Shown here piece after piece: positions 1 through 64,000 of a stretch of DNA of 64,000 nucleotides. Position 1 is the first letter of the stretch; each line of letters begins with the position of its first letter. The notes below the pieces were generated by a model that was given only the letters and a program-made list of their open reading frames with translations, did not search any database and had not been told where the DNA came from. The DNA comes from an uncultured Sphingomonadaceae bacterium. Lineage in GTDB: Bacteria > Pseudomonadota > Alphaproteobacteria > Sphingomonadales > Sphingomonadaceae. The stretch is taken from NCBI GenBank assembly GCA_947489315.1, contig CANLCX010000001.1, positions 1,119,501-1,183,500 on the forward strand, in the 5' to 3' direction. The translations under genes and the position numbers were made by a program.

Positions 1-1
1 G

Positions 2-1165
2 CATCTTGCCATCAACGGGGCAGGGCTTGAGCAGGATCAATTGGCGCGCTTGCTATTCGGTGCGAAGCTACGCAGCTGGAGAATCGATAAATATCGCACA
101 ACCATGCCAGAAAATGCCAAGAAAACGCTTGAGCTTATCACTGTGCTCGATACCGATATGGAGTCAGCGCAAGTCTGGCAGGACCTGTCGGCGGTCGCTG
201 ACGGCGTTTCGCTGACCCGTGAACTGGTTTCGGAACCTGCCAATGTGATCTATCCAGAAAGTTTCGTTGCTCGCTGTGAAGAGCTTCAGGATATGGGCGT
301 CGAATTTACTGTGCTCGGCCAGGAAGAAATGGAAAAACTCGGCATGGGCGCACTTTTAGGGGTGTCCCAAGGATCGGTCCGCCCGCCGCGTATGTTGGCC
401 ATGCGTTGGGATGGCACCAATGGCGCACAGAAAAAGCCGCTGGCGCTAGTCGGTAAAGGGGTGACCTTTGATACCGGTGGTATCTCTCTGAAACCGCCGG
501 GCGGCATGGAAGATATGAAATGGGATATGGGCGGCGCTGGAGCAGTTGCGGGAACAATGAAGGCGCTCGCGGGTCGTAAAGCCAAAGCGCATGTCATCGG
601 TGTCTGTGGCCTCGTTGAGAATATGCCTGATGGCAATGCGCAGCGTCCTGGCGATGTTGTGACCAGCATGAGCGGTCAGACCATTGAAGTCATTAATACC
701 GATGCCGAAGGGCGCTTGGTATTATGTGATGCACTGCATTGGACGCAGGAGACATTTGAACCGGAAGTCGTCGTCAATCTTGCGACGCTGACCGGAGCGA
801 TCATTGTCTCTCTGGGCAATGAACATGCTGGCTGTTTCAGTAATGATGATGGCTTGTCGGATAATCTGCTTGCCGCTGGTAAGACGGCCGGTGATCCACT
901 GTGGCGTTTCCCGCTCACCGCTGCTTATGACAAGCAAATCAACTCACCCATTGCTGATATGAAAAATGTCGGTGGCAAGGGCGCGGGATCAATTACAGCG
1001 GCACAGTTCCTAAAACGATTCATCAAAGATGGTGTCAAATGGGCGCATCTCGACATTGCCGGTATGGTCTGGGCAGATAAACCCGGGGCAGTCTGGGACA
1101 AGGGTGCAACCGGTTTTGGTGTGCGATTGCTCGACCAATATGTCGCCGATAATTTTGAGCAATAA
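2..1165 (+). CDS. pepA: Leucyl aminopeptidase (cytosol aminopeptidase, M17), 5' end cut by window
   Basis: This is a di-metal exopeptidase that removes N-terminal residues from peptides in the cytoplasm. The frame is open to the left edge, so about 388 residues are visible of the roughly 480-500 usual for the family; the missing part is the N-terminal non-catalytic domain. The M17 signature NTDAEGRL is encoded at about 695-718, and the metal-ligand segment VGKGVTFDTGG at about 450-483. A TTG at 41 is an internal codon, not a start. The holC gene follows within 25 bases. In many proteobacteria pepA and holC are also neighbours, which supports both calls. Confidence 0.95.
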   Translation, partial: HLAINGAGLEQDQLARLLFGAKLRSWRIDKYRTTMPENAKKTLELITVLDTDMESAQVWQDLSAVADGVSLTRELVSEPANVIYPESFVARCEELQDMGVEFTVLGQEEMEKLGMGALLGVSQGSVRPPRMLAMRWDGTNGAQKKPLALVGKGVTFDTGGISLKPPGGMEDMKWDMGGAGAVAGTMKALAGRKAKAHVIGVCGLVENMPDGNAQRPGDVVTSMSGQTIEVINTDAEGRLVLCDALHWTQETFEPEVVVNLATLTGAIIVSLGNEHAGCFSNDDGLSDNLLAAGKTAGDPLWRFPLTAAYDKQINSPIADMKNVGGKGAGSITAAQFLKRFIKDGVKWAHLDIAGMVWADKPGAVWDKGATGFGVRLLDQYVADNFEQ

Positions 1166-1189
1166 GCTGATCTGAAGGATTATTTGACC

Positions 1190-1627
1190 GTGCAGGTCGA
1201 TTTCTATCATTTGACCCGTGATCCGGCAGAGAAACTGGTGCCAGTGCTGGCCCAGAAAACACTGGATAGTGGACAAAGAATGTTGCTGGTGTCGAGTTTT
1301 GTTGGGCAACTGGAGAAACTCGGCAAGGCTCTGTGGCAGGCCGCGCCGACTAGTTTTCTGGCGCATGGCTTGGCGGGGAGCGAGCAGGATGATGTGCAGC
1401 CTATCCTGATCTCGGCCAAATGTGAGGCTACCAATGGTGCCCGATTCATTGCCCTGACGGACGGCGAATGGCGCGATGAGGCTTTGACTTTTGACCGCGC
1501 ATTCTACCTTTTCACAACAGAACAGATTGATAATGCAAGAACCGCATGGCGCGCCTTGTCCGCAAAGGACGACGTCACGCCGCGCTATTGGAAGCAGGAC
1601 GGTGGCCGATGGGTCGAAGGACCCTAG
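1190..1627 (+). CDS. holC: DNA polymerase III subunit chi
   Basis: The product of about 145 residues begins MQVDFYHLT and has the length and pattern of HolC, the clamp-loader accessory subunit that contacts SSB. The segment [20 protein letters not shown] and a later [14 protein letters not shown] match the family by eye. The start is uncertain: a TTG at 1184 lies only 4 bases after the AAGGA at 1175-1179, while the GTG at 1190 lies 10 bases after it and gives the N-terminus usual for HolC, so the GTG is preferred. The gene directly follows pepA and precedes ndk. HolC is poorly conserved, so the call rests on N-terminal similarity, length and context. Confidence 0.8.
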
Positions 1628-1724
1628 GTTTCGTCTCAATACTTGCCATGTTGCAGTGCAGCGGCTAAGGGCTGCGCAACTTTATATCAAACCCTTCATT
1701 TTATCTTTTTTACGGAGCAATATC

Positions 1725-2147
1725 ATGGCCGGTACACGGACATTTTCGATAATTAAACCAGACGCTACCAAGCGTAACTTGACCGGCGCGGTCACCAAAA
1801 TGCTGGAAGAAGCTGGCCTGCGTGTTGTCGCTTCCAAGCGTATTCACATGACCCGCGATCAGGCAGAAGGTTTTTACGCTGTCCATAAAGAACGCCCTTT
1901 CTTCGGCGAACTGGTTGATTTCATGATCAGCGGCCCGGTCGTCGTTCAGGTTCTGGAAGGCGAAAACGCCATGCAGCGCAATCGCGACATCATGGGCGCT
2001 ACCAATCCAGCAGATGCGGCTCCCGGCACCATTCGCAAAGAATTGGCTGAAAGCATCGAAGCCAATACAGTTCACGGTTCTGACAGCGACGAGAATGCAG
2101 CGATTGAAATTGCCTATTTCTTCAACGAAGACGAAATCGTAGGTTAA
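1725..2147 (+). CDS. ndk: Nucleoside diphosphate kinase
   Basis: This 140-residue enzyme transfers the gamma-phosphate from ATP to nucleoside diphosphates through a phosphohistidine. The N-terminus [18 protein letters not shown] is typical, and the catalytic histidine is His117 in the NTVHGSDS motif. The open frame extends upstream to 1491, but family length and an ACGGAG ribosome-binding site about 8 bases before the ATG fix the start at 1725. It has its own 97-base gap after holC, so it may have its own promoter. An inverted repeat follows the stop. Confidence 0.97.
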
Positions 2148-2164
2148 TTTCCGACTTTAGCTGT

Positions 2165-2195
2165 CCGTCATCCTGAGCTTGTTTCAGGATGACGG
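2165..2195. repeat. Inverted repeat between ndk and a convergent gene
   Basis: CCGTCATCCTGA at 2165-2176 is mirrored by TCAGGATGACGG at 2184-2195, so the unit can fold into a strong 12-bp hairpin with a 7-base loop. It lies 17 bases after the ndk stop and may end transcription from both sides, although there is no T-run. The stop codon of the convergent SnoaL-like gene (2184-2186) lies inside the right arm. Similar short palindromes built on the words CGTCATCCTGA and TCAGGATGACG are familiar as dispersed intergenic repeats in alphaproteobacterial genomes. Confidence 0.7.
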
Positions 2196-2660
2196 TGGCG
2201 ACCCATTGGCTTCCTCATAGCGTTCCCAATCATGGAACGCCTCGCGCCGGACGATAATCCATTTTCCGTCCCGCTTTTCAAATCTATCGCAATACCGACC
2301 AGCGACTATCCAGTCGGTTGCTTTGCCGTCGGTAGGGACTGGTTCAAATTCCGGCGTCCCTTCCTGAATATAGTGATAGGCGACGAAATTCGCTTCTGTC
2401 GCTGCGCTTTTCCCATCATCATCAAAAGTGAAATGGACGTTCGAAATCGAATGATGGGTTGCGGGCACTTTTTTTAGTATCTCACTGGCAAAGCGGATAA
2501 ACTCATCTGGTGGTCCGGAATATTCGGCATGGTTATGGATATGGTCATCCGCAAAGCAGGACCGGACCAGCTTCCAATCACGGCGATCAATGCCTTTGCA
2601 ATATCGATGCAGAATATCGCGCATTTCCTCACGCGCCAATAGCTGTTCAATTTTATCCAT
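2184..2660 (-). CDS. SnoaL-like / NTF2-fold protein (nuclear transport factor 2 superfamily)
   Basis: The protein of 158 residues has the start pattern of the SnoaL_4 group: an N-terminal helix with EEMRDILHRYCKGIDRRDW, then SCFADDHIHNHAEYSGP, and later HHSISNVHFTFDDDGKSAATEANFVAYH in pieces. Members form small cone-shaped barrels and act as dehydratases, isomerases or hydroxylase partners on hydrophobic ring substrates; the actual substrate cannot be read. The ATG at 2660 is chosen because GGGAGA precedes it by a normal distance; the longer frame adds 13 unconvincing residues. It is divergent from the SDR at 2745 with 84 bases between, and the two may act together on one substrate, which is inference. 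Confidence 0.75.
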   Translation of the reverse strand: MDKIEQLLAREEMRDILHRYCKGIDRRDWKLVRSCFADDHIHNHAEYSGPPDEFIRFASEILKKVPATHHSISNVHFTFDDDGKSAATEANFVAYHYIQEGTPEFEPVPTDGKATDWIVAGRYCDRFEKRDGKWIIVRREAFHDWERYEEANGSPPSS

Positions 2661-2744
2661 CCCGCTCTCCCTTATATTGTTAGGGCCAGTGCGTAGCATG
2701 TGCTGCTAATCTATGGATAGTTGGCAAAAAAGAGAGGGATAAAA

Positions 2745-3518
2745 ATGGGCAGACTCGATGGCAAAGTAGCGATCATTACCGGAGCGGCAAAGGGATTGGG
2801 CGAGGCTGATGCCCGGATGTTTGCGCGGGAAGGGGCTACGGTGATTCTAACCGATATGGATACGGATAACGGTGCCAGAGTCGCGACTGAAATAGGCGAT
2901 AAAGCCGAATTCCAAATGCAGGATGTTCGCGACGAATCCGCCTGGGAGGATTTAATCGCTGATGTGGTATCAAGACATGGGAAGCTTGATATTCTGGTGA
3001 ATAACGCTGGCGTAGTTGAACCTGGAACCATAGAAACACAAACAGCGGATGAATGGCGATTTGTCATGGCGGTCAGCGCTGATGGTACATTTTTTGGTTG
3101 CAAATATGCGGTGCCGGCGATGAAGGCTTCCGGTGGTGGTTCGATCATCAATATGGCGTCTATAGCTTCGATCCAGGGCGAACCGGTTGTTGTTGCATAT
3201 GCCGCAGCCAAGGGGGCAGTTGAGAGTTTATCCCGCAGCATAGCAGTGCATTGCGCAAATAATGGTTATAACATCCGGTGTAACAGCGTCCATCCCGCCG
3301 GAATACTGACCCCGATGGTTGAAGAAATCGGACCGAAGATGATAGGTAGGGACGATTTGCGTCCGGCTAGTGAAGGACCGGCTGCCAGTGCTTTGGGAGA
3401 GCCCGACGACATTGCTAACACGGTATTGTTTCTGGCGTCCGATGAATCGAAATTCATCAATGGTGCAGCGATCAGGGTTGATAATGCGAAATCAGTAGTT
3501 GAGGGCGTAGTTGCATAG
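2745..3518 (+). CDS. Short-chain dehydrogenase/reductase (classical SDR)
   Basis: The 257-residue NAD(P)-dependent oxidoreductase shows every classical SDR element: the TGAAKGLG cofactor loop (residues 12-19), NNAG (86-89), catalytic Ser139 and the Tyr152-x3-Lys156 pair. An acidic Asp after the second strand (TDMDT, near residue 37) favours NAD over NADP. The start at 2745 is preferred over the upstream codon at 2721 because AGAGAGGG sits just ahead and the SDR fold starts immediately. The family includes 3-alpha- and 20-beta-hydroxysteroid dehydrogenases, and the divergent SnoaL-like neighbour is in keeping with ring or steroid metabolism. The substrate is unknown. Confidence 0.88.
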   Translation: MGRLDGKVAIITGAAKGLGEADARMFAREGATVILTDMDTDNGARVATEIGDKAEFQMQDVRDESAWEDLIADVVSRHGKLDILVNNAGVVEPGTIETQTADEWRFVMAVSADGTFFGCKYAVPAMKASGGGSIINMASIASIQGEPVVVAYAAAKGAVESLSRSIAVHCANNGYNIRCNSVHPAGILTPMVEEIGPKMIGRDDLRPASEGPAASALGEPDDIANTVLFLASDESKFINGAAIRVDNAKSVVEGVVA

Positions 3519-3530
3519 TATCACGCCTAA

Positions 3531-3680
3531 ATGTCCGCGAAGAAACAAATAAAGAAACAGCATCTCCCACAGAAAATCTGTATGACCTGCGGTCGTCCAT
3601 TTGCTTGGCGGAAGAAGTGGAAAGATGTCTGGGATGACGTTAAATATTGCTCGAAACGCTGTAAAGGTGGCGCAAATTAG
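3531..3680 (+). CDS. Small DUF2256 zinc-ribbon-like protein
   Basis: A 49-residue protein starts at the ATG at 3531 and ends with TAG at 3680. It is basic and carries CMTCGRPFAWRKKW followed by KYCSKRCK, a C-x2-C plus C-x3-C pattern that could bind zinc. This matches the small DUF2256 family, whose members often sit beside photolyase or cryptochrome genes. Here the next gene, 59 bases downstream, is a blue-light LOV receptor. The function is unknown. The gene starts 12 bases after the SDR stop and may be cotranscribed with it. Confidence 0.8.
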   Translation: MSAKKQIKKQHLPQKICMTCGRPFAWRKKWKDVWDDVKYCSKRCKGGAN

Positions 3681-3739
3681 CTTTGAATATCGCGGCATTC
3701 CGCTTGCCATAGCAGACTATGATGGAGTAAGTTTGATTC

Positions 3740-4396
3740 ATGAACGCAGACGATGGCAATAACAACATAGATCAGCGGTCAGTTCCCAAGGTTGAACTGC
3801 CCAAAACCACTGTGAAAGCGTTGATTGATAACAGCCCGATCGCTTCTGTAATCAGCAATCCTAGGCTATCTGACAACCCCATTGTGGCTTCTAACCAAGC
3901 ATTTTCCGATCTTACCGGCTATCAGCCTGACTTTATTATCGGCAGAAATTGCAGGTTTTTGGCGGGGGCTGCTACTGAGCCATGGTTGACAGAAGAAATC
4001 CGTCGCGGGGTACGGGAGCGGAAAGCCGTTCTGGTCGAGATACTAAATTATAAAAAAGACGGTACGCCTTTTCAAAATGCCGTATTGGTTGCTCCCCTAT
4101 TTGATGAAAGCGGCGAGCTCGAATATTTTCTGGGATCTCAGGTCGAGATAGATGGCGACCGACCAAGCCTGGCCAAGGCACGGCGAATGCGGGCGACGGA
4201 GATAGTCAAAGATCTATCAAACAGACAAAGAGAAGTCTTAAACTTCATAGCCAAAGGGTTGTTAAATAAACAAATTGCGCATGAGCTAAGTTTGAGTGAA
4301 CGTACGATAAAGATGCACCGTGCAATCTTGATGAAGAGGCTCGATGTCCCCAGCGCCGCTGATATGGTGCGGCTTGCGGTTGAAGCTGGGATGTAA
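3740..4396 (+). CDS. LOV-HTH blue-light-responsive transcription regulator (EL222-like)
   Basis: The 218-residue protein joins an N-terminal PAS/LOV domain (about 24-138) to a C-terminal LuxR-type helix-turn-helix (about 159-217). The LOV signature GRNCRFL is present with the photoactive cysteine at Cys71, the residue that forms the flavin adduct under blue light. The HTH contains [20 protein letters not shown] and SERTIKMHR. Length and order match EL222 of Erythrobacter, a light-activated DNA-binding protein. Target genes are not visible. A 5-bp hairpin at 4407-4424 follows the stop but lacks a T-run. The stretch from 4397 to purN shows no gene. Confidence 0.9.
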
Positions 4397-4564
4397 GTAA
4401 AACGACTACGGTCTTAATGCCGTATCGGTGTTTGTAGCATAACGAGCTATCTAATTCTTAAGCATCGCGGATGGAGTAGTCATCCCAGATCCAAAATTTA
4501 ACCGGCAAATCCTCCCTCCTCCTTGCCGCGAAAATTTTAGCTCCATCTTGCGATGCGAATTTCC

Positions 4565-5530
4565 CTAAAAATTATCAGCAATATCCATCATCCTAGTTAA
4601 GCGCTTTGGAGCTACCATGCGCCAGCTTTTTTTAAGGCAGTCTGCAACATGTCCCCAATCAGTTGCGCCGGTGTCGAGACGAATCGCAATCCAGCCCGAC
4701 TTGCCATAAAATTTGGGAGCAAAATATAGATCTGGATCTGCATCTAAAAGTGCGCCTTGTTCGTCCAGACCGCTGGTCTTAACAAAAACAGATGTACCGG
4801 TTTCACCAAAATGCCGCTGTGAGAAATAAGCAAAATATTTCCCCGTCTTTTCGCTACCAACGCGCCAGCCGGGTGTACCGAAACTGGGACGCTCATATGT
4901 TTCTTCCAACGCCAGAGCGCGCTTGCGCACCTCGCTCAAAATCCAATCGGGATTGGCTTCCCGTGTTACATATTTTGCCAATGTTGAGGCGTATAGCTGG
5001 TGCTCGGCGATCAATACACGGCCTGCCAATAGCGTAGCGGTATCACCAGGGAGAATAGCCACCGCGGTTTGCTCAAGCACCGGTCCGTCATCCAGTTCAG
5101 GTGTTACCAGATGTACGCTGCATCCCGCGTGGGTGTCGCCTGCATCCAATGCACGTTGGTAGGTGTCTAGACCTTTATATTTCGGGAGAAGGCTAGGGTG
5201 GATGTTCAGCATGCGATCTTGCCATTTGGACACAAAATCATCGCTCAAAATCCGCATATAGCCTGCCAATGCGATATATTCGGCGCCGGCGCTTGTCACG
5301 GCTTCATGGATAATTTGGTCATGCTCTGCTCGTTTCAGCCCCTTGTGGGGATGAGCGAAAGTGTCAATCCCCTCTGCTTCCGCTAGCTTCAGTCCAGATG
5401 CTGCAGGGTCATTAGAGGCCACCAGCACGATTTCATAGGGACAATCATCAGCCTTTGCGGCGTAAACCAATGCAGCCATGTTGGACCCACGACCCGAAAT
5501 CAGGACGGCGACTTTGGCCCGTTTTTTCAT
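4565..5530 (-). CDS. purN: Phosphoribosylglycinamide formyltransferase fused to MmcQ/YjbR-like domain
   Basis: Residues 1 to about 195 form GAR transformylase, the third step of purine synthesis, using 10-formyl-tetrahydrofolate. The catalytic set is visible: Asn109 and His111 in MLNIHPSLLPKYKG and Asp147 in ELDDGP. Family members end near 190-220 residues, but this protein runs to 321. The extra part (about 198-321) has VRKRALALEETYERPSFGTPG, a DPDLYFAPKFYGKSGWIAIR region and KKSWRMVAPKRL, which match the MmcQ/YjbR (DUF419) fold. The frame is open through the junction with no stop or frameshift sign. It follows purM by 6 bases on the same strand, so the two are an operon. Confidence 0.92.
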   Translation of the reverse strand: MKKRAKVAVLISGRGSNMAALVYAAKADDCPYEIVLVASNDPAASGLKLAEAEGIDTFAHPHKGLKRAEHDQIIHEAVTSAGAEYIALAGYMRILSDDFVSKWQDRMLNIHPSLLPKYKGLDTYQRALDAGDTHAGCSVHLVTPELDDGPVLEQTAVAILPGDTATLLAGRVLIAEHQLYASTLAKYVTREANPDWILSEVRKRALALEETYERPSFGTPGWRVGSEKTGKYFAYFSQRHFGETGTSVFVKTSGLDEQGALLDADPDLYFAPKFYGKSGWIAIRLDTGATDWGHVADCLKKSWRMVAPKRLTRMMDIADNF

Positions 5531-5536
5531 CTGGCA

Positions 5537-6643
5537 TCAGCCATTATGGGTCGCAGTCCAATCGCTCAGGGCCGACCATGTCCCCGCAGAGCCTGTAACG
5601 GTGCAGCCTTTGGTGCCGGATTGGATAGCACCGACCTGATGCACAGTCTCGCCAGCAGCTTCTAAGTCGGCCGTCACGGATGCCAGATCATCGGGTGATA
5701 CGGCCAATATCATGCCGACACCGCAGTTGAATGTCCGTGCCATTTCTTCCGGCTCGATATTTCCCTGTGCTTGCAGAAAAGCCATTAAGCGTGGCTGATC
5801 CCAGCTGCCGGCATCGACATGGGCATGCATATCATCCGGCAACACACGTGGAATATTCTCCAACAATCCACCACCGGTAATATGGGCCAGCGCCTTGATT
5901 CGACCTGATTGCATGAGCGGTAGCAGCGATTTCACGTAAATTCGGGTCGGTGCGATCAAGGCTTCAATCAACAGCACGTCCGGGTCAAACAATGCTGGAC
6001 GATCCAACTTCCAGCCTTTGTCTTCCGCCAGCCGGCGGACCAAGGAGTAGCCATTGGAATGAATGCCTGAGGAGGCGAGGCCCAGTAGTATATCGCCATC
6101 TGCCAATTGGGCGCCGGTTAAGGCTTTCTCGCGTTCGACGGCACCGACACAAAAGCCTGCCAGATCATAGTCGCCTTCCGAATACATACCCGGCATTTCT
6201 GCGGTCTCGCCACCGATTAATGCACAGCCAGACATTTTGCAGCCTTCCGCTATGCCAGCGACTACTCGTTCAGCGACTCCGTTTTCGAGTTTTCCGGTCG
6301 CAAAATAATCAAGGAAAAATAGCGGTTCTGCGCCTTGTACGATCAAGTCATTGACGCACATCGCGACCAAATCAATGCCGACACTGTCATGCCGGTCATG
6401 GTCAATCGCCAATTTCAGCTTGGTTCCGACGCCGTCATTGGCGGCGACCAACAGCGGATCGTCATAACCAGCCGCCTTCAGGTCGAAAAACCCCCCAAAA
6501 CCGCCCAATTCTGCATTAGCGCCCGCACGTGCGGTTGCCTTAGCGAGCGGAGCGATAGCCTTGACTAGCGCGTTGCCTGCCTCAATCGATACACCGGCTT
6601 TCGCATAAGTGTAAGATTCCGGTTCATTTCGTTTGTCACTCAT
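5537..6643 (-). CDS. purM: Phosphoribosylformylglycinamidine cyclo-ligase (AIR synthetase)
   Basis: This 368-residue ATP-dependent enzyme closes the imidazole ring of FGAM to give aminoimidazole ribotide, step five of purine synthesis. The start [15 protein letters not shown], the glycine-rich [18 protein letters not shown] and [11 protein letters not shown] segments are typical PurM motifs, and the length is normal. It is the first gene of a purM-purN operon on the minus strand, transcribed away from the exported-protein gene at 6706 with a 62-base divergent region between them. Confidence 0.97.
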
Positions 6644-6705
6644 AAAATAGGCGATTAGACAAGTCGCGGGTGGATTTCCACGTCATAATCGTCAAAAGAG
6701 CGGAA

Positions 6706-8034
6706 ATGATATTTTTGACCAGCTTTAAATACCGAATTGGTGTCCTATTTGCGTTGATTGGACTGGCAACCGCCGGACTCGTCTATGCGCAACTTGAGGG
6801 CACGGAGCGCGGCGTCGCGCCGCTGGCCAGTAGTGGTGATTTCGAGGTTTTCGGCGTTGAGGTGAATACGCGCGGAAAAAACGCCTTTGAAGCACGCCAA
6901 AAGGGCTGGGAAGAAGCGCAACGAAAAGCATGGATCATGCTCTATGCCCGCACCCAGGGTGGCAAGACCGCCGGACTTTCCGATGGTGCGCTAAACAATA
7001 TCGTCTCCGCGATCATTGTGGAAGAAGAGCAAATCGGTCCGACTCGCTATATCGCGAGATTAGGCGTCATGTTTGACCGTGCTCGCGCTGGACAGATTTT
7101 GGGTGTTGGCGGCAGGCGGCTTAGATCTCCTCCATTGCTGGTCTTGCCGATTATGTGGAGCGAAGGATCTCCTCAGGTATTCGAAAATAAAACCGAATGG
7201 CAAAAAGCATGGGCACGGTTCCGCGCTGGCGATAGCGCGATTGATTATGTCCGTGCCTATGGTTCTGACAGCGAATCACTGATGCTGACAGCCGGACAGG
7301 CGGAGCGTCACGATCGGCGCTGGTGGCGCATGATTTTGGATCAATTTGGTGCCGCAGATGTGATCGTTCCGATTGTTCGCATGCAATATGAATATCCCGG
7401 CGGGCCAGTAACGGGGCGTTTTAGCGCTCGTTATGGACCTGATAACAAATATATCGAAAGCTTCACGCTGAAGACGAAATCCAGCGACGGCATTCCGGCG
7501 ATGATGGATCAGGCGATCGAACGTATGGATAAAATTTACGCCAGTGCCCTGTCACGCGGGGTCCTGCGGACCGATAAGTCGCTGATCATTGAAGATGATG
7601 GGTTTGACCTTGAAGCGCTTGAGAAAGAAATAGAAGCCGAATTGGCTTCTGAAACTGGCGGCAGCAGCGTTGAAACAACTACCAGCGGCAATGGGGATAG
7701 CGGAGGCGGAGACAGCAATGTCGTTGCTCCAGCCGGTGCAGCAATCACCGTTACCATTCAGTTCGATACGCCTGATGTCGGAGCAGTCGGGCGCGGCGAA
7801 TCATCTGTCCGCTCTGTGGCCGGCGTTTCCTCTGCGTCCACATCCAGTCTGGCATTAGGCGGCGTCTCAGTCATGCGGGTGTCCTTTACCGGCAATCTAT
7901 CGGACCTAGCTTCGGCACTTCGCTCTAAAGGTTGGCAGGTTCAGCAAGGCTCGGGTGCATTGCGGATCAGCCGGGGTGGCGGGACACCAGCGGCGCAAGG
8001 AGCAGATGCCGGGAGTGATGAGCAGGAGCAGTGA
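6706..8034 (+). CDS. Exported DUF2066-like protein
   Basis: The protein of 442 residues starts with a signal peptide (MIFLTSFKYRIGVLFALIG, ending near VYAQ). The mature N-terminal half has the pattern of DUF2066: FEVFGVEVNTRGKNAFEARQ, an Ala/Lys-rich helix, the VMFDRARAGQILG strand and a PPLLVLPIMW segment. A low-complexity Gly/Ser-rich linker (about residues 315-345) leads to a compact C-terminal domain with VMRVSFTGNLSDLASALRSK. A GTG at 6670 would add 12 residues ahead of the signal peptide; the ATG is preferred. The stop overlaps the GTG start of hdaA by four bases, indicating coupled translation. The function is unknown; an envelope role is inferred. Confidence 0.7.
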   Translation: MIFLTSFKYRIGVLFALIGLATAGLVYAQLEGTERGVAPLASSGDFEVFGVEVNTRGKNAFEARQKGWEEAQRKAWIMLYARTQGGKTAGLSDGALNNIVSAIIVEEEQIGPTRYIARLGVMFDRARAGQILGVGGRRLRSPPLLVLPIMWSEGSPQVFENKTEWQKAWARFRAGDSAIDYVRAYGSDSESLMLTAGQAERHDRRWWRMILDQFGAADVIVPIVRMQYEYPGGPVTGRFSARYGPDNKYIESFTLKTKSSDGIPAMMDQAIERMDKIYASALSRGVLRTDKSLIIEDDGFDLEALEKEIEAELASETGGSSVETTTSGNGDSGGGDSNVVAPAGAAITVTIQFDTPDVGAVGRGESSVRSVAGVSSASTSSLALGGVSVMRVSFTGNLSDLASALRSKGWQVQQGSGALRISRGGGTPAAQGADAGSDEQEQ

Positions 8035-8681
8035 CCCAGATCGCTCTTCCTTTGGACACGGCGTTGTCCGCAAAAGATGACGGTTACATTGTCACAGACG
8101 TGAATGCCCAGGTGCATGGATATCTACAAAACTGGCAAAGCTGGCCTAATCTGACAGCTATATTGGTGGGCGATTCCGGTTCCGGGAAATCCGCCATGGC
8201 GCTCCAGTTTGAACAAGACAGTAGCGGCTATATTGTCGATAATGCCGAGATGATGGCTGATGCCGATTTGTTTCATCTTTGGAATCGCGGGAAGGAAGAG
8301 CGTAAGCCACTGCTTTTGACGTCTGCAAAACCAATTTCCGAATGGAACGTACAGCTACCAGATCTCAAATCGCGGTTGGCTGCATCTCTGCTTATCGAGA
8401 TAGATTCTCCAGATGAGGCGATGATCGAAGGCTTGTTGCAGAAGTATTTTTCTCTGCGTGGACTTTCTATTTCCGAAGATGCCTTATCCTATCTCCGCAA
8501 GAGAATGGAACGCAGTTATCGGAATGTTCAGCTTTTGGCGCAACAAATGGATAATCTTGCTATAGAGAGGAAGAAGCCGATTACGCGTGCTATTGCTATG
8601 GAGGCGTTGTCGCAGCTCCAGGCGATGGTCGAAAAGCCTGGTAAAGAGCCAGAAGCAGCACAAAATATTGAGGAAGGTTAA
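8031..8681 (+). CDS. hdaA: HdaA/DnaA-like AAA+ regulator of replication initiation
   Basis: The 216-residue protein is a short AAA+ ATPase related to DnaA domain III without the DNA-binding domain. Walker A is GDSGSGKS at residues 47-54. The N-terminus reads MTQIALPLD; QIALPL resembles the clamp-binding motif with which Hda binds DnaN to trigger ATP hydrolysis on DnaA, stopping re-initiation. The usual Walker B acidic pair is not obvious, as in other Hda proteins with divergent ATPase sites. It starts with GTG inside the stop of the upstream gene, and ppk1 starts directly after its TAA, so all three genes are probably cotranscribed. Confidence 0.85.
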   Translation: MTQIALPLDTALSAKDDGYIVTDVNAQVHGYLQNWQSWPNLTAILVGDSGSGKSAMALQFEQDSSGYIVDNAEMMADADLFHLWNRGKEERKPLLLTSAKPISEWNVQLPDLKSRLAASLLIEIDSPDEAMIEGLLQKYFSLRGLSISEDALSYLRKRMERSYRNVQLLAQQMDNLAIERKKPITRAIAMEALSQLQAMVEKPGKEPEAAQNIEEG

Positions 8682-10865
8682 ATGGATAGTCTCGTCCCCC
8701 AGGCGTCAGAATCCGATAGCGAAAACGAAAGCCTGGCCTATGTTGAGGAAGGCGGTTTAGAGCGCTATTTTAACCGCGAAATTAGCTGGCTGGGTTTCAA
8801 TGAGCGGGTGATTGAAGAAGCACAAAACAGCAAGCACCCTTTGCTGGAGCGGCTTCGTTTTTTGTCCATATCAGGCAATAATCTCGATGAGTTTTTCATG
8901 GTAAGATTTGCTGGATTAGTCGGGCAATTTCGTCAGAATATTGAAGAACGATCTGCGGACGGGTTGACCGCAAGTCAGCAGCTGTTGGCTATCGCTACCC
9001 AGAGCAACATATTGACCTCAAATCAGCAAAAAGTATGGGATCAACTTACCGGCGCGTTGGCAGAACAGGATATTTATGTTCTGTCGGCGTCGGAATTGGA
9101 TGAAGCAAATGATGCGTGGCTCAAGCAGCATTTTCTGGACCAGATATTTCCGGTCCTGACACCGCAAGCGCTGGATCCGGCTCATCCTTTCCCTTTCATT
9201 CCCAACAAGGGATTGAGTTTGGTTTTCGATTTGGTCCGACAATCGGATAGCCAGCGTATCCGTGAACTGGTGATGATTCCCTCTGGCCTGCCGCGGTTTA
9301 TCCGTATGCCCGGGAAGACCGCCACCTATGTTTCAGTTGAATCCGTCATCCAGTGCTATTCCGGTCAAATTTTCCCGGGTTATGACGTCACGAATAGCGG
9401 GCTTTTTCGAATCATTCGCGATAGCGACATTGAGGTGGAGGAAGAAGCCGAAGACCTTGTTCGCTATTTTCGCAGCGCCATCAAACGCAGACGACGGGGA
9501 GATGTCATTCGCCTTGAAATGGGTTCGGATTTGTCTGGGCCGGTTGTGGCGATGTTGCGCGAAAACTTGTTGACCGAGGGGGCTACCGAAAGCCGCATCA
9601 ATGGCTTGGTGGGTGTTGGTGACCTTGACTTGCTGGTGGAGGAGGATCGACCGGATCTTAAGTTCACGCCTTATAGTCCGCGTTTTCCTGAACGGATTCG
9701 CGAACATGGTGGAGATTGTTTCGCGGCGATCAAAGACAAAGACATATTGATCCATCACCCTTATGAATCTTTTGAAGTGGTAATCGAATTTTTGCGTCAA
9801 GCTGCTGCTGATCCTGATGTCGTCGCGATCAAGCAGACTCTTTATCGGGCCGGCAAGCAATCGGCGGTGATCCGCGCTCTGATTGATGCTGCTGAAGCGG
9901 GCAAGTCAGTCACGGCTATTGTTGAGCTTAAGGCCCGCTTCGATGAAGAACAGAATCTGCTCTGGGCCAGCGCATTAGAACGGGCAGGGGTGCAGGTCGT
10001 TTACGGCTTTATCGAATGGAAAACCCACGCAAAAATTTCGATGGTTATCCGCAAGGAACAGGAAGGCTACCGGACCTATTGCCACTTCGGTACCGGCAAT
10101 TATCATCCGGTAACCGCGAAAATTTATACGGATTTGAGCTTCTTTACCGCTGATCCAAAGGCAGCGCGTGATGCCGCGCAATTGTTCAATTATATCACGG
10201 GCTATGTTGAACCAGATAAGCTGGAAATGATCTCCATGTCACCGCGCTATATGCGTCAGGATCTGATGGACTTGATCGACCGCGAAATTGCTAATGAGCG
10301 GGCTGGAAAATCTGGAATGATCTGGGCAAAGATGAACTCACTCGTCGATCCCGCACTGATCGAGAAGCTCTATGCAGCAAGCAATGCAGGCGTTGAAATT
10401 GATCTGGTCATTCGTGGTATCTGTTGTTTGCGTCCCGGTGTGCCGGGGATGTCTGACAATATTCGGGTGAAATCGGTTATTGGGCGCTTCCTAGAGCACA
10501 GCCGGATATGGGCCTTTGGTAATGGCGCGGAGTTACCAAACGATCAGGCGGCGGTCTATATCAGTTCAGCCGATTGGATGCCGCGTAACCTTGATCGTCG
10601 GGTTGAATATATGATGCCGATCACCAATGCGACGGTCCATGATCAGATATTGGACCAGGTCATGGTCGCGAACCTGATCGACGATGAGCAGAGCTGGGAG
10701 CTTAATCCCAATGGCAGTTATACGCGAATCCAACCGTCGGATAAACCGTTCAACCTACATCGTTATTTTATGACCAACCCGTCCCTATCTGGCCGCGGTA
10801 AGGCATTGAATAAGAACACTGCGGTGCCGCGGCTATCTTTGCGCCGCCGCAAGAAAAAAGTCTGA
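8682..10865 (+). CDS. ppk1: Polyphosphate kinase 1 (RNA degradosome-type PPK1)
   Basis: PPK1 reversibly polymerises the gamma-phosphate of ATP into polyphosphate. The 727-residue length is normal. The N-terminal domain has RYFNREISWLGFNERV, and the two phospholipase D-like domains follow. The autophosphorylated histidine is His449 in the THAKISMVIRK segment, with HFGTGNYHPVTAKIYTD after it and ICCLRPGVPGMSDNIRVKS in the C-terminal domain. The ATG abuts the hdaA stop without a gap. The polyphosphatase-type ppx follows 13 bases later, so synthesis and breakdown are co-encoded. Confidence 0.97.
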   Translation: MDSLVPQASESDSENESLAYVEEGGLERYFNREISWLGFNERVIEEAQNSKHPLLERLRFLSISGNNLDEFFMVRFAGLVGQFRQNIEERSADGLTASQQLLAIATQSNILTSNQQKVWDQLTGALAEQDIYVLSASELDEANDAWLKQHFLDQIFPVLTPQALDPAHPFPFIPNKGLSLVFDLVRQSDSQRIRELVMIPSGLPRFIRMPGKTATYVSVESVIQCYSGQIFPGYDVTNSGLFRIIRDSDIEVEEEAEDLVRYFRSAIKRRRRGDVIRLEMGSDLSGPVVAMLRENLLTEGATESRINGLVGVGDLDLLVEEDRPDLKFTPYSPRFPERIREHGGDCFAAIKDKDILIHHPYESFEVVIEFLRQAAADPDVVAIKQTLYRAGKQSAVIRALIDAAEAGKSVTAIVELKARFDEEQNLLWASALERAGVQVVYGFIEWKTHAKISMVIRKEQEGYRTYCHFGTGNYHPVTAKIYTDLSFFTADPKAARDAAQLFNYITGYVEPDKLEMISMSPRYMRQDLMDLIDREIANERAGKSGMIWAKMNSLVDPALIEKLYAASNAGVEIDLVIRGICCLRPGVPGMSDNIRVKSVIGRFLEHSRIWAFGNGAELPNDQAAVYISSADWMPRNLDRRVEYMMPITNATVHDQILDQVMVANLIDDEQSWELNPNGSYTRIQPSDKPFNLHRYFMTNPSLSGRGKALNKNTAVPRLSLRRRKKKV

Positions 10866-10878
10866 TTGCGATAGCCAG

Positions 10879-12384
10879 ATGCAGGTCGGGGGATTGCAAA
10901 TAACCAGAAAGAGAAACTCGCCGCGGACCAACCGCCGAACGGCGATTGTCGACATCGGTTCCAACTCCATCCGTTTGGTTGTCTATCAGGGACCCGCTCG
11001 CGTTCCGGCCATATTGTTCAACGAAAAAGTCATGGCTGGGCTGGGTAAAGAACTTGCGACGACAGGATTGATTGCTGCCGATTCTATGGCATTGGCGGTG
11101 CAGGCGCTGGAACGCTTTTACCGGCTTTGTGCGCAGATGGATGTGGATTCAGTCAAGAGCTTCGCCACCGCCGCGGTGCGGGATGCTACTAACGGCAAGG
11201 ATTTGCTTAAAGCCGCCGCTAAAATTGGTTTTGAGACGCAGGTTTTACTAGGCGAAGAAGAAGCTGAGCTGGCAGGTTTAGGCGTGCTCTCTGCCATACC
11301 TGATGCACGTGGTATTGTCGGCGATCTGGGCGGCGGTAGTCTCGAACTGGCAATGATCGACAAGGGCAAAGTGCTGGAGCGATATAGTTTTCCGCTCGGC
11401 GTCCTTCGCGTTGCCGATCTGCGCGGCAAGGGTAAAGACAAGCTCAAACGGCACGTCCGCAAGATGCTCAAGAAAACCGGCTGGGATCAAAACGCGCAAA
11501 ACTTGCCCTTTTATCTGGTCGGTGGTTCTTGGCGATCGTTAGCCCGGCTGGATATGTTTGACAGTGGCTATCCGCTACCGGTGATCCATCACTATGAAAT
11601 GCAGCCTCAACGCGCACGCCGGCTAGTGAGTCAATTGGCCCGCATGAACAAGGCAAAGCTGAAAGCGGTGCCTGGCCTTTCAACATCCCGCATTCCCACT
11701 TTGGATGACGCAGCATGGCTCCTGTCCTTTATCGTGCGCTACCTTGGTAGCAGTATTATGATCGTGTCGGCCTATGGTGCGCGCGAGGGTTTGTTGTTTC
11801 AGAACGTCAGCAAGCCTGAGAGCAAGCGAGATCCGCTGCTGCTGGCAACAGAAGATTCCGGAGCGGCACAGGCGCGCTTTCCGGCAAACAGTAAATTGCT
11901 GGGCAAATGGATCGCGCCAATTTTTGCCGAGGATCCGCCAGAGTGGCAACGCATAAGGCAGGCCGCTTGCAATTTGGGCGATGTAGCATGGCGAGCCAAT
12001 CCCAATTTTCGGTCCGAACGTGGTCTGGTGATGGGGCTGCACGGCAACTGGGTCGGTATTACCGGTGCAGAGCGAGAACAATTAGGGCAGGCGCTGTTCA
12101 CCAGTTTTGGCGGCGGCAATAATATTTTTCCAGGTGGCGGTAAGCTAGCGAGCGAAAAAGCGACTCAACGGGCCATCTGCTGGGGGCTGGCGATGCGGTT
12201 GGGGCAGCGGCTCAGCGGCGGCACACGCAATCCGTTGGAACAGACGCAGTTGCGCAAAATTGATGGGCGGCTCGAAATTATCATGGCCGAAGATTTGAAG
12301 CCGCTTTACGGGGATGCTGTGGCCAAGCGGCACTTGCAGCTGGCCAATATGCTGGGACTGGAACCTATGTTGGTGACTGAATAA
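10879..12384 (+). CDS. ppx: Ppx/GppA phosphatase (exopolyphosphatase)
   Basis: The 501-residue protein belongs to the actin-fold Ppx/GppA family, which removes terminal phosphates from polyphosphate or converts pppGpp to ppGpp. The phosphate-binding loops DIGSNSIRLVVY (Asp25) and GDLGGGSLEL are present, as are LLGEEEAELAGLGV and a C-terminal HD-like helical region. The position right after ppk1 favours exopolyphosphatase, but sequence alone cannot exclude pppGpp activity. It ends 7 bases from a convergent lipoprotein gene. Confidence 0.92.
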   Translation: MQVGGLQITRKRNSPRTNRRTAIVDIGSNSIRLVVYQGPARVPAILFNEKVMAGLGKELATTGLIAADSMALAVQALERFYRLCAQMDVDSVKSFATAAVRDATNGKDLLKAAAKIGFETQVLLGEEEAELAGLGVLSAIPDARGIVGDLGGGSLELAMIDKGKVLERYSFPLGVLRVADLRGKGKDKLKRHVRKMLKKTGWDQNAQNLPFYLVGGSWRSLARLDMFDSGYPLPVIHHYEMQPQRARRLVSQLARMNKAKLKAVPGLSTSRIPTLDDAAWLLSFIVRYLGSSIMIVSAYGAREGLLFQNVSKPESKRDPLLLATEDSGAAQARFPANSKLLGKWIAPIFAEDPPEWQRIRQAACNLGDVAWRANPNFRSERGLVMGLHGNWVGITGAEREQLGQALFTSFGGGNNIFPGGGKLASEKATQRAICWGLAMRLGQRLSGGTRNPLEQTQLRKIDGRLEIIMAEDLKPLYGDAVAKRHLQLANMLGLEPMLVTE

Positions 12385-12391
12385 ACTCTGC

Positions 12392-12700
12392 TTAGCCGCA
12401 GTTGACGCGCGTGATTTTCATATCTTCGTTATATTCTATGTTCAAACGATCCTGACGATAGTCCATCGATACCACACTATTCGGCGGAATCCAGCGCAGG
12501 CTTTTTGCTCCAGATTGTTTGAGAGCTCTGGCCCCGGTCTCACTATTGGCTTGTTGTCCAACGAATGTGTTGAGACCGTTTGTCTGGCATATATGTCCCG
12601 GCGTAACGCCGCGTTCCGGAATTACGGGATCCTCGCTAGTGGTCGAACAGGCCAGCAAAGCGGGACAGCATATGGCTGCAAGAACGAGCTGAACTTTCAT
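12392..12700 (-). CDS. I78-type peptidase-inhibitor-like lipoprotein
   Basis: The 102-residue protein has a short signal sequence with lipobox LLAC (Cys18), so it is probably lipid-anchored. The mature part shows the inhibitor I78 pattern: a cysteine near the start (HICQTNGLNTFVGQ), a central RWIPPNSVVSMDYRQDRLNIEY segment split here by prose into PPNSVVSMDYRQDRL, and a final RVNCG. The two outer cysteines probably form a disulfide. The family includes inhibitors of serine proteases, but most members are uncharacterised. Its ATG overlaps the stop of rnd in an ATGA, so expression is likely coupled to rnd. Confidence 0.82.
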   Translation of the reverse strand: MKVQLVLAAICCPALLACSTTSEDPVIPERGVTPGHICQTNGLNTFVGQQANSETGARALKQSGAKSLRWIPPNSVVSMDYRQDRLNIEYNEDMKITRVNCG

Positions 12701-13887
12701 TCGGTCTTCTCGCTCTCCGTTTCCGGTTGATGAGTCATTTGCAATTTGCCGTCTTTGACCGTGAAACTCATGCGTCCTTCGATCAGATCAATCGCATCGC
12801 GGCCAAATTCCTCGTAGCGCCAGCCTTCGAGCAAGGCGACGCCTTCGCGTTCGCCGCCGACAATCCGTTCTAGATCATCTGCGCGGGCGAGTAGTTTTGA
12901 AGCGACATTCATCTCTGCCGAACGGATTTTGAGTAGCAGCTTCAGCAAGTCCGCGACCAACGCATTTTCTTTGCTGAATTTCGGGCGTCGTCCACTGCGA
13001 TCTGGCAGTTCGTCTTTAGAAAGCGGCTCTGCATTGGCCAGAGCCTCCATTAACCGTTCGCCAATATCGTTATTTTTCCAGCCCGATGACAGCCCGCGCA
13101 CCTGTGATAATTTATGCTGGTCCTTGGGTGGATGGGCGGCAACATCGGCCAAAGTCTCATCGCGCATGATCCGGCCGCGCGGCATGTCCTTGGACTGGGC
13201 TTCCCTTTCGCGCCAGGCGGCGAGCGCTTTCAGGCGGCCTAGCGCCTCAAGATTGCGGCCTTGAAACTTGACGCGGCGCCAGGAATTTTCGGGATCATTC
13301 ACATAATTATCAGGATCAGCGAGTTTTTCCATCTCGGCATTGATCCACATGCCGCGACCGGTTTCGATTAGCTTTTCTAGCATCATTGAAAAAATCTCGG
13401 ACAAATGCGTGACATCACCAATAGCATATTCAATTTGCCTGGCATTCAAGGGCCGTCGCGACCAATCGGTAAAGCGTGCACCTTTATCCAGCGTGATACC
13501 GAGCCAACTGTCGACCAGATTGGCGTAACCGATTTGTTCGCTTGGCCCCAAGGCCATAGCGGCGACCTGCGTATCGAATATCGGATGCGGGGTCTTGCCG
13601 GTCATATTGTGGATGATTTCGACGTCCTGGCCGCCGGCGTGAAAGATTTTCAGGACATCTTCATTCTCTACCAGCAGGTCCATCAGCGGTTTCAGATCAA
13701 CGCCTTTAGCCAGTGGATCAATTGCGGCGGCTTCTTTGCCATCGGAAATCTGGATCAGGCAGAGGATCGGCCAATAGGTGTTTTCGCGCATAAACTCAGT
13801 GTCCACCGCGACGAAGTCGGCAGTCGAAAAGCGTTCGCAAATATCGGCAATATCCTGATTGTCAGTCAGTAAAGGATGAATTTTCAT
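12697..13887 (-). CDS. rnd: Ribonuclease D
   Basis: RNase D trims the 3' end of tRNA precursors. The 396-residue protein has the DEDD exonuclease domain first, with Asp29 and Glu31 in VAVDTEFMRE and a later IFDTQVAAMALG and RPLNARQIEYAIGDVTHL, then an HRDC domain with RGRIMRDETLADVA near residues 230-245. The ATG at 13887 (MKIHPLLTD) matches family starts; a TTG at 13902 would add five residues. It leads a two-gene unit with the I78-like lipoprotein and is divergent from aspS. Confidence 0.95.
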   Translation of the reverse strand: MKIHPLLTDNQDIADICERFSTADFVAVDTEFMRENTYWPILCLIQISDGKEAAAIDPLAKGVDLKPLMDLLVENEDVLKIFHAGGQDVEIIHNMTGKTPHPIFDTQVAAMALGPSEQIGYANLVDSWLGITLDKGARFTDWSRRPLNARQIEYAIGDVTHLSEIFSMMLEKLIETGRGMWINAEMEKLADPDNYVNDPENSWRRVKFQGRNLEALGRLKALAAWREREAQSKDMPRGRIMRDETLADVAAHPPKDQHKLSQVRGLSSGWKNNDIGERLMEALANAEPLSKDELPDRSGRRPKFSKENALVADLLKLLLKIRSAEMNVASKLLARADDLERIVGGEREGVALLEGWRYEEFGRDAIDLIEGRMSFTVKDGKLQMTHQPETESEKTE

Positions 13888-14008
13888 GCAGGTTCTATAC
13901 AAGCTACGTCAAAGCTCGCAAACGTTTCTGATAGACAATCTCTATGGTTAGGCAATTTTGTCCCGACTTGGGGCGCGGAATAAGATTTACGGATTAAAAG
14001 CTTCATCC

Positions 14009-14037
14009 TTGACAAATGTCCTTTCGGCCTGTGTTAC
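14009..14037 (+). promoter_or_regulatory. Sigma-70-type promoter of aspS
   Basis: A perfect -35 TTGACA at 14009-14014 is followed after 17 bases by TGTTAC at 14032-14037, four of six positions matching TATAAT. It lies 50 bases before the aspS ATG. The remaining region between rnd and aspS holds no gene. Confidence 0.65.
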
Positions 14038-14087
14038 GCCCTCATAAGTTTCGCCATCAGAAACAATTTTAATATCAAAGGTTCATC

Positions 14088-15872
14088 ATGCACGCATATC
14101 GTTCCCATAACTGTTCACAGCTTCGCTCCGCTAATGTTGGTGAAGAAGTCCGCCTGTCCGGCTGGATCCACAATATCCGTGATCATGGCAACTTGATGTT
14201 CGTAGACCTGCGCGATCATTTTGGTTTGACCCAGATTGTCAGCGAGGAAGGCAGCGAGGCGTTCAAGATGCTGGATGCCGCCCGTAAAGAGTCGGTTATC
14301 ACAGTCACTGGTAAAGTAGCTGCGCGTTCAACCGAGACGATAAATGCGAACCTGCCGACCGGCGAAGTGGAACTGGTGGCAGATACGGTTGAGATGCAGG
14401 GACCAGCCGAAGAGCTGCCGATGCCGGTTTTTGGTGAGCAGGAATATCCTGAAGATATTCGCTTGCGGTACCGTTTCCTCGATCTGCGGCGTGAGAAGGT
14501 ACACGCCAATATGATACTGCGGTCCAAGGTGATTTCCTCTTTGCGTAATCGCATGACCGAGCAGGGCTTTACGGAGTTCCAGACACCGATTTTGACAGCA
14601 TCCTCGCCAGAAGGCGCGCGCGATTATCTCGTGCCGAGCCGCGTCCATCCGGGTAAGTTTTACGCGCTGCCACAGGCGCCGCAAATGTTTAAACAGATGT
14701 TGATGGTCGCTGGCTTTGACCGCTATTTCCAGATTGCTCCTTGTTTCCGCGATGAAGACGCGCGGGCGGATCGCTCGCCGGGTGAATTTTATCAGCTCGA
14801 CCTTGAGATGAGCTTTGTGACTCAAGAAGATGTATTCCAAGCGCTTGAGCCTGTTCTTGCTGGCGTGTTTGAAGAATTTGCCAATGGCAAAAGCGTTACA
14901 CCTGCCGGTGAATTTCCGCGCATTCCTTATAAAGAATCAATGCTGAAATATGGGTCGGACAAGCCCGATCTTCGTAACCCGATCATCATTCAGGACGTGT
15001 CCGAGCATTTTAAAGGCTCCGGCTTTGGTCTGTTTGACAAGATTACGTCCTCCGGTGGCACCGTACGCGCATTTGTCGCTCCGGGAGCCGGTAAGAATAG
15101 CCGTAAATTCTTTGATGATATGAATAACTGGGCGCGCGGCGAAGGCTTTGCGGGTCTCGGCTATATCAACATGAAAGAGGGCGCCGCTGGAGGCCCGATT
15201 GCAAAAAACCATGGCGAAGAAGGCACGGCGACATTGCTGGCTGATCTTGGTTGCGGTCCTGACGACGGCGTTTTCTTTGCCGCTGGCAAGGAAGCAGAAG
15301 CGGCCAAACTGGCTGGTGTTGCTCGCACCCGCGCCGCAGAAAAGCTGGATCTGATAAGCGATGACGAGTTTAAGTTCTGCTGGGTCGTTGATTATCCGAT
15401 GTATGAATATGATGAGGAATTGAAGAAACTCGACTTCTCGCATAACCCGTTCTCCATGCCTCAGGGCGAAATGGAAGCGCTCGAGAATAAAGACCCGCTC
15501 GATATTCTCGCGTGGCAATATGATATTGTCTGTAATGGCATCGAACTGTCATCCGGTGCTATCCGGAACCATCGCCCCGACATTATGTACAAAGCGTTTG
15601 AATTGGCCGGTTATGACAAGGCGGCCGTGGACAGTGAATTTTCCGGCATGATCAACGCGCTCAAATATGGCGCGCCTCCTCATGGTGGCTCTGCACCGGG
15701 TGTCGACCGGATCGTGATGTTACTGGCGGATGAGCCCAATATCCGTGAAGTTGTGCTTTTCCCGATGAACCAGAAAGCGGAAGATTTGATGATGAGTGCG
15801 CCAAGCGGTGTGTCGCACAAGCAATTGCGTGAACTGCATATTCGTGTGGTGGAGCCGCCGAAAGAGGCATGA
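14088..15872 (+). CDS. aspS: Aspartyl-tRNA synthetase
   Basis: The 594-residue class II synthetase charges tRNA-Asp. The N-terminal OB-fold anticodon domain ([20 protein letters not shown] to about residue 110), catalytic motif 2 ([20 protein letters not shown]), the bacterial GAD insertion (about 290-420) and motif 3 ([19 protein letters not shown]) are all present. Alphaproteobacterial enzymes are usually non-discriminating and also charge tRNA-Asn; this cannot be decided here. The gene has its own promoter and is followed by a long palindromic repeat. Confidence 0.98.
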
Positions 15873-15884
15873 TGATCCCTTGCA

Positions 15885-15953
15885 CCGTTCGCCCTGAGCC
15901 TGTCGAAGGGCTTTTCCCGGCGTAGCGTGCTTCGACAGGCTCAGCACGAACGG
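15885..15953. repeat. Long imperfect palindrome, REP-like
   Basis: CCGTTCGCCCTGAGCCTGTC starting at 15885 is mirrored by GACAGGCTCAGCACGAACGG ending at 15953. The arms also share TCGAAG/CTTCGA at the centre and surround a short loop. The palindrome, based on CTGAGCCTGTCGAAG, is a well-known type of dispersed intergenic repeat in many sphingomonad and other proteobacterial genomes. It could end aspS transcription. Its right end runs into GGAG (15952-15955), which is placed correctly to be the ribosome-binding site of the next gene. Confidence 0.8.
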
Positions 15954-15961
15954 AGTAGATA

Positions 15962-16852
15962 TTGTCAACTGATCCAAAGCAAAAGCATTTTCAACAGGGC
16001 GACACGGACCTCTGCTATTTCGAGTGGGGTAATCCGGACGACCCGACGATCCTGATGGTCCATGCCACCGGCTTCCATGCGCGTTGCTGGGACAAGACTA
16101 TCGCAGCCCTTCCTTCCGGATATCATATCATCGCCGTTGATCAGTGCGGTCATGGCCGCAGCGGGAAGCCCGATAGTTTAGGCGACTGGACCTTAATGGG
16201 CCGGACTGTAGGCGCACTGGTCGCAGGGCTGGATATTAAGAACATAATCGGTGTCGGTCACAGCATGGGCGCACATGCGCTGGTGCAGGTCGCTGATGTC
16301 ATGCCAGAGCGATTTGAGCGGTTGGTGCTCGTCGATCCCACAATCACGGAGCCAGAGGCTTACCTAAATCCGCCAAATTTTGAGGATATCGATCCCAACC
16401 AAAACCCTGTGTCACGACGACGCAATGTTTGGGAATCCCCTGAAGCCATGTTTGCGGCCTTCAAAGATCGCCACCCGTTCAGTCTTTGGCAACCCGATGT
16501 GCTGATGGACTATTGCCAACATGGTTTGCTGCCCGCTGATAGCGGAGAGGACTTCGTCTTGGCCTGTCCGCCTTATCTTGAAGCCTCGGTCTATGAGGGT
16601 TTTCGTTCGATTGACCCCTATCCGTTAGTAAAACGCATAGCATTACCGGTCACCATACTACGCGCGCAGACGGCGAATGATGATGTAACCGCGGCGCGGG
16701 ATTTTGCTAACAGCCCTACTTGGCCGAAATTGGTAGACGTTTTTCCTAACGCGCAAGAACTGCATATTCCTGAGCTGTCGCATTTCATGCCGATGCAGGA
16801 CCCTAAACGGATTGCAGGCTATATTGCCCATGGGCTTGATCCGCAAATTTGA
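15962..16852 (+). CDS. Alpha/beta hydrolase
   Basis: The 296-residue protein has the alpha/beta-hydrolase fold with nucleophile Ser101 in GHSMG, an oxyanion segment MVHATGFHARCWD and a probable catalytic His274 in ELSHFMPMQDP. No signal peptide is seen, so it is probably cytoplasmic. The start is TTG at 15962; GGAG at 15952-15955, provided by the edge of the preceding palindrome, is 6 bases upstream. Esterase, epoxide hydrolase and haloalkane dehalogenase families share this fold, and the substrate cannot be told. Confidence 0.85.
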   Translation: MSTDPKQKHFQQGDTDLCYFEWGNPDDPTILMVHATGFHARCWDKTIAALPSGYHIIAVDQCGHGRSGKPDSLGDWTLMGRTVGALVAGLDIKNIIGVGHSMGAHALVQVADVMPERFERLVLVDPTITEPEAYLNPPNFEDIDPNQNPVSRRRNVWESPEAMFAAFKDRHPFSLWQPDVLMDYCQHGLLPADSGEDFVLACPPYLEASVYEGFRSIDPYPLVKRIALPVTILRAQTANDDVTAARDFANSPTWPKLVDVFPNAQELHIPELSHFMPMQDPKRIAGYIAHGLDPQI

Positions 16853-16937
16853 CGATAGCGGTCTATGAACGACCCCGTAATTGCGCGTTCAGCTACGCTC
16901 CTATAAACCCATTAGGTGAATGACTTAGAGGGGCTAT

Positions 16938-17918
16938 ATGACTCAAATTCTATCCATTGGTAAAGCCGTTTCCGTCGGGCTGAGTGCGCTCTGTCTGGTA
17001 ACAACTGTGCAGGCGGAAACATTGCAGATAGAGGGACTTTATCCCGCGCGTGTTGATAATGTCGCTGAAATTAAATCCATAGCGATAGATCGCTTTGGCG
17101 GTAACGATGGCACCGCTTTGGCTTTTGAGATCGAAGACAAGCTCAGCGATGTCGAGATTGATGGCGCGCCCTATTTCAAGATCATGGCGGGTCGTTCTGC
17201 CGTTCAACCAGAAGCAACCCTATCGGGAACCGCTACAGCTGGTATCGAGGAATATCCAACCACCGGATATCGCGACCGCTGTGTTGAGCGTAATGACAAA
17301 GGTAAGTGTGAGAAGCGCAAAAGCGTGAAAGTTTCCTGCCTCAAACGCGTGATTGATTTTCAGGCGCAAATCCGCCTTTCCCGTTTCAGTGATGGTCAGA
17401 CGATCTATTCTGATCGCAAATCCAACGGCAATGAGCAGACTGTCTGCGGGCGTAAGGAGAGCTTTACGAGCAGTGAAGAAGTGATCCGCGGGATGATAAA
17501 CAGCGCCGCCTATTCGGTGCGTCGCGATCTCGCTCCGATCGAGAGACGTGAAAATATCCGGGTGCTGGAAAGTCGCAAAGGTATGGACAAAGTCTCCGCC
17601 AAATTTTTCAAGGCAGCCGTCAAGATGACCAAGACCGATGAACGGGAAGCTTGCCGCATGTGGGATCAGGCGGCGGCGAACAGCGCGCTGCATAGATCGG
17701 TTGCCTTTAACCGCGGGCTCTGCGCCGAGAAAGAAGGCGCGCTAGATAAGGCTTTGACCTTTTATACCGAAGCGGGTCAATTGCCCGGTGGCAAAACCGA
17801 AATTGGTCAAGCGATCCGCCGCGTCGAAGATCGTCAACGCGCCCTTGATGATTGGGCTATCCGATATGGCATCGCGGAAGACGCCACCGAACTAGTGGCA
17901 ACCGCAAAGGCGGATTAA
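16938..17918 (+). CDS. Exported protein of unknown function, possible CsgG/LpoB-like N-terminal domain
   Basis: The 326-residue protein has a signal peptide ending near VQA-ET (residue 26) and a GAGGGG ribosome-binding site. The mature N-terminus (EIKSIAIDRFGGNDGTALAF, then a FKIMAGRS segment) resembles the strand-helix-strand start of CsgG/LpoB-like periplasmic domains, a weak inference. A central Cys-rich stretch has DRCVERNDKGKCEKRKS, VSCLKR and TVCGRK, which may form two disulfides. The last 110 residues have Ala-rich helices like a single TPR motif (HRSVAFNRGLCAEKEGALDK). No firm family is recognised. It may be cotranscribed with ppk2, 93 bases downstream. Confidence 0.65.
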   Translation: MTQILSIGKAVSVGLSALCLVTTVQAETLQIEGLYPARVDNVAEIKSIAIDRFGGNDGTALAFEIEDKLSDVEIDGAPYFKIMAGRSAVQPEATLSGTATAGIEEYPTTGYRDRCVERNDKGKCEKRKSVKVSCLKRVIDFQAQIRLSRFSDGQTIYSDRKSNGNEQTVCGRKESFTSSEEVIRGMINSAAYSVRRDLAPIERRENIRVLESRKGMDKVSAKFFKAAVKMTKTDEREACRMWDQAAANSALHRSVAFNRGLCAEKEGALDKALTFYTEAGQLPGGKTEIGQAIRRVEDRQRALDDWAIRYGIAEDATELVATAKAD

Positions 17919-18011
17919 CTGAAACAGAGTTAACCGATTCGTTCTTTTTGTCGTCCTATAGTATGTCGAGAGGTCCTGAGTGCAGGGACGAAGGACATTT
18001 TGAGGCAAAGC

Positions 18012-18800
18012 ATGAGCAAGCATATCAAACTATCGAACTATGAAGCCGGCAAGAAATTTGATGGGGATTATTCCGATGCGCTGAAAGAAGTGCAGGAACG
18101 CCTCGCACGTGTCCATTTTGAACATATCATACATGGGAACCGCACGATTCTGGTTTTTGAAGGCTGGGATGCTGCAGGTAAAGGCGGCTGTATCCGGCGG
18201 ATGGCCGCTGAATGGGATCCGCGCTATTTTGAGGTTTATCCCATCGGTGCGCCGACGAAGGAAGAGCTTGATCGGCATTTTCTCTGGCGTTTCTGGAAAC
18301 GCTTGCCGGGCAGCCGTGAGATCGCCGTATTTGATCGCAGCTGGTATGGCCGCGTGCTGGTTGAGCGGGTGGAAGGTTTTTGCAGCAAGGCCGACTGGAA
18401 GCGCGGCTATGACGAAATCAACGAATTCGAAGCGCAGCAAATTGACGGTGGCACGAACCTGATAAAATTATTCTTTCACACCACGCAGGATGAACAAGAC
18501 CAGCGCTTTACCGACCGATTGAACACGCCGGAAAAACGCTGGAAGATCACCAAAGATGATTTCCGTAACCGATCCAAACGCGCCGATTATCTCGACGCGA
18601 TGGAAGATATGTTCAAGCAAACCGACACGCGCTGGGCACCCTGGAAGGTGATCGATGGCAATGACAAGAAAGCCGCCCGGATTGCGGCCATGACTTATGT
18701 GGCCGAAACGCTGGAAGCCGCATTGCCGGATGATTTGCCGGAAGCTGATCCCGAATTGATCAAGCTAGCGGAAGAAGCCTTTGGCTATAAGGCAGAGTGA
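18012..18800 (+). CDS. ppk2: Polyphosphate kinase 2 family protein
   Basis: PPK2 uses polyphosphate to phosphorylate nucleotides, or the reverse. The 262-residue protein shows Walker A GWDAAGKG (51-58), Walker B FDRSWYGR (107-114) and the lid segment KRWKITKDDFRNR. The ATG at 18012 is chosen because GAGG lies 6 bases ahead; a TTG at 18000 has none. The single-domain length fits class I or III PPK2, and whether AMP or ADP is the acceptor cannot be told by eye. With ppk1-ppx about 6 kb upstream, the window holds three polyphosphate enzymes. Confidence 0.93.
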   Translation: MSKHIKLSNYEAGKKFDGDYSDALKEVQERLARVHFEHIIHGNRTILVFEGWDAAGKGGCIRRMAAEWDPRYFEVYPIGAPTKEELDRHFLWRFWKRLPGSREIAVFDRSWYGRVLVERVEGFCSKADWKRGYDEINEFEAQQIDGGTNLIKLFFHTTQDEQDQRFTDRLNTPEKRWKITKDDFRNRSKRADYLDAMEDMFKQTDTRWAPWKVIDGNDKKAARIAAMTYVAETLEAALPDDLPEADPELIKLAEEAFGYKAE

Positions 18801-19059
18801 ATCGAGCCAGCGTCTGCTTTGGTCACAACCGCGAACAATAGGCTCCGATTGATCAAAATTTTTACACAACCAAATGAGCATCATGGCTCGGTCCTTCGAG
18901 CTTGAGAATCTATTGCTTTGGCGCCCAATTGTATGTCTGAACGTCAGATGCAGCATCCTGGATATTTAAAAGACGCGTTCACATACTGCCATAATCATCA
19001 GTATTTTCGATAGCGTCCAAGGCTTAGTCACAATGTCAAAAGAACAGGAGAAGAATGAT

Positions 19060-19743
19060 ATGGCTGTGGTTGCAATTACGGGCGCGGGTCGAGGTATTGG
19101 ACTGGAATTAACGCGGCAACATGCGGAAAAAGGCGACAAAGTCTACGCGTTCTTGCGCGACCCCAAAGGCGCTGATGCATTGAACGCAATGGTTGCCCAA
19201 TATCAAGACCTGATAGTGCCTGTTGCCATGGATGTGGGGTTAGATGCTTCAGTCAAAGAAGCTGCTTCCCGTGTCGAAGACCAAGTTGATATTCTGTATA
19301 ATGTAGCCGGGATTGTGGGGCCATTTACCCCTGAATTAGAAGAATCGGATTGGGCCGCCTGGAATGATGTTTTAAATATTCTTCTGATGGCACCACTTCG
19401 GGTCCTGCAAGCCTTGCTTCCTAAAATGGAATCCGGTGCAAAAGTGATGAATTTCTCAAGCCAGCTTGCGGCATCATGGTGGCCTTATGGCGGGTTTTAC
19501 GCTTATGGAGCCGCCAAGGCCGGTCTTAATCGCATGATGCGATCAGTGGCAATCGATCTGAAAGATCGCGGCATTGTCGTAGGCATGATTCATCCCGGAT
19601 ATGTACAAACTGATATGGGCGGTCCAGGGGCCGAAATTACACCAGAAGAAAGTGCCAAGGGCGTGCGCGCAGTTGCGGATGCATGGACGATCGAAGAAAC
19701 GGGCGATTTCAAACGTTGGAACGGGGAAGCGCATCCTTTGTAG
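19060..19743 (+). CDS. SDR family oxidoreductase
   Basis: The 227-residue NAD(P)-dependent oxidoreductase has the TGAGRGIG cofactor loop (7-14), NVAG in place of the usual NNAG, Ser133/134 and the Tyr149-x3-Lys153 pair. The arginine-rich cofactor loop and FLRD after the second strand point to NADP. The start at 19060 is chosen because AGGAG (19047-19051) lies 8 bases upstream; the in-frame ATG at 19033 has no ribosome-binding site. It resembles the small carbonyl-reductase-like SDRs. The gene stands alone, after a 259-base stretch (18801-19059) in which no gene was seen. Confidence 0.85.
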   Translation: MAVVAITGAGRGIGLELTRQHAEKGDKVYAFLRDPKGADALNAMVAQYQDLIVPVAMDVGLDASVKEAASRVEDQVDILYNVAGIVGPFTPELEESDWAAWNDVLNILLMAPLRVLQALLPKMESGAKVMNFSSQLAASWWPYGGFYAYGAAKAGLNRMMRSVAIDLKDRGIVVGMIHPGYVQTDMGGPGAEITPEESAKGVRAVADAWTIEETGDFKRWNGEAHPL

Positions 19744-19851
19744 GGATGGCTTCACACCGCGGTTCATTTTTGATCGGGTAACGATTCGAAAATAGCGACC
19801 AGACTGAGGTTTAGATCTTATGTCCGCTCTCTAAAAATGGCGGGCCCAAGA

Positions 19852-21828
19852 TCATCCCTTGTAATTTTTTCCAATATAGCGGGTGAGGGGCGTATCGCTT
19901 TTCAGCTTTGGTCCGCGCGGGTTGAGCGTGTCATATACCACCGCATTTTCCAGTACGCGTTTGACATAGTTCCGGGTTTCGGAAATCGGAATATCTTCAA
20001 TCCATTTGAGCCAGTCGATTCCGCCTTGGCGCGGATCACCATTGCGCCGCAGCCATTTGTTCACATTGCCCGGGCCTGCATTATAGGCCGCGACCGCTAG
20101 CGGACGAGAGCCGCCATAATAGCGCAACATGCGCTCAAAATAGCCGCTGCCGAGGCGGATATTATATTGAGGATCGCCGGTCAGCGACGCCATATTATAG
20201 CGTAGTCCCGCTTTGCCTGATTGTTCGCGCGCCGTACCGGGCATCAGCTGCATCAGGCCGCGCGCACCAGCATGACTGATTGCGCCTTGCGCAAACTGAC
20301 TTTCCTGGCGGGTAATGGCATGGATGCTGGTCCAGCTGTTCTCATAGCCATTTGGTACGTTCAGGGTCGGGAACAAGGTTGAATCGGTGGCTGTTCGCTT
20401 TTGTCCCTGCGCGCTAATGCCGGATATTACGCCGAGGTCGCGCTGACCAATCCGGGTGGATAAATCGCTGATCAGAGCATAGTCTTTGTCGGTCTGAGCA
20501 TTATAGGACAGCGCGCGATAGAAACGAATCTGTTCCTTCCAAGGGCCAGTGCGCGCTGAGGCCTTAGTGGCTATGACGATAGGGTCCTGATCGTAAGCCC
20601 GCCGATCCTGATCGGTAATTTCCACCGCCGGTTTGCGGTTAAAGGCAGGCAAGGGTCGGCCGAGCCGTTCATGCGCCAATTGCCCATAGAAATAAGCGGG
20701 GAAGGCCGCGGCCTTTTCAAAATAAGCGGTCGCTTCAGCAGCTTGACCCGCTTCAGCAGCAGAACGGCCTGCCCAATAATAGCCTTTCGAGCGAATATTG
20801 GGGCTGTTGTAAGAGCGCGCATAACGATCAAACATCGCTACCGCTTTGGCCGGATTGCGCTGACCCCACAGGGCCGCATTGCCCGCGAGCCAAGTCAGGT
20901 CGGAATATTTGTCGCGGATGCGGCTACTTTCGGCTGCAATGTCGGTTGGCGCGGCATAAGCGTCATCGACTTTGGACGCGATATTATAGGCGACGGACCA
21001 TTGCCGGTCATTGGCGGCGGCCTTGGCGTTGATGAGATTGGCCTCATACCAAGTCGCAATCTGAGAATCGCTCGTCGGTCGAATGCGCAATGTGGGGCGG
21101 TTCGCCATCAGCTGGCGGGCGTTGTAACTCTGTCCTTTGTTGCGCAGATAGCGGGCGCGGTCAGCGATATAGCCGGCGTCATATTGTGCCAGACTATTCA
21201 CGGCGCTCGCCTTCGCACCGGCATTCGGAGCGTCGGTCAGTTGCGCCAGACGTGCATCAAAAACAGCCCTGCGCCCAGATGAGGCAAAGCCGAGTTGACG
21301 GGCAGCTGCGCGGGTTGCGCGCGCCCACAGCAGGGCATCCATCCGTGCATCATGATCATCAACGGTCAAAGCAGAGCTAAATCGGCTCAGCAAGGCGGCT
21401 TCATCATCATCGGTCAATGTACCGCCACGCCACGCCTGTTTCGCCATGGCGCTGGCTTTCAGGGTCTCGCCTCGGGATTGCAGGGCAACAGCATATTTTG
21501 CCGCGCCGGCATTAGTGATCGGAGGAAACTGATCAAAAAAGGCAATGACCCGACCCGCGGAAAAGCTGTTTATGTTGATCGCCTGTTCCGCGTTGCGTCG
21601 CATGCGCGTATCGTCGGGCCAGCCGGGATAGGTTACTAAAAATCCAGCATAATCATCGAAGGAATAATTGTCAGACTGAGTCAATACACGCCAACGCTGC
21701 AAGCCGAGCACGGCATTTCCGCCAGTCGGATCGGATAGGGTGGCGCCGCCACTTTGTTCGGCTGCGATGCATGTTACCGGCGTTAAAAGCAGGCTTGCGA
21801 GAATAATTCTTGATACCATACTGGACAT
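19852..21828 (-). CDS. slt: Soluble lytic murein transglycosylase
   Basis: The 658-residue periplasmic enzyme cleaves the MurNAc-GlcNAc bond of peptidoglycan to give anhydro-muropeptides. A signal peptide (MSSMVSRIILASLLLTPVTC) leads into a long alpha-helical superhelix rich in Ala and Tyr, with TPR-like repeats, and a C-terminal lysozyme-like SLT domain. The catalytic Glu509 is in the TRQESQFAQG segment, followed by SHAGARGLMQLMPGTA and AVAAYNAGPGNV. It is transcribed divergently from dapA over 103 bases. No other cell wall gene is adjacent. Confidence 0.94.
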   Translation of the reverse strand: MSSMVSRIILASLLLTPVTCIAAEQSGGATLSDPTGGNAVLGLQRWRVLTQSDNYSFDDYAGFLVTYPGWPDDTRMRRNAEQAININSFSAGRVIAFFDQFPPITNAGAAKYAVALQSRGETLKASAMAKQAWRGGTLTDDDEAALLSRFSSALTVDDHDARMDALLWARATRAAARQLGFASSGRRAVFDARLAQLTDAPNAGAKASAVNSLAQYDAGYIADRARYLRNKGQSYNARQLMANRPTLRIRPTSDSQIATWYEANLINAKAAANDRQWSVAYNIASKVDDAYAAPTDIAAESSRIRDKYSDLTWLAGNAALWGQRNPAKAVAMFDRYARSYNSPNIRSKGYYWAGRSAAEAGQAAEATAYFEKAAAFPAYFYGQLAHERLGRPLPAFNRKPAVEITDQDRRAYDQDPIVIATKASARTGPWKEQIRFYRALSYNAQTDKDYALISDLSTRIGQRDLGVISGISAQGQKRTATDSTLFPTLNVPNGYENSWTSIHAITRQESQFAQGAISHAGARGLMQLMPGTAREQSGKAGLRYNMASLTGDPQYNIRLGSGYFERMLRYYGGSRPLAVAAYNAGPGNVNKWLRRNGDPRQGGIDWLKWIEDIPISETRNYVKRVLENAVVYDTLNPRGPKLKSDTPLTRYIGKNYKG

Positions 21829-21931
21829 TTTGGGGGTAGGCTCCTTATCAGGCGCTGAACGAAGAACTATATCATTGTTAAGCTTGTGTAAGCCTTGGCA
21901 ATTTCTTAGCCAAATTTAAAGGAGTATTTCC

Positions 21932-22807
21932 ATGTTTTCCGGCTCAATTCCGGCCCTGGTGACTCCCTTTCGCGACGGATCGTTTGCGGAAGCGGAATTT
22001 CGGGCATTGGTAGACTGGCAAATCGAGCAAGGTAGTAGCGGTTTGGTTCCCTGTGGAACCACCGGCGAATCCTCCACTTTGTCCAATGCCGAACATCACC
22101 GCGTTATCGAAGTCTGTGTCGAACAGGCGGCGGGGCGCGTGCCTATTATTGCGGGTTGTGGCTCCAATGATACCACCAACTCATTGCTTCATTTGAATTT
22201 TTCCAAGAAATGCGGTGCGACGGCTGGATTGGTTGTTGCCCCCTATTATAATCGTCCCAATCAAGAAGGCATTTATGCGCATTTTGAGACGCTGACGAAG
22301 GGCAATGATTTGCCGTTGGTGCTTTATAATGTGCCAGCGCGAACCGTGACCGATATTTTGCCAGAAACCGTCGCGGCTTTGTCCAAATTACCGAACGTCA
22401 TCGCGATCAAGGATGCGAGCGGTGAAATTGACCGGGTTACCGATCATCGGCTTGCCTGTGATGATGATTTCTGCCTGTTGTCCGGTGTGGATGAACTTTC
22501 TCTCGCCTTTAATGCATCGGGTGGTGCCGGATGTATTTCCGTCACAGCCAATGTGGCGCCGAATTTATGCGCGGAATTTCAGGCGGCTTGTGCGGCTGGC
22601 GACTATGCAAAAGCACGGGAACTGAATGACAAGCTATATCCGCTCCACAAAGCGATGTTCGCCGATGCGTCTCCCGGACCGGTTAAATACGCCTTGTCGC
22701 GGGTCGTTGAAGGTTTTCCGACCGATTTGCGTTTGCCTATGACACCACCTTCGGATGCGGCGCGTGAAGCTGTTGATGCAGCGCTGGAAGGCGCCGGCTT
22801 GATCTGA
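21932..22807 (+). CDS. dapA: 4-hydroxy-tetrahydrodipicolinate synthase
   Basis: The 291-residue aldolase condenses pyruvate with aspartate semialdehyde, the first committed step to lysine and diaminopimelate. The Schiff-base Lys160 (IAIKDASGE), Tyr132 (VLYNVPART) and the [10 protein letters not shown] loop with Thr43/Thr44 are present. The ATG has AAAGGAG 9 bases upstream. The stop overlaps the smpB start (TGATG), and the dapA-smpB pair is common in alphaproteobacteria. Confidence 0.97.
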
Positions 22808-23289
22808 TGGCCAAACCGCGTCCCCTTGAATATGACAAACAAAAAGTCGTCGCCGAGAACCGGCGGGCGCGCTATGATTTTTATATTGATGAGAAGTTTG
22901 AGGCGGGCATCATGCTGACCGGAACGGAAGTGAAATCCTTGCGGTTCGGATCAGGCACTATTGCCGAAAGCTATGCCGAGGTGAAGGATGACGAGGTCTG
23001 GCTGATCAACGCCAATATCCCGGAATGGAGCCACGGAAACCGGCACAATCATGAACCCAAGCGGCCCCGCAAATTGCTGCTCAACCGGCGGCAGATTAAC
23101 AAATTCTATGGTGCGGTGATGCGCAAGGGCATGACGATTGTTCCGCTGTCCGTCTATTTTAACAGCAAGGGGCGGGCTAAAATCGAACTCGCGTTGGCCA
23201 AAGGTAAAAAAGCCCCCGACAAACGCGCGACCGAAAAAGATCGCGACTGGAAACGCCAGCAGGGGCGGTTGTTGCGCGAACATGGCTGA
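22807..23289 (+). CDS. smpB: SsrA-binding protein (trans-translation)
   Basis: SmpB binds tmRNA and delivers it to stalled ribosomes. The 160-residue length and the motifs [29 protein letters not shown], and the C-terminal [20 protein letters not shown] match. Its start overlaps the dapA stop and its last codons overlap the next start by 8 bases, so the run is translationally coupled. The tmRNA gene itself is not in the window. Confidence 0.97.
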
Positions 23290-23905
23290 TCCAAATTCCT
23301 CGGGCCCAAATTCCTCAGATAAAGACTGGGGTGCGCGGACAATTTTGCGCATCTTTCGCTGGCTCGAAGACAGAATGCCCACGCGCAAAGGCATGTCTGA
23401 AAATCGCTATCTCAAACCGATTGCCCATCGTTTCCTGCGATCGGACCTGTGGCGCTTTACCCGCCGGTCGGTGCCGCGCGGGGTCGCTCTGGGCATGTTG
23501 GCGGCTTTCCTGATTCCGGTAGGGCAGATTTTTGGCGCCGTGTTTCTGGCGCTTCCAATTCGTGCTAATGTCCCGATTGCCGCCCTGACTACGTTCATTA
23601 CCAATCCGCTCACCTATCCGTTCTGGATCGCGATCGCCAATCAGATCGGAAAATTTGCACTGCGCATTGATGCGATGACTTATGGTCAGCCAATTAACAA
23701 TCAGATACGCGGTGAGTTTGGCATCTGGCTCAGCTGGTTTGTCCGCGAAGCGGGGGTTACCGCTTTTGGTTTTCTGCTGCTGGGGATCACATTTGCTTCA
23801 TTAGGCTATCTCATCAGTTCTTTCGGTTGGCGCTGGTGGACGGCTAGGAAATGGCATCGGCGGATTAAAAAATTAGGTTTAGATAGCGAATTTGATGGCA
23901 AGTGA
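23282..23905 (+). CDS. DUF2062 membrane protein
   Basis: The 207-residue protein has a basic N-terminus and two to three membrane segments (about 66-95, 97-120 and 160-185) with the DUF2062 pattern [18 protein letters not shown] and [16 protein letters not shown]. The true start is the ATG at 23282, inside the end of smpB; the longer open frame upstream is smpB shadow. Its 3' end overlaps cckA by 11 bases. The function is unknown. Being wedged between smpB and cckA suggests shared transcription rather than a shared job. Confidence 0.85.
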
Positions 23906-26333
23906 AGCACGAGATAATATCGGGTTGTTGAACCAAAGCACGCAAAAGACGGCTAATGATGCGCGGTTGCGGGTCCTATTGTTGGTGGTCGCAATTGCTG
24001 GATCACTGGGGCTGCTTTATTGGCAGGTGCAAAATATCGCGCTGCTCTTCGCCTTTCTGGCGCTGGCAGCAACTACCGGTGCGATTGTCTATTTTTTGCG
24101 CCCCCAAACTGGCGCTGCGGACGAAGAGGCCGCTGCTATAGCCGACTGGGCGGTAACCCGGTTGGTTGCCGACCAATCCGACTTAGGGCTTGCCATTACC
24201 GATCGTGCCGGGCGGCTGGTTTGCGCCAATGAACTGTTTACAAAATGGTTCAATGGTCCCGCCATTCCTCCACAATTGCCGCTTCAGGATGGCGGAAACG
24301 AACTGCTCGCAACCGCCGGCCGCAATGCATGGCGCGATGGCCGCGGCTATGCCGAGGGTTTGAAACGCGGGGTGGCTGAATATAATGCAAAGGTTACCCG
24401 GGCCGGGCAGGGTGATGAATATCTGCTTTGGCAATTCAAGCCGCAGCTACGTAGCGACATATTAGAAGATACGATCCGCATGGTCGGCGGGGCTACGGGG
24501 CGAGCTTTGTCTGAAGCCGGCGTACTAGCCGCCGTTATTGGCGGCGAGGGCAGAATCAGAGGGTCCAATCAGGGCTTTGCACTGAGGGCCACTGGCCGAG
24601 AAGACGCTAATATATCAGGGCGCAATTTTATCAATTTCATGCGCTCTGATGACAAGGGTACGATCTTTTTCGAACGTGATGGCCGGCATGGCACGCCGGT
24701 GCGGCTGTTTCATGTCCCGCTCGACCGCAATCAGGAAAAGGGTCCCGCACTGATCCTGCTGATCGACGATGATGGTGGTATGGTGGAACGCGGCAAGGCG
24801 CTGGAACAGGTCGAATCGATGCTTTCCTTGCTGCCACTCGGTCTTGCGTTGACGGATAGGGATGGTCGGTTCCTTTTCTTCAACAATGCTTTTGGAAGAG
24901 TTGCCGGTGTGAGAGAGGGCGAAAAGCCGCTTTATCCGGGTGACCTTATGATCCGGGATGATAAGTCGGCGGTGGCCGATGCGGTCCGGCGCTATGCCAG
25001 CGGCCCGTCTTTGTCCGGCGATCTTGCGGTGCGGTTGCGTTCCGGCGAAGAAGACCCAGTAGCTTTAGGCATTGCGGGGATTCGCGGATTGGGCGATGCA
25101 GCGGTCTTGTTGTCTATCAAGGATAACAGCGAAGAGACCAAGCTGAAGAGTCAAGTCGCGCAGGCGACTAAAATGCAGGCCGTCGGCCAGCTTGCGGGAG
25201 GCGTGGCGCATGATTTTAACAATATCCTGACCGCCATTATTGGCCATTGTGATCTCATGCTGCTGCGCCATGCGCCGGGGGACAGCGACTATGATGATAT
25301 TCAGCAGGTCAAGAATAACAGCAACCGTGCCGCTGGCCTGACCCGGCAGTTGCTCGCCTTCTCGCGTCAGCAAACTTTGCGACCACAGATATTGCAGCTT
25401 CCCGATGTAGTGGCGGATGTCTCCAATCTGCTCAAGCGCCTGCTTGATGACAGTATCGAACTGGAAGTGAAGCATGGCCGCAATCTGGGACTAGTACGCG
25501 CCGATCCAGGGCAGCTCGAGCAGGTGATCATCAACCTTGGCGTGAATGCGCGCGATGCGATCAAGTCCAGCGGAACGAATGGCGGCAAGATTTCCATTAC
25601 CACGCAAATGGTAGCAGCATCCGATGTACGGGCGCTCAAGAGTGATATCCTGCCTGTGGGAGACTATACCGCCCTCTTCGTAACGGATACGGGCAAAGGC
25701 ATAGCGCCCGAACTGATCGGCAAGATTTTTGAACCGTTTTTCACAACCAAAGAGGTTGGCAAGGGAACGGGGCTGGGGCTCTCTACTGTATACGGGATTG
25801 TCAAACAGTCGGGCGGCTATATTTTCGCCGACTCCAAGCCCGGTGAGGGCGCGACTTTCTCAATCTATTTCCCGGTGCACACGATGTCCGAGCAGGAAGT
25901 GGCTCAGACCATGGAGCCGCTCAAGGCTGTCGCCAAGAAAGAGCTTTGGGGCAGTGGGCACATATTGCTCGTTGAGGATGAGGATATGGTTCGTGCCGTT
26001 GCGGAACGGGCTCTGACGCGGCAAGGCTATACGGTTGTTACCGCCAGTGATGGTGAAGAAGGGTTGCAGCATTTGGAGGCCTTGGCCGAAAGCGAAGATA
26101 TTTTTGATATGATCGTGTCGGATGTTGTCATGCCTAACATGGATGGTCCCGCTATGGCCAAGCAGGTACGCGAGCAATATCCTGATATGCCGATCCTTTT
26201 CATGTCCGGCTATGCCGAGGAGCAATTGCGCAAATCTATCGATCTCGACAATGTTGCGTTCCTACCCAAGCCATTTTCCGTCGCACAAATCGCGGAAGCG
26301 GTCGGAGAAATTTTGGCCGAACATGCTAAATAG
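23895..26333 (+). CDS. cckA: Cell-cycle hybrid histidine kinase CckA
   Basis: CckA feeds phosphate through ChpT to CtrA and CpdR and controls the cell cycle, motility or division in alphaproteobacteria. The 812-residue protein has two N-terminal membrane segments (about 26-43 and 47-65), two PAS-like regions (about 90-330 and 305-420), a HisKA domain with His439 in VAHDFNNILTAIIGH, an ATPase domain (GKGIAPELIGKIFEPFFTTK, GTGLGLSTVYG) and a C-terminal receiver with Asp743 in VSDVVMPNMDG. The ATG at 23895 follows an in-frame TTG by 3 bases. It overlaps the DUF2062 gene. Confidence 0.93.
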   Translation: MASEARDNIGLLNQSTQKTANDARLRVLLLVVAIAGSLGLLYWQVQNIALLFAFLALAATTGAIVYFLRPQTGAADEEAAAIADWAVTRLVADQSDLGLAITDRAGRLVCANELFTKWFNGPAIPPQLPLQDGGNELLATAGRNAWRDGRGYAEGLKRGVAEYNAKVTRAGQGDEYLLWQFKPQLRSDILEDTIRMVGGATGRALSEAGVLAAVIGGEGRIRGSNQGFALRATGREDANISGRNFINFMRSDDKGTIFFERDGRHGTPVRLFHVPLDRNQEKGPALILLIDDDGGMVERGKALEQVESMLSLLPLGLALTDRDGRFLFFNNAFGRVAGVREGEKPLYPGDLMIRDDKSAVADAVRRYASGPSLSGDLAVRLRSGEEDPVALGIAGIRGLGDAAVLLSIKDNSEETKLKSQVAQATKMQAVGQLAGGVAHDFNNILTAIIGHCDLMLLRHAPGDSDYDDIQQVKNNSNRAAGLTRQLLAFSRQQTLRPQILQLPDVVADVSNLLKRLLDDSIELEVKHGRNLGLVRADPGQLEQVIINLGVNARDAIKSSGTNGGKISITTQMVAASDVRALKSDILPVGDYTALFVTDTGKGIAPELIGKIFEPFFTTKEVGKGTGLGLSTVYGIVKQSGGYIFADSKPGEGATFSIYFPVHTMSEQEVAQTMEPLKAVAKKELWGSGHILLVEDEDMVRAVAERALTRQGYTVVTASDGEEGLQHLEALAESEDIFDMIVSDVVMPNMDGPAMAKQVREQYPDMPILFMSGYAEEQLRKSIDLDNVAFLPKPFSVAQIAEAVGEILAEHAK

Positions 26334-26395
26334 CATGTAATATTAGAGATAATACATTGTAATAACTAAATTTAATGGCTTACAGAAAAACTTCT

Positions 26396-26410
26396 GTTCC
26401 ACTCTTGTTC
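26396..26410 (+). promoter_or_regulatory. LexA/SOS box of recA
   Basis: GTTC at 26396-26399 and GTTC at 26407-26410 are separated by exactly 7 bases, the direct-repeat LexA operator typical of alphaproteobacteria. It lies 75 bases before the recA ATG, so recA is expected to be induced by DNA damage. Confidence 0.85.
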
Positions 26411-26485
26411 TCGTAGAACAAATGCGGTACATCATATCCATCGTTGATTGATAACGTACAAGCATTTAGCAAAGGGGACAGGCAA

Positions 26486-27580
26486 ATGGCCGGCAATTTA
26501 AAAGTCGTAGAATCGGATACTCAATTGAACTCATCAGACAGACAAAAGGCGCTCGACGCCGCATTGGCGCAGATTGATCGCGCCTTTGGTAAAGGCTCGG
26601 CAATGAAGCTGGGCTCTCGCAAGGCCATGGAGGTCGAATCGATCTCAACCGGTTCTTTGGGGCTGGATATCGCGCTTGGCATCGGGGGATTGCCAAAAGG
26701 TCGTGTGGTCGAAATCTATGGTCCTGAAAGCTCAGGTAAGACAACATTGGCACTGCATGTTATAGCCGAGGCGCAAAAAGCAGGTGGCACAGCAGCATTT
26801 GTCGATGCCGAGCATGCGCTTGATCCCGTCTATGCCAATGCATTGGGTGTGGATATTGATGAGCTGATCATCTCCCAGCCCGATACCGGGGAGCAGGCGC
26901 TCGAAATTACCGATACATTGGTACGTTCTAACGCCATTGATGTTCTGGTTGTCGATTCCGTTGCCGCATTGGTTCCGCGAGCGGAAATCGAAGGCGAAAT
27001 GGGCGATACCCATGTGGGTCTTCAGGCCCGCTTGATGAGCCAGGCGCTCCGCAAGCTGACCGGTTCGATCAGCCGCTCCAAATGTATGGTGATCTTCATC
27101 AACCAGGTGCGGATGAAAATTGGTGTGATGTACGGTAATCCCGAAACGACATCGGGCGGCAATGCGTTGAAATTCTATGCATCGGTTCGCCTCGACATTC
27201 GTCGCACGGGCCAGATCAAGGAACGCGACGATATTGTTGGTAACTCGACTCGTGTGAAAGTGGTCAAGAACAAGGTCGCTCCGCCGTTTAAACAGGTCGA
27301 ATTTGATATCATGTACGGGCAGGGCATTTCCAAGGTTGGTGAGATTATCGACCTTGGCGTGAAAGCCGGGGTGGTCGAGAAATCGGGTGCCTGGTTCTCT
27401 TATGACTCGGTACGCATTGGTCAAGGACGCGAAAATTCGAAGCGCTTCTTGCTCGAAAATCCCGAAATGATGGCGAAGCTGGAAAAACAGATTCGCGGCA
27501 ACGAAGAAGGAATTGCCGAGGAAATGATGACCGGGCCCGTCGGCAACGCTGATGATAGCGATGACGGCGAAGATAAGTAA
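26486..27580 (+). CDS. recA: Recombinase A
   Basis: RecA forms filaments on single-stranded DNA, drives homologous recombination and triggers LexA cleavage. The 364-residue protein has Walker A GPESSGKT (79-86), VDAEHALDP, the L2 loop region [19 protein letters not shown] and an acidic tail ending DDSDDGEDK. The start is the ATG at 26486 with GGGGACAGG upstream; the open frame to a TTG at 26444 has no support. An SOS box lies in the promoter region. A hairpin at 27590-27618 follows the stop. Confidence 0.98.
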
Positions 27581-27589
27581 TAAGAAGGG

Positions 27590-27618
27590 TGCAGGGGCTG
27601 GCTAGGCCTTCCCCTGCA
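27590..27618 (+). terminator. Hairpin after recA
   Basis: TGCAGGGG at 27590-27597 pairs with CCCCTGCA at 27611-27618 across a 13-base loop, 10 bases after the recA stop. Only a short T-containing stretch follows, so termination may be partial. Confidence 0.55.
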
Positions 27619-27678
27619 TTCGTCTCCAAAATCTCTAGTTTGCCGGTCCGTTTCCCCCGAGGCGGACCTTGGCATCCG

Positions 27679-27724
27679 GGCCGTCCTTCTGTCCCCCGAT
27701 AGTTAGGACGGCCCCTTTTCGTTT
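27679..27724 (+). terminator. Rho-independent terminator between recA and gst
   Basis: GGGCCGTCC at 27679-27687 pairs perfectly with GGACGGCCC at 27707-27715 and is followed by CTTTTCGTTT, a GC-rich stem with a T-rich tail. It probably backs up the recA hairpin. The rest of 27581-27855 holds no gene. Confidence 0.7.
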
Positions 27725-27855
27725 GCTATCCCGCGATTTCTTGGCAAAAGTTGGAAAAACCTCACTGGTTTTCCATCTTATAACGGCTTTCGCGCGTAAT
27801 TTGTGTGAACTTCGGACGCGCAAGTGAACAAGCGATCATTTGAAAAAGGGGCATT

Positions 27856-28482
27856 ATGACCATCATCGTCCACCATCTCGAAAACAGTCGATCGCAGCGC
27901 ATCCTCTGGTTGCTCGAGGAACTCGCGCTGTCTTATGAAATTAAGCGCTACGAGCGTAATCCCAAAACACAGCGTGCGCCCGATAGTTTGAAGGCTATCC
28001 ATCCGCTCGGTAAATCACCGATGATTGAGGATGACGGACAAGTGATTATTGAGACCGCAGCTATTGTCGAATATCTCGTTACCAAGGCCGGCGGGACGCT
28101 CGGTGCGCCTGAAGACAAGACGGGCGCGCGGCTCTACACGCAATATCTTCACTTTGCCGAAGGATCGATGATGCCACCACTATTTGGTGCGCTCGTTATC
28201 AATCGCCTGGGGTTTCTGGGCTGGCCAGCAAAGAAACCAATATTGGGAATGGTAGAAGATCTGCTGGTTTGGCTCGAAACTGAGCTCGCATCCCGTCCCT
28301 ATTTTGCCGGTAGCGAACTGACGGCAGCTGATGTGATGATGAGCTTCCCGCTAGAGGCTAGTCAATCGCGTGCTGGTCTTGATGATCGTTTTCCGAACTT
28401 GCAGGGATGGCTCAAGCGGATCCATGATCGGCCACAATATAGCACGGCTCTCGAGAAAGGCGGCCCTTATGCCTATGCCTGA
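27856..28482 (+). CDS. Glutathione S-transferase family protein
   Basis: The 208-residue protein has an N-terminal thioredoxin-like domain (VHHLENSRSQRILWLLEELA, then HPLGKSPMIEDDGQVIIETAAI with the glutathione-contacting Pro and Glu-Thr/Ser pair) and an all-helical C-terminal domain with the N-capping motif GSELTAADVMMSFPLE. It conjugates or reduces substrates with glutathione; the class and substrate are not clear, though the pattern is like the bacterial GST3-type enzymes. It sits alone between recA and alaS. Confidence 0.9.
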   Translation: MTIIVHHLENSRSQRILWLLEELALSYEIKRYERNPKTQRAPDSLKAIHPLGKSPMIEDDGQVIIETAAIVEYLVTKAGGTLGAPEDKTGARLYTQYLHFAEGSMMPPLFGALVINRLGFLGWPAKKPILGMVEDLLVWLETELASRPYFAGSELTAADVMMSFPLEASQSRAGLDDRFPNLQGWLKRIHDRPQYSTALEKGGPYAYA

Positions 28483-28555
28483 TCCCGCATCAGATTTTGC
28501 CAATCGAGCGATTGACGGGATTGTAAACCGGACAGGCCTCGCCTAAGTCAAAATC

Positions 28556-31204
28556 ATGATTACAACCAACGATATAAGACGCTCTTTTCTGGAATATTTT
28601 GCGGCGCAGGGTCATGAAGTTGTCCCGTCGTCACCGCTGATTCCCCATAATGACCCGACGTTGATGTTCATCAATGCCGGTATGGTTCCCTTCAAGAACA
28701 TCTTTACAGGCGCCGAGAAAAGCAAATTTCCAACCGCTACATCGAGCCAAAAATGCGTTCGCGCTGGCGGAAAGCATAATGATCTCGACAATGTCGGCTA
28801 TACCGCCCGGCATCATACATTCTTCGAAATGCTGGGTAACTTCTCTTTTGGCGATTATTTCAAAGAACAGGCAATACACAACGCTTGGGAATTGATCACA
28901 AAGACTTGGGGAATTTCGGCTGATCGTTTGACGGTGACTGTGTACCACACCGATGACGAAGCCTTTGATCTCTGGCGCAAGATTTCGGGCCTCCCAGAAG
29001 AACGGATCATCCGCATCGCGACCAATGATAATTTCTGGTCCATGGGCGATACTGGGCCTTGCGGACCGTGCAGCGAGATATTTTACGATCATGGAGATCA
29101 TATCTTCGGCGGCCCTCCTGGTAGTCCCGATGAAGACGGTGACCGTTTTGTAGAAATCTGGAACCTGGTATTCATGCAATATGAGCAGCATGCCGATGGC
29201 AATCGCATCGACCTGCCGAAACCATCCATCGATACCGGTATGGGGCTGGAACGCGTTGCAGCGGTTATGCAGGGCACTCATGATAATTATGACATTGATC
29301 TATTCAAAGCGTTGATCGCACAATCGGGCACACTGACCGGCACTGATACCACAGGCGATAATCAAGCGAGCCATCGCGTTATCGCTGATCACTTGCGTGC
29401 TTCATCCTTTCTGGTGGCTGACGGTGTTCTGCCCGCCAATGAAGGCCGCGGCTATGTGCTTCGGCGAATCATGCGTCGAGCCATGCGCCACGCACATCTG
29501 TTGGGAGCGCAAGATCCGCTCATGCATCGGATGGTAGGTGCGCTGACGGGCGAGATGGGCAATGCTTTCCCGGAACTTATTCGCGCTAAGCCACTGATTG
29601 AAGAAACCTTGCTGCGGGAAGAAACGAACTTTCGCAGGACGCTGGACAAAGGTTTGAAATTACTCGACGCCGAGATTGTCGATATGGAAGAAGGGGGCAT
29701 CTTGCCCGGTGCGACGGCTTTCAAACTTTATGACACTTTTGGATTTCCTTACGATCTAACCGAAGATGCGTTGCGGGCCAAATCACTTGGCGTTGATCGC
29801 GAAGGTTTTGATGCTGCCATGGCAGAACAAAAAGCCGCCGCGCGCGCTGCTTGGAAGGGGTCTGGTGATCAGGCATCAGAAACCGTCTGGTTTGATATTG
29901 CCGAACGCGAAGGCGGGACAGAGTTTACAGGATATAGCGCTGAATCTGGTGACGGTATGGTGGTTGCATTGGTGAAGGATGGCGAAGAAATCCAATCGGC
30001 CAAAGCTGGCGATTCCGTTCTGTTGCTAACCAATCAGACACCATTTTACGGTGAAAGCGGTGGCCAGATGGGTGATCGCGGTTCGGTGACTAGCCAAGAT
30101 GGCTTCGCTGCCAGTGTTGCCGACACGAGCAAGCCGTTGGGCCGGCTTCATGCCCATCATCTGACAATAGAGGAAGGATCTATCTCGGTTGGTGACACTG
30201 TACACCTGACCGTCGACGCAATCCGCCGCACGCAGCTTCGCGCCAATCATAGTGCGACTCATTTGCTGCATAAGGCATTGCGCCATCATCTCGGCGATCA
30301 TGTGACCCAAAAGGGCAGTTTGGTTGCACCGGATCGCCTACGGTTCGATTTCTCCCATCCGTCCGCTTTGAGTGACGCGGAGGTCAAGGCCGTCGAAGCG
30401 GATGTGAATGCACAGGTGCGCGGCAATAGCGCGGTTGTCACGCGGTTGATGAGTCCCGATGATGCGGTAGCTGCTGGCGCGCTAGCCCTATTTGGCGAGA
30501 AATATGGCGATGAGGTTCGCGTTCTTTCGATGGGTATTGAAGATGATACCGACTATTCGGTCGAGCTTTGTGGCGGAACGCATGTCAATGCTTTGGGCGA
30601 TATCGGATTGATGGTGATCATCTCTGAATCTGCAGTATCCAGCGGTGTTCGCCGTATCGAAGCGCTGACCGGAGAGGCGGCGCGGTTGTGGCTCGGAGAC
30701 CGCGATCACAAATTAAAATCCATTGCAGCGACGCTGAAAGCCTCGCCCGATGAAGCGGCTGACCGTGTGTCTGCTTTGGTTGAAGAGCGCAAAAAGCTCG
30801 ATCGTGAACTGACCGAAGCGAAAAAGGCCTTGGCCTTGGCGGGTGATGGCGCCGGAGCTGCAGCTAATGACGTTGAGATGATTGGTGATATTTCTTTTAG
30901 TGGTCAGGTCATTAATGGCCTTAACCCTAAAGAATTGCGCGGTCTGGTCGATGAAGCGAAGAAGAAAATGGGTAGTGGTATCAGTGCGCTGATCGCTGTG
31001 AACGATGGCCGAGCGACAGTTGCGGTTGGCGTGACAGATGACCTCACCAGCAGCTATAGTGCAGTTGATTTGGTGCAACCTGCTGTGGCGGCTGTCGGCG
31101 GAAAAGGCGGCGGTGGCCGACCTGACATGGCGCAGGGCGGCGGTCCAGATGGAGCCAAGGCAGATGAAGCGATTGCTGCGGTTAAGGTTATTCTTGCGGG
31201 CTGA
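28556..31204 (+). CDS. alaS: Alanyl-tRNA synthetase
   Basis: The 882-residue class II enzyme charges tRNA-Ala and edits mischarged Ser or Gly. The start [20 protein letters not shown], motif [13 protein letters not shown], and [10 protein letters not shown] are in the catalytic domain. The editing domain has [13 protein letters not shown] and CGGTHV zinc ligands, and a C-terminal Gly-rich C-Ala domain ends with [20 protein letters not shown]. The last 17 bases overlap the end of the convergent antiporter gene. Confidence 0.98.
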
Positions 31205-32996
31205 GCTTATCGTCCGCTGCTATGTTGGTTTGCAGCTCCGATGACTTAAGCTTGGGTTCGACGGCTAGGTTTCCGTCCTTTTGGATTTGATGTCGGATTT
31301 GGTCGCGTTTTTCGTGTATCGAAGCAATGACGGGGCCCATCGCGACACCGTTTTCGACCAATATAGCCTCGGACAATTGCAATGATCCTTCCAACGCTTC
31401 GGGCACGGCATTGGTAGCTCCTGCCTGATAAAGTTCTGCCGCGTGATCTATATCGCGGGCACGGACGATGATGGGCAAATCAGGGACCCAAGCCCGAACC
31501 CGCTTGACGATTTTCACCGAGAGAACGGGTTCATCCATTGTCAGAACCAATGCCTTGGCATGACCAAGTCTGAGCCGATCTAGCATCTCGTTCCGCGCGA
31601 CATTTCCAAAGAGAATTGGATATCCTTCTCGTCGAGCGATTGCCACAACATCAATGTTAGATTCGATGGCTAAGTAGTTCTGATCATGCGTTTTCATCAT
31701 ATCAGCTACCAACCGGCCGACCCGTCCGAATCCTATGATGATCGTTTTTTCTGCATCAATAACTTGATCGTCAGTCGCTTGAATGTTCTCGCCGCGCAAT
31801 TCAATTCGTCGGGCCATGTCATGGCCAAATCTTGCCAATAGCGGAGTGATCGTGAGGCCGATAGCAGTTACGATTTGCCAAAAAGCAGCTGTTTGCGGTT
31901 GGATGAGTTGGGCTTGTGCAGCAGCGGCCAGTACGATCAAGGTAGTTTCCGATGGACTTGACATCAAAACACCGGCTTCTGTTGCCGTTCCTGCTCGAGC
32001 TCCAGCAAAACGAAGCAGACTGCCGGTGACAATTGCTTTGACAAATACGACGCCGACAACCGCTGTAATTAAGCTCGCCCAATTTTCAAGGATGACCCGG
32101 ATATCGATCTGCATGCCGACAGTTATAAGGAATACGCCGAGAGCCAGGCCCTTGAATGGTTCTGTTATGACTTCTACTTCACCGTGATATTCTGTCTCAG
32201 CGATAAGCAGGCCCGCTAGCAAAGCACCGACTATCGGTGAAAGGCCGGTTGCCGCGGTTGCCAAACTCGCAAGAATGATGACGAGCAAGCTAACGGATAA
32301 AAACAGTTCAGGACTTTTGGTACGGGCAGCCTGAGCGAAGATGCGCGGTAATAAAAGGCGGCCTAGTACCAGCATCCCAATTATGACCGCGCCGCCAATG
32401 ACCAAGGTGTTTACGAGTTCTTCCCATGTCGAGCCACTGGCATAAGAGGGTGCCAGGGCACCAAGAAGAAAGATTATCGGTACGATGGCGACATCTTCGA
32501 ATAAAAGCATGGCGAGTGCGGCTCGCCCGACCGGGCTTTTTGTGCCCGACATTGGTAATACAAGAGCGGTCGATGATAGTGCAAGGGCGAGGCCAAGGCC
32601 AAGAGCGCCCGCTGGGTTCTGACCGATTAAATAGAGGACAAAGCCGATTATTAGAGCGGAAATTGTGAGCTCTGCCGCACCAACACCGAATACAAGCCGC
32701 CGCATCGACCATAGGCGTTTGAATGATAGCTCAAGGCCGATGGAAAACAGCAACAGGATGATACCGAATTCCGCAAAAGGTTCTATTGCTTCGCGGTCAC
32801 TGATGGTGACGAATTGAAGCCAGTCATATTGGGCCGACAATGAGCCAAGTCCAGATGGGCCCAGCAAAACGCCAACCAATATGAAGCCGATTATGGGCGT
32901 TATCCTAAAGCGAGCGAAAGCAGGAATAACTAGTCCTGCCGCCCCCAAAATGACGATCGCGTCTATAAATGCAGGATTATCGAGAGGTGTGTTCAT
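31188..32996 (-). CDS. CPA2-type cation:proton antiporter with TrkA-N domain (Kef/YbaL-like)
   Basis: The 602-residue protein has about 12 membrane helices (roughly 10-390) with the Kef signature region ([63 protein letters not shown]). A cytosolic RCK/TrkA-N domain follows, with the NAD-binding [16 protein letters not shown] near residue 415. It probably exports potassium or another monovalent cation in exchange for protons, gated by NAD(H) or nucleotide. The ATG at 32996 with AGGTG upstream is preferred over a GTG at 33005. It ends overlapping alaS tail to tail. Confidence 0.9.
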
Positions 32997-33053
32997 AGAA
33001 AACACCTATACGCGAAACATCTCTTTTGTCAGTATTCCAAAACGAAAGGAATA

Positions 33054-34274
33054 TTATTTCCAAGTTTCCATTTCTGTTTCGAGATTAGACCGTACCGCTT
33101 CAAAAAACTGCTCGGTTGTCATCCAGCTTTGATCAGGACCGATAAGGATTGCGAGATCCTTAGTCATATCGCCATTTTCAACTGTCTGGATACAGACTCT
33201 TTCAAGCGTTTCAGCAAAGCGCGTTACGTCTGGTGTGCCATCAAATTGCCCGCGATAAATCAAACCGCGAGTCCATGCGAAGATCGAAGCAATCGGATTG
33301 GTTGAGGTTGCTTTGCCTTGCTGATGTTGGCGATAGTGCCGCGTAACAGTACCATGCGCTGCTTCGGCTTCGACGGTGTTACCGGTTGGCGTCATCAGAA
33401 CTGACGTCATGAGGCCTAGTGAACCAAAGCCTTGAGCAACGGTGTCTGACTGGACGTCGCCGTCATAATTTTTGCAGGCCCATACGAATTTGCCGCTCCA
33501 TTTCATCGCGGACGCGACCATGTCATCGATCAGGCGATGTTCGTAAGTAATATCCGCTTTCTCAAACTTGTCCTTAAATTCTGTCTCGAATATCTCTTCG
33601 AACAGGTCTTTGAAGCGCCCGTCATAGGCCTTCATGATTGTGTTTTTGGTGGAGAGGTAAACCGGCCAGTTGCGATTGAGTCCATAGTTCATTGATGCGC
33701 GAGCGAAGTCGCGGATCGAATCATCCAAATTATACATTGCCATGGCAACGCCCGGCGAAGGGAATTGGAAGACTTCTTCATCAATCTTGGTGCCATCGTC
33801 GCCGTCAAAGACCAAACGAAGTTTGCCGGGACCGGGGACCTTGAAATCCGTTGCGCGATATTGATCGCCGAACGCATGACGGCCAACCACGATAGGGTCG
33901 GTCCAGCCAGGAACAAGACGCGGCACATTGTCGATCACGATGGGCTCACGGAACACAACGCCGCCCAAGATGTTACGGATTGTCCCATTAGGTGACTTCC
34001 ACATGCGCTTCAGGCCGAATTCTTCAACCCGGTCTTCATCAGGTGTGATAGTCGCGCATTTTACGCCCACACCATGCTTTTTGATTGCATTGGCTGCATC
34101 AACGGTGATTTTGTCATTGGTATCATCGCGCACTTCGATGGCGAGATCGTAGTAATGCAGATCCACGTCCAGATAAGGTTCAATCAACTTCTCACGAATC
34201 CACTGCCAGATGATCCGCGTCATTTCATCGCCATCAAGTTCGACGACCGGGTTTTTGACCTTAATTTTTGACAT
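33054..34274 (-). CDS. icd: NADP-dependent isocitrate dehydrogenase
   Basis: The 406-residue enzyme oxidises isocitrate to 2-oxoglutarate in the TCA cycle. The N-terminus [19 protein letters not shown] and the substrate motif [13 protein letters not shown] identify the eukaryote-like homodimeric class common in alphaproteobacteria rather than the E. coli type. [18 protein letters not shown] with [14 protein letters not shown] is conserved. AGGAAAG lies about 10 bases upstream of the ATG. It is divergent from psd over 181 bases. Confidence 0.97.
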
Positions 34275-34362
34275 AGAAATTGTTCTTTCCTGGAAGCAAT
34301 GTGTATCGACGCACTCAGTGGGAGGAATCTAAGATGATGATCTCTTAGCAAAGATCGCAATA

Positions 34363-34381
34363 TGTTCAACCATCTGTTCAA
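34363..34381. repeat. Direct heptamer repeat in the icd-psd divergent region
   Basis: TGTTCAA at 34363-34369 recurs at 34375-34381, a 12-base period, about 90 bases before icd and 75 before psd. It could be a site for a dimeric regulator. The rest of 34275-34455 shows no gene. Confidence 0.4.
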
Positions 34382-34455
34382 AACTCTCGCTATTGATGCT
34401 GCAAAACTGAAGTAGGAGTATTGTCAGAACAGGACACTGCTTCTAAGGATCAAAC

Positions 34456-35190
34456 ATGGCGATAGAAAAATATTCAAACAAAGGCCTTGGCGAAGCCAAA
34501 TGGTCCTTTCCACCGATCCACCCTGAAGGTCGCAAGTTTGCGCTCATTTCTGCGGCAATTACCGCTGCCTTTGCGTTCTTTGCATGGGAGACATTGGCCT
34601 GGCCTATGGCGGGTATCACGATTTGGGTACTAGCCTTCTTCCGTGACCCAAAAAGGGTTACGCCATTGGATGACAAATATATCGTGGCACCAGCGGATGG
34701 ATTGATAAATTTGATCATGCCGGTAGTTCCGCCGGTCGAATTGCAAGGAGAGGGTGGTCTCGGTGATGAAGAACTTATCCGGGTCTCCATTTTCATGAGT
34801 GTCTTTGATGTGCATATCAATCGGACGCCAATTGAGGGTACAGTTAAACGACAGGCCTATATTTCCGGAAAATTCTTGAGCGCTGATCTTGATAAAGCCA
34901 GTGACGAAAATGAACGCCAGCATTTCATGGTTGAGCGGAATGACGGCCTGAAAGTCGGTTTCACCCAGATTGCCGGGCTGGTTGCGCGGCGGATCATGTC
35001 TTTTGTCAAAGAGGGTGATTTTGTTGCTGTCGGGCAGCGCATCGGGCTTATTCGCTTCGGCAGCCGAGTGGATGTCTATCTGCCCAAGGGGACAACCCCG
35101 AACGTCGTTCTGGGCCAGCGGACCATTGCTGGTGAAACCGTGATTGCCGAAATCGGACAAATGAAAGAAATCGAAGGCATCGGCCAGTGA
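34456..35190 (+). CDS. psd: Phosphatidylserine decarboxylase proenzyme (short type)
   Basis: The enzyme makes phosphatidylethanolamine from phosphatidylserine using a pyruvoyl group created by self-cleavage. The 244-residue protein is of the short, membrane-anchored class: a hydrophobic segment at about 29-55 ([20 protein letters not shown]), [13 protein letters not shown], and [15 protein letters not shown]. Self-cleavage is expected between Gly202 and Ser203 in [11 protein letters not shown]. pssA follows in 36 bases, so the two successive steps form an operon. Confidence 0.94.
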
Positions 35191-35226
35191 TTTCAATATC
35201 CATGATCCAGGGTGCCAATTCAACTA

Positions 35227-36021
35227 ATGGCAGATAAAAAGCCTATCCAAAGGCCTGAACGTGGCATCCCCCTTAGGGCCTTTGCACCCAATGCCGTTAC
35301 CGCACTGGCTTTATGTGTTGGCCTGAGTGGCGTCCGTTTTGCGTTCATGGAAAATTGGGTACTGGCTGCAGCCGCCATTGTATTGGCCGGTATATTAGAC
35401 GGTCTTGATGGCCGGATCGCGCGTATGCTCAATGCACAAAGCCGTTTTGGTGCCGAGCTAGATTCGCTCTCCGATGTCATCGCCTTCGGCGTGACACCTA
35501 CCGTAGTGATGTTTTTCTGGTCTTTGCAGCATATGCCCCAATTTGGCTGGGTACTTTCACTGACCATGGCGGTTGGCTGTGCCTTGCGCCTTGCTCGGTT
35601 CAATGCTCATATTGATGATGAGGAGCAGCCGCATAAATCAGCAGGCTTCCTTACCGGTATTCCGGCACCGGTGGCTGCCGGGCTGGCCATGCTCCCACTT
35701 TATCTGTGGGTGATCACGGACCAGGAGTTGTTCCGACACTATTTTGTTGTGGGACCGTGGATCGTCTTGATCGCTTTTTTAATGATATCTAACACCGCTA
35801 CCTATAGCTGGTCGTCGCTTCGCTTACGCAAAAATATCCGTTTGGAGGCGCTTGCAGGTTTTGCCCTGCTTGGCGTTGCTGTGATCACCAATCCGTGGAT
35901 CACCCTCAGCGCTATCAGCATAGGTTATATTATTCTAATTCCATTTAGCATCCGAAGCTATGCAAAGGTTAAGCGGCAGCGCGCAATGGAATCTGCTGAA
36001 AAGAGTGACGGCGCGCATTAG
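35227..36021 (+). CDS. pssA: CDP-diacylglycerol--serine O-phosphatidyltransferase
   Basis: This integral membrane enzyme makes phosphatidylserine from CDP-diacylglycerol and serine, the substrate for psd just upstream. The CDP-alcohol phosphotransferase signature D-G-x2-A-R-x8-G-x3-D-x3-D is complete, starting at DGRIARMLNAQSRFGAELD. About eight membrane helices fill the 264 residues. The ATG at 35227 is used; a GTG at 35212 is also possible and neither has a strong ribosome-binding site. The 3' end overlaps a small minus-strand gene. Confidence 0.94.
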   Translation: MADKKPIQRPERGIPLRAFAPNAVTALALCVGLSGVRFAFMENWVLAAAAIVLAGILDGLDGRIARMLNAQSRFGAELDSLSDVIAFGVTPTVVMFFWSLQHMPQFGWVLSLTMAVGCALRLARFNAHIDDEEQPHKSAGFLTGIPAPVAAGLAMLPLYLWVITDQELFRHYFVVGPWIVLIAFLMISNTATYSWSSLRLRKNIRLEALAGFALLGVAVITNPWITLSAISIGYIILIPFSIRSYAKVKRQRAMESAEKSDGAH

Positions 36022-36211
36022 TCCGATAGGACTTGACCACCGCGTTGTAATTGCGCTGCGAGACCACCGCCGTAGAAGCCGTTTTATCTCCAAGCTCAGC
36101 CATAATCACTGCTTTTATTTTGCCCTGATAGGCATGAAACATCATCCCGATGGTCAAAAGTGCACCTACAAGCGCAAGGGCAAAAAAGGAGGTAATAGCG
36201 ATAGTTAGCAT
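35969..36211 (-). CDS. Small membrane protein, unknown
   Basis: An 80-residue frame has one clear N-terminal membrane helix (MLTIAITSFFALALVGALLT) followed by a basic, Gln/Asn-containing tail. It overlaps the end of pssA by 53 bases on the opposite strand. The ATG at 36211 places the helix at the N-terminus; an ATG at 36244 would add 11 polar residues. No family is recognised and no strong ribosome-binding site is seen, so this may not be a real gene, but the membrane-helix design is not typical of an antisense shadow. Confidence 0.5.
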   Translation of the reverse strand: MLTIAITSFFALALVGALLTIGMMFHAYQGKIKAVIMAELGDKTASTAVVSQRNYNAVVKSYRTNARRHSFQQIPLRAAA

Positions 36212-36323
36212 GTCAAAATCCAGTATGTTCTTTCTATGAACCATTAATGTTCTAATTATGTTCTTATGTCAAATGTTATTTGGAACATACTGGAAATACG
36301 TTTTGGGACGCGAAAAGGTTACA

Positions 36324-38084
36324 TCAATCTCGATGCGTGAGTTGGTAAATGGGGTACGTGCCGTAGCCTTTGGCAAATTCAATATTTCCGGCATAACGAC
36401 ACATATATTGATCCGGTGCCTCCAGGGCCAAAATTGCGGCGAAAGGCTCGGTCACAAATACCGCGCCTGGAGGTGTCACTGGTTCGATCCGGGCTGCTCT
36501 GGATACTTCAGTGCCATAAAGCGTCGTCTTCCCCGTAATGGGATCCTGGGTTTCATAAGCTGGGCCATAGTGCACGCCGATGCGCATCCCGCTGCTCTCT
36601 GTCATACCTAAAAGCGTATAGTCAAAATCTTGCAACGAGCTTTGTAGTTCCAGTGCCAAACTGGCAGCGCAGGGGGCATCGCGTGTTATGGCGAGAAGCG
36701 CATCTCCCCAGCTATTTTGGGCTAAGATCTGGCCAGGGTAGTTTTCCAGTACATTGGCCATGTTTCCCATGACTCCATTCCAGAAAGCCGGAAGCGTTGC
36801 TTCTGCTAGTTTCGAAAAGCCGGGGAAATCGGTAAATAAAATGGCTGCAACTGTCCGCTTGTATCGGTCTTCATCTGGCCTCTCTGAGCCACTGAGATTG
36901 CGATCTATCTCACCGGAATCGACAATGTGAGCAGTTCCCCCATAAGAGCTCCAGATGGCAACATCCGCGCCAGTGCCAGCTGACCCTGTTGATGCATTTC
37001 TGTCCCAAATCGCGAGTTGCTGTGCTGATTTTCCGAGATATTCCGCACGCAGTATCGCCATGCCCATGGCGACCTTGCTGGCATATCCGAATTGATCTGG
37101 ATCGCCGACATAGTGCATCTCAGTGGCAAAGTTGACGCTGCTTGCTGCTGTTATGCAGGCTTCAAATCGCCTCAACCAGCCTTCTCCGGCAGGCATAATC
37201 GACTGGGCAATAAAATCTTCCTGCACAAATGGCAGAATCACGTTGAGTTCCCCGCCTCGTGTGAGCACCGTCTCCGCGATCAATATGTCGGCGCCGGCAG
37301 CCAAGGCGCCATAAGCATAACCAACATCATTTTGTTCCAGAAACTCGTTTATGGCAGTTCGCAGTTCTGCCTCGTTTTCTTTATTTTCCAGAAACATGTG
37401 GCCGCAATATTGAATGACGGACGGCGGCGATATCGGCGCAAGCAGTTTATAAATTGCATTTTGATCCAAGCCCGTTTGTTCAGCCACAAGTGCCAATTGC
37501 CTGCTACTGCTTGCTCTCGCACCAGCGTTTGCATCGGGCATTGCGCCCGCTTTGTTCAGGCTCTCCTGTACTGCATCTAATCGCCCGATAATCAACAACG
37601 CTTCTGCTTGGGTTGCTGTATCATAATAGTTATCGGGTGTAGCTATTTCCGGCAGATCAAGAATGGCAGATGCTATTTTGCGCGCCTCATCGGTTTGTCC
37701 GCCCAGAAAGGCCAGAGCGGCCGCGTTGATTCCTGGATAGGCATCGCCGCTCACTTCAAAAATCTTCCGATAGGCATGATAGGCTTTGAGTAGTGCGGTT
37801 TGACGTTCGCCTGTGGCCGAAATTGCCAAAGCCGCATCCTTCAAAATACGTGCGGCGATGCTGCGGTGGTGGGCATCAGGCGAGCTCTCTAAGCCAAATT
37901 GGTGAAATAGCTCCATCGCTTGTTCGCCATTGCCCATGCGGGCTAGTGCCAGGACCATCAGATGGTGCAGTTCAGCAGACGGGTCGCCAGCGTTTATCGC
38001 GGAAATCGCTGTGTCATAGGCAAGCAGAAGATTGCCATTGTCGATCGCGGCTTTGGTCAGTGCTGTCGCATCATCGGTTGCCAT
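36324..38084 (-). CDS. TPR / SLOG-like / class III nucleotide cyclase protein
   Basis: This 586-residue protein has three parts. Residues 1-215 are Ala-rich helical hairpins like TPRs (LHHLMVLALARMGNGEQAME). Residues about 222-362 look like a Rossmannoid SLOG/LSDAT sensor domain: GHMFLENKENEAELR, GYAYGALAAGADILIAETVL, GGELNVILPF and GEGWLRRFEACITAA. Residues about 408-583 are a class III cyclase catalytic domain, with metal ligands Asp419 (LFTDFPGFSKL) and Asp461 (WGDALLAI) and Arg532 in VSRAARIEP. The substrate-specifying Lys and Asp appear to be Asn457 and Thr521, and the usual Asn is Ser528, so the base it cyclises is unclear. It is coupled to the TIR gene upstream (TAATG). Middle-domain assignment is inference. 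Confidence 0.8.
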   Translation of the reverse strand: MATDDATALTKAAIDNGNLLLAYDTAISAINAGDPSAELHHLMVLALARMGNGEQAMELFHQFGLESSPDAHHRSIAARILKDAALAISATGERQTALLKAYHAYRKIFEVSGDAYPGINAAALAFLGGQTDEARKIASAILDLPEIATPDNYYDTATQAEALLIIGRLDAVQESLNKAGAMPDANAGARASSSRQLALVAEQTGLDQNAIYKLLAPISPPSVIQYCGHMFLENKENEAELRTAINEFLEQNDVGYAYGALAAGADILIAETVLTRGGELNVILPFVQEDFIAQSIMPAGEGWLRRFEACITAASSVNFATEMHYVGDPDQFGYASKVAMGMAILRAEYLGKSAQQLAIWDRNASTGSAGTGADVAIWSSYGGTAHIVDSGEIDRNLSGSERPDEDRYKRTVAAILFTDFPGFSKLAEATLPAFWNGVMGNMANVLENYPGQILAQNSWGDALLAITRDAPCAASLALELQSSLQDFDYTLLGMTESSGMRIGVHYGPAYETQDPITGKTTLYGTEVSRAARIEPVTPPGAVFVTEPFAAILALEAPDQYMCRYAGNIEFAKGYGTYPIYQLTHRD

Positions 38085-39097
38085 TAGTCGGTAGCCGTTT
38101 GCGCCAATCTTTCTTCTTCGCGCAGCATGGCTTTGCGTTTACGCAATATTTTTATGGTCAGCAGTGCTGCCGGTACCGCTAGTGTGATGATCCCGAACGC
38201 GATCCAGAAAACATCGCCAAGCGCGCCGTAGCCTTTGATCAGCTGATTCAATGGCTCCCATATGAAACGAATGGCCACTATCCATAGAAGGGCAGCGAGG
38301 TAGATGGCGATCTTGTCATTGAGAACTATACCGAGTCCGGATAAGCCGTCGCCCTTGTTTTTCCCGCCAGCCGCTTCGCGAAAACGGATAAGTTCTGCTT
38401 CGGCTTCCTGCTGGCCAGACTCGGCCTGATCTAGCTCGCGGCGCAGACGTACCAATTCACGCGCATTTGTCGCAACCTCACTCGATTGGGCTTTGGAAGC
38501 TGCTGAGAGCTCCGCCAGCTCGGCTTCCATGCCACGGCGTTTGGCGCGTTCTCCTGCCAGTTGCTGACCCATGTCTGGCATCGCGCTTTCGACAATATTG
38601 TCGATGACATCGGGAACAAGCGGATCTTTCGGATAGCGCGCAAGCCAGCTTTTCCAACCTGCAACATTACCCTTTTCTTTGAGGCGGGTGTATTCAACAA
38701 GGCCCGGTCGATCGAGCAACTCGCCTACACGCTCCAATATACCGAGCCAGATCGCATTATCGGTTCCTTCTGCCCCTTCCGGTAAAACATCCGCTTGAAC
38801 AGCTCTAAACTCAAGTGGGAGCGTACAAGGCCGCAACTGCACCGCGATCAATCCGCTGCGCTCCTTACCCGTGCGCGCTTCATTGCGCACCCAATCGGAT
38901 TCTACCGATTCTTCCGTCCATAGGACCAGCAGTGCCTTAGCGGCGTCGATTTCTCGTTCAATTTCACGGTCAAAGGATGAACCGGCACCTATGCCGGCAT
39001 CAAACCACACGCTGACCTTCAATTTTTCTAATATATCTCGGATAACCGTGCACCGATCCCGATCATTCCGCGAATAGCTTATAAAAATATCTGCCAT
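38084..39097 (-). CDS. TIR-domain protein with coiled coil and two C-terminal TM helices
   Basis: The 337-residue protein starts with a TIR domain (1 to about 130): IFISYSRNDRDRC, a BB-loop-like WFDAGIGAGSSFDREI, and SDWVRNEART with Glu73 in the position of the catalytic glutamate of NAD-cleaving TIRs. A linker with WKSWLARYPKDPLVPDVI is followed by a coiled coil (about 178-243, Glu/Ala/Arg-rich) and two membrane helices (about 262-283 and 292-317), with a basic tail. The TIR would face the cytosol. The stop overlaps the start of the cyclase gene by one base. It is the first gene of the pair. NADase activity and a defence role are inference. Confidence 0.88.
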   Translation of the reverse strand: MADIFISYSRNDRDRCTVIRDILEKLKVSVWFDAGIGAGSSFDREIEREIDAAKALLVLWTEESVESDWVRNEARTGKERSGLIAVQLRPCTLPLEFRAVQADVLPEGAEGTDNAIWLGILERVGELLDRPGLVEYTRLKEKGNVAGWKSWLARYPKDPLVPDVIDNIVESAMPDMGQQLAGERAKRRGMEAELAELSAASKAQSSEVATNARELVRLRRELDQAESGQQEAEAELIRFREAAGGKNKGDGLSGLGIVLNDKIAIYLAALLWIVAIRFIWEPLNQLIKGYGALGDVFWIAFGIITLAVPAALLTIKILRKRKAMLREEERLAQTATD

Positions 39098-39113
39098 ATT
39101 ATTATTATCCCGC

Positions 39114-39151
39114 CACTATGGGCATCCCCCGTTATCCGACAAACCATAGTG
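39114..39151. promoter_or_regulatory. Inverted repeat upstream of the TIR-cyclase operon
   Basis: CACTATGG at 39114-39121 is mirrored by CCATAGTG at 39144-39151, ending 17 bases before the TIR start codon. A second small palindrome, CTGTG-CGT-CACAG, lies at about 39154-39166. They may be an operator or a hairpin in the leader that hides the translation start. No transcription factor is encoded next to the pair. Confidence 0.45.
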
Positions 39152-39525
39152 TCCTGTGCGTCACAGAACAAGAGAGCTAGAAATTTCGCGCGGATTTGAC
39201 GGGAAATGAGCTAAAGATAAGTAGAATATTGATCTGCTTACCGGGCAGTCAGAATTTGTAGCTGTTGATCCTTACAATAAATATATTGACCGTAACAGCG
39301 ATGCCAACGTGATGGCGGTTTCTGCACCATAGCTGTTGATCTAGATCGTATTTTTCCGCTTCAAGAACAGTAACGCCATTGCCACGACGGCTGGTACTGT
39401 TTGCACGAATGCAATGCCAGGGGACAGCGTCATAGCTAAACTGCCCGCCAATGAAGGCCAATTCAAAACCCATATTGGTTTTTGTGCAACAGTTTCATCA
39501 TAGCAGCCAGTTTGGACTTGCTTTT
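39152..39525. other. Long non-coding stretch between the TIR operon and rpsB leader
   Basis: No convincing gene was found here. It must hold the promoters of the TIR-cyclase operon (minus) and of rpsB (plus), but no clear -35/-10 pair stands out. A 70-76-residue minus-strand frame ending at 39341 encodes one hydrophobic segment but lacks a ribosome-binding site and runs into the rpsB leader. Confidence 0.5.
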
Positions 39526-39625
39526 CGTGCCGCTCCGCTTTAACGGCACGCTCATTCCACATGGAAAGCACTCATACCGGTGCCAATGGCGGTCTTTTAG
39601 GTCGTTTGAGGTTCTCAGCTTTCCA
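39526..39625 (+). promoter_or_regulatory. Structured 5' leader of rpsB
   Basis: A hairpin CGTGCCG (39526-39532) / CGGCACG (39544-39550) is followed by a perfect 8-bp long-range pairing of TGGAAAGC (39562-39569) with GCTTTCCA (39618-39625). The enclosed part can form an ACCG...CGGT hairpin with GCC/GGC inside. The region ends 28 bases before the rpsB ATG. S2 is known to repress its own mRNA through a leader structure in other proteobacteria, so an autoregulatory element is plausible here, by inference. Confidence 0.5.
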
Positions 39626-39653
39626 GAGGCATAACCGGATAAGGAGAACTATT

Positions 39654-40649
39654 ATGGCGGCCCCTGTCGTCACCCTACAGCAATTGATTGAAGCCGGAGT
39701 CCATTTCGGCCACCAAACCCACCGTTGGAACCCAAAGATGAAACCATACATCTTTGGAGCCCGTAACGGCGTCCATATTCTTGATCTGTCGCAGAGCGTT
39801 CCATTGTTCGCTCGCTCGCTTGATTTCATTGCCAATGCAGTGTCTTCTGGCGGCAAGGTTCTTTTCGTTGGTACGAAGCGTCAGGCGCAAGAGCCTATCG
39901 CAGAAGCGGCCCGCGCCAGCGGACAGCATTTCGTAAACCACCGTTGGCTCGGCGGCATGTTGACCAACTGGAAAACCATTTCCAATTCAATTCGCCGGAT
40001 GAAAACGCTCGAAGAGCAGCTTTCTGGCGACATGGCGGGTTTCACCAAGAAAGAAACTCTGCAGATGACGCGTGAGCGTGATAAGTTGGAACTGTCTCTT
40101 GGTGGTATCCGTGACATGGGCGGCATTCCTGACGTGATGTTCGTCATTGACGCCAACAAGGAAGAACTTGCGATTAAAGAAGCCAATGCTCTTGGTATTC
40201 CGGTTGTCGCGATCCTCGATTCCAACGTTGATCCCAGCAACATCGCATTTCCGGTTCCGGGCAATGATGATGCGGCGCGTGCTATTCGTCTTTACTGCGA
40301 ATCCGTCGCTGCTGCTGCAACGAAGGGCGGCCAGGAAGCGGCTGTCGCATCGGGCAAAGATCTCGGCGCTGAAATTGCACCGCCAGTAGAAGCGATTGTT
40401 TCGAGCGAAGCTAATGCCAGCGCAATGGCTGCTGGTGAAGCGGCTGCGGTTGCAGAGATCGTCGAAGCGGCTCCGGCTGCAGAAGCGCCTGCTGCTGAAG
40501 AAGTTAAGCCTGCTGCTGAAGCAGAAGCTCCGGCCGAAAAGCCAGCTGCCAAAAAAGCACCGGCGAAAAAAGCTGCTGCGAAAAAGGCTCCTGCCAAGAA
40601 GGCTGCTGCCAAAAAAGACGATGACAAGAAAGCCGACGAAAAGGCCTAA
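39654..40649 (+). CDS. rpsB: 30S ribosomal protein S2 with Ala/Lys-rich C-terminal extension
   Basis: S2 binds the 30S head-platform junction late in assembly. The body (about 1-235) is typical: [49 protein letters not shown]. The protein is 331 residues against 230-260 in most bacteria. The extra tail (about 240-331) is Ala/Glu-rich and then a series of [10 protein letters not shown] repeats, histone H1-like, ending [10 protein letters not shown]. The ATG at 39654 has AAGGAG 8 bases upstream; the open frame to 39561 is leader. tsf follows, as in nearly all bacteria. Confidence 0.97.
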
Positions 40650-40698
40650 ACTTGAAGCGTTTTCGTTCAGTCATATATTGAACGCATAAGAAAATGGC

Positions 40699-40720
40699 GG
40701 GGCGGCATGGGTGCTGCCCC
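40699..40720 (+). terminator. Hairpin between rpsB and tsf
   Basis: GGGGCGGCA (40699-40707) pairs with TGCTGCCCC (40712-40720) with one G-U pair and a 4-base loop, followed by TTCATTTTAT. It may attenuate transcription so that S2 and EF-Ts levels differ. Confidence 0.6.
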
Positions 40721-40774
40721 TTCATTTTATCAAAAACACCAAATTCTCACACATGACAATTGAGGAACTTAAAA

Positions 40775-41698
40775 ATGGCTATTACCGCAGCAGCAGTGAA
40801 AGAACTGCGTGAGCGCACCGGCGCTGGCATGATGGATTGCAAAAAAGCATTGAGCGAAACAAATGGCGACGTGGAAGCAGCGGTAGATTTGCTGCGTACC
40901 AAAGGCCTTGCTGCCGCTCAGAAAAAATCTAGCCGGACGGCGGCTGAAGGTCTTGTTGGCGTTGCTGTTTCGGGCACCAAGGGCGTTGCTGTTGAAGTGA
41001 ACAGTGAAACCGACTTTGTTGCCAAGAACGAACAGTTCCAGGCTTTTGTAAGTGGCGTGACCGATGTGGCTCTGGGTCTGGGCAGCGATGATGTTGAAGC
41101 TTTGTCCGCAGCGGACTTCCCTGGTGGCGGCACGGTTCAGGAAACACTGACCAACAATGTTGCGACCATCGGCGAAAATCAGGCGATCCGCCGGATGAAA
41201 ACCGTTGCAGTGAGCAGCGGCACAGTCGTTCCTTACATCCATAATGCTGTGACCCCGACAATGGGCAAAATCGGCGTGCTGGTTGCACTGGAAAGCACCG
41301 CGGGCGCAGACGTTCTCGAGCCGCTTGGCAAACAGATTGCGATGCATATCGCAGCTGCCTTCCCATTGGCATTGAACGCTGATGGCCTGGACCAAGACAC
41401 GATGGAACGCGAACGCGCCATTGCAGCAGAAAAAGCAGCAGAATCCGGCAAGCCAGCCAATATCGTTGAGAAAATGGTTGATGGCGCGATGGCAAAATTT
41501 GCCAAGGAAAACGCTCTGCTGAGCCAGATTTTTGTCATGGATAACAAGACACCGATTGCTCAGGTTGTTGAGCAGGCCGGCAAAGATGCTGGCGCTGAAA
41601 TCAAGCTGACCGAATATGTCCGCTTCCAGCTTGGTGAAGGCATCGAGAAGAAAGAGGAAGATTTCGCCGCAGAAGTGGCAGCCACTCTCGGTAACTAA
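40775..41698 (+). CDS. tsf: Elongation factor Ts
   Basis: EF-Ts recycles EF-Tu-GDP to EF-Tu-GTP. The 307-residue protein has the UBA-like N-terminus [20 protein letters not shown], the [13 protein letters not shown] motif and two dimerisation-type subdomains. TGAGGAAC lies upstream of the ATG at 40775, which is chosen over a frame opening at 40760. The same stretch contains a long antisense frame of 326 codons that is not considered coding. Confidence 0.97.
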
Positions 41699-41746
41699 AA
41701 ACCAGATTTGCGGCCAATTTTCGGTTTGGCGCATTAACACTTGGCG

Positions 41747-41780
41747 CAATGGCGCGGACTATCTATGGTCTGCGCCATTG
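41747..41780 (+). terminator. Hairpin between tsf and pyrH
   Basis: CAATGGCGC (41747-41755) pairs perfectly with GCGCCATTG (41772-41780). The tail TCGTATTTGG is only weakly T-rich, so it may be a partial terminator or mRNA-stabilising stem. Confidence 0.55.
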
Positions 41781-41836
41781 TCGTATTTGGGGCTAATCAG
41801 GCGCTGGGGCGTTACAGTTAGTGGGATGGATTTTGC

Positions 41837-42559
41837 ATGAAAAGACCAGCGTTTAAGCGCATTTTGCTCAAACTCTCGGGTGAGGCTTTAATGGGTTCGG
41901 GAGAATTCGGAATCGATCCGGAAACCGTGAATCGGATCGCGGCCGAAGTGAAGTCCGCAAAAGAAGCTGGTTATGAGCTGTGTCTAGTCGTTGGCGGCGG
42001 GAATATATTTCGCGGGCTAGCGGCAGCGGCGAAAGGCTTTGATCGGACCAGCGCGGATTATATGGGTATGCTGGCGACCGTGATGAACGCCCTTGCCGTG
42101 CAAAATGCGCTGGAGCAGATGGGTTGTGATACACGCGTCTTGTCGGCCATTCCGATGGCGAGTGTTTGCGAGCCCTATATCCGCCGTAAAGCTGTTCGGC
42201 ATCTTGAAAAGGGTCGGATTGTTATTTTTGCGGCAGGGACCGGCAACCCTTATTTTACAACTGATACGGCAGCCGCTCTGCGCGCCGCTGAAATGGGTTG
42301 CGAGGCGTTGTTCAAGGGAACCAGTGTGGATGGTGTCTATAACGCTGACCCGAAAACCAATCCCGATGCCGTACGTTACGAAGCCCTGAGCTTTGATCAA
42401 GTATTGACCGATAACCTAAAAGTTATGGATGCCAGCGCCGTAGCGCTGTGCCGGGAAAACAACATACCGATTGTGGTATTCACGATCCGCGAAAAAGGCA
42501 ATCTGGCGACCGTCCTTGGCGGCGGCGGCACGGCAACCATCGTTGGCGCAACAGAATAG
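41837..42559 (+). CDS. pyrH: UMP kinase
   Basis: The 240-residue amino-acid-kinase-fold enzyme phosphorylates UMP to UDP and is regulated by GTP and [41 protein letters not shown] and [13 protein letters not shown] are typical. It is the third gene of the rpsB-tsf-pyrH-frr block, and frr follows by 20 bases. Confidence 0.98.
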
Positions 42560-42579
42560 ATATTTGGGAGAATTGAGCC

Positions 42580-43137
42580 ATGGCAAAATATGATAGAAGC
42601 GATCTAGAAAAACGTATGAAGGCCTCGCTTGAGGCTTTGAAGCATGATCTAAGCGGATTGCGGACTGGTCGCGCTAATACAGCTTTGCTCGATAGCATTA
42701 CAGTTGAAGTTTACGGCGCAAAAATGCCGCTGAACCAGGTGGCTACGGTATCGGTACCTGAGCCGCGGATGTTGTCCATTCAAGTTTGGGACAAAGGGAA
42801 TATTCAACCGGTGGAAAAATCCGTGCGATCTGCTGGTCTGGGCCTCAACCCGATTATTGATGGTCCCAATATTCGTTTGCCCATTCCCGATCTGACGGAA
42901 GAACGGCGTAAAGATTTAGCCAAGCTCACCGGACAGTTCGCTGAAAAAGCACGAATTGCGATCCGAAATGTCCGGCGCGATGGTATGGATGATATCAAAG
43001 CTGATGAAAATAAGAAAGAAATCGGGGAAGATGACAAGAAGCGGTTGGAAACCGAAGTGCAGAAGCTGACCGATGAGATGATCGAGGAAGCGGACAAACT
43101 GTCATCCGCCAAGGAACAGGAAATCCTGACACAGTGA
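42580..43137 (+). CDS. frr: Ribosome recycling factor
   Basis: The 185-residue tRNA-shaped factor splits the post-termination ribosome together with EF-G. The long helical domain (DLEKRMKASLEALKHDLSGL, RTGRANTALLD) and the C-terminal EERRKDLAKLTGQFAEKARI are typical. A GGGAG precedes the start. Its stop overlaps a possible GTG start of uppS. Confidence 0.98.
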   Translation: MAKYDRSDLEKRMKASLEALKHDLSGLRTGRANTALLDSITVEVYGAKMPLNQVATVSVPEPRMLSIQVWDKGNIQPVEKSVRSAGLGLNPIIDGPNIRLPIPDLTEERRKDLAKLTGQFAEKARIAIRNVRRDGMDDIKADENKKEIGEDDKKRLETEVQKLTDEMIEEADKLSSAKEQEILTQ

Positions 43138-43142
43138 GGCTG

Positions 43143-43901
43143 ATGCCTACAAAAAAAGGGTCGACAGACCCAGATTCAGATATGGCGCAGGTGGCTGACC
43201 CCACTCATGGTGCGCGCCATATCGCAATCATTATGGATGGCAATGGTCGCTGGGCCAAAAAGAAACATCTGCCGCGTGCGCTGGGCCATAAAAAGGGTGT
43301 CGAAGCGGTTCGCGACATCGTCCGTGTTGCGGGCGAAATGGGCATCGAGGCGATGACACTCTATGCTTTTTCGTCAGAAAATTGGAACCGTCCAGCAGAT
43401 GAAATCACTGATTTGATGGGTTTGCTGCGCCAATATATCCAATCGGACATTGATGAATTTGACGAAAATGGGATCCGGTTGAAGGTGATCGGCAATTACA
43501 AGGCGCTTGATAGCGATATTGTGCAGTTAATCGACGGCGCTTTGGACCGGACCGCAAATAATGACCGGATGACGCTGGCTATTGCGCTCAACTATGGCGC
43601 GCAGGACGAAATGTTGCGCGCAGTGCAAAGCATCGCTGCAGCGGCAAAAAATGGGGAGGTCAATCCGCAAGATATTGATATACACCATGTGTCAGCTGCA
43701 CTTGATACCGCCGGATTGCCGCCACTTGATTTGCTGATCCGTACATCGGGTGAGCTTCGACTATCCAATTTTCTACTGTGGCAGGCGGCCTATTCAGAGC
43801 TCTATTTTACAGACACATTATGGCCCGATTTTGATAAACGGGAATTGCAACGCGCTTTGAAATCATTTGGTGACCGGGATCGCCGTTTCGGTGGTCGCTA
43901 A
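43143..43901 (+). CDS. uppS: Di-trans,poly-cis-undecaprenyl-diphosphate synthase
   Basis: This cis-prenyltransferase makes the C55 lipid carrier precursor used for peptidoglycan. The 252-residue protein has IAIIMDGNGRWAKKKHLPRA with the catalytic Asp, LYAFSSENWNRP, and RTSGELRLSNFLLWQAAYSE. The start is uncertain between GTG 43134 (overlapping the frr stop), ATG 43143 and ATG 43182; none has an ideal ribosome-binding site. The first 20 residues are non-conserved. Confidence 0.95.
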   Translation: MPTKKGSTDPDSDMAQVADPTHGARHIAIIMDGNGRWAKKKHLPRALGHKKGVEAVRDIVRVAGEMGIEAMTLYAFSSENWNRPADEITDLMGLLRQYIQSDIDEFDENGIRLKVIGNYKALDSDIVQLIDGALDRTANNDRMTLAIALNYGAQDEMLRAVQSIAAAAKNGEVNPQDIDIHHVSAALDTAGLPPLDLLIRTSGELRLSNFLLWQAAYSELYFTDTLWPDFDKRELQRALKSFGDRDRRFGGR

Positions 43902-43904
43902 GTC

Positions 43905-44708
43905 ATGAACGACCCTAGCAGTCCTGCGAAGCCTCCGAGCGAGCTGGTGACCCGGATCGTCGTTGGTGTCGCCTTGGTTGCAACAACAATGACCACGCTT
44001 GTCATGGGTGATCATGATATTGGCCGGCATGCATTGTGGTTGCTGGTCGTGCTCATGTCATTGGGCATATTGTCGGAATGGGCTGGTCTTACGGGACGGT
44101 TAGAGAATAAGCGGTTGGCACTATACGCGCTGTCCGTTCCGCTGGCGATTATGTCCTACATGGCTGCAGGGCCTTCGTTTTTAGCGCTAGGAATGATTTT
44201 GGGTGCAGCGATGTTCACTGCAGCTTTTGATCGCTCCCACAAGCTTGCGATAGGCATATTATATGCTGGATTACCGGCGTTATCCATTCTCTATCTTCGC
44301 GGGACAGACAATGGTTTGTTGATTGTATTTTGGACGCTCGCGCTGGTTTGGGCGACAGATATTGGTGCCTATTTTTCAGGGCGAGCGATAGGCGGGCCCA
44401 AGCTGGCACCAACCTTTAGCCCCAATAAGACTTGGGCTGGACTGATAGGCGGCGTGATTGTGACGGGTTTGTTTAGTTTTGCGTTGCATGTCTATTTTCA
44501 ACTACCCTTTAAGCTGGTTCTGCTCAGCCTGCCGCTTGCGGTTCTGGCGCAGATGGGTGATTTGTTTGAGAGCCAAATGAAGCGCAGAGCAGGGGTCAAG
44601 GATAGCGGAGCGGTTTTCCCCGGCCATGGCGGGGTTATGGATCGATTGGACGGTCTGATCCCAGTGGCACCTGTGGTCGCGATCATCATTTTGTTCGGCA
44701 GCCTATGA
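43905..44708 (+). CDS. cdsA: Phosphatidate cytidylyltransferase
   Basis: CdsA activates phosphatidic acid with CTP to give CDP-diacylglycerol, the substrate of pssA in this window. The 267-residue protein has about seven membrane helices and the family signature at the C-terminus: SQMKRRAGVKDSGAVFPGH then GGVMDRLDG. The gene starts 3 bases after uppS and its stop overlaps the dxr start (ATGA). Confidence 0.96.
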   Translation: MNDPSSPAKPPSELVTRIVVGVALVATTMTTLVMGDHDIGRHALWLLVVLMSLGILSEWAGLTGRLENKRLALYALSVPLAIMSYMAAGPSFLALGMILGAAMFTAAFDRSHKLAIGILYAGLPALSILYLRGTDNGLLIVFWTLALVWATDIGAYFSGRAIGGPKLAPTFSPNKTWAGLIGGVIVTGLFSFALHVYFQLPFKLVLLSLPLAVLAQMGDLFESQMKRRAGVKDSGAVFPGHGGVMDRLDGLIPVAPVVAIIILFGSL

Positions 44709-45877
44709 GGGACAGAACGGTCAGGACTATTTCGATATTCGGAGCTACCGGATCGGTTGGGACCTCTACGCTGGACTTGATCCGGCTGGACCGCGAAAAA
44801 TATCGCATTGTTGCTTTAACAGCCCATAGCAATGCCGCTGAACTCGCGAAGTTGGCAAAAGAATTTGACGCGGAAGTTGCTGTTGTTTCTGACACCGAAC
44901 AATATCCACTATTGAAGCAATTGCTTGCCGGTTCAAAGACCAAAGCCGCCGCTGGACCAGACGAACTTGTGGCCGTCGCTGCTTTGGATCCCGATTGGAC
45001 GATGGCCGCCATTGTTGGATGCGCGGGATTGCCACCCACGCTAGCGGCTTTGAAATGCGGAAAAACGGTTGCGCTCGCTAACAAGGAAGCTTTGGTTTCG
45101 GCTGGTGCGCTGATGATGGCGCAGGCCCGGGAAGCAGGGGCGACGTTGCTGCCAGTTGATTCTGAACATAACGCGATTTTCCAGTGTCTGCAGGGTGGCA
45201 GGATTGACCAGGTTCGCAAAATCACGCTGACGGCTAGCGGCGGTCCGTTCCGGTCATGGTCCAAAGAGCAAATGGCTTCGGTCACGCCAGAGCAAGCTGT
45301 GGCCCATCCCAATTGGGATATGGGTGCCAAGATTTCCGTCGATAGCGCGACTATGATGAACAAGGGGCTGGAACTGATTGAGGCCCATCATCTTTTTCCT
45401 ATTGGCTTGGAAAATATCGATATTTTGGTGCACCCGCAATCCGTCATCCATTCGATGGTAGAATATCATGACCGCTCAACGCTCGCGCAGCTGGGATCGC
45501 CGGATATGCGTATTCCGATTGCAAGCGCATTGGCTTGGCCGGAACGTATGCATACCGATTGTGTTCCGCTTGATTTGGCCAAAATCGGTAAGCTCGATTT
45601 TGAAGCGCCAGATGATGACCGCTTTCCGGCAATAAAGCTGGCGCGCGGGGCAATTGAGGCCAGCGGCGCGGTTCCGGCCATTTTGAATGCGGCCAATGAA
45701 ATTGCCGTTGCTGCCTTTCTAAAAGGCGGTGTTCAGTTTCTGGAAATCACCGAGATTGTATCCCGCATAGTTGACAGCTATAGCCCGCCTGAACCGAACG
45801 ATCTTGCGGATATTTTTGCTATTGATAAAGAGACGCGTGAGCGGACGAGAGCCATGATTGAGGATGTTAAAGTTTGA
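44705..45877 (+). CDS. dxr: 1-deoxy-D-xylulose 5-phosphate reductoisomerase
   Basis: DXR converts DXP to MEP, the second step of the non-mevalonate isoprenoid pathway that supplies uppS. The 390-residue protein has the NADPH loop FGATGSVGTSTLDLI, the metal/substrate motif PVDSEHNAIFQCL, and SVDSATMMNKGLELIEAHHLF. The ATG is inside the cdsA stop and the TGA overlaps the TTG of rseP, so three genes are coupled in a row. Confidence 0.98.
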   Translation: MRDRTVRTISIFGATGSVGTSTLDLIRLDREKYRIVALTAHSNAAELAKLAKEFDAEVAVVSDTEQYPLLKQLLAGSKTKAAAGPDELVAVAALDPDWTMAAIVGCAGLPPTLAALKCGKTVALANKEALVSAGALMMAQAREAGATLLPVDSEHNAIFQCLQGGRIDQVRKITLTASGGPFRSWSKEQMASVTPEQAVAHPNWDMGAKISVDSATMMNKGLELIEAHHLFPIGLENIDILVHPQSVIHSMVEYHDRSTLAQLGSPDMRIPIASALAWPERMHTDCVPLDLAKIGKLDFEAPDDDRFPAIKLARGAIEASGAVPAILNAANEIAVAAFLKGGVQFLEITEIVSRIVDSYSPPEPNDLADIFAIDKETRERTRAMIEDVKV

Positions 45878-46998
45878 CCGAGAATCCCGGTATATTGATA
45901 ACCTTATTTGCTTTTCTGATCACTATCGGAGTGCTCGTTTTCATTCACGAAATGGGACATTATCTGGTGGGGCGCTGGTGTGGCGTCAAAGCGGACAAAT
46001 TTTCGATCGGGTTCGGCAAAGAGCTTTTTGGCTGGAATGACAAGCGCGGTACACGATGGAAAATTTGCGCGCTGCCTCTGGGTGGTTACGTGCAATTTGC
46101 CGGAGATATGGATCCGTCCAGTTCGACGAGCGAGGAGTGGCTAAAACTGCCGCCAGAAGAGCGTAACCGAACATTTCAGTCCAAATCGCTTTTGAAGCGG
46201 GCGGCGATAGTATTTGCGGGACCAGCGATCAATTTCTTGTTTGCTATCCTGATATTGGCTGGTTTCGCTTTGGCATATGGCGAAAGTGTTACGGCGCCGG
46301 TTGTTGGAACCGTTGCTGAAAACTCCACCGCAGAAAAGATCGGTTTGATAAAAGGCGACAAAATCCTGGAAATAAATGGCGATAGCATCAATCGTTTTTC
46401 TGATTTGTCGCGCGAAATTTCTATTATTCCAGATGAAAAAGTTGAGATTAAGTTCGAACGCGATGGATCGGTTATTGCAAAAGATGCAACAATCGGCGTC
46501 CGTATCGAGGAAGACCGGTTTGGCAATCAATACCGGATCGGTCTGTTGGGAATTTCTCCGGGCAGTATAGAGCGCCGTGATGTTTCTCTTTGGGAATCCC
46601 CGGTTGTAGCAACGCGCCAGACCGTTGAGATTGTGGACCTGATTGTAACAACATTGGGGCAGGTGATAAGCGGGAGAAGGTCGGTCAAAGAACTTGGTGG
46701 TCCGCTGAAAATAGCGCAAGTTTCTGGCGAACAATTTGTTGCCGGGCTGAACCAGTTCATATTCTTTGTAGCGTTAATCTCAATTAACTTAGGGTTCATC
46801 AATCTCCTGCCAATCCCCATGCTCGATGGAGGGCATTTGATGTTCTATGCCATTGAGGCTGTTCGGCGAAAGCCAGCCAGTCCGGTAGTTCAGCAATGGG
46901 CCTTTCAGTCGGGTTTTGCGTTGGTGGTGATGTTCATGTTGGTGGTGACGTTTAATGATTTAGCCTCGTTCGGACTATTCAGCGTGTTTTCAGGCTGA
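45874..46998 (+). CDS. rseP: Site-2 intramembrane metalloprotease RseP
   Basis: RseP cleaves anti-sigma factors and remnant signal peptides within the membrane. The 374-residue protein has four membrane helices, the zinc motif HEMGH (His25, Glu26, His29), one PDZ domain (about 135-205) and the third ligand motif NLLPIPMLDGGHLM. The start is TTG at 45874, overlapping the dxr stop (TTGA); this gives the short N-terminus usual for the family. One PDZ domain rather than two is typical for alphaproteobacteria. Confidence 0.95.
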   Translation: MTENPGILITLFAFLITIGVLVFIHEMGHYLVGRWCGVKADKFSIGFGKELFGWNDKRGTRWKICALPLGGYVQFAGDMDPSSSTSEEWLKLPPEERNRTFQSKSLLKRAAIVFAGPAINFLFAILILAGFALAYGESVTAPVVGTVAENSTAEKIGLIKGDKILEINGDSINRFSDLSREISIIPDEKVEIKFERDGSVIAKDATIGVRIEEDRFGNQYRIGLLGISPGSIERRDVSLWESPVVATRQTVEIVDLIVTTLGQVISGRRSVKELGGPLKIAQVSGEQFVAGLNQFIFFVALISINLGFINLLPIPMLDGGHLMFYAIEAVRRKPASPVVQQWAFQSGFALVVMFMLVVTFNDLASFGLFSVFSG

Positions 46999-47089
46999 TT
47001 GCCCATTGATTGATAGGTCCGGTTGGGGCAGGGGTTTCGCAAAACCTGATGCATATTTTGCACTGGTTAGTATTTTTTGAGTTTAAGGC

Positions 47090-49810
47090 GTGAAAGCGAG
47101 TTTGTCTGTGAAGCATAAAAAACGGCTCCTGCCCATTTTGATGAGTGGTACAATTCTGGCAGGCATCGCGGTGCCGGTCCATGCCCAGGACACTCCGGTG
47201 GTTCAACCGCCAGCAGTGCAACCCCCAGCAGATCAACCCAGCGTAACTGCCAATAACACGATCCGGTCGATTGTCGTCAACGGCTCACAACGACTGGAAT
47301 CGGACACAGTGCTGTCTTACATGAAACTGCGTGTGGGTCAGACCTATACGCAGGAATCGGCTGATCAAGCCCTTAAAGATCTTTTTGAGACGGAATTGTT
47401 TAAGGATGTCAGTATCCGTAACAATGCCGGTGCAGTGGTTATTGATGTTATCGAAAACCCCGTCATCAACCGTATCTTGCTGGAGGGTAACAAGCGGATC
47501 AAAGAAGATAAGATTCGACCCGAAATCCGCCTTGCTCCTCGCCAGATATTTACCCGCTCAAAAGTACGGGCTGACGTTGCCCGTATCGTTGAGCTTTACA
47601 AACGCAAGGGGCGTTTTGCTGCCAGTGTAGAACCGAAAATGGTTCAATTGGACCAGAATCGTGTGGATATTGTTTTTGAGGTCAATGAAGGTCCGAAATC
47701 AAAAGTCCAACAAATCAACATCATCGGTAACGAGGTCTTCTCCGATGGCAAATTACGCGGCGAAATGGCGACAAAACAAGCACGTTTTTATCGTTTTTTC
47801 AGCTCCGGTGCGACCTATGATCCCGACCGGCTGGCCTTTGATCAACAAAAGTTGCGTCAATTTTATTTGACTGAGGGTTATGCCGATTTTCGGGTTATCT
47901 CGGCTGTTGCGGAACTTACGCCAGATAAAAAAGATTTTATCATTACCTATGTGGTCGAAGAGGGGGATCGCTACAAATTTAGCGACGTAACCGTTGAAAG
48001 TGAGATCCGCGATTTCACAGCCGAAACCCTGACGCCGCTATTGCCGATGAAGGAAGGCGATTTTTATAACGCGAAACAAGTCGAGGACACAGTAGAACGC
48101 TTGTCCGAAACCGCCGGTCTATTTGGCTACGCCTTTGCAGACGTTCGTCCGGAATTTAATCGCGACAAAGAAACACTGACCATGGGCATTACGTTCAAGG
48201 TTGCGGAAAGTGACCGTGTTTATGTCGAGCGGATCGATATTAACGGCAACACACTGACGGTCGACAAGGTGGTCCGCCGAGAATTCCGTCTGAACGAAGG
48301 TGATGCGTTTAACAGTTTTCAGGTTAAGCGCTCTGCCAACCGGATTAAGTCACTGGGCTTTTTCCAGGATGAATTGGAAATTGAGCAGAAACAGGGCAGC
48401 GCGCCGGATCGCATCATTCTCGAAGCGAACGTGGAAGAGCGCGCGACAGGCGAATTGCAGCTTTCCGCCGGTTTCTCCAGTGTTGAGAATTTCATTCTTC
48501 AGGCCTCTGTTCGCCAACGTAATTTTCGCGGCAAAGGTCAAGAGCTTCGCGCCAGTGTGAGCTATTCCAGCTTCTCTCAGTCTATTGAACTTGGGTTTAC
48601 CGAGCCTTATCTGTTTGACCGTAATATTGCGGTTGGTGTCGACCTCTTTCGCCGTGATTTGAACAGTTTTAACTTTGTCGGTGATGATCGCGAAACAACC
48701 TTTGAGCAGCTGACCACCGGCTTTCAAATTCGCGCCGGTGTTCCAATAACAGAATATCTGTCGGCTTCGCTGCGATATGGATTGAGCCTCGATGATGTGA
48801 CGTTGGATCGTCGCTTGTTCTTTACCGATTCTGATGGTGATAATGTCCGCGGAAACAGCGATGCCGATCTTTGTGATCCACTGGTCGCTGGCCGTTTTCT
48901 TTGTGATGCCTTGGGTAAGAGAACAACCTCTTCGCTTGGCGCATCGCTTATTTATGATGATCGCGATAACCGAGTAAGGCCAACCAGAGGCCAAACTATT
49001 GTTGGCAGCCTGGATTTTGCTGGTTTGGGCGGCAGCGTAAAATATATCAAAGGGCGCGTTAACGCTGCCAAATATTGGCGTGTTTTAGGAGATTTTATTT
49101 TCTCGGTTAGCGGCGAGGCGGGTTATATCCATCCGCTTGAAAATCGCGGCAGTGCGGCCGACGGAATTGATGATGTCCGTCTGACGGATCGTTTCTTCCT
49201 TGGAGAACCACAGATTCGTGGTTTTGATATTCGCGGCGTAGGACCGAGGGTGATCCGCTCGAATACCATTCCAGGTTTGGACGAAGCTGGTAATGTGATC
49301 AACGAGATCGTTGTGAATACTAACAATCAGACTGACGATGCCATTGGCGGTCGTGCTTATTATTTGGGGCGCGCGGAACTGGAAATACCATTGGGCAGCG
49401 GCGCGCGGGAATTGGGTCTTCGTCCGTCGATATTCTTGGATGTTGGCGCCGTGTTTAATGTAACCCAACCGCTCTTGCTCACGGCTGAGCAAACACAAAC
49501 CTTCTCAACGATCGATGGTCTTGGCGTTCAGCAGGCAAATGCAGCGCCACTGTTTCTGACGACCAACAGCGCTGGCGAAGCAACAACAACATTTGAAGCA
49601 ACGGATGCAAATGGTAATGCTAATCCCATTGCAACAACCTTCACCGAGCAATTTTTTGGCGATACCGCCAAGCCTCGTCTTTCCGTTGGCATTGGTGTCA
49701 ACTGGAACTCTCCATTCGGTCCGTTTAGGATCGATGTAGCACGGGCTTTGTTAAAAGAGCCTGGTGATGATACTAAGCTATTTACTTTCAATGTAGGAAC
49801 ACAATTCTAA
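47090..49810 (+). CDS. bamA: Outer membrane protein assembly factor BamA
   Basis: BamA inserts beta-barrel proteins into the outer membrane. The 906-residue protein has a signal peptide ending at VHAQD, a Pro/Val/Gln-rich linker, five POTRA domains (about 60-440) and an Omp85 barrel (about 460-906) ending in the aromatic NVGTQF signature. The lid loop VRGF equivalent is IRGFDIRG near the end of the barrel. The start is GTG at 47090; a second GTG at 47108 is possible. The stop overlaps the skp start by one base. Confidence 0.96.
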   Translation: MKASLSVKHKKRLLPILMSGTILAGIAVPVHAQDTPVVQPPAVQPPADQPSVTANNTIRSIVVNGSQRLESDTVLSYMKLRVGQTYTQESADQALKDLFETELFKDVSIRNNAGAVVIDVIENPVINRILLEGNKRIKEDKIRPEIRLAPRQIFTRSKVRADVARIVELYKRKGRFAASVEPKMVQLDQNRVDIVFEVNEGPKSKVQQINIIGNEVFSDGKLRGEMATKQARFYRFFSSGATYDPDRLAFDQQKLRQFYLTEGYADFRVISAVAELTPDKKDFIITYVVEEGDRYKFSDVTVESEIRDFTAETLTPLLPMKEGDFYNAKQVEDTVERLSETAGLFGYAFADVRPEFNRDKETLTMGITFKVAESDRVYVERIDINGNTLTVDKVVRREFRLNEGDAFNSFQVKRSANRIKSLGFFQDELEIEQKQGSAPDRIILEANVEERATGELQLSAGFSSVENFILQASVRQRNFRGKGQELRASVSYSSFSQSIELGFTEPYLFDRNIAVGVDLFRRDLNSFNFVGDDRETTFEQLTTGFQIRAGVPITEYLSASLRYGLSLDDVTLDRRLFFTDSDGDNVRGNSDADLCDPLVAGRFLCDALGKRTTSSLGASLIYDDRDNRVRPTRGQTIVGSLDFAGLGGSVKYIKGRVNAAKYWRVLGDFIFSVSGEAGYIHPLENRGSAADGIDDVRLTDRFFLGEPQIRGFDIRGVGPRVIRSNTIPGLDEAGNVINEIVVNTNNQTDDAIGGRAYYLGRAELEIPLGSGARELGLRPSIFLDVGAVFNVTQPLLLTAEQTQTFSTIDGLGVQQANAAPLFLTTNSAGEATTTFEATDANGNANPIATTFTEQFFGDTAKPRLSVGIGVNWNSPFGPFRIDVARALLKEPGDDTKLFTFNVGTQF

Positions 49811-50463
49811 TGACACTTTCAACGAAGACACTTTTGAAATCGGCCGCTTTGGCCATTGCTACTCTGTCTGTTCCAGCGATGGTGGCATCACCAGCGGCTG
49901 CGCAGTCCAGAACCAGTATTGCGGTGGCTAACTATGAAGCCGCCGTCGTTAGGGCTCAGGCTTATCAAACCGCAGTGGAGCAGATGAAAACAACCTATAA
50001 GGCTGATATCGACGCGACCAATGCCCGCGCTACCGCTTTACAGACGGAAATCAAACCTTTGGTCGATGCCTATAACGCAGCTGTTCAACAACCTGGCGCC
50101 ACGCAGGCAACTGTTCAGCCACAGGCACAGGCTCTTCAGGCAAAGCGTCAATCCGGTCAACAGGAGCTGGCTCGCTTGCAACAGCGCGTGACATTGGCAA
50201 CCGGCTATGTCGAAGAGCAGGTTGGCATGAAATTAAACGACGCCATAAAAGCCGCGATGAAGGCGAAAAATGTCGATCTGGTATTGCAGCCACAGGCAGT
50301 GATCGCGCGTGAGCCTTATGTTGATATCACCGATGCAATCGTAACTGAGCTGAACAAGCTGGTTCCTTCTGCTTCGATTACGCCACCAGCAGGTTGGAAG
50401 CCAGGCCAAGCCCAACAGCAGGCACAGCAGCCAGCTGCGACGCAGCAGCCTTCCGGCCGTTAA
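49810..50463 (+). CDS. skp: Periplasmic chaperone OmpH/Skp family
   Basis: The 217-residue protein has a signal peptide cleaved after AAA (near residue 31) and a long coiled-coil-forming middle (about 45-155), as in Skp, which holds unfolded outer-membrane proteins for BamA. The C-terminal tail is Gln/Ala/Pro-rich ([18 protein letters not shown]). Translation is coupled to bamA (TAATG). Confidence 0.88.
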
Positions 50464-50471
50464 CAAACGCG

Positions 50472-50930
50472 ATGTCTGAACCGTTGGATTATGACGTCAC
50501 CAAGGTGATGGCGGTGTTACCGCATCGCTATCCTATGTTGCTGGTCGACCGGGTGGAAGAATTGATCAAGGACGAATCCATTCGCGCGGTGAAAGCCGTC
50601 ACGATGAATGAAGGGTTTTTCCAAGGTCACTTCCCCGGACGGCCGATCATGCCGGGCGTTATGATCGTTGAGGCTTTGGCACAAGCTGCTGGCGTCTTAG
50701 CAATGGAAAGCTTTGGTTTGGTCGGTTCCGGTAAGCTGGTCTATTTTATGGCGATTGACGGCGCAAAGTTCCGCAATCCAGTCGAGCCAGGTTGCCTGTT
50801 GTCGCTCAACGTCAAATTTGTCCAGAAACGTGCGCGTGTGTGTAAGTTTTACGGGCAGGCGATGATCGGTGATAAAGTCGCTGCAGAAGCTAGTTTTACC
50901 GCGATGATTGCCGACCCGCCAACAGCATAA
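50472..50930 (+). CDS. fabZ: 3-hydroxyacyl-ACP dehydratase FabZ
   Basis: FabZ dehydrates beta-hydroxyacyl-ACP in fatty acid synthesis. The 152-residue hot-dog-fold protein has [14 protein letters not shown], the catalytic His53 in [12 protein letters not shown] and Glu67 in VEALAQAAG. The ATG at 50472 is fixed by family length; the open frame to 50394 is the tail of skp. lpxD, which usually sits between skp and fabZ, and lpxA, which usually follows, are absent. Confidence 0.97.
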
Positions 50931-51040
50931 GAATTATAAAAGAATCTTGCACTTTGGGGCGGCGGCGGTTAATGCGCCGCTTCGCAGACTATTATACGCT
51001 TAGGGATCTGGTCGGAAACCAGCCCGTTTTGGAGCAGAAA

Positions 51041-51271
51041 ATGAAAAAAAATACGCATCCCGATTATCACATGATCAAGGTTCAGATGACCGACGGCACA
51101 GTGTTCGAAACCCGCTCCACCTGGGGCAAAGAGGGCGAAACACTGCAGCTTGATATTGATCCTTCATCGCACCCAGCATGGACCGGCGGTAACCAACGCC
51201 TTCTGGATGCTGGTGGTCAGGTCGCACGCTTCAACAAGCGTTTTGGCGGATTGTCTCTCAAGAAAAACTAA
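51041..51271 (+). CDS. rpmE: 50S ribosomal protein L31
   Basis: The 76-residue protein begins [19 protein letters not shown] and has [20 protein letters not shown] and [14 protein letters not shown], as in L31. GGAG lies 6 bases upstream of the ATG at 51041; the frame open to 50954 is not used. The protein has no cysteine, so it is the zinc-free form. A 110-base gap separates it from fabZ. Confidence 0.95.
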
Positions 51272-51300
51272 GCTGTGTTTGCAGAGGGTTAGACCCTTGC

Positions 51301-52248
51301 TTACCACAAGCTAACGGCACCGAGCCATGGCATCAGAAGCGAGAGTTTCTGACGGTAAATTTCTGTCGCCCGCTTGTTTGAGGTCTTCACAAACTGAATA
51401 GTTGAATTGGGACGCAATTGTCCGATCAGGTGGCGATCTGCCCTAATGACTTGTGCTATTCGAGGATAGCCGCCGGTTGTTTGTGCATCCGGACCTAATA
51501 GGAATGGTTCACCGTCGGGAGGGCACTGGATTGTACCTGGGAAGACCGCGGCGCTCTGCATTTGCGCTCCATTTCCAGGCTTTAATGCCATAGCTTCCAA
51601 GTTGAGGCCCATGCGGTTAGCTCTCCGACCAACCTTATGCTTTTCTTCAAAGAAAAACTGCTGTTGATCTGGTGTTAGGTTGGCAAATTCCGGTCCAGCA
51701 GTGACCCTTATGATATATCGATCAGATATGATCGGCCGCAGATTATCAGGCGTGCCCAGGGTTGTCTTCCCTATGGCGTTTGCCGTCGCCCGGTTAACAA
51801 TATCACCTACTTGCAATGCGCGTCCTTGCAATCCGCCAAGGGCAGCACCCAGATAGGTTGACCGACCGCCCAAGACAGATTGGGCCTCTATATTGCCTGT
51901 CAAAGCCAGATAAGAACGGCAGCCTTGAAGCGCTGCGCCGACATGAATTTCGTCACCGGGTTTTGCGCATATCAACTCATGCATTGATTTTTCTTCGCCA
52001 TTTAGACGAAGAAAAGCAGCGGCGCCTGTCAGAGCGAAGCCACAAGGACGTTCAACGGCGAATTTGGCATCATCCAGCGTAATCTCAATCGCTAATGCGT
52101 CGGGCGCATTTCCGACCAGATGATTGGCCATGGCCAGTGACAGGCAATCAGCTGCCCCGGCAGCGGGCATGCCTAAATGCCGATGACCTGAAAACGGCGC
52201 GCCCTGCAAGGTCGTTTGCAATCCCGGTTTGATAACCGTGAGTGTCAT
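51301..52248 (-). CDS. pxpC: 5-oxoprolinase subunit C (KipA-like, biotin-dependent carboxylase-type domain)
   Basis: PxpC works with PxpA and PxpB to open 5-oxoproline to glutamate using ATP. The 315-residue protein starts VIKPGLQTTLQGAPFSGHR and has LGMPAAGAADCLSLAMANHL and NRMGLNLEAMAL, typical of the cyclophilin-like KipA/AHS2 family. Its start overlaps the pxpB stop by 4 bases. It is the last gene of the pxp operon. Confidence 0.92.
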   Translation of the reverse strand: MTLTVIKPGLQTTLQGAPFSGHRHLGMPAAGAADCLSLAMANHLVGNAPDALAIEITLDDAKFAVERPCGFALTGAAAFLRLNGEEKSMHELICAKPGDEIHVGAALQGCRSYLALTGNIEAQSVLGGRSTYLGAALGGLQGRALQVGDIVNRATANAIGKTTLGTPDNLRPIISDRYIIRVTAGPEFANLTPDQQQFFFEEKHKVGRRANRMGLNLEAMALKPGNGAQMQSAAVFPGTIQCPPDGEPFLLGPDAQTTGGYPRIAQVIRADRHLIGQLRPNSTIQFVKTSNKRATEIYRQKLSLLMPWLGAVSLW

Positions 52249-52910
52249 TGGCCTTGTTCTTCAGCCGTGGCATCAAATTCGGCCCTGCTTATCGCCTGGA
52301 AAGAGACTAATTGATTGGCGGATAGCAGTGCGGGCTCAAGCTTTTCTGGATCAAACAGCCTTACAGGCGTCCGTCCAATGATTGGCCAACCGCCAGGGCT
52401 GCTGAATGAATAGATACAGCTCTGATCGCCAATAAGCCCAATTGAGCCCGCTTTCACATTCTGTCTAGGTTTGGATAATCTGCCGATATCGGGAACGTCT
52501 TCAGGACATTGCAAGTAAGCAAAGCCTGGCATAAAACCCAGCATCGCTACGGTGAATCTCAGGTTAGAATGCCAATCGATCAAAGCTTCGGTGGATAATC
52601 CCAATCGTTCGGCGATCCAATCCCGGTCGGGGGCCAGTTCAGCATCATAGCAGACCGGTATCGTGATCGGTTCTGGTGGCATCACCATTTTAGTTCGCGG
52701 TTTCAACAGTTGTTCGCGCAACGCATTTTCTGCTTTGTCGGGGGTGATTTGGGCGGGGTCAAATTGCACGGCAATACTATCCAGCCCCGCAACGACCTCT
52801 TGCCATATGTGCTGTCCGCTAATGGCGGCGCGTGCATCGTGGACGGCGTCGAGGTCGCTCAACTGACAGGAAAGCCAGTCATCGCAGACATGAATGGCAA
52901 GCGCGCTCAC
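52245..52910 (-). CDS. pxpB: 5-oxoprolinase subunit B (KipI-like)
   Basis: The 221-residue protein is of the AHS1/KipI family. The N-terminal half has an ACP/CTD-like region; the C-terminal half has FTVAMLGFMPGFAYLQ, LSKPRQNVKAGSIGLIGDQS and the SSPGGWPIIGRTP motif. It starts inside the last codons of pxpA (4-base overlap) and ends inside pxpC, so the three subunits are translated as a unit. Confidence 0.93.
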   Translation of the reverse strand: MSALAIHVCDDWLSCQLSDLDAVHDARAAISGQHIWQEVVAGLDSIAVQFDPAQITPDKAENALREQLLKPRTKMVMPPEPITIPVCYDAELAPDRDWIAERLGLSTEALIDWHSNLRFTVAMLGFMPGFAYLQCPEDVPDIGRLSKPRQNVKAGSIGLIGDQSCIYSFSSPGGWPIIGRTPVRLFDPEKLEPALLSANQLVSFQAISRAEFDATAEEQGQ

Positions 52911-53674
52911 TTGGTCGGTGCCGCGATAGATATGCCCTCAAGCTCTAAGGCACGCCGCATGGCTATGGCGGTTGCAAGCGCTCCATCGCTATCTGAATGA
53001 AGGCATAATGTTTCGGCATGGATGACTTTTAGTTGGTTATCGTCTGTCACAATTGATTTGCCTTGTGCCAGCGCCAGTCCTTGTTCGGTCCGTTCGTCAT
53101 CATCAGCAATTACTGCACCTTTTGCCGTACGAGACAGGAGCCTTGCTCGCTCCGTATATCGCCGGTCAATAAAGGCTTCCGATATATATGGGAGATTCCG
53201 CACGTCGGCTTTCTGATGAATGACAGATCCCGCCATGCTAACCAGATTCAAAGCTTCATCTTGTGCTATTTCAACCAGCATCTCTGCCAGTAGCTCATCA
53301 TCCTGTGCGTCATTATAGAGCGCACCATGTGGTTTTAGATGCGTAATCTCGGTCTCTAGTTCCGCGGCGATTGCTCTGATCGTTCTGACCTGCTCCAGCA
53401 AACTAGCCTTTAGCGCTGCGGGATCAATTTCCATGCTAATCCGTCCGAAATTAGGGCGGTCGGGATAGGAGGGATGCGCTCCTACAGATATCTTTTTGGC
53501 TTTGGCAGCAATCAACATGGCGCGCATTGTTTTGTCTGAGCCTGCATGACCGCCACAGGCGACATTGCAGCTGGACACGACATCCATAATCGCAATATCG
53601 CGTGCGATGCCTGCGACGCTGTCATCCTCGCCTAGATCAGCGTTGAGATCGATGGTCCGGATCACGGCCACCAT
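52907..53674 (-). CDS. pxpA: 5-oxoprolinase subunit A (LamB/YcsF family)
   Basis: The 255-residue TIM-barrel-like subunit has IDLNADLGEDDSVAGIARD, SCNVACGGHAGSDKTM, VGAHPSYPDRPNFGR and THLKPHGALYNDA, all typical of LamB/YcsF. With PxpB and PxpC it recycles 5-oxoproline, a spontaneous damage product of glutamine and glutamate. Its start overlaps the upstream NRAMP-like gene by 13 bases. Confidence 0.95.
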   Translation of the reverse strand: MVAVIRTIDLNADLGEDDSVAGIARDIAIMDVVSSCNVACGGHAGSDKTMRAMLIAAKAKKISVGAHPSYPDRPNFGRISMEIDPAALKASLLEQVRTIRAIAAELETEITHLKPHGALYNDAQDDELLAEMLVEIAQDEALNLVSMAGSVIHQKADVRNLPYISEAFIDRRYTERARLLSRTAKGAVIADDDERTEQGLALAQGKSIVTDDNQLKVIHAETLCLHSDSDGALATAIAMRRALELEGISIAAPTK

Positions 53675-54882
53675 CCCAAGGCTCTGGCAATGAGGCGGAT
53701 GCCAAGCATACTGGTGACCAGCAATATGATCGCGCCGGCAAGGTTTCCTCTCCAGCCGTTGACGTGGCGACCAAGCAGCGCGCTATCATTCGCTAGCTTG
53801 ATGAGAAAAAAAGCGATGATCGGCAACAATAGTCCGTTTGCGATCTGGGCCACGAAAATAATCTCTACCGGTTTGTAATTGAGTAGCGCGCCAAAGGTAC
53901 CGGACAGAATGACCAGCAAAGCGCCGATTCTAAAAGGTGCTCGCGATGCATCTTGATTCGTTTTGCCAAAAATTTCCTGCACGATATATCCGGTAGCCAG
54001 CGGTGCTGTGATGGCGGAGGTAAGGCCAGCTGCAAATAGACCAGCACCGAGTGTCGCGCTCGCAAAGCTGCCAAATAGCGGGTTCAGTTGCTCAGCCATA
54101 TCAACCGCGCTGGAAATTTCTTTGCCGGTTCCGAACAGGCTGGCTGCTGCGGTTGCCAATATGGTGATGGACACTAGCCCGCCAAGGCCAATGGAAAAAG
54201 CACTGTCTGTTTGTGCTTCGGATAGATCGCTCTCCTCCTTCCACCGCTCCCTTACACTGGCGGCGTGAAGGAACAGATTATAGGGTACGATAGTCGTCCC
54301 GATCAACGCGATGGCTGTTAGCAATCCTCCCTCAGGAATAGTGGGGATGAAGCCGCCCAAAATTGCGCCCATATCCGGTCTGGTGATCAGGAAGGTCAGG
54401 AGGAACGACAGGCACATGAATAATACCATCGCTATCAATATCCGTTCGACCCAGCGTGGTTTGGAGAATATTATGAGGGCTCCTGCCAACACGGCAATGC
54501 ACCAAATCACAAGAGTTCTGCTGCCTGAAACTGTGCTGTTCAGGGCTTCCAACCCCAATAAAGCACCGGAGATATTGCCGGCTTCATAGGCGGCATTGCC
54601 AAGCGCCAAGGCCGCGATAAGCAGCAAGGCGGCCAACCACCTTAGCGGCGGCGATGAAATGGTCTGCATCATCGCCTCGGCAAGACCCATGCGCGAAACT
54701 AGTGCAACCCGAACGGCGATGGATTGCAAGATGATGGTTGTCACTGTCGCAAAAGCCAATGCCCAGATCAGTGCAAAACCAAAATTGGCACCGGCAAGCG
54801 TGCAAGCAGTGACGGTTCCGGGGCCAATGAAGGCGGCTGAGACCATCATACCCGGACCAGGCCGATAGCTGGTGATCTTCAT
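53662..54882 (-). CDS. NRAMP-fold transporter lacking the canonical metal site
   Basis: The 406-residue protein has about 11 membrane helices and NRAMP family sequence, but the two metal-binding motifs are altered. TM1 reads AAFIGPGTVTACTLAG where metal transporters have DPGN, so Asp becomes Gly and Asn becomes Thr. TM6 reads GTTIVPYNLFLHAA where they have M-P-H-N, so Met becomes Val and His becomes Tyr. It leads the pxpABC operon with a 13-base overlap; a similar protein (YcsG) sits with ycsF-kipI-kipA in Bacillus subtilis. A metal ion is an unlikely substrate; 5-oxoproline or a related acid is a reasonable guess. Confidence 0.85.
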   Translation of the reverse strand: MKITSYRPGPGMMVSAAFIGPGTVTACTLAGANFGFALIWALAFATVTTIILQSIAVRVALVSRMGLAEAMMQTISSPPLRWLAALLLIAALALGNAAYEAGNISGALLGLEALNSTVSGSRTLVIWCIAVLAGALIIFSKPRWVERILIAMVLFMCLSFLLTFLITRPDMGAILGGFIPTIPEGGLLTAIALIGTTIVPYNLFLHAASVRERWKEESDLSEAQTDSAFSIGLGGLVSITILATAAASLFGTGKEISSAVDMAEQLNPLFGSFASATLGAGLFAAGLTSAITAPLATGYIVQEIFGKTNQDASRAPFRIGALLVILSGTFGALLNYKPVEIIFVAQIANGLLLPIIAFFLIKLANDSALLGRHVNGWRGNLAGAIILLVTSMLGIRLIARALGWWP

Positions 54883-54915
54883 AGAAGCTGCTGCAATATG
54901 ATCATCCCTGTTCGT

Positions 54916-55557
54916 TTATTCTGGCCATGGCCAAGCGCGTTCTCGGAACCATTTTGTAATTACATATTTGGTGCCACTGCGCACTTTCATTCCGTGATGG
55001 AGCGTCAGAAGGTTGATGTCGCCATCCGGTTGCATATTATTCCAGCATAATAAATTGCCGGTTTTGGGAACGAATTTTTTGTTCAATTTCACAAAGCGGG
55101 TCGCGCCGCCAGCATCCGGTTCATTGAGATAGATCATGAATGTCCAGGTGCGCTGACCAGATATGGTGCAGAATTTTTTAAAATCCTCGCCATTGGGGTC
55201 AAAAAAATCGGTATGCGCTTTGAACTCCTGCCCCTCGGCATAGCGCTGTCCCTGCAGAGGTTCTCCAAATTTGGGATTAATGTTCGCAAAGCCACAAATT
55301 TTAGCGTCGATTTCCGCAACAAAAGGATCGTTATGATCCAGATCGCAAGTTTCGCTGGTGCGGAAATAATCATCGCCATTGGCGTCGGCGATGGTTGATG
55401 GACGGCGCTTTTCGTCAACGCGCTGGATAAGCTGTTCGCATTCCTCGGCTTTCAGGAAGTTTTTCAATAGACAAAGTTCGACGCTCTTGTTCGGAAAGCG
55501 TTGTACTTGGCCCAGAGCGACCAGATAATCTGCGGTAGTGCTATTATTTTCTGTCAT
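54916..55557 (-). CDS. 2OG-Fe(II) oxygenase, prolyl 4-hydroxylase-like
   Basis: The 213-residue protein has the C-terminal P4Hc fold: QRYAEGQEFKAHTDFFDP holds the His-x-Asp iron pair, TWTFMIYLNEPDAGGATRF the central strands, and LLTLHHGMKVRSGTKYVITK the distal His and the Lys that binds 2-oxoglutarate. The ATG at 55557 (MTENNST) is preferred over a GTG at 55575. Bacterial members hydroxylate proline in proteins such as EF-Tu; the target here is unknown. Confidence 0.88.
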   Translation of the reverse strand: MTENNSTTADYLVALGQVQRFPNKSVELCLLKNFLKAEECEQLIQRVDEKRRPSTIADANGDDYFRTSETCDLDHNDPFVAEIDAKICGFANINPKFGEPLQGQRYAEGQEFKAHTDFFDPNGEDFKKFCTISGQRTWTFMIYLNEPDAGGATRFVKLNKKFVPKTGNLLCWNNMQPDGDINLLTLHHGMKVRSGTKYVITKWFRERAWPWPE

Positions 55558-55666
55558 CAAACGGTCCGATATCACTCCTAACGTCGAGACATTAGATTAG
55601 ATGAAAATCTTTAGGCCGCAACCGCTCTTTGCTGTCTGACATAATGGCGATATAGACAGATCAATC

Positions 55667-56293
55667 ATGATAAGCGCAAAATCCAATCGCGAGAATAGCA
55701 TCAGGGCGCAAAGCGGGTTCACGCTGGTCGAGATGATGGTTGCTTTGTTCATTTTTTCGCTCTTGTCCGTTGCCGGTGTGGCCTTGTTGCGCGGAGCGGT
55801 GAATAGCAATGAAGTGACCGATGCCAAGCTCAGCGATATGGCACAGATGCAGCGTCTGGTTTCCCTGATGGAAGCGGATTTAAGTCAGGCACTCGCCCGG
55901 CCTCATCGAGATGATCGGGGGGATAAAGTCGCCGCCTTCATTAGCGAAACCGGTAGCAGCGGTCGCGGCTTTTTATCTTTCACCCGCGGCGGACAGAGCA
56001 ATATCAACAACAAACCGCGCTCCAATATGCAGCGTGTGTCCTATCAATTAAATGACGGTCGGCTCGAACGGCTTCAATTTGAGACCACCGATGGGGGGTC
56101 AATAAGCGAGCCAGCCTTGCTGTTGGAGGGCATAAGCGATTTGGAACTGCGCTTTCGGGATAAAAGAGGGCAGTGGTTGAGCAATTGGCAGGCCGAGCGG
56201 TTGAATGACTTGCCGCGCGCGGTGGAATTACGGTTTGAGCAAAATGGTAGAAGTTATCGCCATGTCTTTCTCGTCGGGACGGGCTATTTATGA
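55667..56293 (+). CDS. gspJ: Type II secretion minor pseudopilin GspJ
   Basis: The 208-residue protein has a type IV prepilin signal: a basic leader, then G17 before the cleaved FTLVEMMVALFIF with Glu22. The length and the mixed-beta C-terminus, with YQLNDGRLERLQF and LELRFRDKRGQW, fit GspJ of the pseudopilus tip. It is coupled to gspK by a 4-base overlap. No other gsp gene is in the window. Confidence 0.85.
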   Translation: MISAKSNRENSIRAQSGFTLVEMMVALFIFSLLSVAGVALLRGAVNSNEVTDAKLSDMAQMQRLVSLMEADLSQALARPHRDDRGDKVAAFISETGSSGRGFLSFTRGGQSNINNKPRSNMQRVSYQLNDGRLERLQFETTDGGSISEPALLLEGISDLELRFRDKRGQWLSNWQAERLNDLPRAVELRFEQNGRSYRHVFLVGTGYL

Positions 56294-57279
56294 AGCGGCC
56301 GTCGTTTATGCGTCAAGGCGAACGCGGTGCCGCCCTGTTGACGGTTTTGCTGTTGGTTGCGGTTATAGCAGTGCTGGCGGCGCATGGGATTGACCGATTG
56401 GCTGGGGCAACCAAACTGGCATCCAATGCCCGTGAACTCAGTCAAGCCAAGGCCTATCTGATCGCAGCTGAATCGATCGGCATGCAGTCGGCTGAACAGA
56501 TTGTCAGCCTGTCGCCTGGGCGCACCACCAATTTAGGTGGCTGGAACGGGCAGGAGCGGCGCTTCCCGGTCCCCGGTGGTATCATCACCGCTGCGCTGAC
56601 AGATGGCGGAAATTGCTTTAATATCAATAGTCTCGTCAGTCAGAATGATGCTCTGTTGTCTGCGCGGCCAGATGGGCAAGCCCAATTTGTCCAGTTGATG
56701 ACGTTGCTCGAAATTCCTCGGGGAGCTGCGACAGACATTGCAGAATCGGTCACCGACTGGATTGATAGCGATACCATCCCGTCGCCACGCGGCGCAGAGG
56801 ATGAATATTATGCGCAGCTAGAGGTGCCTTATCGCACCGCCAATGCGATCATGGTCGATATCAGCGAGTTGCGCACGATCAAGGGCATGACCAGTGATAT
56901 CTATGCGAGGATCGCACCTTGGCTTTGTGCGCTGCCGACCACTGATTTATCGCCTATAAATATCAACACACTGCGTCCTGAGCAGGCCGTGTTACTGGCG
57001 ATGCTTTCGAACAACCCTGACATTGTCCAGTCTCGCCAGTTTCTTGGGCGTCGAACGGAGTCCGGCTATGGCAGCCTTAACGACTTCTGGGCAGAGCCGT
57101 TTCCGGCCAGTTTTCTGGCGCCATCTCAAGTGCAAGGCCAAGTAAAATTGACGACGCGCTGGTTCCGGCTCGACATGGCCGTCGAGATGCGAAGCGCTTT
57201 GGTCGAGGAGCGCGCTCTGGTTGATGCAGCCCGCCAACCGGCCCGGCTGGTCCACCGCCAGCGAGGCGATGCGCTTTGA
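56290..57279 (+). CDS. gspK: Type II secretion minor pseudopilin GspK
   Basis: The 329-residue protein has the long GspK form: a prepilin-like leader (RQGERG then AALLTVLLLVAVIAVLA, without the usual Glu5), then an alpha domain with a calcium/ disulfide-type insertion (TDGGNCFNINSLV, VTDWIDSDTIPSPRGAEDEY) and INTLRPEQAVLLAMLS. GspK caps the pseudopilus with GspI and GspJ. It is the last gene before tRNA-His. Confidence 0.88.
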   Translation: MKRPSFMRQGERGAALLTVLLLVAVIAVLAAHGIDRLAGATKLASNARELSQAKAYLIAAESIGMQSAEQIVSLSPGRTTNLGGWNGQERRFPVPGGIITAALTDGGNCFNINSLVSQNDALLSARPDGQAQFVQLMTLLEIPRGAATDIAESVTDWIDSDTIPSPRGAEDEYYAQLEVPYRTANAIMVDISELRTIKGMTSDIYARIAPWLCALPTTDLSPININTLRPEQAVLLAMLSNNPDIVQSRQFLGRRTESGYGSLNDFWAEPFPASFLAPSQVQGQVKLTTRWFRLDMAVEMRSALVEERALVDAARQPARLVHRQRGDAL

Positions 57280-57313
57280 TAGTTGATTCATAGTTTTTCG
57301 GTGCGCTAAATAC

Positions 57314-57343
57314 TTGACGGCGGCCCCAATGCGTCCCTATGCA
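57314..57343 (+). promoter_or_regulatory. Possible promoter of tRNA-His
   Basis: TTGACG at 57314-57319 and TATGCA at 57338-57343 are 18 bases apart, about 40 bases before the tRNA. The match is fair for -35 and weaker for -10. Confidence 0.4.
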
Positions 57344-57383
57344 GCGCGGCGCAGCAGGCTTAATTGCATGTTGCACGATTGTG

Positions 57384-57460
57384 GCGATCGTAGCTCAGTT
57401 GGTTAGAGCGCCGGTTTGTGGTACCGGAGGTCGGGGGTTCGAGACCCCTCGGTCGCCCCA
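57384..57460 (+). tRNA. tRNA-His (GTG)
   Basis: A full cloverleaf folds by eye: acceptor GCGATCG with CGGTCGC (one wobble pair), D-arm beginning GCTCAGTTGGT, anticodon arm CCGGT-TTGTGGT-ACCGG with anticodon GTG, T-arm GGGGG-TTCGAGA-CCCCT and encoded CCA. The G at 57383, just ahead, is the extra G-1 that pairs with C73, the identity mark of tRNA-His. Confidence 0.97.
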
Positions 57461-57593
57461 TTTTCAAAACCACATATTCAAGATATTCAATTGGTTAGTG
57501 GTTCCCGCAACATCTCGGGGTGACAAAAGCGTTTTGTAATATTATTACGCCTATACCAAATTATGTTACTCAGCGAGCGAAGGGTTAGTCCAA

Positions 57594-58643
57594 ATGTCGG
57601 TAATGTGGGATCTGCCAGATTTTGATGGCCATGAAGCTGTCCATTTTTTTCATGATGTCGAGACCGGCCTCAGCGCGATAATTGCCCTTCATTCCACCCA
57701 TTTGGGCCCTAGCGCGGGTGGCACGCGATTCTGGCATTATGAGAATCGCGAGACGGCAGTGACCGACGCGCTCCGGCTTTCTCGCGGCATGAGTTTCAAA
57801 AATGCGATGGCTGGTTTGCCGTTAGGCGGCGGTAAAGCTGTCATATTGGCCGATCGCAGCCGGATGAAATCTCCTGAAATGTTGGCGGCTTTTGGACGCA
57901 TGATCGATTCGCTTGGCGGACGCTACGTTACAGCCGAAGATGTCGGCATCAGCACCGCCGATATGGTCGAAGTGTCCAAACAGACAAAATATGTCTCGGG
58001 TCTGCCGGTCAGCGACGACGGCGATGCTGGCGGCGATCCCGGCCCCTTTACAGCCATGGGCGTCTATCTTGGCGTCAAAGCTGCTGTGAAACATAAATTG
58101 GGTCGCGACAGTATGGAAGATGTCCATGTCGCGATTCAGGGCGTTGGCAGCGTCGGTGGCGGATTGGCTCGTTTGCTTGCCAAAGACGGCGCTCGTTTGA
58201 GCATTGCCGATATCAACAAGGAGCACGCGACCAATATGGCGGCAGAGATAGGGGCTAGCGTTGTCGGTCTCGACGATGTGATGCGCCTGGAAGCAGATGT
58301 CTTTAGTCCCAATGCTTTAGGCGCGATTCTAGATAAGGTTTCTATTGCCCACCTTAACGTGCCGATCGTTGCTGGTGGGGCCAATAACCAGCTAGCGACT
58401 CCAGAAGATGGCCAGCGGATTTTCGACCGCAATATTCTTTTTGCGCCCGATTATGTGATCAACTCAGGCGGCATCATCAATGTCGGCCTGGAATATCTTG
58501 GCGATAGCAATGTTGACGAAGTCAACCGCCGGATCGACAAAATTCCTGCTCGGCTGACCGAAATTTGGGAAGAAAGTGCTTCGAGCAAATTGCCGTCAGC
58601 TGAAGTTGCTGACAACATGGCGCGCGCGCTTATTGGACGCTAA
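57594..58643 (+). CDS. Glu/Leu/Phe/Val dehydrogenase (leucine dehydrogenase type)
   Basis: The 349-residue NAD-dependent enzyme deaminates an amino acid to its 2-oxo acid. The catalytic lysines Lys69 (SFKNAMAGLPLGGGKAVI) and Lys81 are present, as is the dinucleotide-binding VAIQGVGSVGGGLARLL. NAIGD-type discrimination is not readable, but length and sequence are nearest to leucine or valine dehydrogenases. ATG 57594 is used; an in-frame ATG at 57603 is an alternative. It stands alone after tRNA-His. Confidence 0.92.
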   Translation: MSVMWDLPDFDGHEAVHFFHDVETGLSAIIALHSTHLGPSAGGTRFWHYENRETAVTDALRLSRGMSFKNAMAGLPLGGGKAVILADRSRMKSPEMLAAFGRMIDSLGGRYVTAEDVGISTADMVEVSKQTKYVSGLPVSDDGDAGGDPGPFTAMGVYLGVKAAVKHKLGRDSMEDVHVAIQGVGSVGGGLARLLAKDGARLSIADINKEHATNMAAEIGASVVGLDDVMRLEADVFSPNALGAILDKVSIAHLNVPIVAGGANNQLATPEDGQRIFDRNILFAPDYVINSGGIINVGLEYLGDSNVDEVNRRIDKIPARLTEIWEESASSKLPSAEVADNMARALIGR

Positions 58644-58706
58644 AAAGCTCTCTCCTTTATTAACAAGGCGAGTGACTTATTCTGTATCAGTAATTTGATT
58701 GAACGA

Positions 58707-60896
58707 TCAGATGTCGACCTGCATGAACTTTGGCTTGCTCGCCTGATCGGAAGCGCTCTGCGCAAGTGGATAATTGCCGGGTGGCAGCGCGGCCAACGGC
58801 ATTCCGGCGGCTGCCAGATCATAAGGCGATACACGGTGGCGCGTACATAATCCTCCGGCACCATCGCTAACCAGCGGTGTTTCAAACTCCGTAGCCACCA
58901 TCGCTTCTTTCACTCTTATTACTGAGCTGATGACCAATTGCCCTCCGCCGAGGTCAAGGACAAGATTCGTCCCCACAGGAACGCCAAGCATGCCTTCGAA
59001 CCGTGCTCCGGTTTTTGAAAGATCACGCATGACAACTTCATAGCGATGGTCTTCATGGATAGCACCGATGCGGCGAAATACAGTGCGTCGATCAGGCCGA
59101 TATAAGTCAGGCCCATCGGGTTCAATCCGAAATTCCCCACTTCCGAGTTTTTGTTCAATCTCCTCGAGTCTCAGGGCTTTTGAATAGATCCAACCTTGAA
59201 TATAGCGAGCGCCCTTGGAACAAACGAGGCTGAACTGGTCGAACGCTTCGACACCCTCGACCGTGGTTTCCATGCCCAAAGCTTCGGACAAGCTCACGAT
59301 GGCCGCGATGATTTTCGCACTATTCTTGTCTTTTTGGGTACAAGAATCGACAAAGCTCTTGTCGACCTTGATCTTGTCGAAAGGGGCTGATCGCAAATAG
59401 CTGAGAGACGAATAACCTGTCCCAAAATCGTCGAGCGCTAATCTTACGCCCAATTCTTTTAAGACCTTGAACGTGTTCTCGGTGGTTTCGCTGTCCCCCA
59501 TAAAGACGCTCTCGGTCAATTCGAGTTCAAGCCGTTCAGGATCCAGACCGCTGGCGGCAAGAGCGTTCATAACGATTTCGGGAAAACCGCTATTAGCAAA
59601 TTGTACGGCGGACACATTTACAGCGATGCGAACGGATTGGGGCCATTGCAAGGCATCGGTGCAAGCTTTGCGCAAGGCCCATTCACCCAGTTGATTGATA
59701 AGATTTAGTTCTTCCGCGATCGGAATGAATACCGCCGGACTAACTGCCCCTCGCTCTGGGTGAACCCAGCGCATCAGACCTTCGAACCCAACCACCATAT
59801 GGTCTTCTGTGCGTACTACCGGTTGATAATGTAACTCGAGCTGATCGTTCTCGAGCGCATCGCGCAGGTCTTCGACCAAGAGGCGGCGTTCTTCTTCTTC
59901 GTCTTTCAAGTCAGCAGAATAGAAACGGAATTGCCCGCGGCCCGAGTTTTTGGCGGCATAAAGAGCAAGATCCGAACTGCGCACGAGCTCTTCTTTCTCG
60001 ATGCCATCATAGGGGGCAACAGCAACGCCGATTGACGTACCAATAATGGCGCTCTTGTCATCAATAGGATAAGGCTGAGAAACTATTTTCACTATTTTTT
60101 CAGCAATTTCGCCCAGTTTTCCGCGATCATCGATATCGGGCAAAATGACCTGAAACTCATCGCCACCAAGCCGGCCGATTTCACCGCGATCGCCGATAAT
60201 AGTGCGCATCCGCTTGGCGACTTGCTTGAGCAACTCATCACCGGCGGGATGCCCCATGGTGTCATTGACTTGTTTGAATCTATCAAGATCAAGCATCATT
60301 ATGGCACAACTGCGGCCCGCGGCCTTGAAAGAGCCAAGGATCCCGTTCAAATGGTTATCCATGCGATGGCGGTTAGCAAGACCGGTTAGCGAGTCAAATT
60401 CAGCGAGTCGGGAGTCTTCAAGCTTACGCTGATACTCGACCGTGACATCCTTGGCATTGCCGCGATATCCCTGGAAATTACCGGAATTATCAAATTTCGG
60501 ATGGGCCGAAATCAGCCACCAAGTCGGGCGATCTTCACGATTCAATGTCGCCGGTACGCGCCGGAGAACGAGATCATGGAGTTTGCTCCGCCTGCTCAGC
60601 TGGTAATGGAGGGGACGATCAGATTTTTCGTCCGGATTGTCAGGGTCATTTTCGAACAAAGCGGTCAATGGCTGAGTTAGTATCTCACTAACCGGCAAAT
60701 TTAGGTTTTCGGCTGCTTTTTCAGATAGATATACGAATCTGCCATCGGCATCGGTTGCCCATAGCCAATTTATTCCCGCTTGCTCAAAATCATCCAGAAC
60801 TTCCAGGCGTCTCGCATGGTTGTCAGACGCGATGACCGATCCAGATCCACCGGATGAACCATTGGAAAACGCCTTCAGTAAGCCTTTTACTGCCAT
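58707..60896 (-). CDS. PAS-GGDEF-EAL-PilZ cyclic-di-GMP protein
   Basis: The 729-residue protein has, in order, a PAS domain (about 40-160), a GGDEF domain with intact GGDEF at 244-248, an EAL domain and a C-terminal PilZ domain (about 605-690). The EAL motif is E372-G-L in FEGLMRWVHPERG, with NVSAVQFA, ELTESVFM, LDDFGTGYSSLSYL and KVDKSF conserved, so metal and catalytic residues appear present. PilZ has RRTVFRR and DLSKTGARF for cyclic-di-GMP binding. It could make, cleave and sense the signal. The ATG at 60896 is used. No membrane segment is seen. Confidence 0.93.
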   Translation of the reverse strand: MAVKGLLKAFSNGSSGGSGSVIASDNHARRLEVLDDFEQAGINWLWATDADGRFVYLSEKAAENLNLPVSEILTQPLTALFENDPDNPDEKSDRPLHYQLSRRSKLHDLVLRRVPATLNREDRPTWWLISAHPKFDNSGNFQGYRGNAKDVTVEYQRKLEDSRLAEFDSLTGLANRHRMDNHLNGILGSFKAAGRSCAIMMLDLDRFKQVNDTMGHPAGDELLKQVAKRMRTIIGDRGEIGRLGGDEFQVILPDIDDRGKLGEIAEKIVKIVSQPYPIDDKSAIIGTSIGVAVAPYDGIEKEELVRSSDLALYAAKNSGRGQFRFYSADLKDEEEERRLLVEDLRDALENDQLELHYQPVVRTEDHMVVGFEGLMRWVHPERGAVSPAVFIPIAEELNLINQLGEWALRKACTDALQWPQSVRIAVNVSAVQFANSGFPEIVMNALAASGLDPERLELELTESVFMGDSETTENTFKVLKELGVRLALDDFGTGYSSLSYLRSAPFDKIKVDKSFVDSCTQKDKNSAKIIAAIVSLSEALGMETTVEGVEAFDQFSLVCSKGARYIQGWIYSKALRLEEIEQKLGSGEFRIEPDGPDLYRPDRRTVFRRIGAIHEDHRYEVVMRDLSKTGARFEGMLGVPVGTNLVLDLGGGQLVISSVIRVKEAMVATEFETPLVSDGAGGLCTRHRVSPYDLAAAGMPLAALPPGNYPLAQSASDQASKPKFMQVDI

Positions 60897-61128
60897 AATA
60901 TCTCTTAACCTCAGCCCCACCGAAGAATTAAATTTTTGTCTACAGTTTCAGGGTCTAGCGGCACATGGTTACTATTGCGCTAACACCAATTGTTTGCTTT
61001 TGGTTCCAGAGCACTATTTCTGATGGTTGATAGGGCAGGCGCAAATGGTTCAGAAAAACACTTGTCGCCTTGCGACAGTTCTGCCATCAAAAAATCAGAT
61101 TTTACTGGTCGCACAGTAGCCAGAGGCA

Positions 61129-61860
61129 ATGACCGTTTTTCAAATGCACGCTTACGCAAATCCTACTCGCTTTCTATCGCTTGCCAGGCCGTTGACGCTT
61201 TGGTTTCTGACGCTTGGATTGCTGCTGGTCGCTTTTGGCTCTGCTTATGGCCTATTCTATGCGCCTGCTGATCGGCTCATGGGCGATAGTGTCCGCATCC
61301 TGTACATCCATGTCCCAACCGTCTGGCTGGCAATGGGCGGTTGGACGGGGATTGCGATTGCCAGCATTGTACAAATTGCTTGGCGGCATCCTTTGGCAGC
61401 GGTTGCCGCGCGTGCGGTTGCCGTGCCCGGCGCTTTGTTTACGGCTCTGGGATTGATCACTGGATCAATCTGGGCACGCCCCACTTGGGGCACATGGTGG
61501 GTATGGGACGGACGGGTAACATCCGTGTTGGTTTTATTCTTCCTTTATCTAGCCTATATTGCGCTGGCCAATGCGAGTGGTGAAAAAGGCGGTGTGTCCC
61601 GTGTAACTGCGATTTTCGGTATCGTCGGCGCGGTTAATATTCCGATTATCAACCGTTCGGTTGTTTGGTGGAACAGCCTGCATCAAAAGGCGAGCATCAC
61701 CGTAAGCGGATCATCGACTGATGCCGCTTTTCTATGGCCGCTCGCCATAAATGTAATTGGCTTTAGCCTCGTGTTTGGCGCAATCGTCTTGATGCGAATG
61801 CGAGGCATATTGGCGGAAACCAAGGTTGAGGCAAGATTGAAACGGATGGCGGCGGAATGA
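61129..61860 (+). CDS. ccmC: Heme exporter CcmC
   Basis: CcmC moves heme to CcmE on the outer face of the membrane. The 243-residue protein has six membrane helices and the heme-handling WWD motif WGTWWVWDGRVTS, with flanking histidines in YIHVPTVW and NSLHQKAS. AGAGG lies 5 bases upstream of the ATG. It begins the run ccmC-ccmD-ccmE-ccmF; ccmA and ccmB are not in the window. The stretch from 60897 to 61128 holds no gene. Confidence 0.96.
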   Translation: MTVFQMHAYANPTRFLSLARPLTLWFLTLGLLLVAFGSAYGLFYAPADRLMGDSVRILYIHVPTVWLAMGGWTGIAIASIVQIAWRHPLAAVAARAVAVPGALFTALGLITGSIWARPTWGTWWVWDGRVTSVLVLFFLYLAYIALANASGEKGGVSRVTAIFGIVGAVNIPIINRSVVWWNSLHQKASITVSGSSTDAAFLWPLAINVIGFSLVFGAIVLMRMRGILAETKVEARLKRMAAE

Positions 61861-61991
61861 ACCATTGGCCTTTTGTGATTGCATCCTATGCGATTGTGCT
61901 GCTTGGCACAGCGATTGTTATAGCCGGAAGCTATGCGGCCATGCGCAAATCCGAAACCAAGGCGGACCAGCTTAAAAAGGTTCGGAAATGA
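61857..61991 (+). CDS. ccmD: Heme exporter protein CcmD
   Basis: This 44-residue protein starts with an ATG overlapping the ccmC stop (ATGA) and has one membrane helix (FVIASYAIVLLGTAIVIAG) followed by a basic tail, as in CcmD. It helps release holo-CcmE from CcmC. It was too short to be obvious, but position and topology make the call firm. Confidence 0.9.
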   Translation: MNHWPFVIASYAIVLLGTAIVIAGSYAAMRKSETKADQLKKVRK

Positions 61992-62016
61992 ACAACGAGA
62001 TAAGAGAGATTTACCC

Positions 62017-62466
62017 GTGAAGGCGAAGCATCAAAGACTGACATTGGCCGTACTGGCATTGGTCGCGCTCGTCGGCGCAGGCCTGCTTGCAACCTTTGCG
62101 CTCCGGGATCAGGCCAATTATTTCTATACGCCATCGGACATCGTTGAGAAAAAGCCTGTTGCCGGGAAAGCCATCCGGTTGGGCGGTATGGTTGAAGAAG
62201 GCTCCATTCGTCATGAAGAGGACGGGGTAACGGTTAATTTTATTGTGCATGATGGCACGGCAAAGCAAGCCGTTATGTACACGGGCATTACGCCAGATCT
62301 ATTCGTCGAAGGATCCGGCGTTGTTGCGGATGGCAAGCTGACAAGCGACGGGATGTTTGTGGCGGACAACCTGCTCGCCAAACATGACGAAAACTATATT
62401 CCGCGCGAGCTTGAAGGTATTGATATGACTGGCAATATGACGAAAACGGATACGCTGGTCGAATGA
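62017..62466 (+). CDS. ccmE: Cytochrome c maturation heme chaperone CcmE
   Basis: CcmE carries heme covalently in the periplasm to CcmF/H. The 149-residue protein has an N-terminal anchor (about 8-28), an OB-fold and the heme attachment motif with His123 and Tyr127 in LAKHDENYIP. The start is GTG at 62017, with AGAGAGA upstream; the earlier frame overlaps ccmD and is rejected. The stop overlaps the ccmF start. Confidence 0.96.
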   Translation: MKAKHQRLTLAVLALVALVGAGLLATFALRDQANYFYTPSDIVEKKPVAGKAIRLGGMVEEGSIRHEEDGVTVNFIVHDGTAKQAVMYTGITPDLFVEGSGVVADGKLTSDGMFVADNLLAKHDENYIPRELEGIDMTGNMTKTDTLVE

Positions 62467-64000
62467 TTGCAGAAACAGGCCTTATCGCGCTCTGGCTCGC
62501 TGCCAGCATGGCGCTTTTGCAATTTGCATTATGTGCCATTGGCTTAGCGAAGGGGCAGGATGAGCTTTTCAAGGCGATCCGGCCAGTCGCCATCGCCCAA
62601 GGCGTGCTGGTCGCTATATCGTTTTTGGTGCTGGTCTGGCTGTTCGTGCGTTCCGATATGTCGGTAAAGCTGGTCGTCGCCAACAGCGTTGCGATCAAGC
62701 CGATGCTGTACAAGATTTCCGGCGCATGGGGCAATCATGAAGGATCCATGCTGTTGTGGATCGCCATCATGGGCGTCGCGGGTGCGTGTATCGGTATTTT
62801 TGAGCGTAATTTGAAAGCAAAAACACTGGTTGCAACCTTGGGTGCGCAGGCGTTTATCAGCATCGGTTTCTATGCCTATCTGCTGATCGCGTCTAATCCT
62901 TTTGAACGGATTTTCCCGGTTCCAGCGGATGGGCAGGGGCTTAACCCGCTGCTTCAAGACGTCGGTCTCGCGCTGCATCCGCCAACGCTATATATTGGCT
63001 ATGTTGGCCTATCCATTGCCTTTTCTTTTGCCGTGGGCGCGATGATTACGCGCGATGTCGGGCCGGAATTTGCCAAAGCCATGCGGCCCTGGGTGCTCGG
63101 CGCATGGGTGTTCCTGACGCTGGGTATCACGGCGGGCAGTTACTGGGCTTATTATGAACTGGGTTGGGGTGGCTGGTGGTTCTGGGATCCGGTGGAAAAT
63201 GCCTCGCTTATGCCTTGGCTGGCGGCTACCGCCTTGCTGCATTCGGTGACGGTCTTGGCGACGCGCGATGGCTTGCGGGCTTGGACCCTGATGCTCGCGG
63301 TTGTCGCTTTCTCGATGTCGATGATCGGCACGTTCTTGGTCCGCTCCGGCGTCCTCACCAGCGTCCATGCTTTTGCGGTTGATCCAGAACGCGGCAGTTT
63401 CATCCTCGCATTGCTTGCCATTTATATCGGCGGCGCGATGGCTTTGTTTGCGCTGCGCGTTGGTTCGGTCAAAGAGGGCTCCCAGTTTGAACCTATCAGC
63501 CGCGAAGGGGCGCTGGTAGCGAACAATCTTCTGCTTTCGGCGATTTTGGGTATTGTCTTTATCGGTACGCTTTATCCTTTGTTTGTCGAGGGAATGAGCG
63601 ATGAAATGATCTCGGTCGGGGCTCCCTATTTTAATCTTGCAACGGGTCCGATCGCATTGATTTTAGTCGCGATCATGGCGGCGGGGCCATTGTTGCGGTG
63701 GCGGCGCGACAGTGCGAAAGCCTTGCTGAACCGTATTTCGATTCCGGTCTTTTTGACCGCTGCAGCTCTGTTTGCGTTGGTGCTGTTTACCACATCAATG
63801 TCGGTGCTGCCCTTGATTGGCATGGCACTGGCTGCGGGTATTGCGGTGGCAAGCTTTGCCCCGTTATGGAAACGCAATTTGCGCCGCACCCCGATGCATA
63901 CTTACGGGATGATCATTGCTCATTTCGGTATTGCCGTTGCGCTGGTCGGGATGGCATCGGAAACCAGCTTTACCGAAGAAAAACTGGTGGCTGCGAAGCC
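62463..64000 (+). CDS. ccmF: Cytochrome c heme lyase subunit CcmF, 3' end cut by window
   Basis: About 512 residues are visible of the usual 640-660. CcmF attaches heme to apocytochrome c with CcmH. The WWD motif WGGWWFWDPVENASLMPWL, PVPADGQGLNPLLQD, and many membrane helices are seen. Histidines for heme coordination occur in GNHEGSMLLW and HPPTLYIGY. The ATG lies inside the ccmE stop. The reading frame is open to the right edge. Confidence 0.96.
   Translation, partial: MIAETGLIALWLAASMALLQFALCAIGLAKGQDELFKAIRPVAIAQGVLVAISFLVLVWLFVRSDMSVKLVVANSVAIKPMLYKISGAWGNHEGSMLLWIAIMGVAGACIGIFERNLKAKTLVATLGAQAFISIGFYAYLLIASNPFERIFPVPADGQGLNPLLQDVGLALHPPTLYIGYVGLSIAFSFAVGAMITRDVGPEFAKAMRPWVLGAWVFLTLGITAGSYWAYYELGWGGWWFWDPVENASLMPWLAATALLHSVTVLATRDGLRAWTLMLAVVAFSMSMIGTFLVRSGVLTSVHAFAVDPERGSFILALLAIYIGGAMALFALRVGSVKEGSQFEPISREGALVANNLLLSAILGIVFIGTLYPLFVEGMSDEMISVGAPYFNLATGPIALILVAIMAAGPLLRWRRDSAKALLNRISIPVFLTAAALFALVLFTTSMSVLPLIGMALAAGIAVASFAPLWKRNLRRTPMHTYGMIIAHFGIAVALVGMASETSFTEEKLVAAK

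Follow-up and report, generated by a model that had tools for sequence, protein, structure and literature searches.

Two overlapping minus-strand genes in the window (the whole 64,000 nt stretch of DNA that was analysed) encode a TIR membrane protein and a 586-aa protein, here called the sensor protein, that carries TPR-S, SLOG-like and class III cyclase regions (Table 1). Their domain content points to a two-messenger relay, in which a TIR signal passes through SLOG/TPR-S to the fused cyclase and leaves it as a cyclic mononucleotide; the probability of this reading is put at about 0.48. The membrane-anchored TIR, once triggered, would cleave NAD+ to an ADP-ribose-type signal, as its conserved Glu suggests. 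The SLOG-like domain together with TPR-S may bind this signal, which is consistent with the SLOG homology, the missing LOG motif and the conservation of the domain. Binding would turn on the cyclase, whose active-site residues are present, and the cyclic mononucleotide would act on a receiver encoded outside the operon. No cNMP receiver gene is found next to the window pair. In some relatives, a CRP-family cNMP-binding regulator lies beside an intact cyclase.

The two proteins and their domains

The initial annotation described two minus-strand genes joined by TAATG, and both ORFs are present at the positions in Table 1. The same one-base gene overlap is found in loci L002 and L003. The annotation also placed the pair alone between pssA and rpsB. 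The flanking genes, judged from their ORF sequences, are presumably these two; the pair does lie between them, but a 91-aa ORF shares the interval, beside pssA. The earlier domain calls are borne out by Pfam, hydropathy and hhalign, i.e., TIR, a coiled coil (weak) and two TM helices in one protein, and TPR-type, SLOG-like and cyclase regions in the other.

Table 1. Features of the gene pair and its surroundings (window positions)
Feature	Positions	Strand	Basis
TIR - coiled coil - two-TM protein, 337 aa	38084..39097	-	Pfam TIR_2; hydropathy
TPR-S / SLOG-like / class III cyclase protein, 586 aa	36324..38084	-	ORF, Pfam, profile comparison
TAATG stop-start overlap, one base common to both genes	38082..38086	-	
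TPR-S region, residues 1-205	37470..38084	-	PF20308 2.4e-13 at 29-124
Putative SLOG-superfamily domain, residues 212-395	36900..37451	-	hhalign to LOG; weakly Foldseek
Class III cyclase domain, residues 409-585, with D419, D461, R532	36330..36860	-	Guanylate_cyc PF00211 3.5e-9 (413-582)
E73, putative catalytic Glu of TIR domain, WxxxE (W69xxxE73)	38879..38881	-	Aligned with Glu of AbTIR
Two predicted TM helices, about residues 255-273 and 290-308 (C-terminal hairpin)	38174..38335	-	Hydropathy scan
Probable inserted cassette (two genes + about 240 bp; ~3.0 kb), absent from same place in G776, G775	36324..39340	.	blastn to L180, L181
ORF ending in gene remnant (39341-39436); gene intact in G776	39341..39571	-	L004 4515-4745, converted

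The TIR protein matches Pfam TIR_2 at 1.1e-17 (residues 4-99) and ThsB_TIR at 1.2e-4, where its 22.9 bits are just over the cut-off of 21.2. Its PADLOC matches fall in the TIR domain, the best being SAVED_TIR (4.6e-9), with ThsB at 1.4e-5. The Glu of AbTIR that aligns with E73 is taken to be the catalytic residue. Neither the W nor the E varies among the 35 aligned TIR sequences, which were picked by similarity to the TIR seeds. Coiled-coil matches are weak (residues 169-238, E 0.04-0.1).

By Pfam the sensor protein is a member of the TPR-S family, with 51 bits for PF20308 versus a cut-off of 27.6. The structure model displays helical repeats in this part, with block pLDDT values of 58-93 up to residue 180. 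There is also a Pfam match to MAP3K_TRAF_bd (8.5e-7). In the cyclase domain, D419, D461 and R532 align with a guanylyl cyclase of known structure, 3et6, at positions that presumably represent the two metal Asp and the catalytic Arg. N457 and T525 occupy base-contact positions, as placed with what are assumed to be the canonical base-specifying residues of cyclases; with these two residues there, the base of the cyclase product is not predictable. The D-D-R triad is intact in 18 of 30 members of the sensor family (the window, L002, L003 and 27 of 29 further loci, with L024 and L027 omitted). These are all 18 of the branch that includes the window; none of the 12 members of a sister branch has it. 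Absence of the triad in 12 of 30 members implies that the cyclase is not essential to the sensor family.

Pfam gives no match for residues 212-395. For this middle domain, 60 family sequences were aligned and compared by hhalign with 17 target alignments; some of these hold only 2-6 sequences, and two represent other regions of the sensor protein itself. The match to LOG has a probability of 72% (P=3.4e-5) and spans 69 of the 184 columns, within the N-terminal half of the domain; that to DprA has a probability of 7% (P=0.0047) and spans 46 columns. The remaining 15 alignments, including dxr, SDR, icd, pyrH and TIR, give P values of 0.1 or more. A search of 5,238 ORFs with an HMM of the domain gives 29 matches (E 1e-8 to 2). 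Of these, 25 are from LOG loci, one per locus, as assigned by locus and with LOG copies that are not independent; the other four (L050, L053, L073, L078) are the sensor family's own loci or weak relatives.

Two structure models were built from three sequences each. Both are poor, so that no ligand pocket is visible. With the model of the domain alone (mean pLDDT 44), the first 12 Foldseek chains are LOG, lysine-decarboxylase-like, molybdenum-cofactor-protein and DprA chains, several per protein, with a best E of 0.016. With the whole sensor protein, TPR and cyclase chains are present and no SLOG chain is among the 50 listed. The middle domain is taken here to belong to the SLOG superfamily, on profile evidence with weak support from the model. 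The SLOG call of the initial annotation thus stands through a profile match to LOG/DprA that is confined to the N-terminal half of the domain.

Conservation in the domain is high at a few positions. G228, G259, G264, E271, P285 and R306 are identical in 30 of 30 members and D266 in 29. A wider family set has 71 rows, with two loci represented twice; E271 is retained in 68 of them, and so is R306 (exceptions L069, L072, L078). The LOG motif PGGxGT is absent from all 71 rows, versus its presence in 23 of 26 LOG rows. On this ground a working LOG enzyme was rejected, and a sensor role is more likely than LOG catalysis.

Spread and gene partners

The 586-aa protein is matched in 43 of 149 genomes of the bacterial family (E 0.001). 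Within the genus it is matched in 22 of 32 genomes, 11 of them at an identity of at least 66%. Class and phylum searches used the family alignment. Among 289 genomes at class level, 17 from other families score > 200 bits, two of these partial or in pieces; among 349 at phylum level, 10 outside the bacterial family are found at E 1e-45, one in common with the class-level set.

In 34 of the 40 family genomes examined, the sensor gene has a TIR gene no more than 5 kb away. Random placement of TIR genes would predict 0.33 such genomes, and chance neighbours were rejected. The 40 genomes comprise 36 of the 43, searched with the TIR model, and four congeners; without the congeners the count is 30 of 36. 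Omitted were fragments or weak matches (G016, G047, G077, G078, G105) and two short contigs (G116, G135), both with an adjacent TIR. Of the 18 genomes with a single TIR match, 16 have that match at this distance from the sensor gene. The two genes are therefore neighbours in related genomes, with differing TIR partners, and both the operon and a conserved coupling are supported. The six genomes without a TIR this near are G018, G094, G140, G142, G074 and G090.

Other families of the class differ. A TIR match is found at 2 of 20 loci (L111 and, weakly, L119), with TIR seeds from the window's bacterial family that divergent TIRs may escape. Phylum-level loci extend only 1.5 kb to each side and are outside these neighbour counts. 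The neighbours in other families include CRP-type genes, which overlap or abut an intact-cyclase gene at L114, L115, L116 and L133 (Pfam-checked at L114 and L115), and what are presumably STAS-like genes at L126, L137 and L138. With counts of 34 of 40 within the bacterial family and 2 of 20 elsewhere, coupling to a TIR is typical of this bacterial family and not of the sensor protein family as a whole. The 6 of 40 genomes that have no near TIR, together with the loci beyond the family, imply that the sensor protein can work with other inputs.

The TIR partners of the intact-cyclase branch are of several types. The TIR-coiled coil-2TM partner is that of the window, L002 and L003. TIR-SH3-YARHG is found at L043 (Pfam), TIR-SH3 at L044, L045, L047 and L048 (phmmer) and TIR-FHA at L041. 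A TIR-TPR partner overlaps, adjoins or is one small gene off at L042 and L046, and is at a distance of 1.1-1.2 kb at L036 and L037. At L189 and L192 a TIR-LprI gene is divergent to the sensor gene (Pfam in L189). In the fetched stretches of the 12 sister-branch loci there is a TIR gene at 11, a CRP-type gene at 10 and a pNTSase1-like gene at 6. These six genes resemble that of L060, which matches pNTSase1 PF20301 at 5.2e-43. Locus L046 has TIR, CRP-type and pNTSase1-like parts plus an intact triad, and L133 has an intact triad with its CRP-type gene. These two loci point to an old, full set of parts that may since have been trimmed differently from lineage to lineage.

The probable insertion site

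The pair is most simply explained as an inserted cassette, because homology to the close relative G776 breaks at 36323 and returns at 39341 inside a truncated gene. It continues for 96 bp (39341-39436) and then resumes from 39483. Homology to G775 has the same pattern with breakpoints 36324 and 39331, so the right edge of the cassette is 39330 or 39340, by relative. The truncated gene is presumably DUF1304-like, and the 96-bp remnant corresponds to the 3' end of its intact counterpart in L180. Two genes, named by eye, occupy the pssA-rpsB interval of G776: the DUF1304-like gene and another. The rest of the former and the whole of the latter are missing from the window and would have been lost either when the cassette was inserted or afterwards. 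In a further two relatives, other genes occupy this site (L182, L183).

The same pair is found in G776, G759 and G771 at protein identities of 73-89%; G776 and G771 are taken as the sources of L002 and L003. In both loci viewed (L186, L188) the neighbours of the pair differ from those in the window. Seven congeners have the sensor gene at 66-67% identity and lack the window's TIR. In G764 the sensor gene and an ABC1-like gene lie beside a TIR gene; the same place is empty in G000 and G776, where the TIR gene remains. A comparison with the pair of G776 shows a DNA identity of 77%, below the protein identity of 83-89%, which is a sign of purifying selection on the pair. Phage-borne origin was rejected: viral_contigs, scanned once using the family alignment and a single peptide pattern, gave no relative. 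Plasmid carriage was also rejected: seven records match, and the two that cover at least 80% of the protein are both Caballeronia at 29% identity.

Direction of signalling, related systems and role

The TIR signal of Thoeris is read by a SLOG domain, which then sets off an NADase; the effector of Pycsar is activated by the product of a cyclase. The initial annotation proposed that the pair merges these two logics, with either the TIR product read by SLOG or the cyclic nucleotide acting on the membrane TIR. The former fits better and the latter less well, since the TIR protein has no cNMP-binding match and the sister branch keeps TIR and SLOG and loses the cyclase site. The relay is also favoured because TIR and SLOG stay together within the family while the output varies, and by the precedent of Thoeris. 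In a Pycsar-like reverse flow, the sensor protein would perceive the trigger and the cyclase product would activate the membrane TIR as an NAD-depleting effector. The intact triad of the window's branch is compatible with this, as are the TIR effectors paired with cyclases that PMC10952713 describes. Against it, a Pfam search that admits E values up to 1, with most matches above 0.1 removed by the HMMER filters, finds no cNMP-binding domain in the TIR protein, and action of the cyclase on TIR through a CNBD was rejected for this reason. The CAP12/Pycsar TIR model gives the TIR protein 14.7 bits, below its cut-off of 24.7, the sensor protein has no match in PADLOC or NCBIfam, and a TIR gene is nearby in 11 of the 12 members without the triad. 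Reverse flow is considered improbable.

Signalling by contact is a little less improbable, yet unlikely. Here the TIR would bind the TPR-S/SLOG/cyclase protein directly, with SLOG sensing a cellular nucleotide and gating either TIR or the cyclase by contact, and no diffusible TIR signal would be made. The overlap of the genes is consistent with such a complex, and TPR-S is a repeat scaffold whose match to the MAP3K TRAF-binding model recurs in 21 of 30 family members. However, the TIR partners are unlike one another outside the TIR domain (SH3-YARHG, FHA, TPR, LprI), which leaves no obvious shared docking part except TIR.

A wider form of the relay reading may also be proposed, tentatively. 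The pair would convert one messenger into another, a nucleotide alarm into a cyclic mononucleotide, and its TIR-SLOG core would have been re-wired to CRP or pNTSase1 outputs in sister lineages and would move as a cassette.

The pair resembles Thoeris in that a TIR with a catalytic-type Glu, over the ThsB_TIR cut-off, lies beside a SLOG-bearing protein, as judged here from sequence. It differs in the fusion partners of the SLOG, which are TPR-S and a class III cyclase in place of SIR2, and in the TM hairpin of the TIR protein. No SIR2 or other ThsA-type effector is found on the sensor protein by Pfam, and for want of such an effector the pair falls outside Thoeris. According to PMC10022894 and PMC9503650, the ThsA SLOG reads a TIR-made signal; the latter also states that those members of the TIR/DrHyd/SLOG class that are inactive act as sensors by binding nucleotides. 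As in Pycsar, a class III cyclase, with the metal Asp and Arg present, adjoins a TIR membrane protein. Unlike Pycsar, the cyclase bears TPR-S and SLOG without a PADLOC match, and the putative effector has no CNBD match, so that the pair falls outside Pycsar as well.

A third likeness is to the predicted TPR-S/pNTSase1 conflict systems (PF20308, PF20301). TPR-S lies beside TIR in the window pair, and the sister branch has TIR-TPR, mostly CRP, and the pNTSase1-like gene at half of its loci. The window pair differs by its intact cyclase triad and by having no adjoining pNTSase1 or CRP gene. TPR-S and pNTSase1 presumably come from the set of predicted conflict systems with TIR published by Burroughs and Aravind (2020), where the TPR scaffold is said to be predicted as a sensor of NAD-derived signals. 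The module had been called undescribed. This is too strong, as TPR-S and pNTSase1 are already named Pfam families, although the pair itself is not found in the available text of PMC8195603, PMC7159879, PMC9503650, PMC10022894 and PMC10952713. If the relay reading is true, a conserved TIR with a SLOG-gated cyclase would join the messenger worlds of Thoeris and Pycsar in one pathway. It would also provide a bacterial parallel for TPR-S-type sensing, in a region akin to the MAP3K TRAF-binding domain of animals. The wiring of the relay is open to direct test with the two purified proteins.

A defence role of the pair is possible. General stress signalling, in place of phage defence, is given somewhat less than even odds and is compatible with the relay; the module would tune transcription via cNMP and CRP regulators. 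CRP-type genes adjoin many relatives, and the Pfam families of the neighbours are metabolic, housekeeping or general (25 of 111 listed), both of which suit such a role. The patchy presence in the genus, the new insertion site and the changing partners are more in keeping with an accessory module, and TIR with SLOG recalls immune signalling. For the intact-cyclase branch, 120 neighbouring ORFs from 17 loci were compared with PADLOC; they were sampled at random from those under 900 aa in a pool of 143, and probably include some spurious antisense ORFs. At 1e-10 they match 53 PADLOC families; 25 are listed, each matched by one member, and neither enrichment nor lack of it is claimed from this number. 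Among the matches listed are the DpdF, PD-T4-6, PsyrT, mad6 and C3a193 models, and part of the listed matches probably represents one RecQ-type helicase. The sequence at positions 3482-5266 of L189 resembles RecQ by eye.

Regulator, STAS-like and membrane-protein neighbours

In three genomes of a single family (L114, L115, L116) the gene of the intact-cyclase relative is overlapped by the gene of a CRP-type cNMP-binding regulator. Small genes, STAS-like by eye, adjoin relatives in L126, L137 and L138. In L126 a cyclase domain is fused to a histidine-kinase-type ATPase domain. The multi-TM protein of genome G018 has no confident Pfam match over the 491 aa scanned, and this genome, which is 85% complete, has no TIR_2 match.

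Gene arrangements at loci from other genomes (positions within each locus)
Locus	Positions	Features	Source
L114	5266-7822	CRP-type gene, intact-cyclase relative	
L115	4851-8409	same	
L116	5945-8492	same	
L126	4932-7130	relative, small STAS-like gene (by eye)	
L137	1102-3324	same	
L138	619-3075	same	
L078	1-7677	distant TPR-S/cyclase locus	Caballeronia sp. SBC2 plasmid pSBC2-4
L189	6685-12818	TIR genes on both sides of sensor gene and ABC1-kinase-like gene	G764
L034	4048-5640	multi-TM protein gene overlapping intact-cyclase gene	G018
L252	5330-11654	additional TIR gene, 659-aa ORF	G000:C6:146000-158000

Loci with TIR genes

The distant TPR-S/cyclase gene of the Caballeronia plasmid overlaps a lipoprotein-like gene; close to it are a gene annotated as TIR and one with DUF4231. 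Comparison with the family rows shows that the SLOG residues are poorly conserved in its protein. The two TIR genes that bracket the sensor gene and the ABC1-kinase-like gene in G764 are of different types. In G000 the TIR gene of L252 encodes 650 aa and lies about 2.4 kb from the ORF, the N-terminal part of which is SLOG-like as judged by eye.
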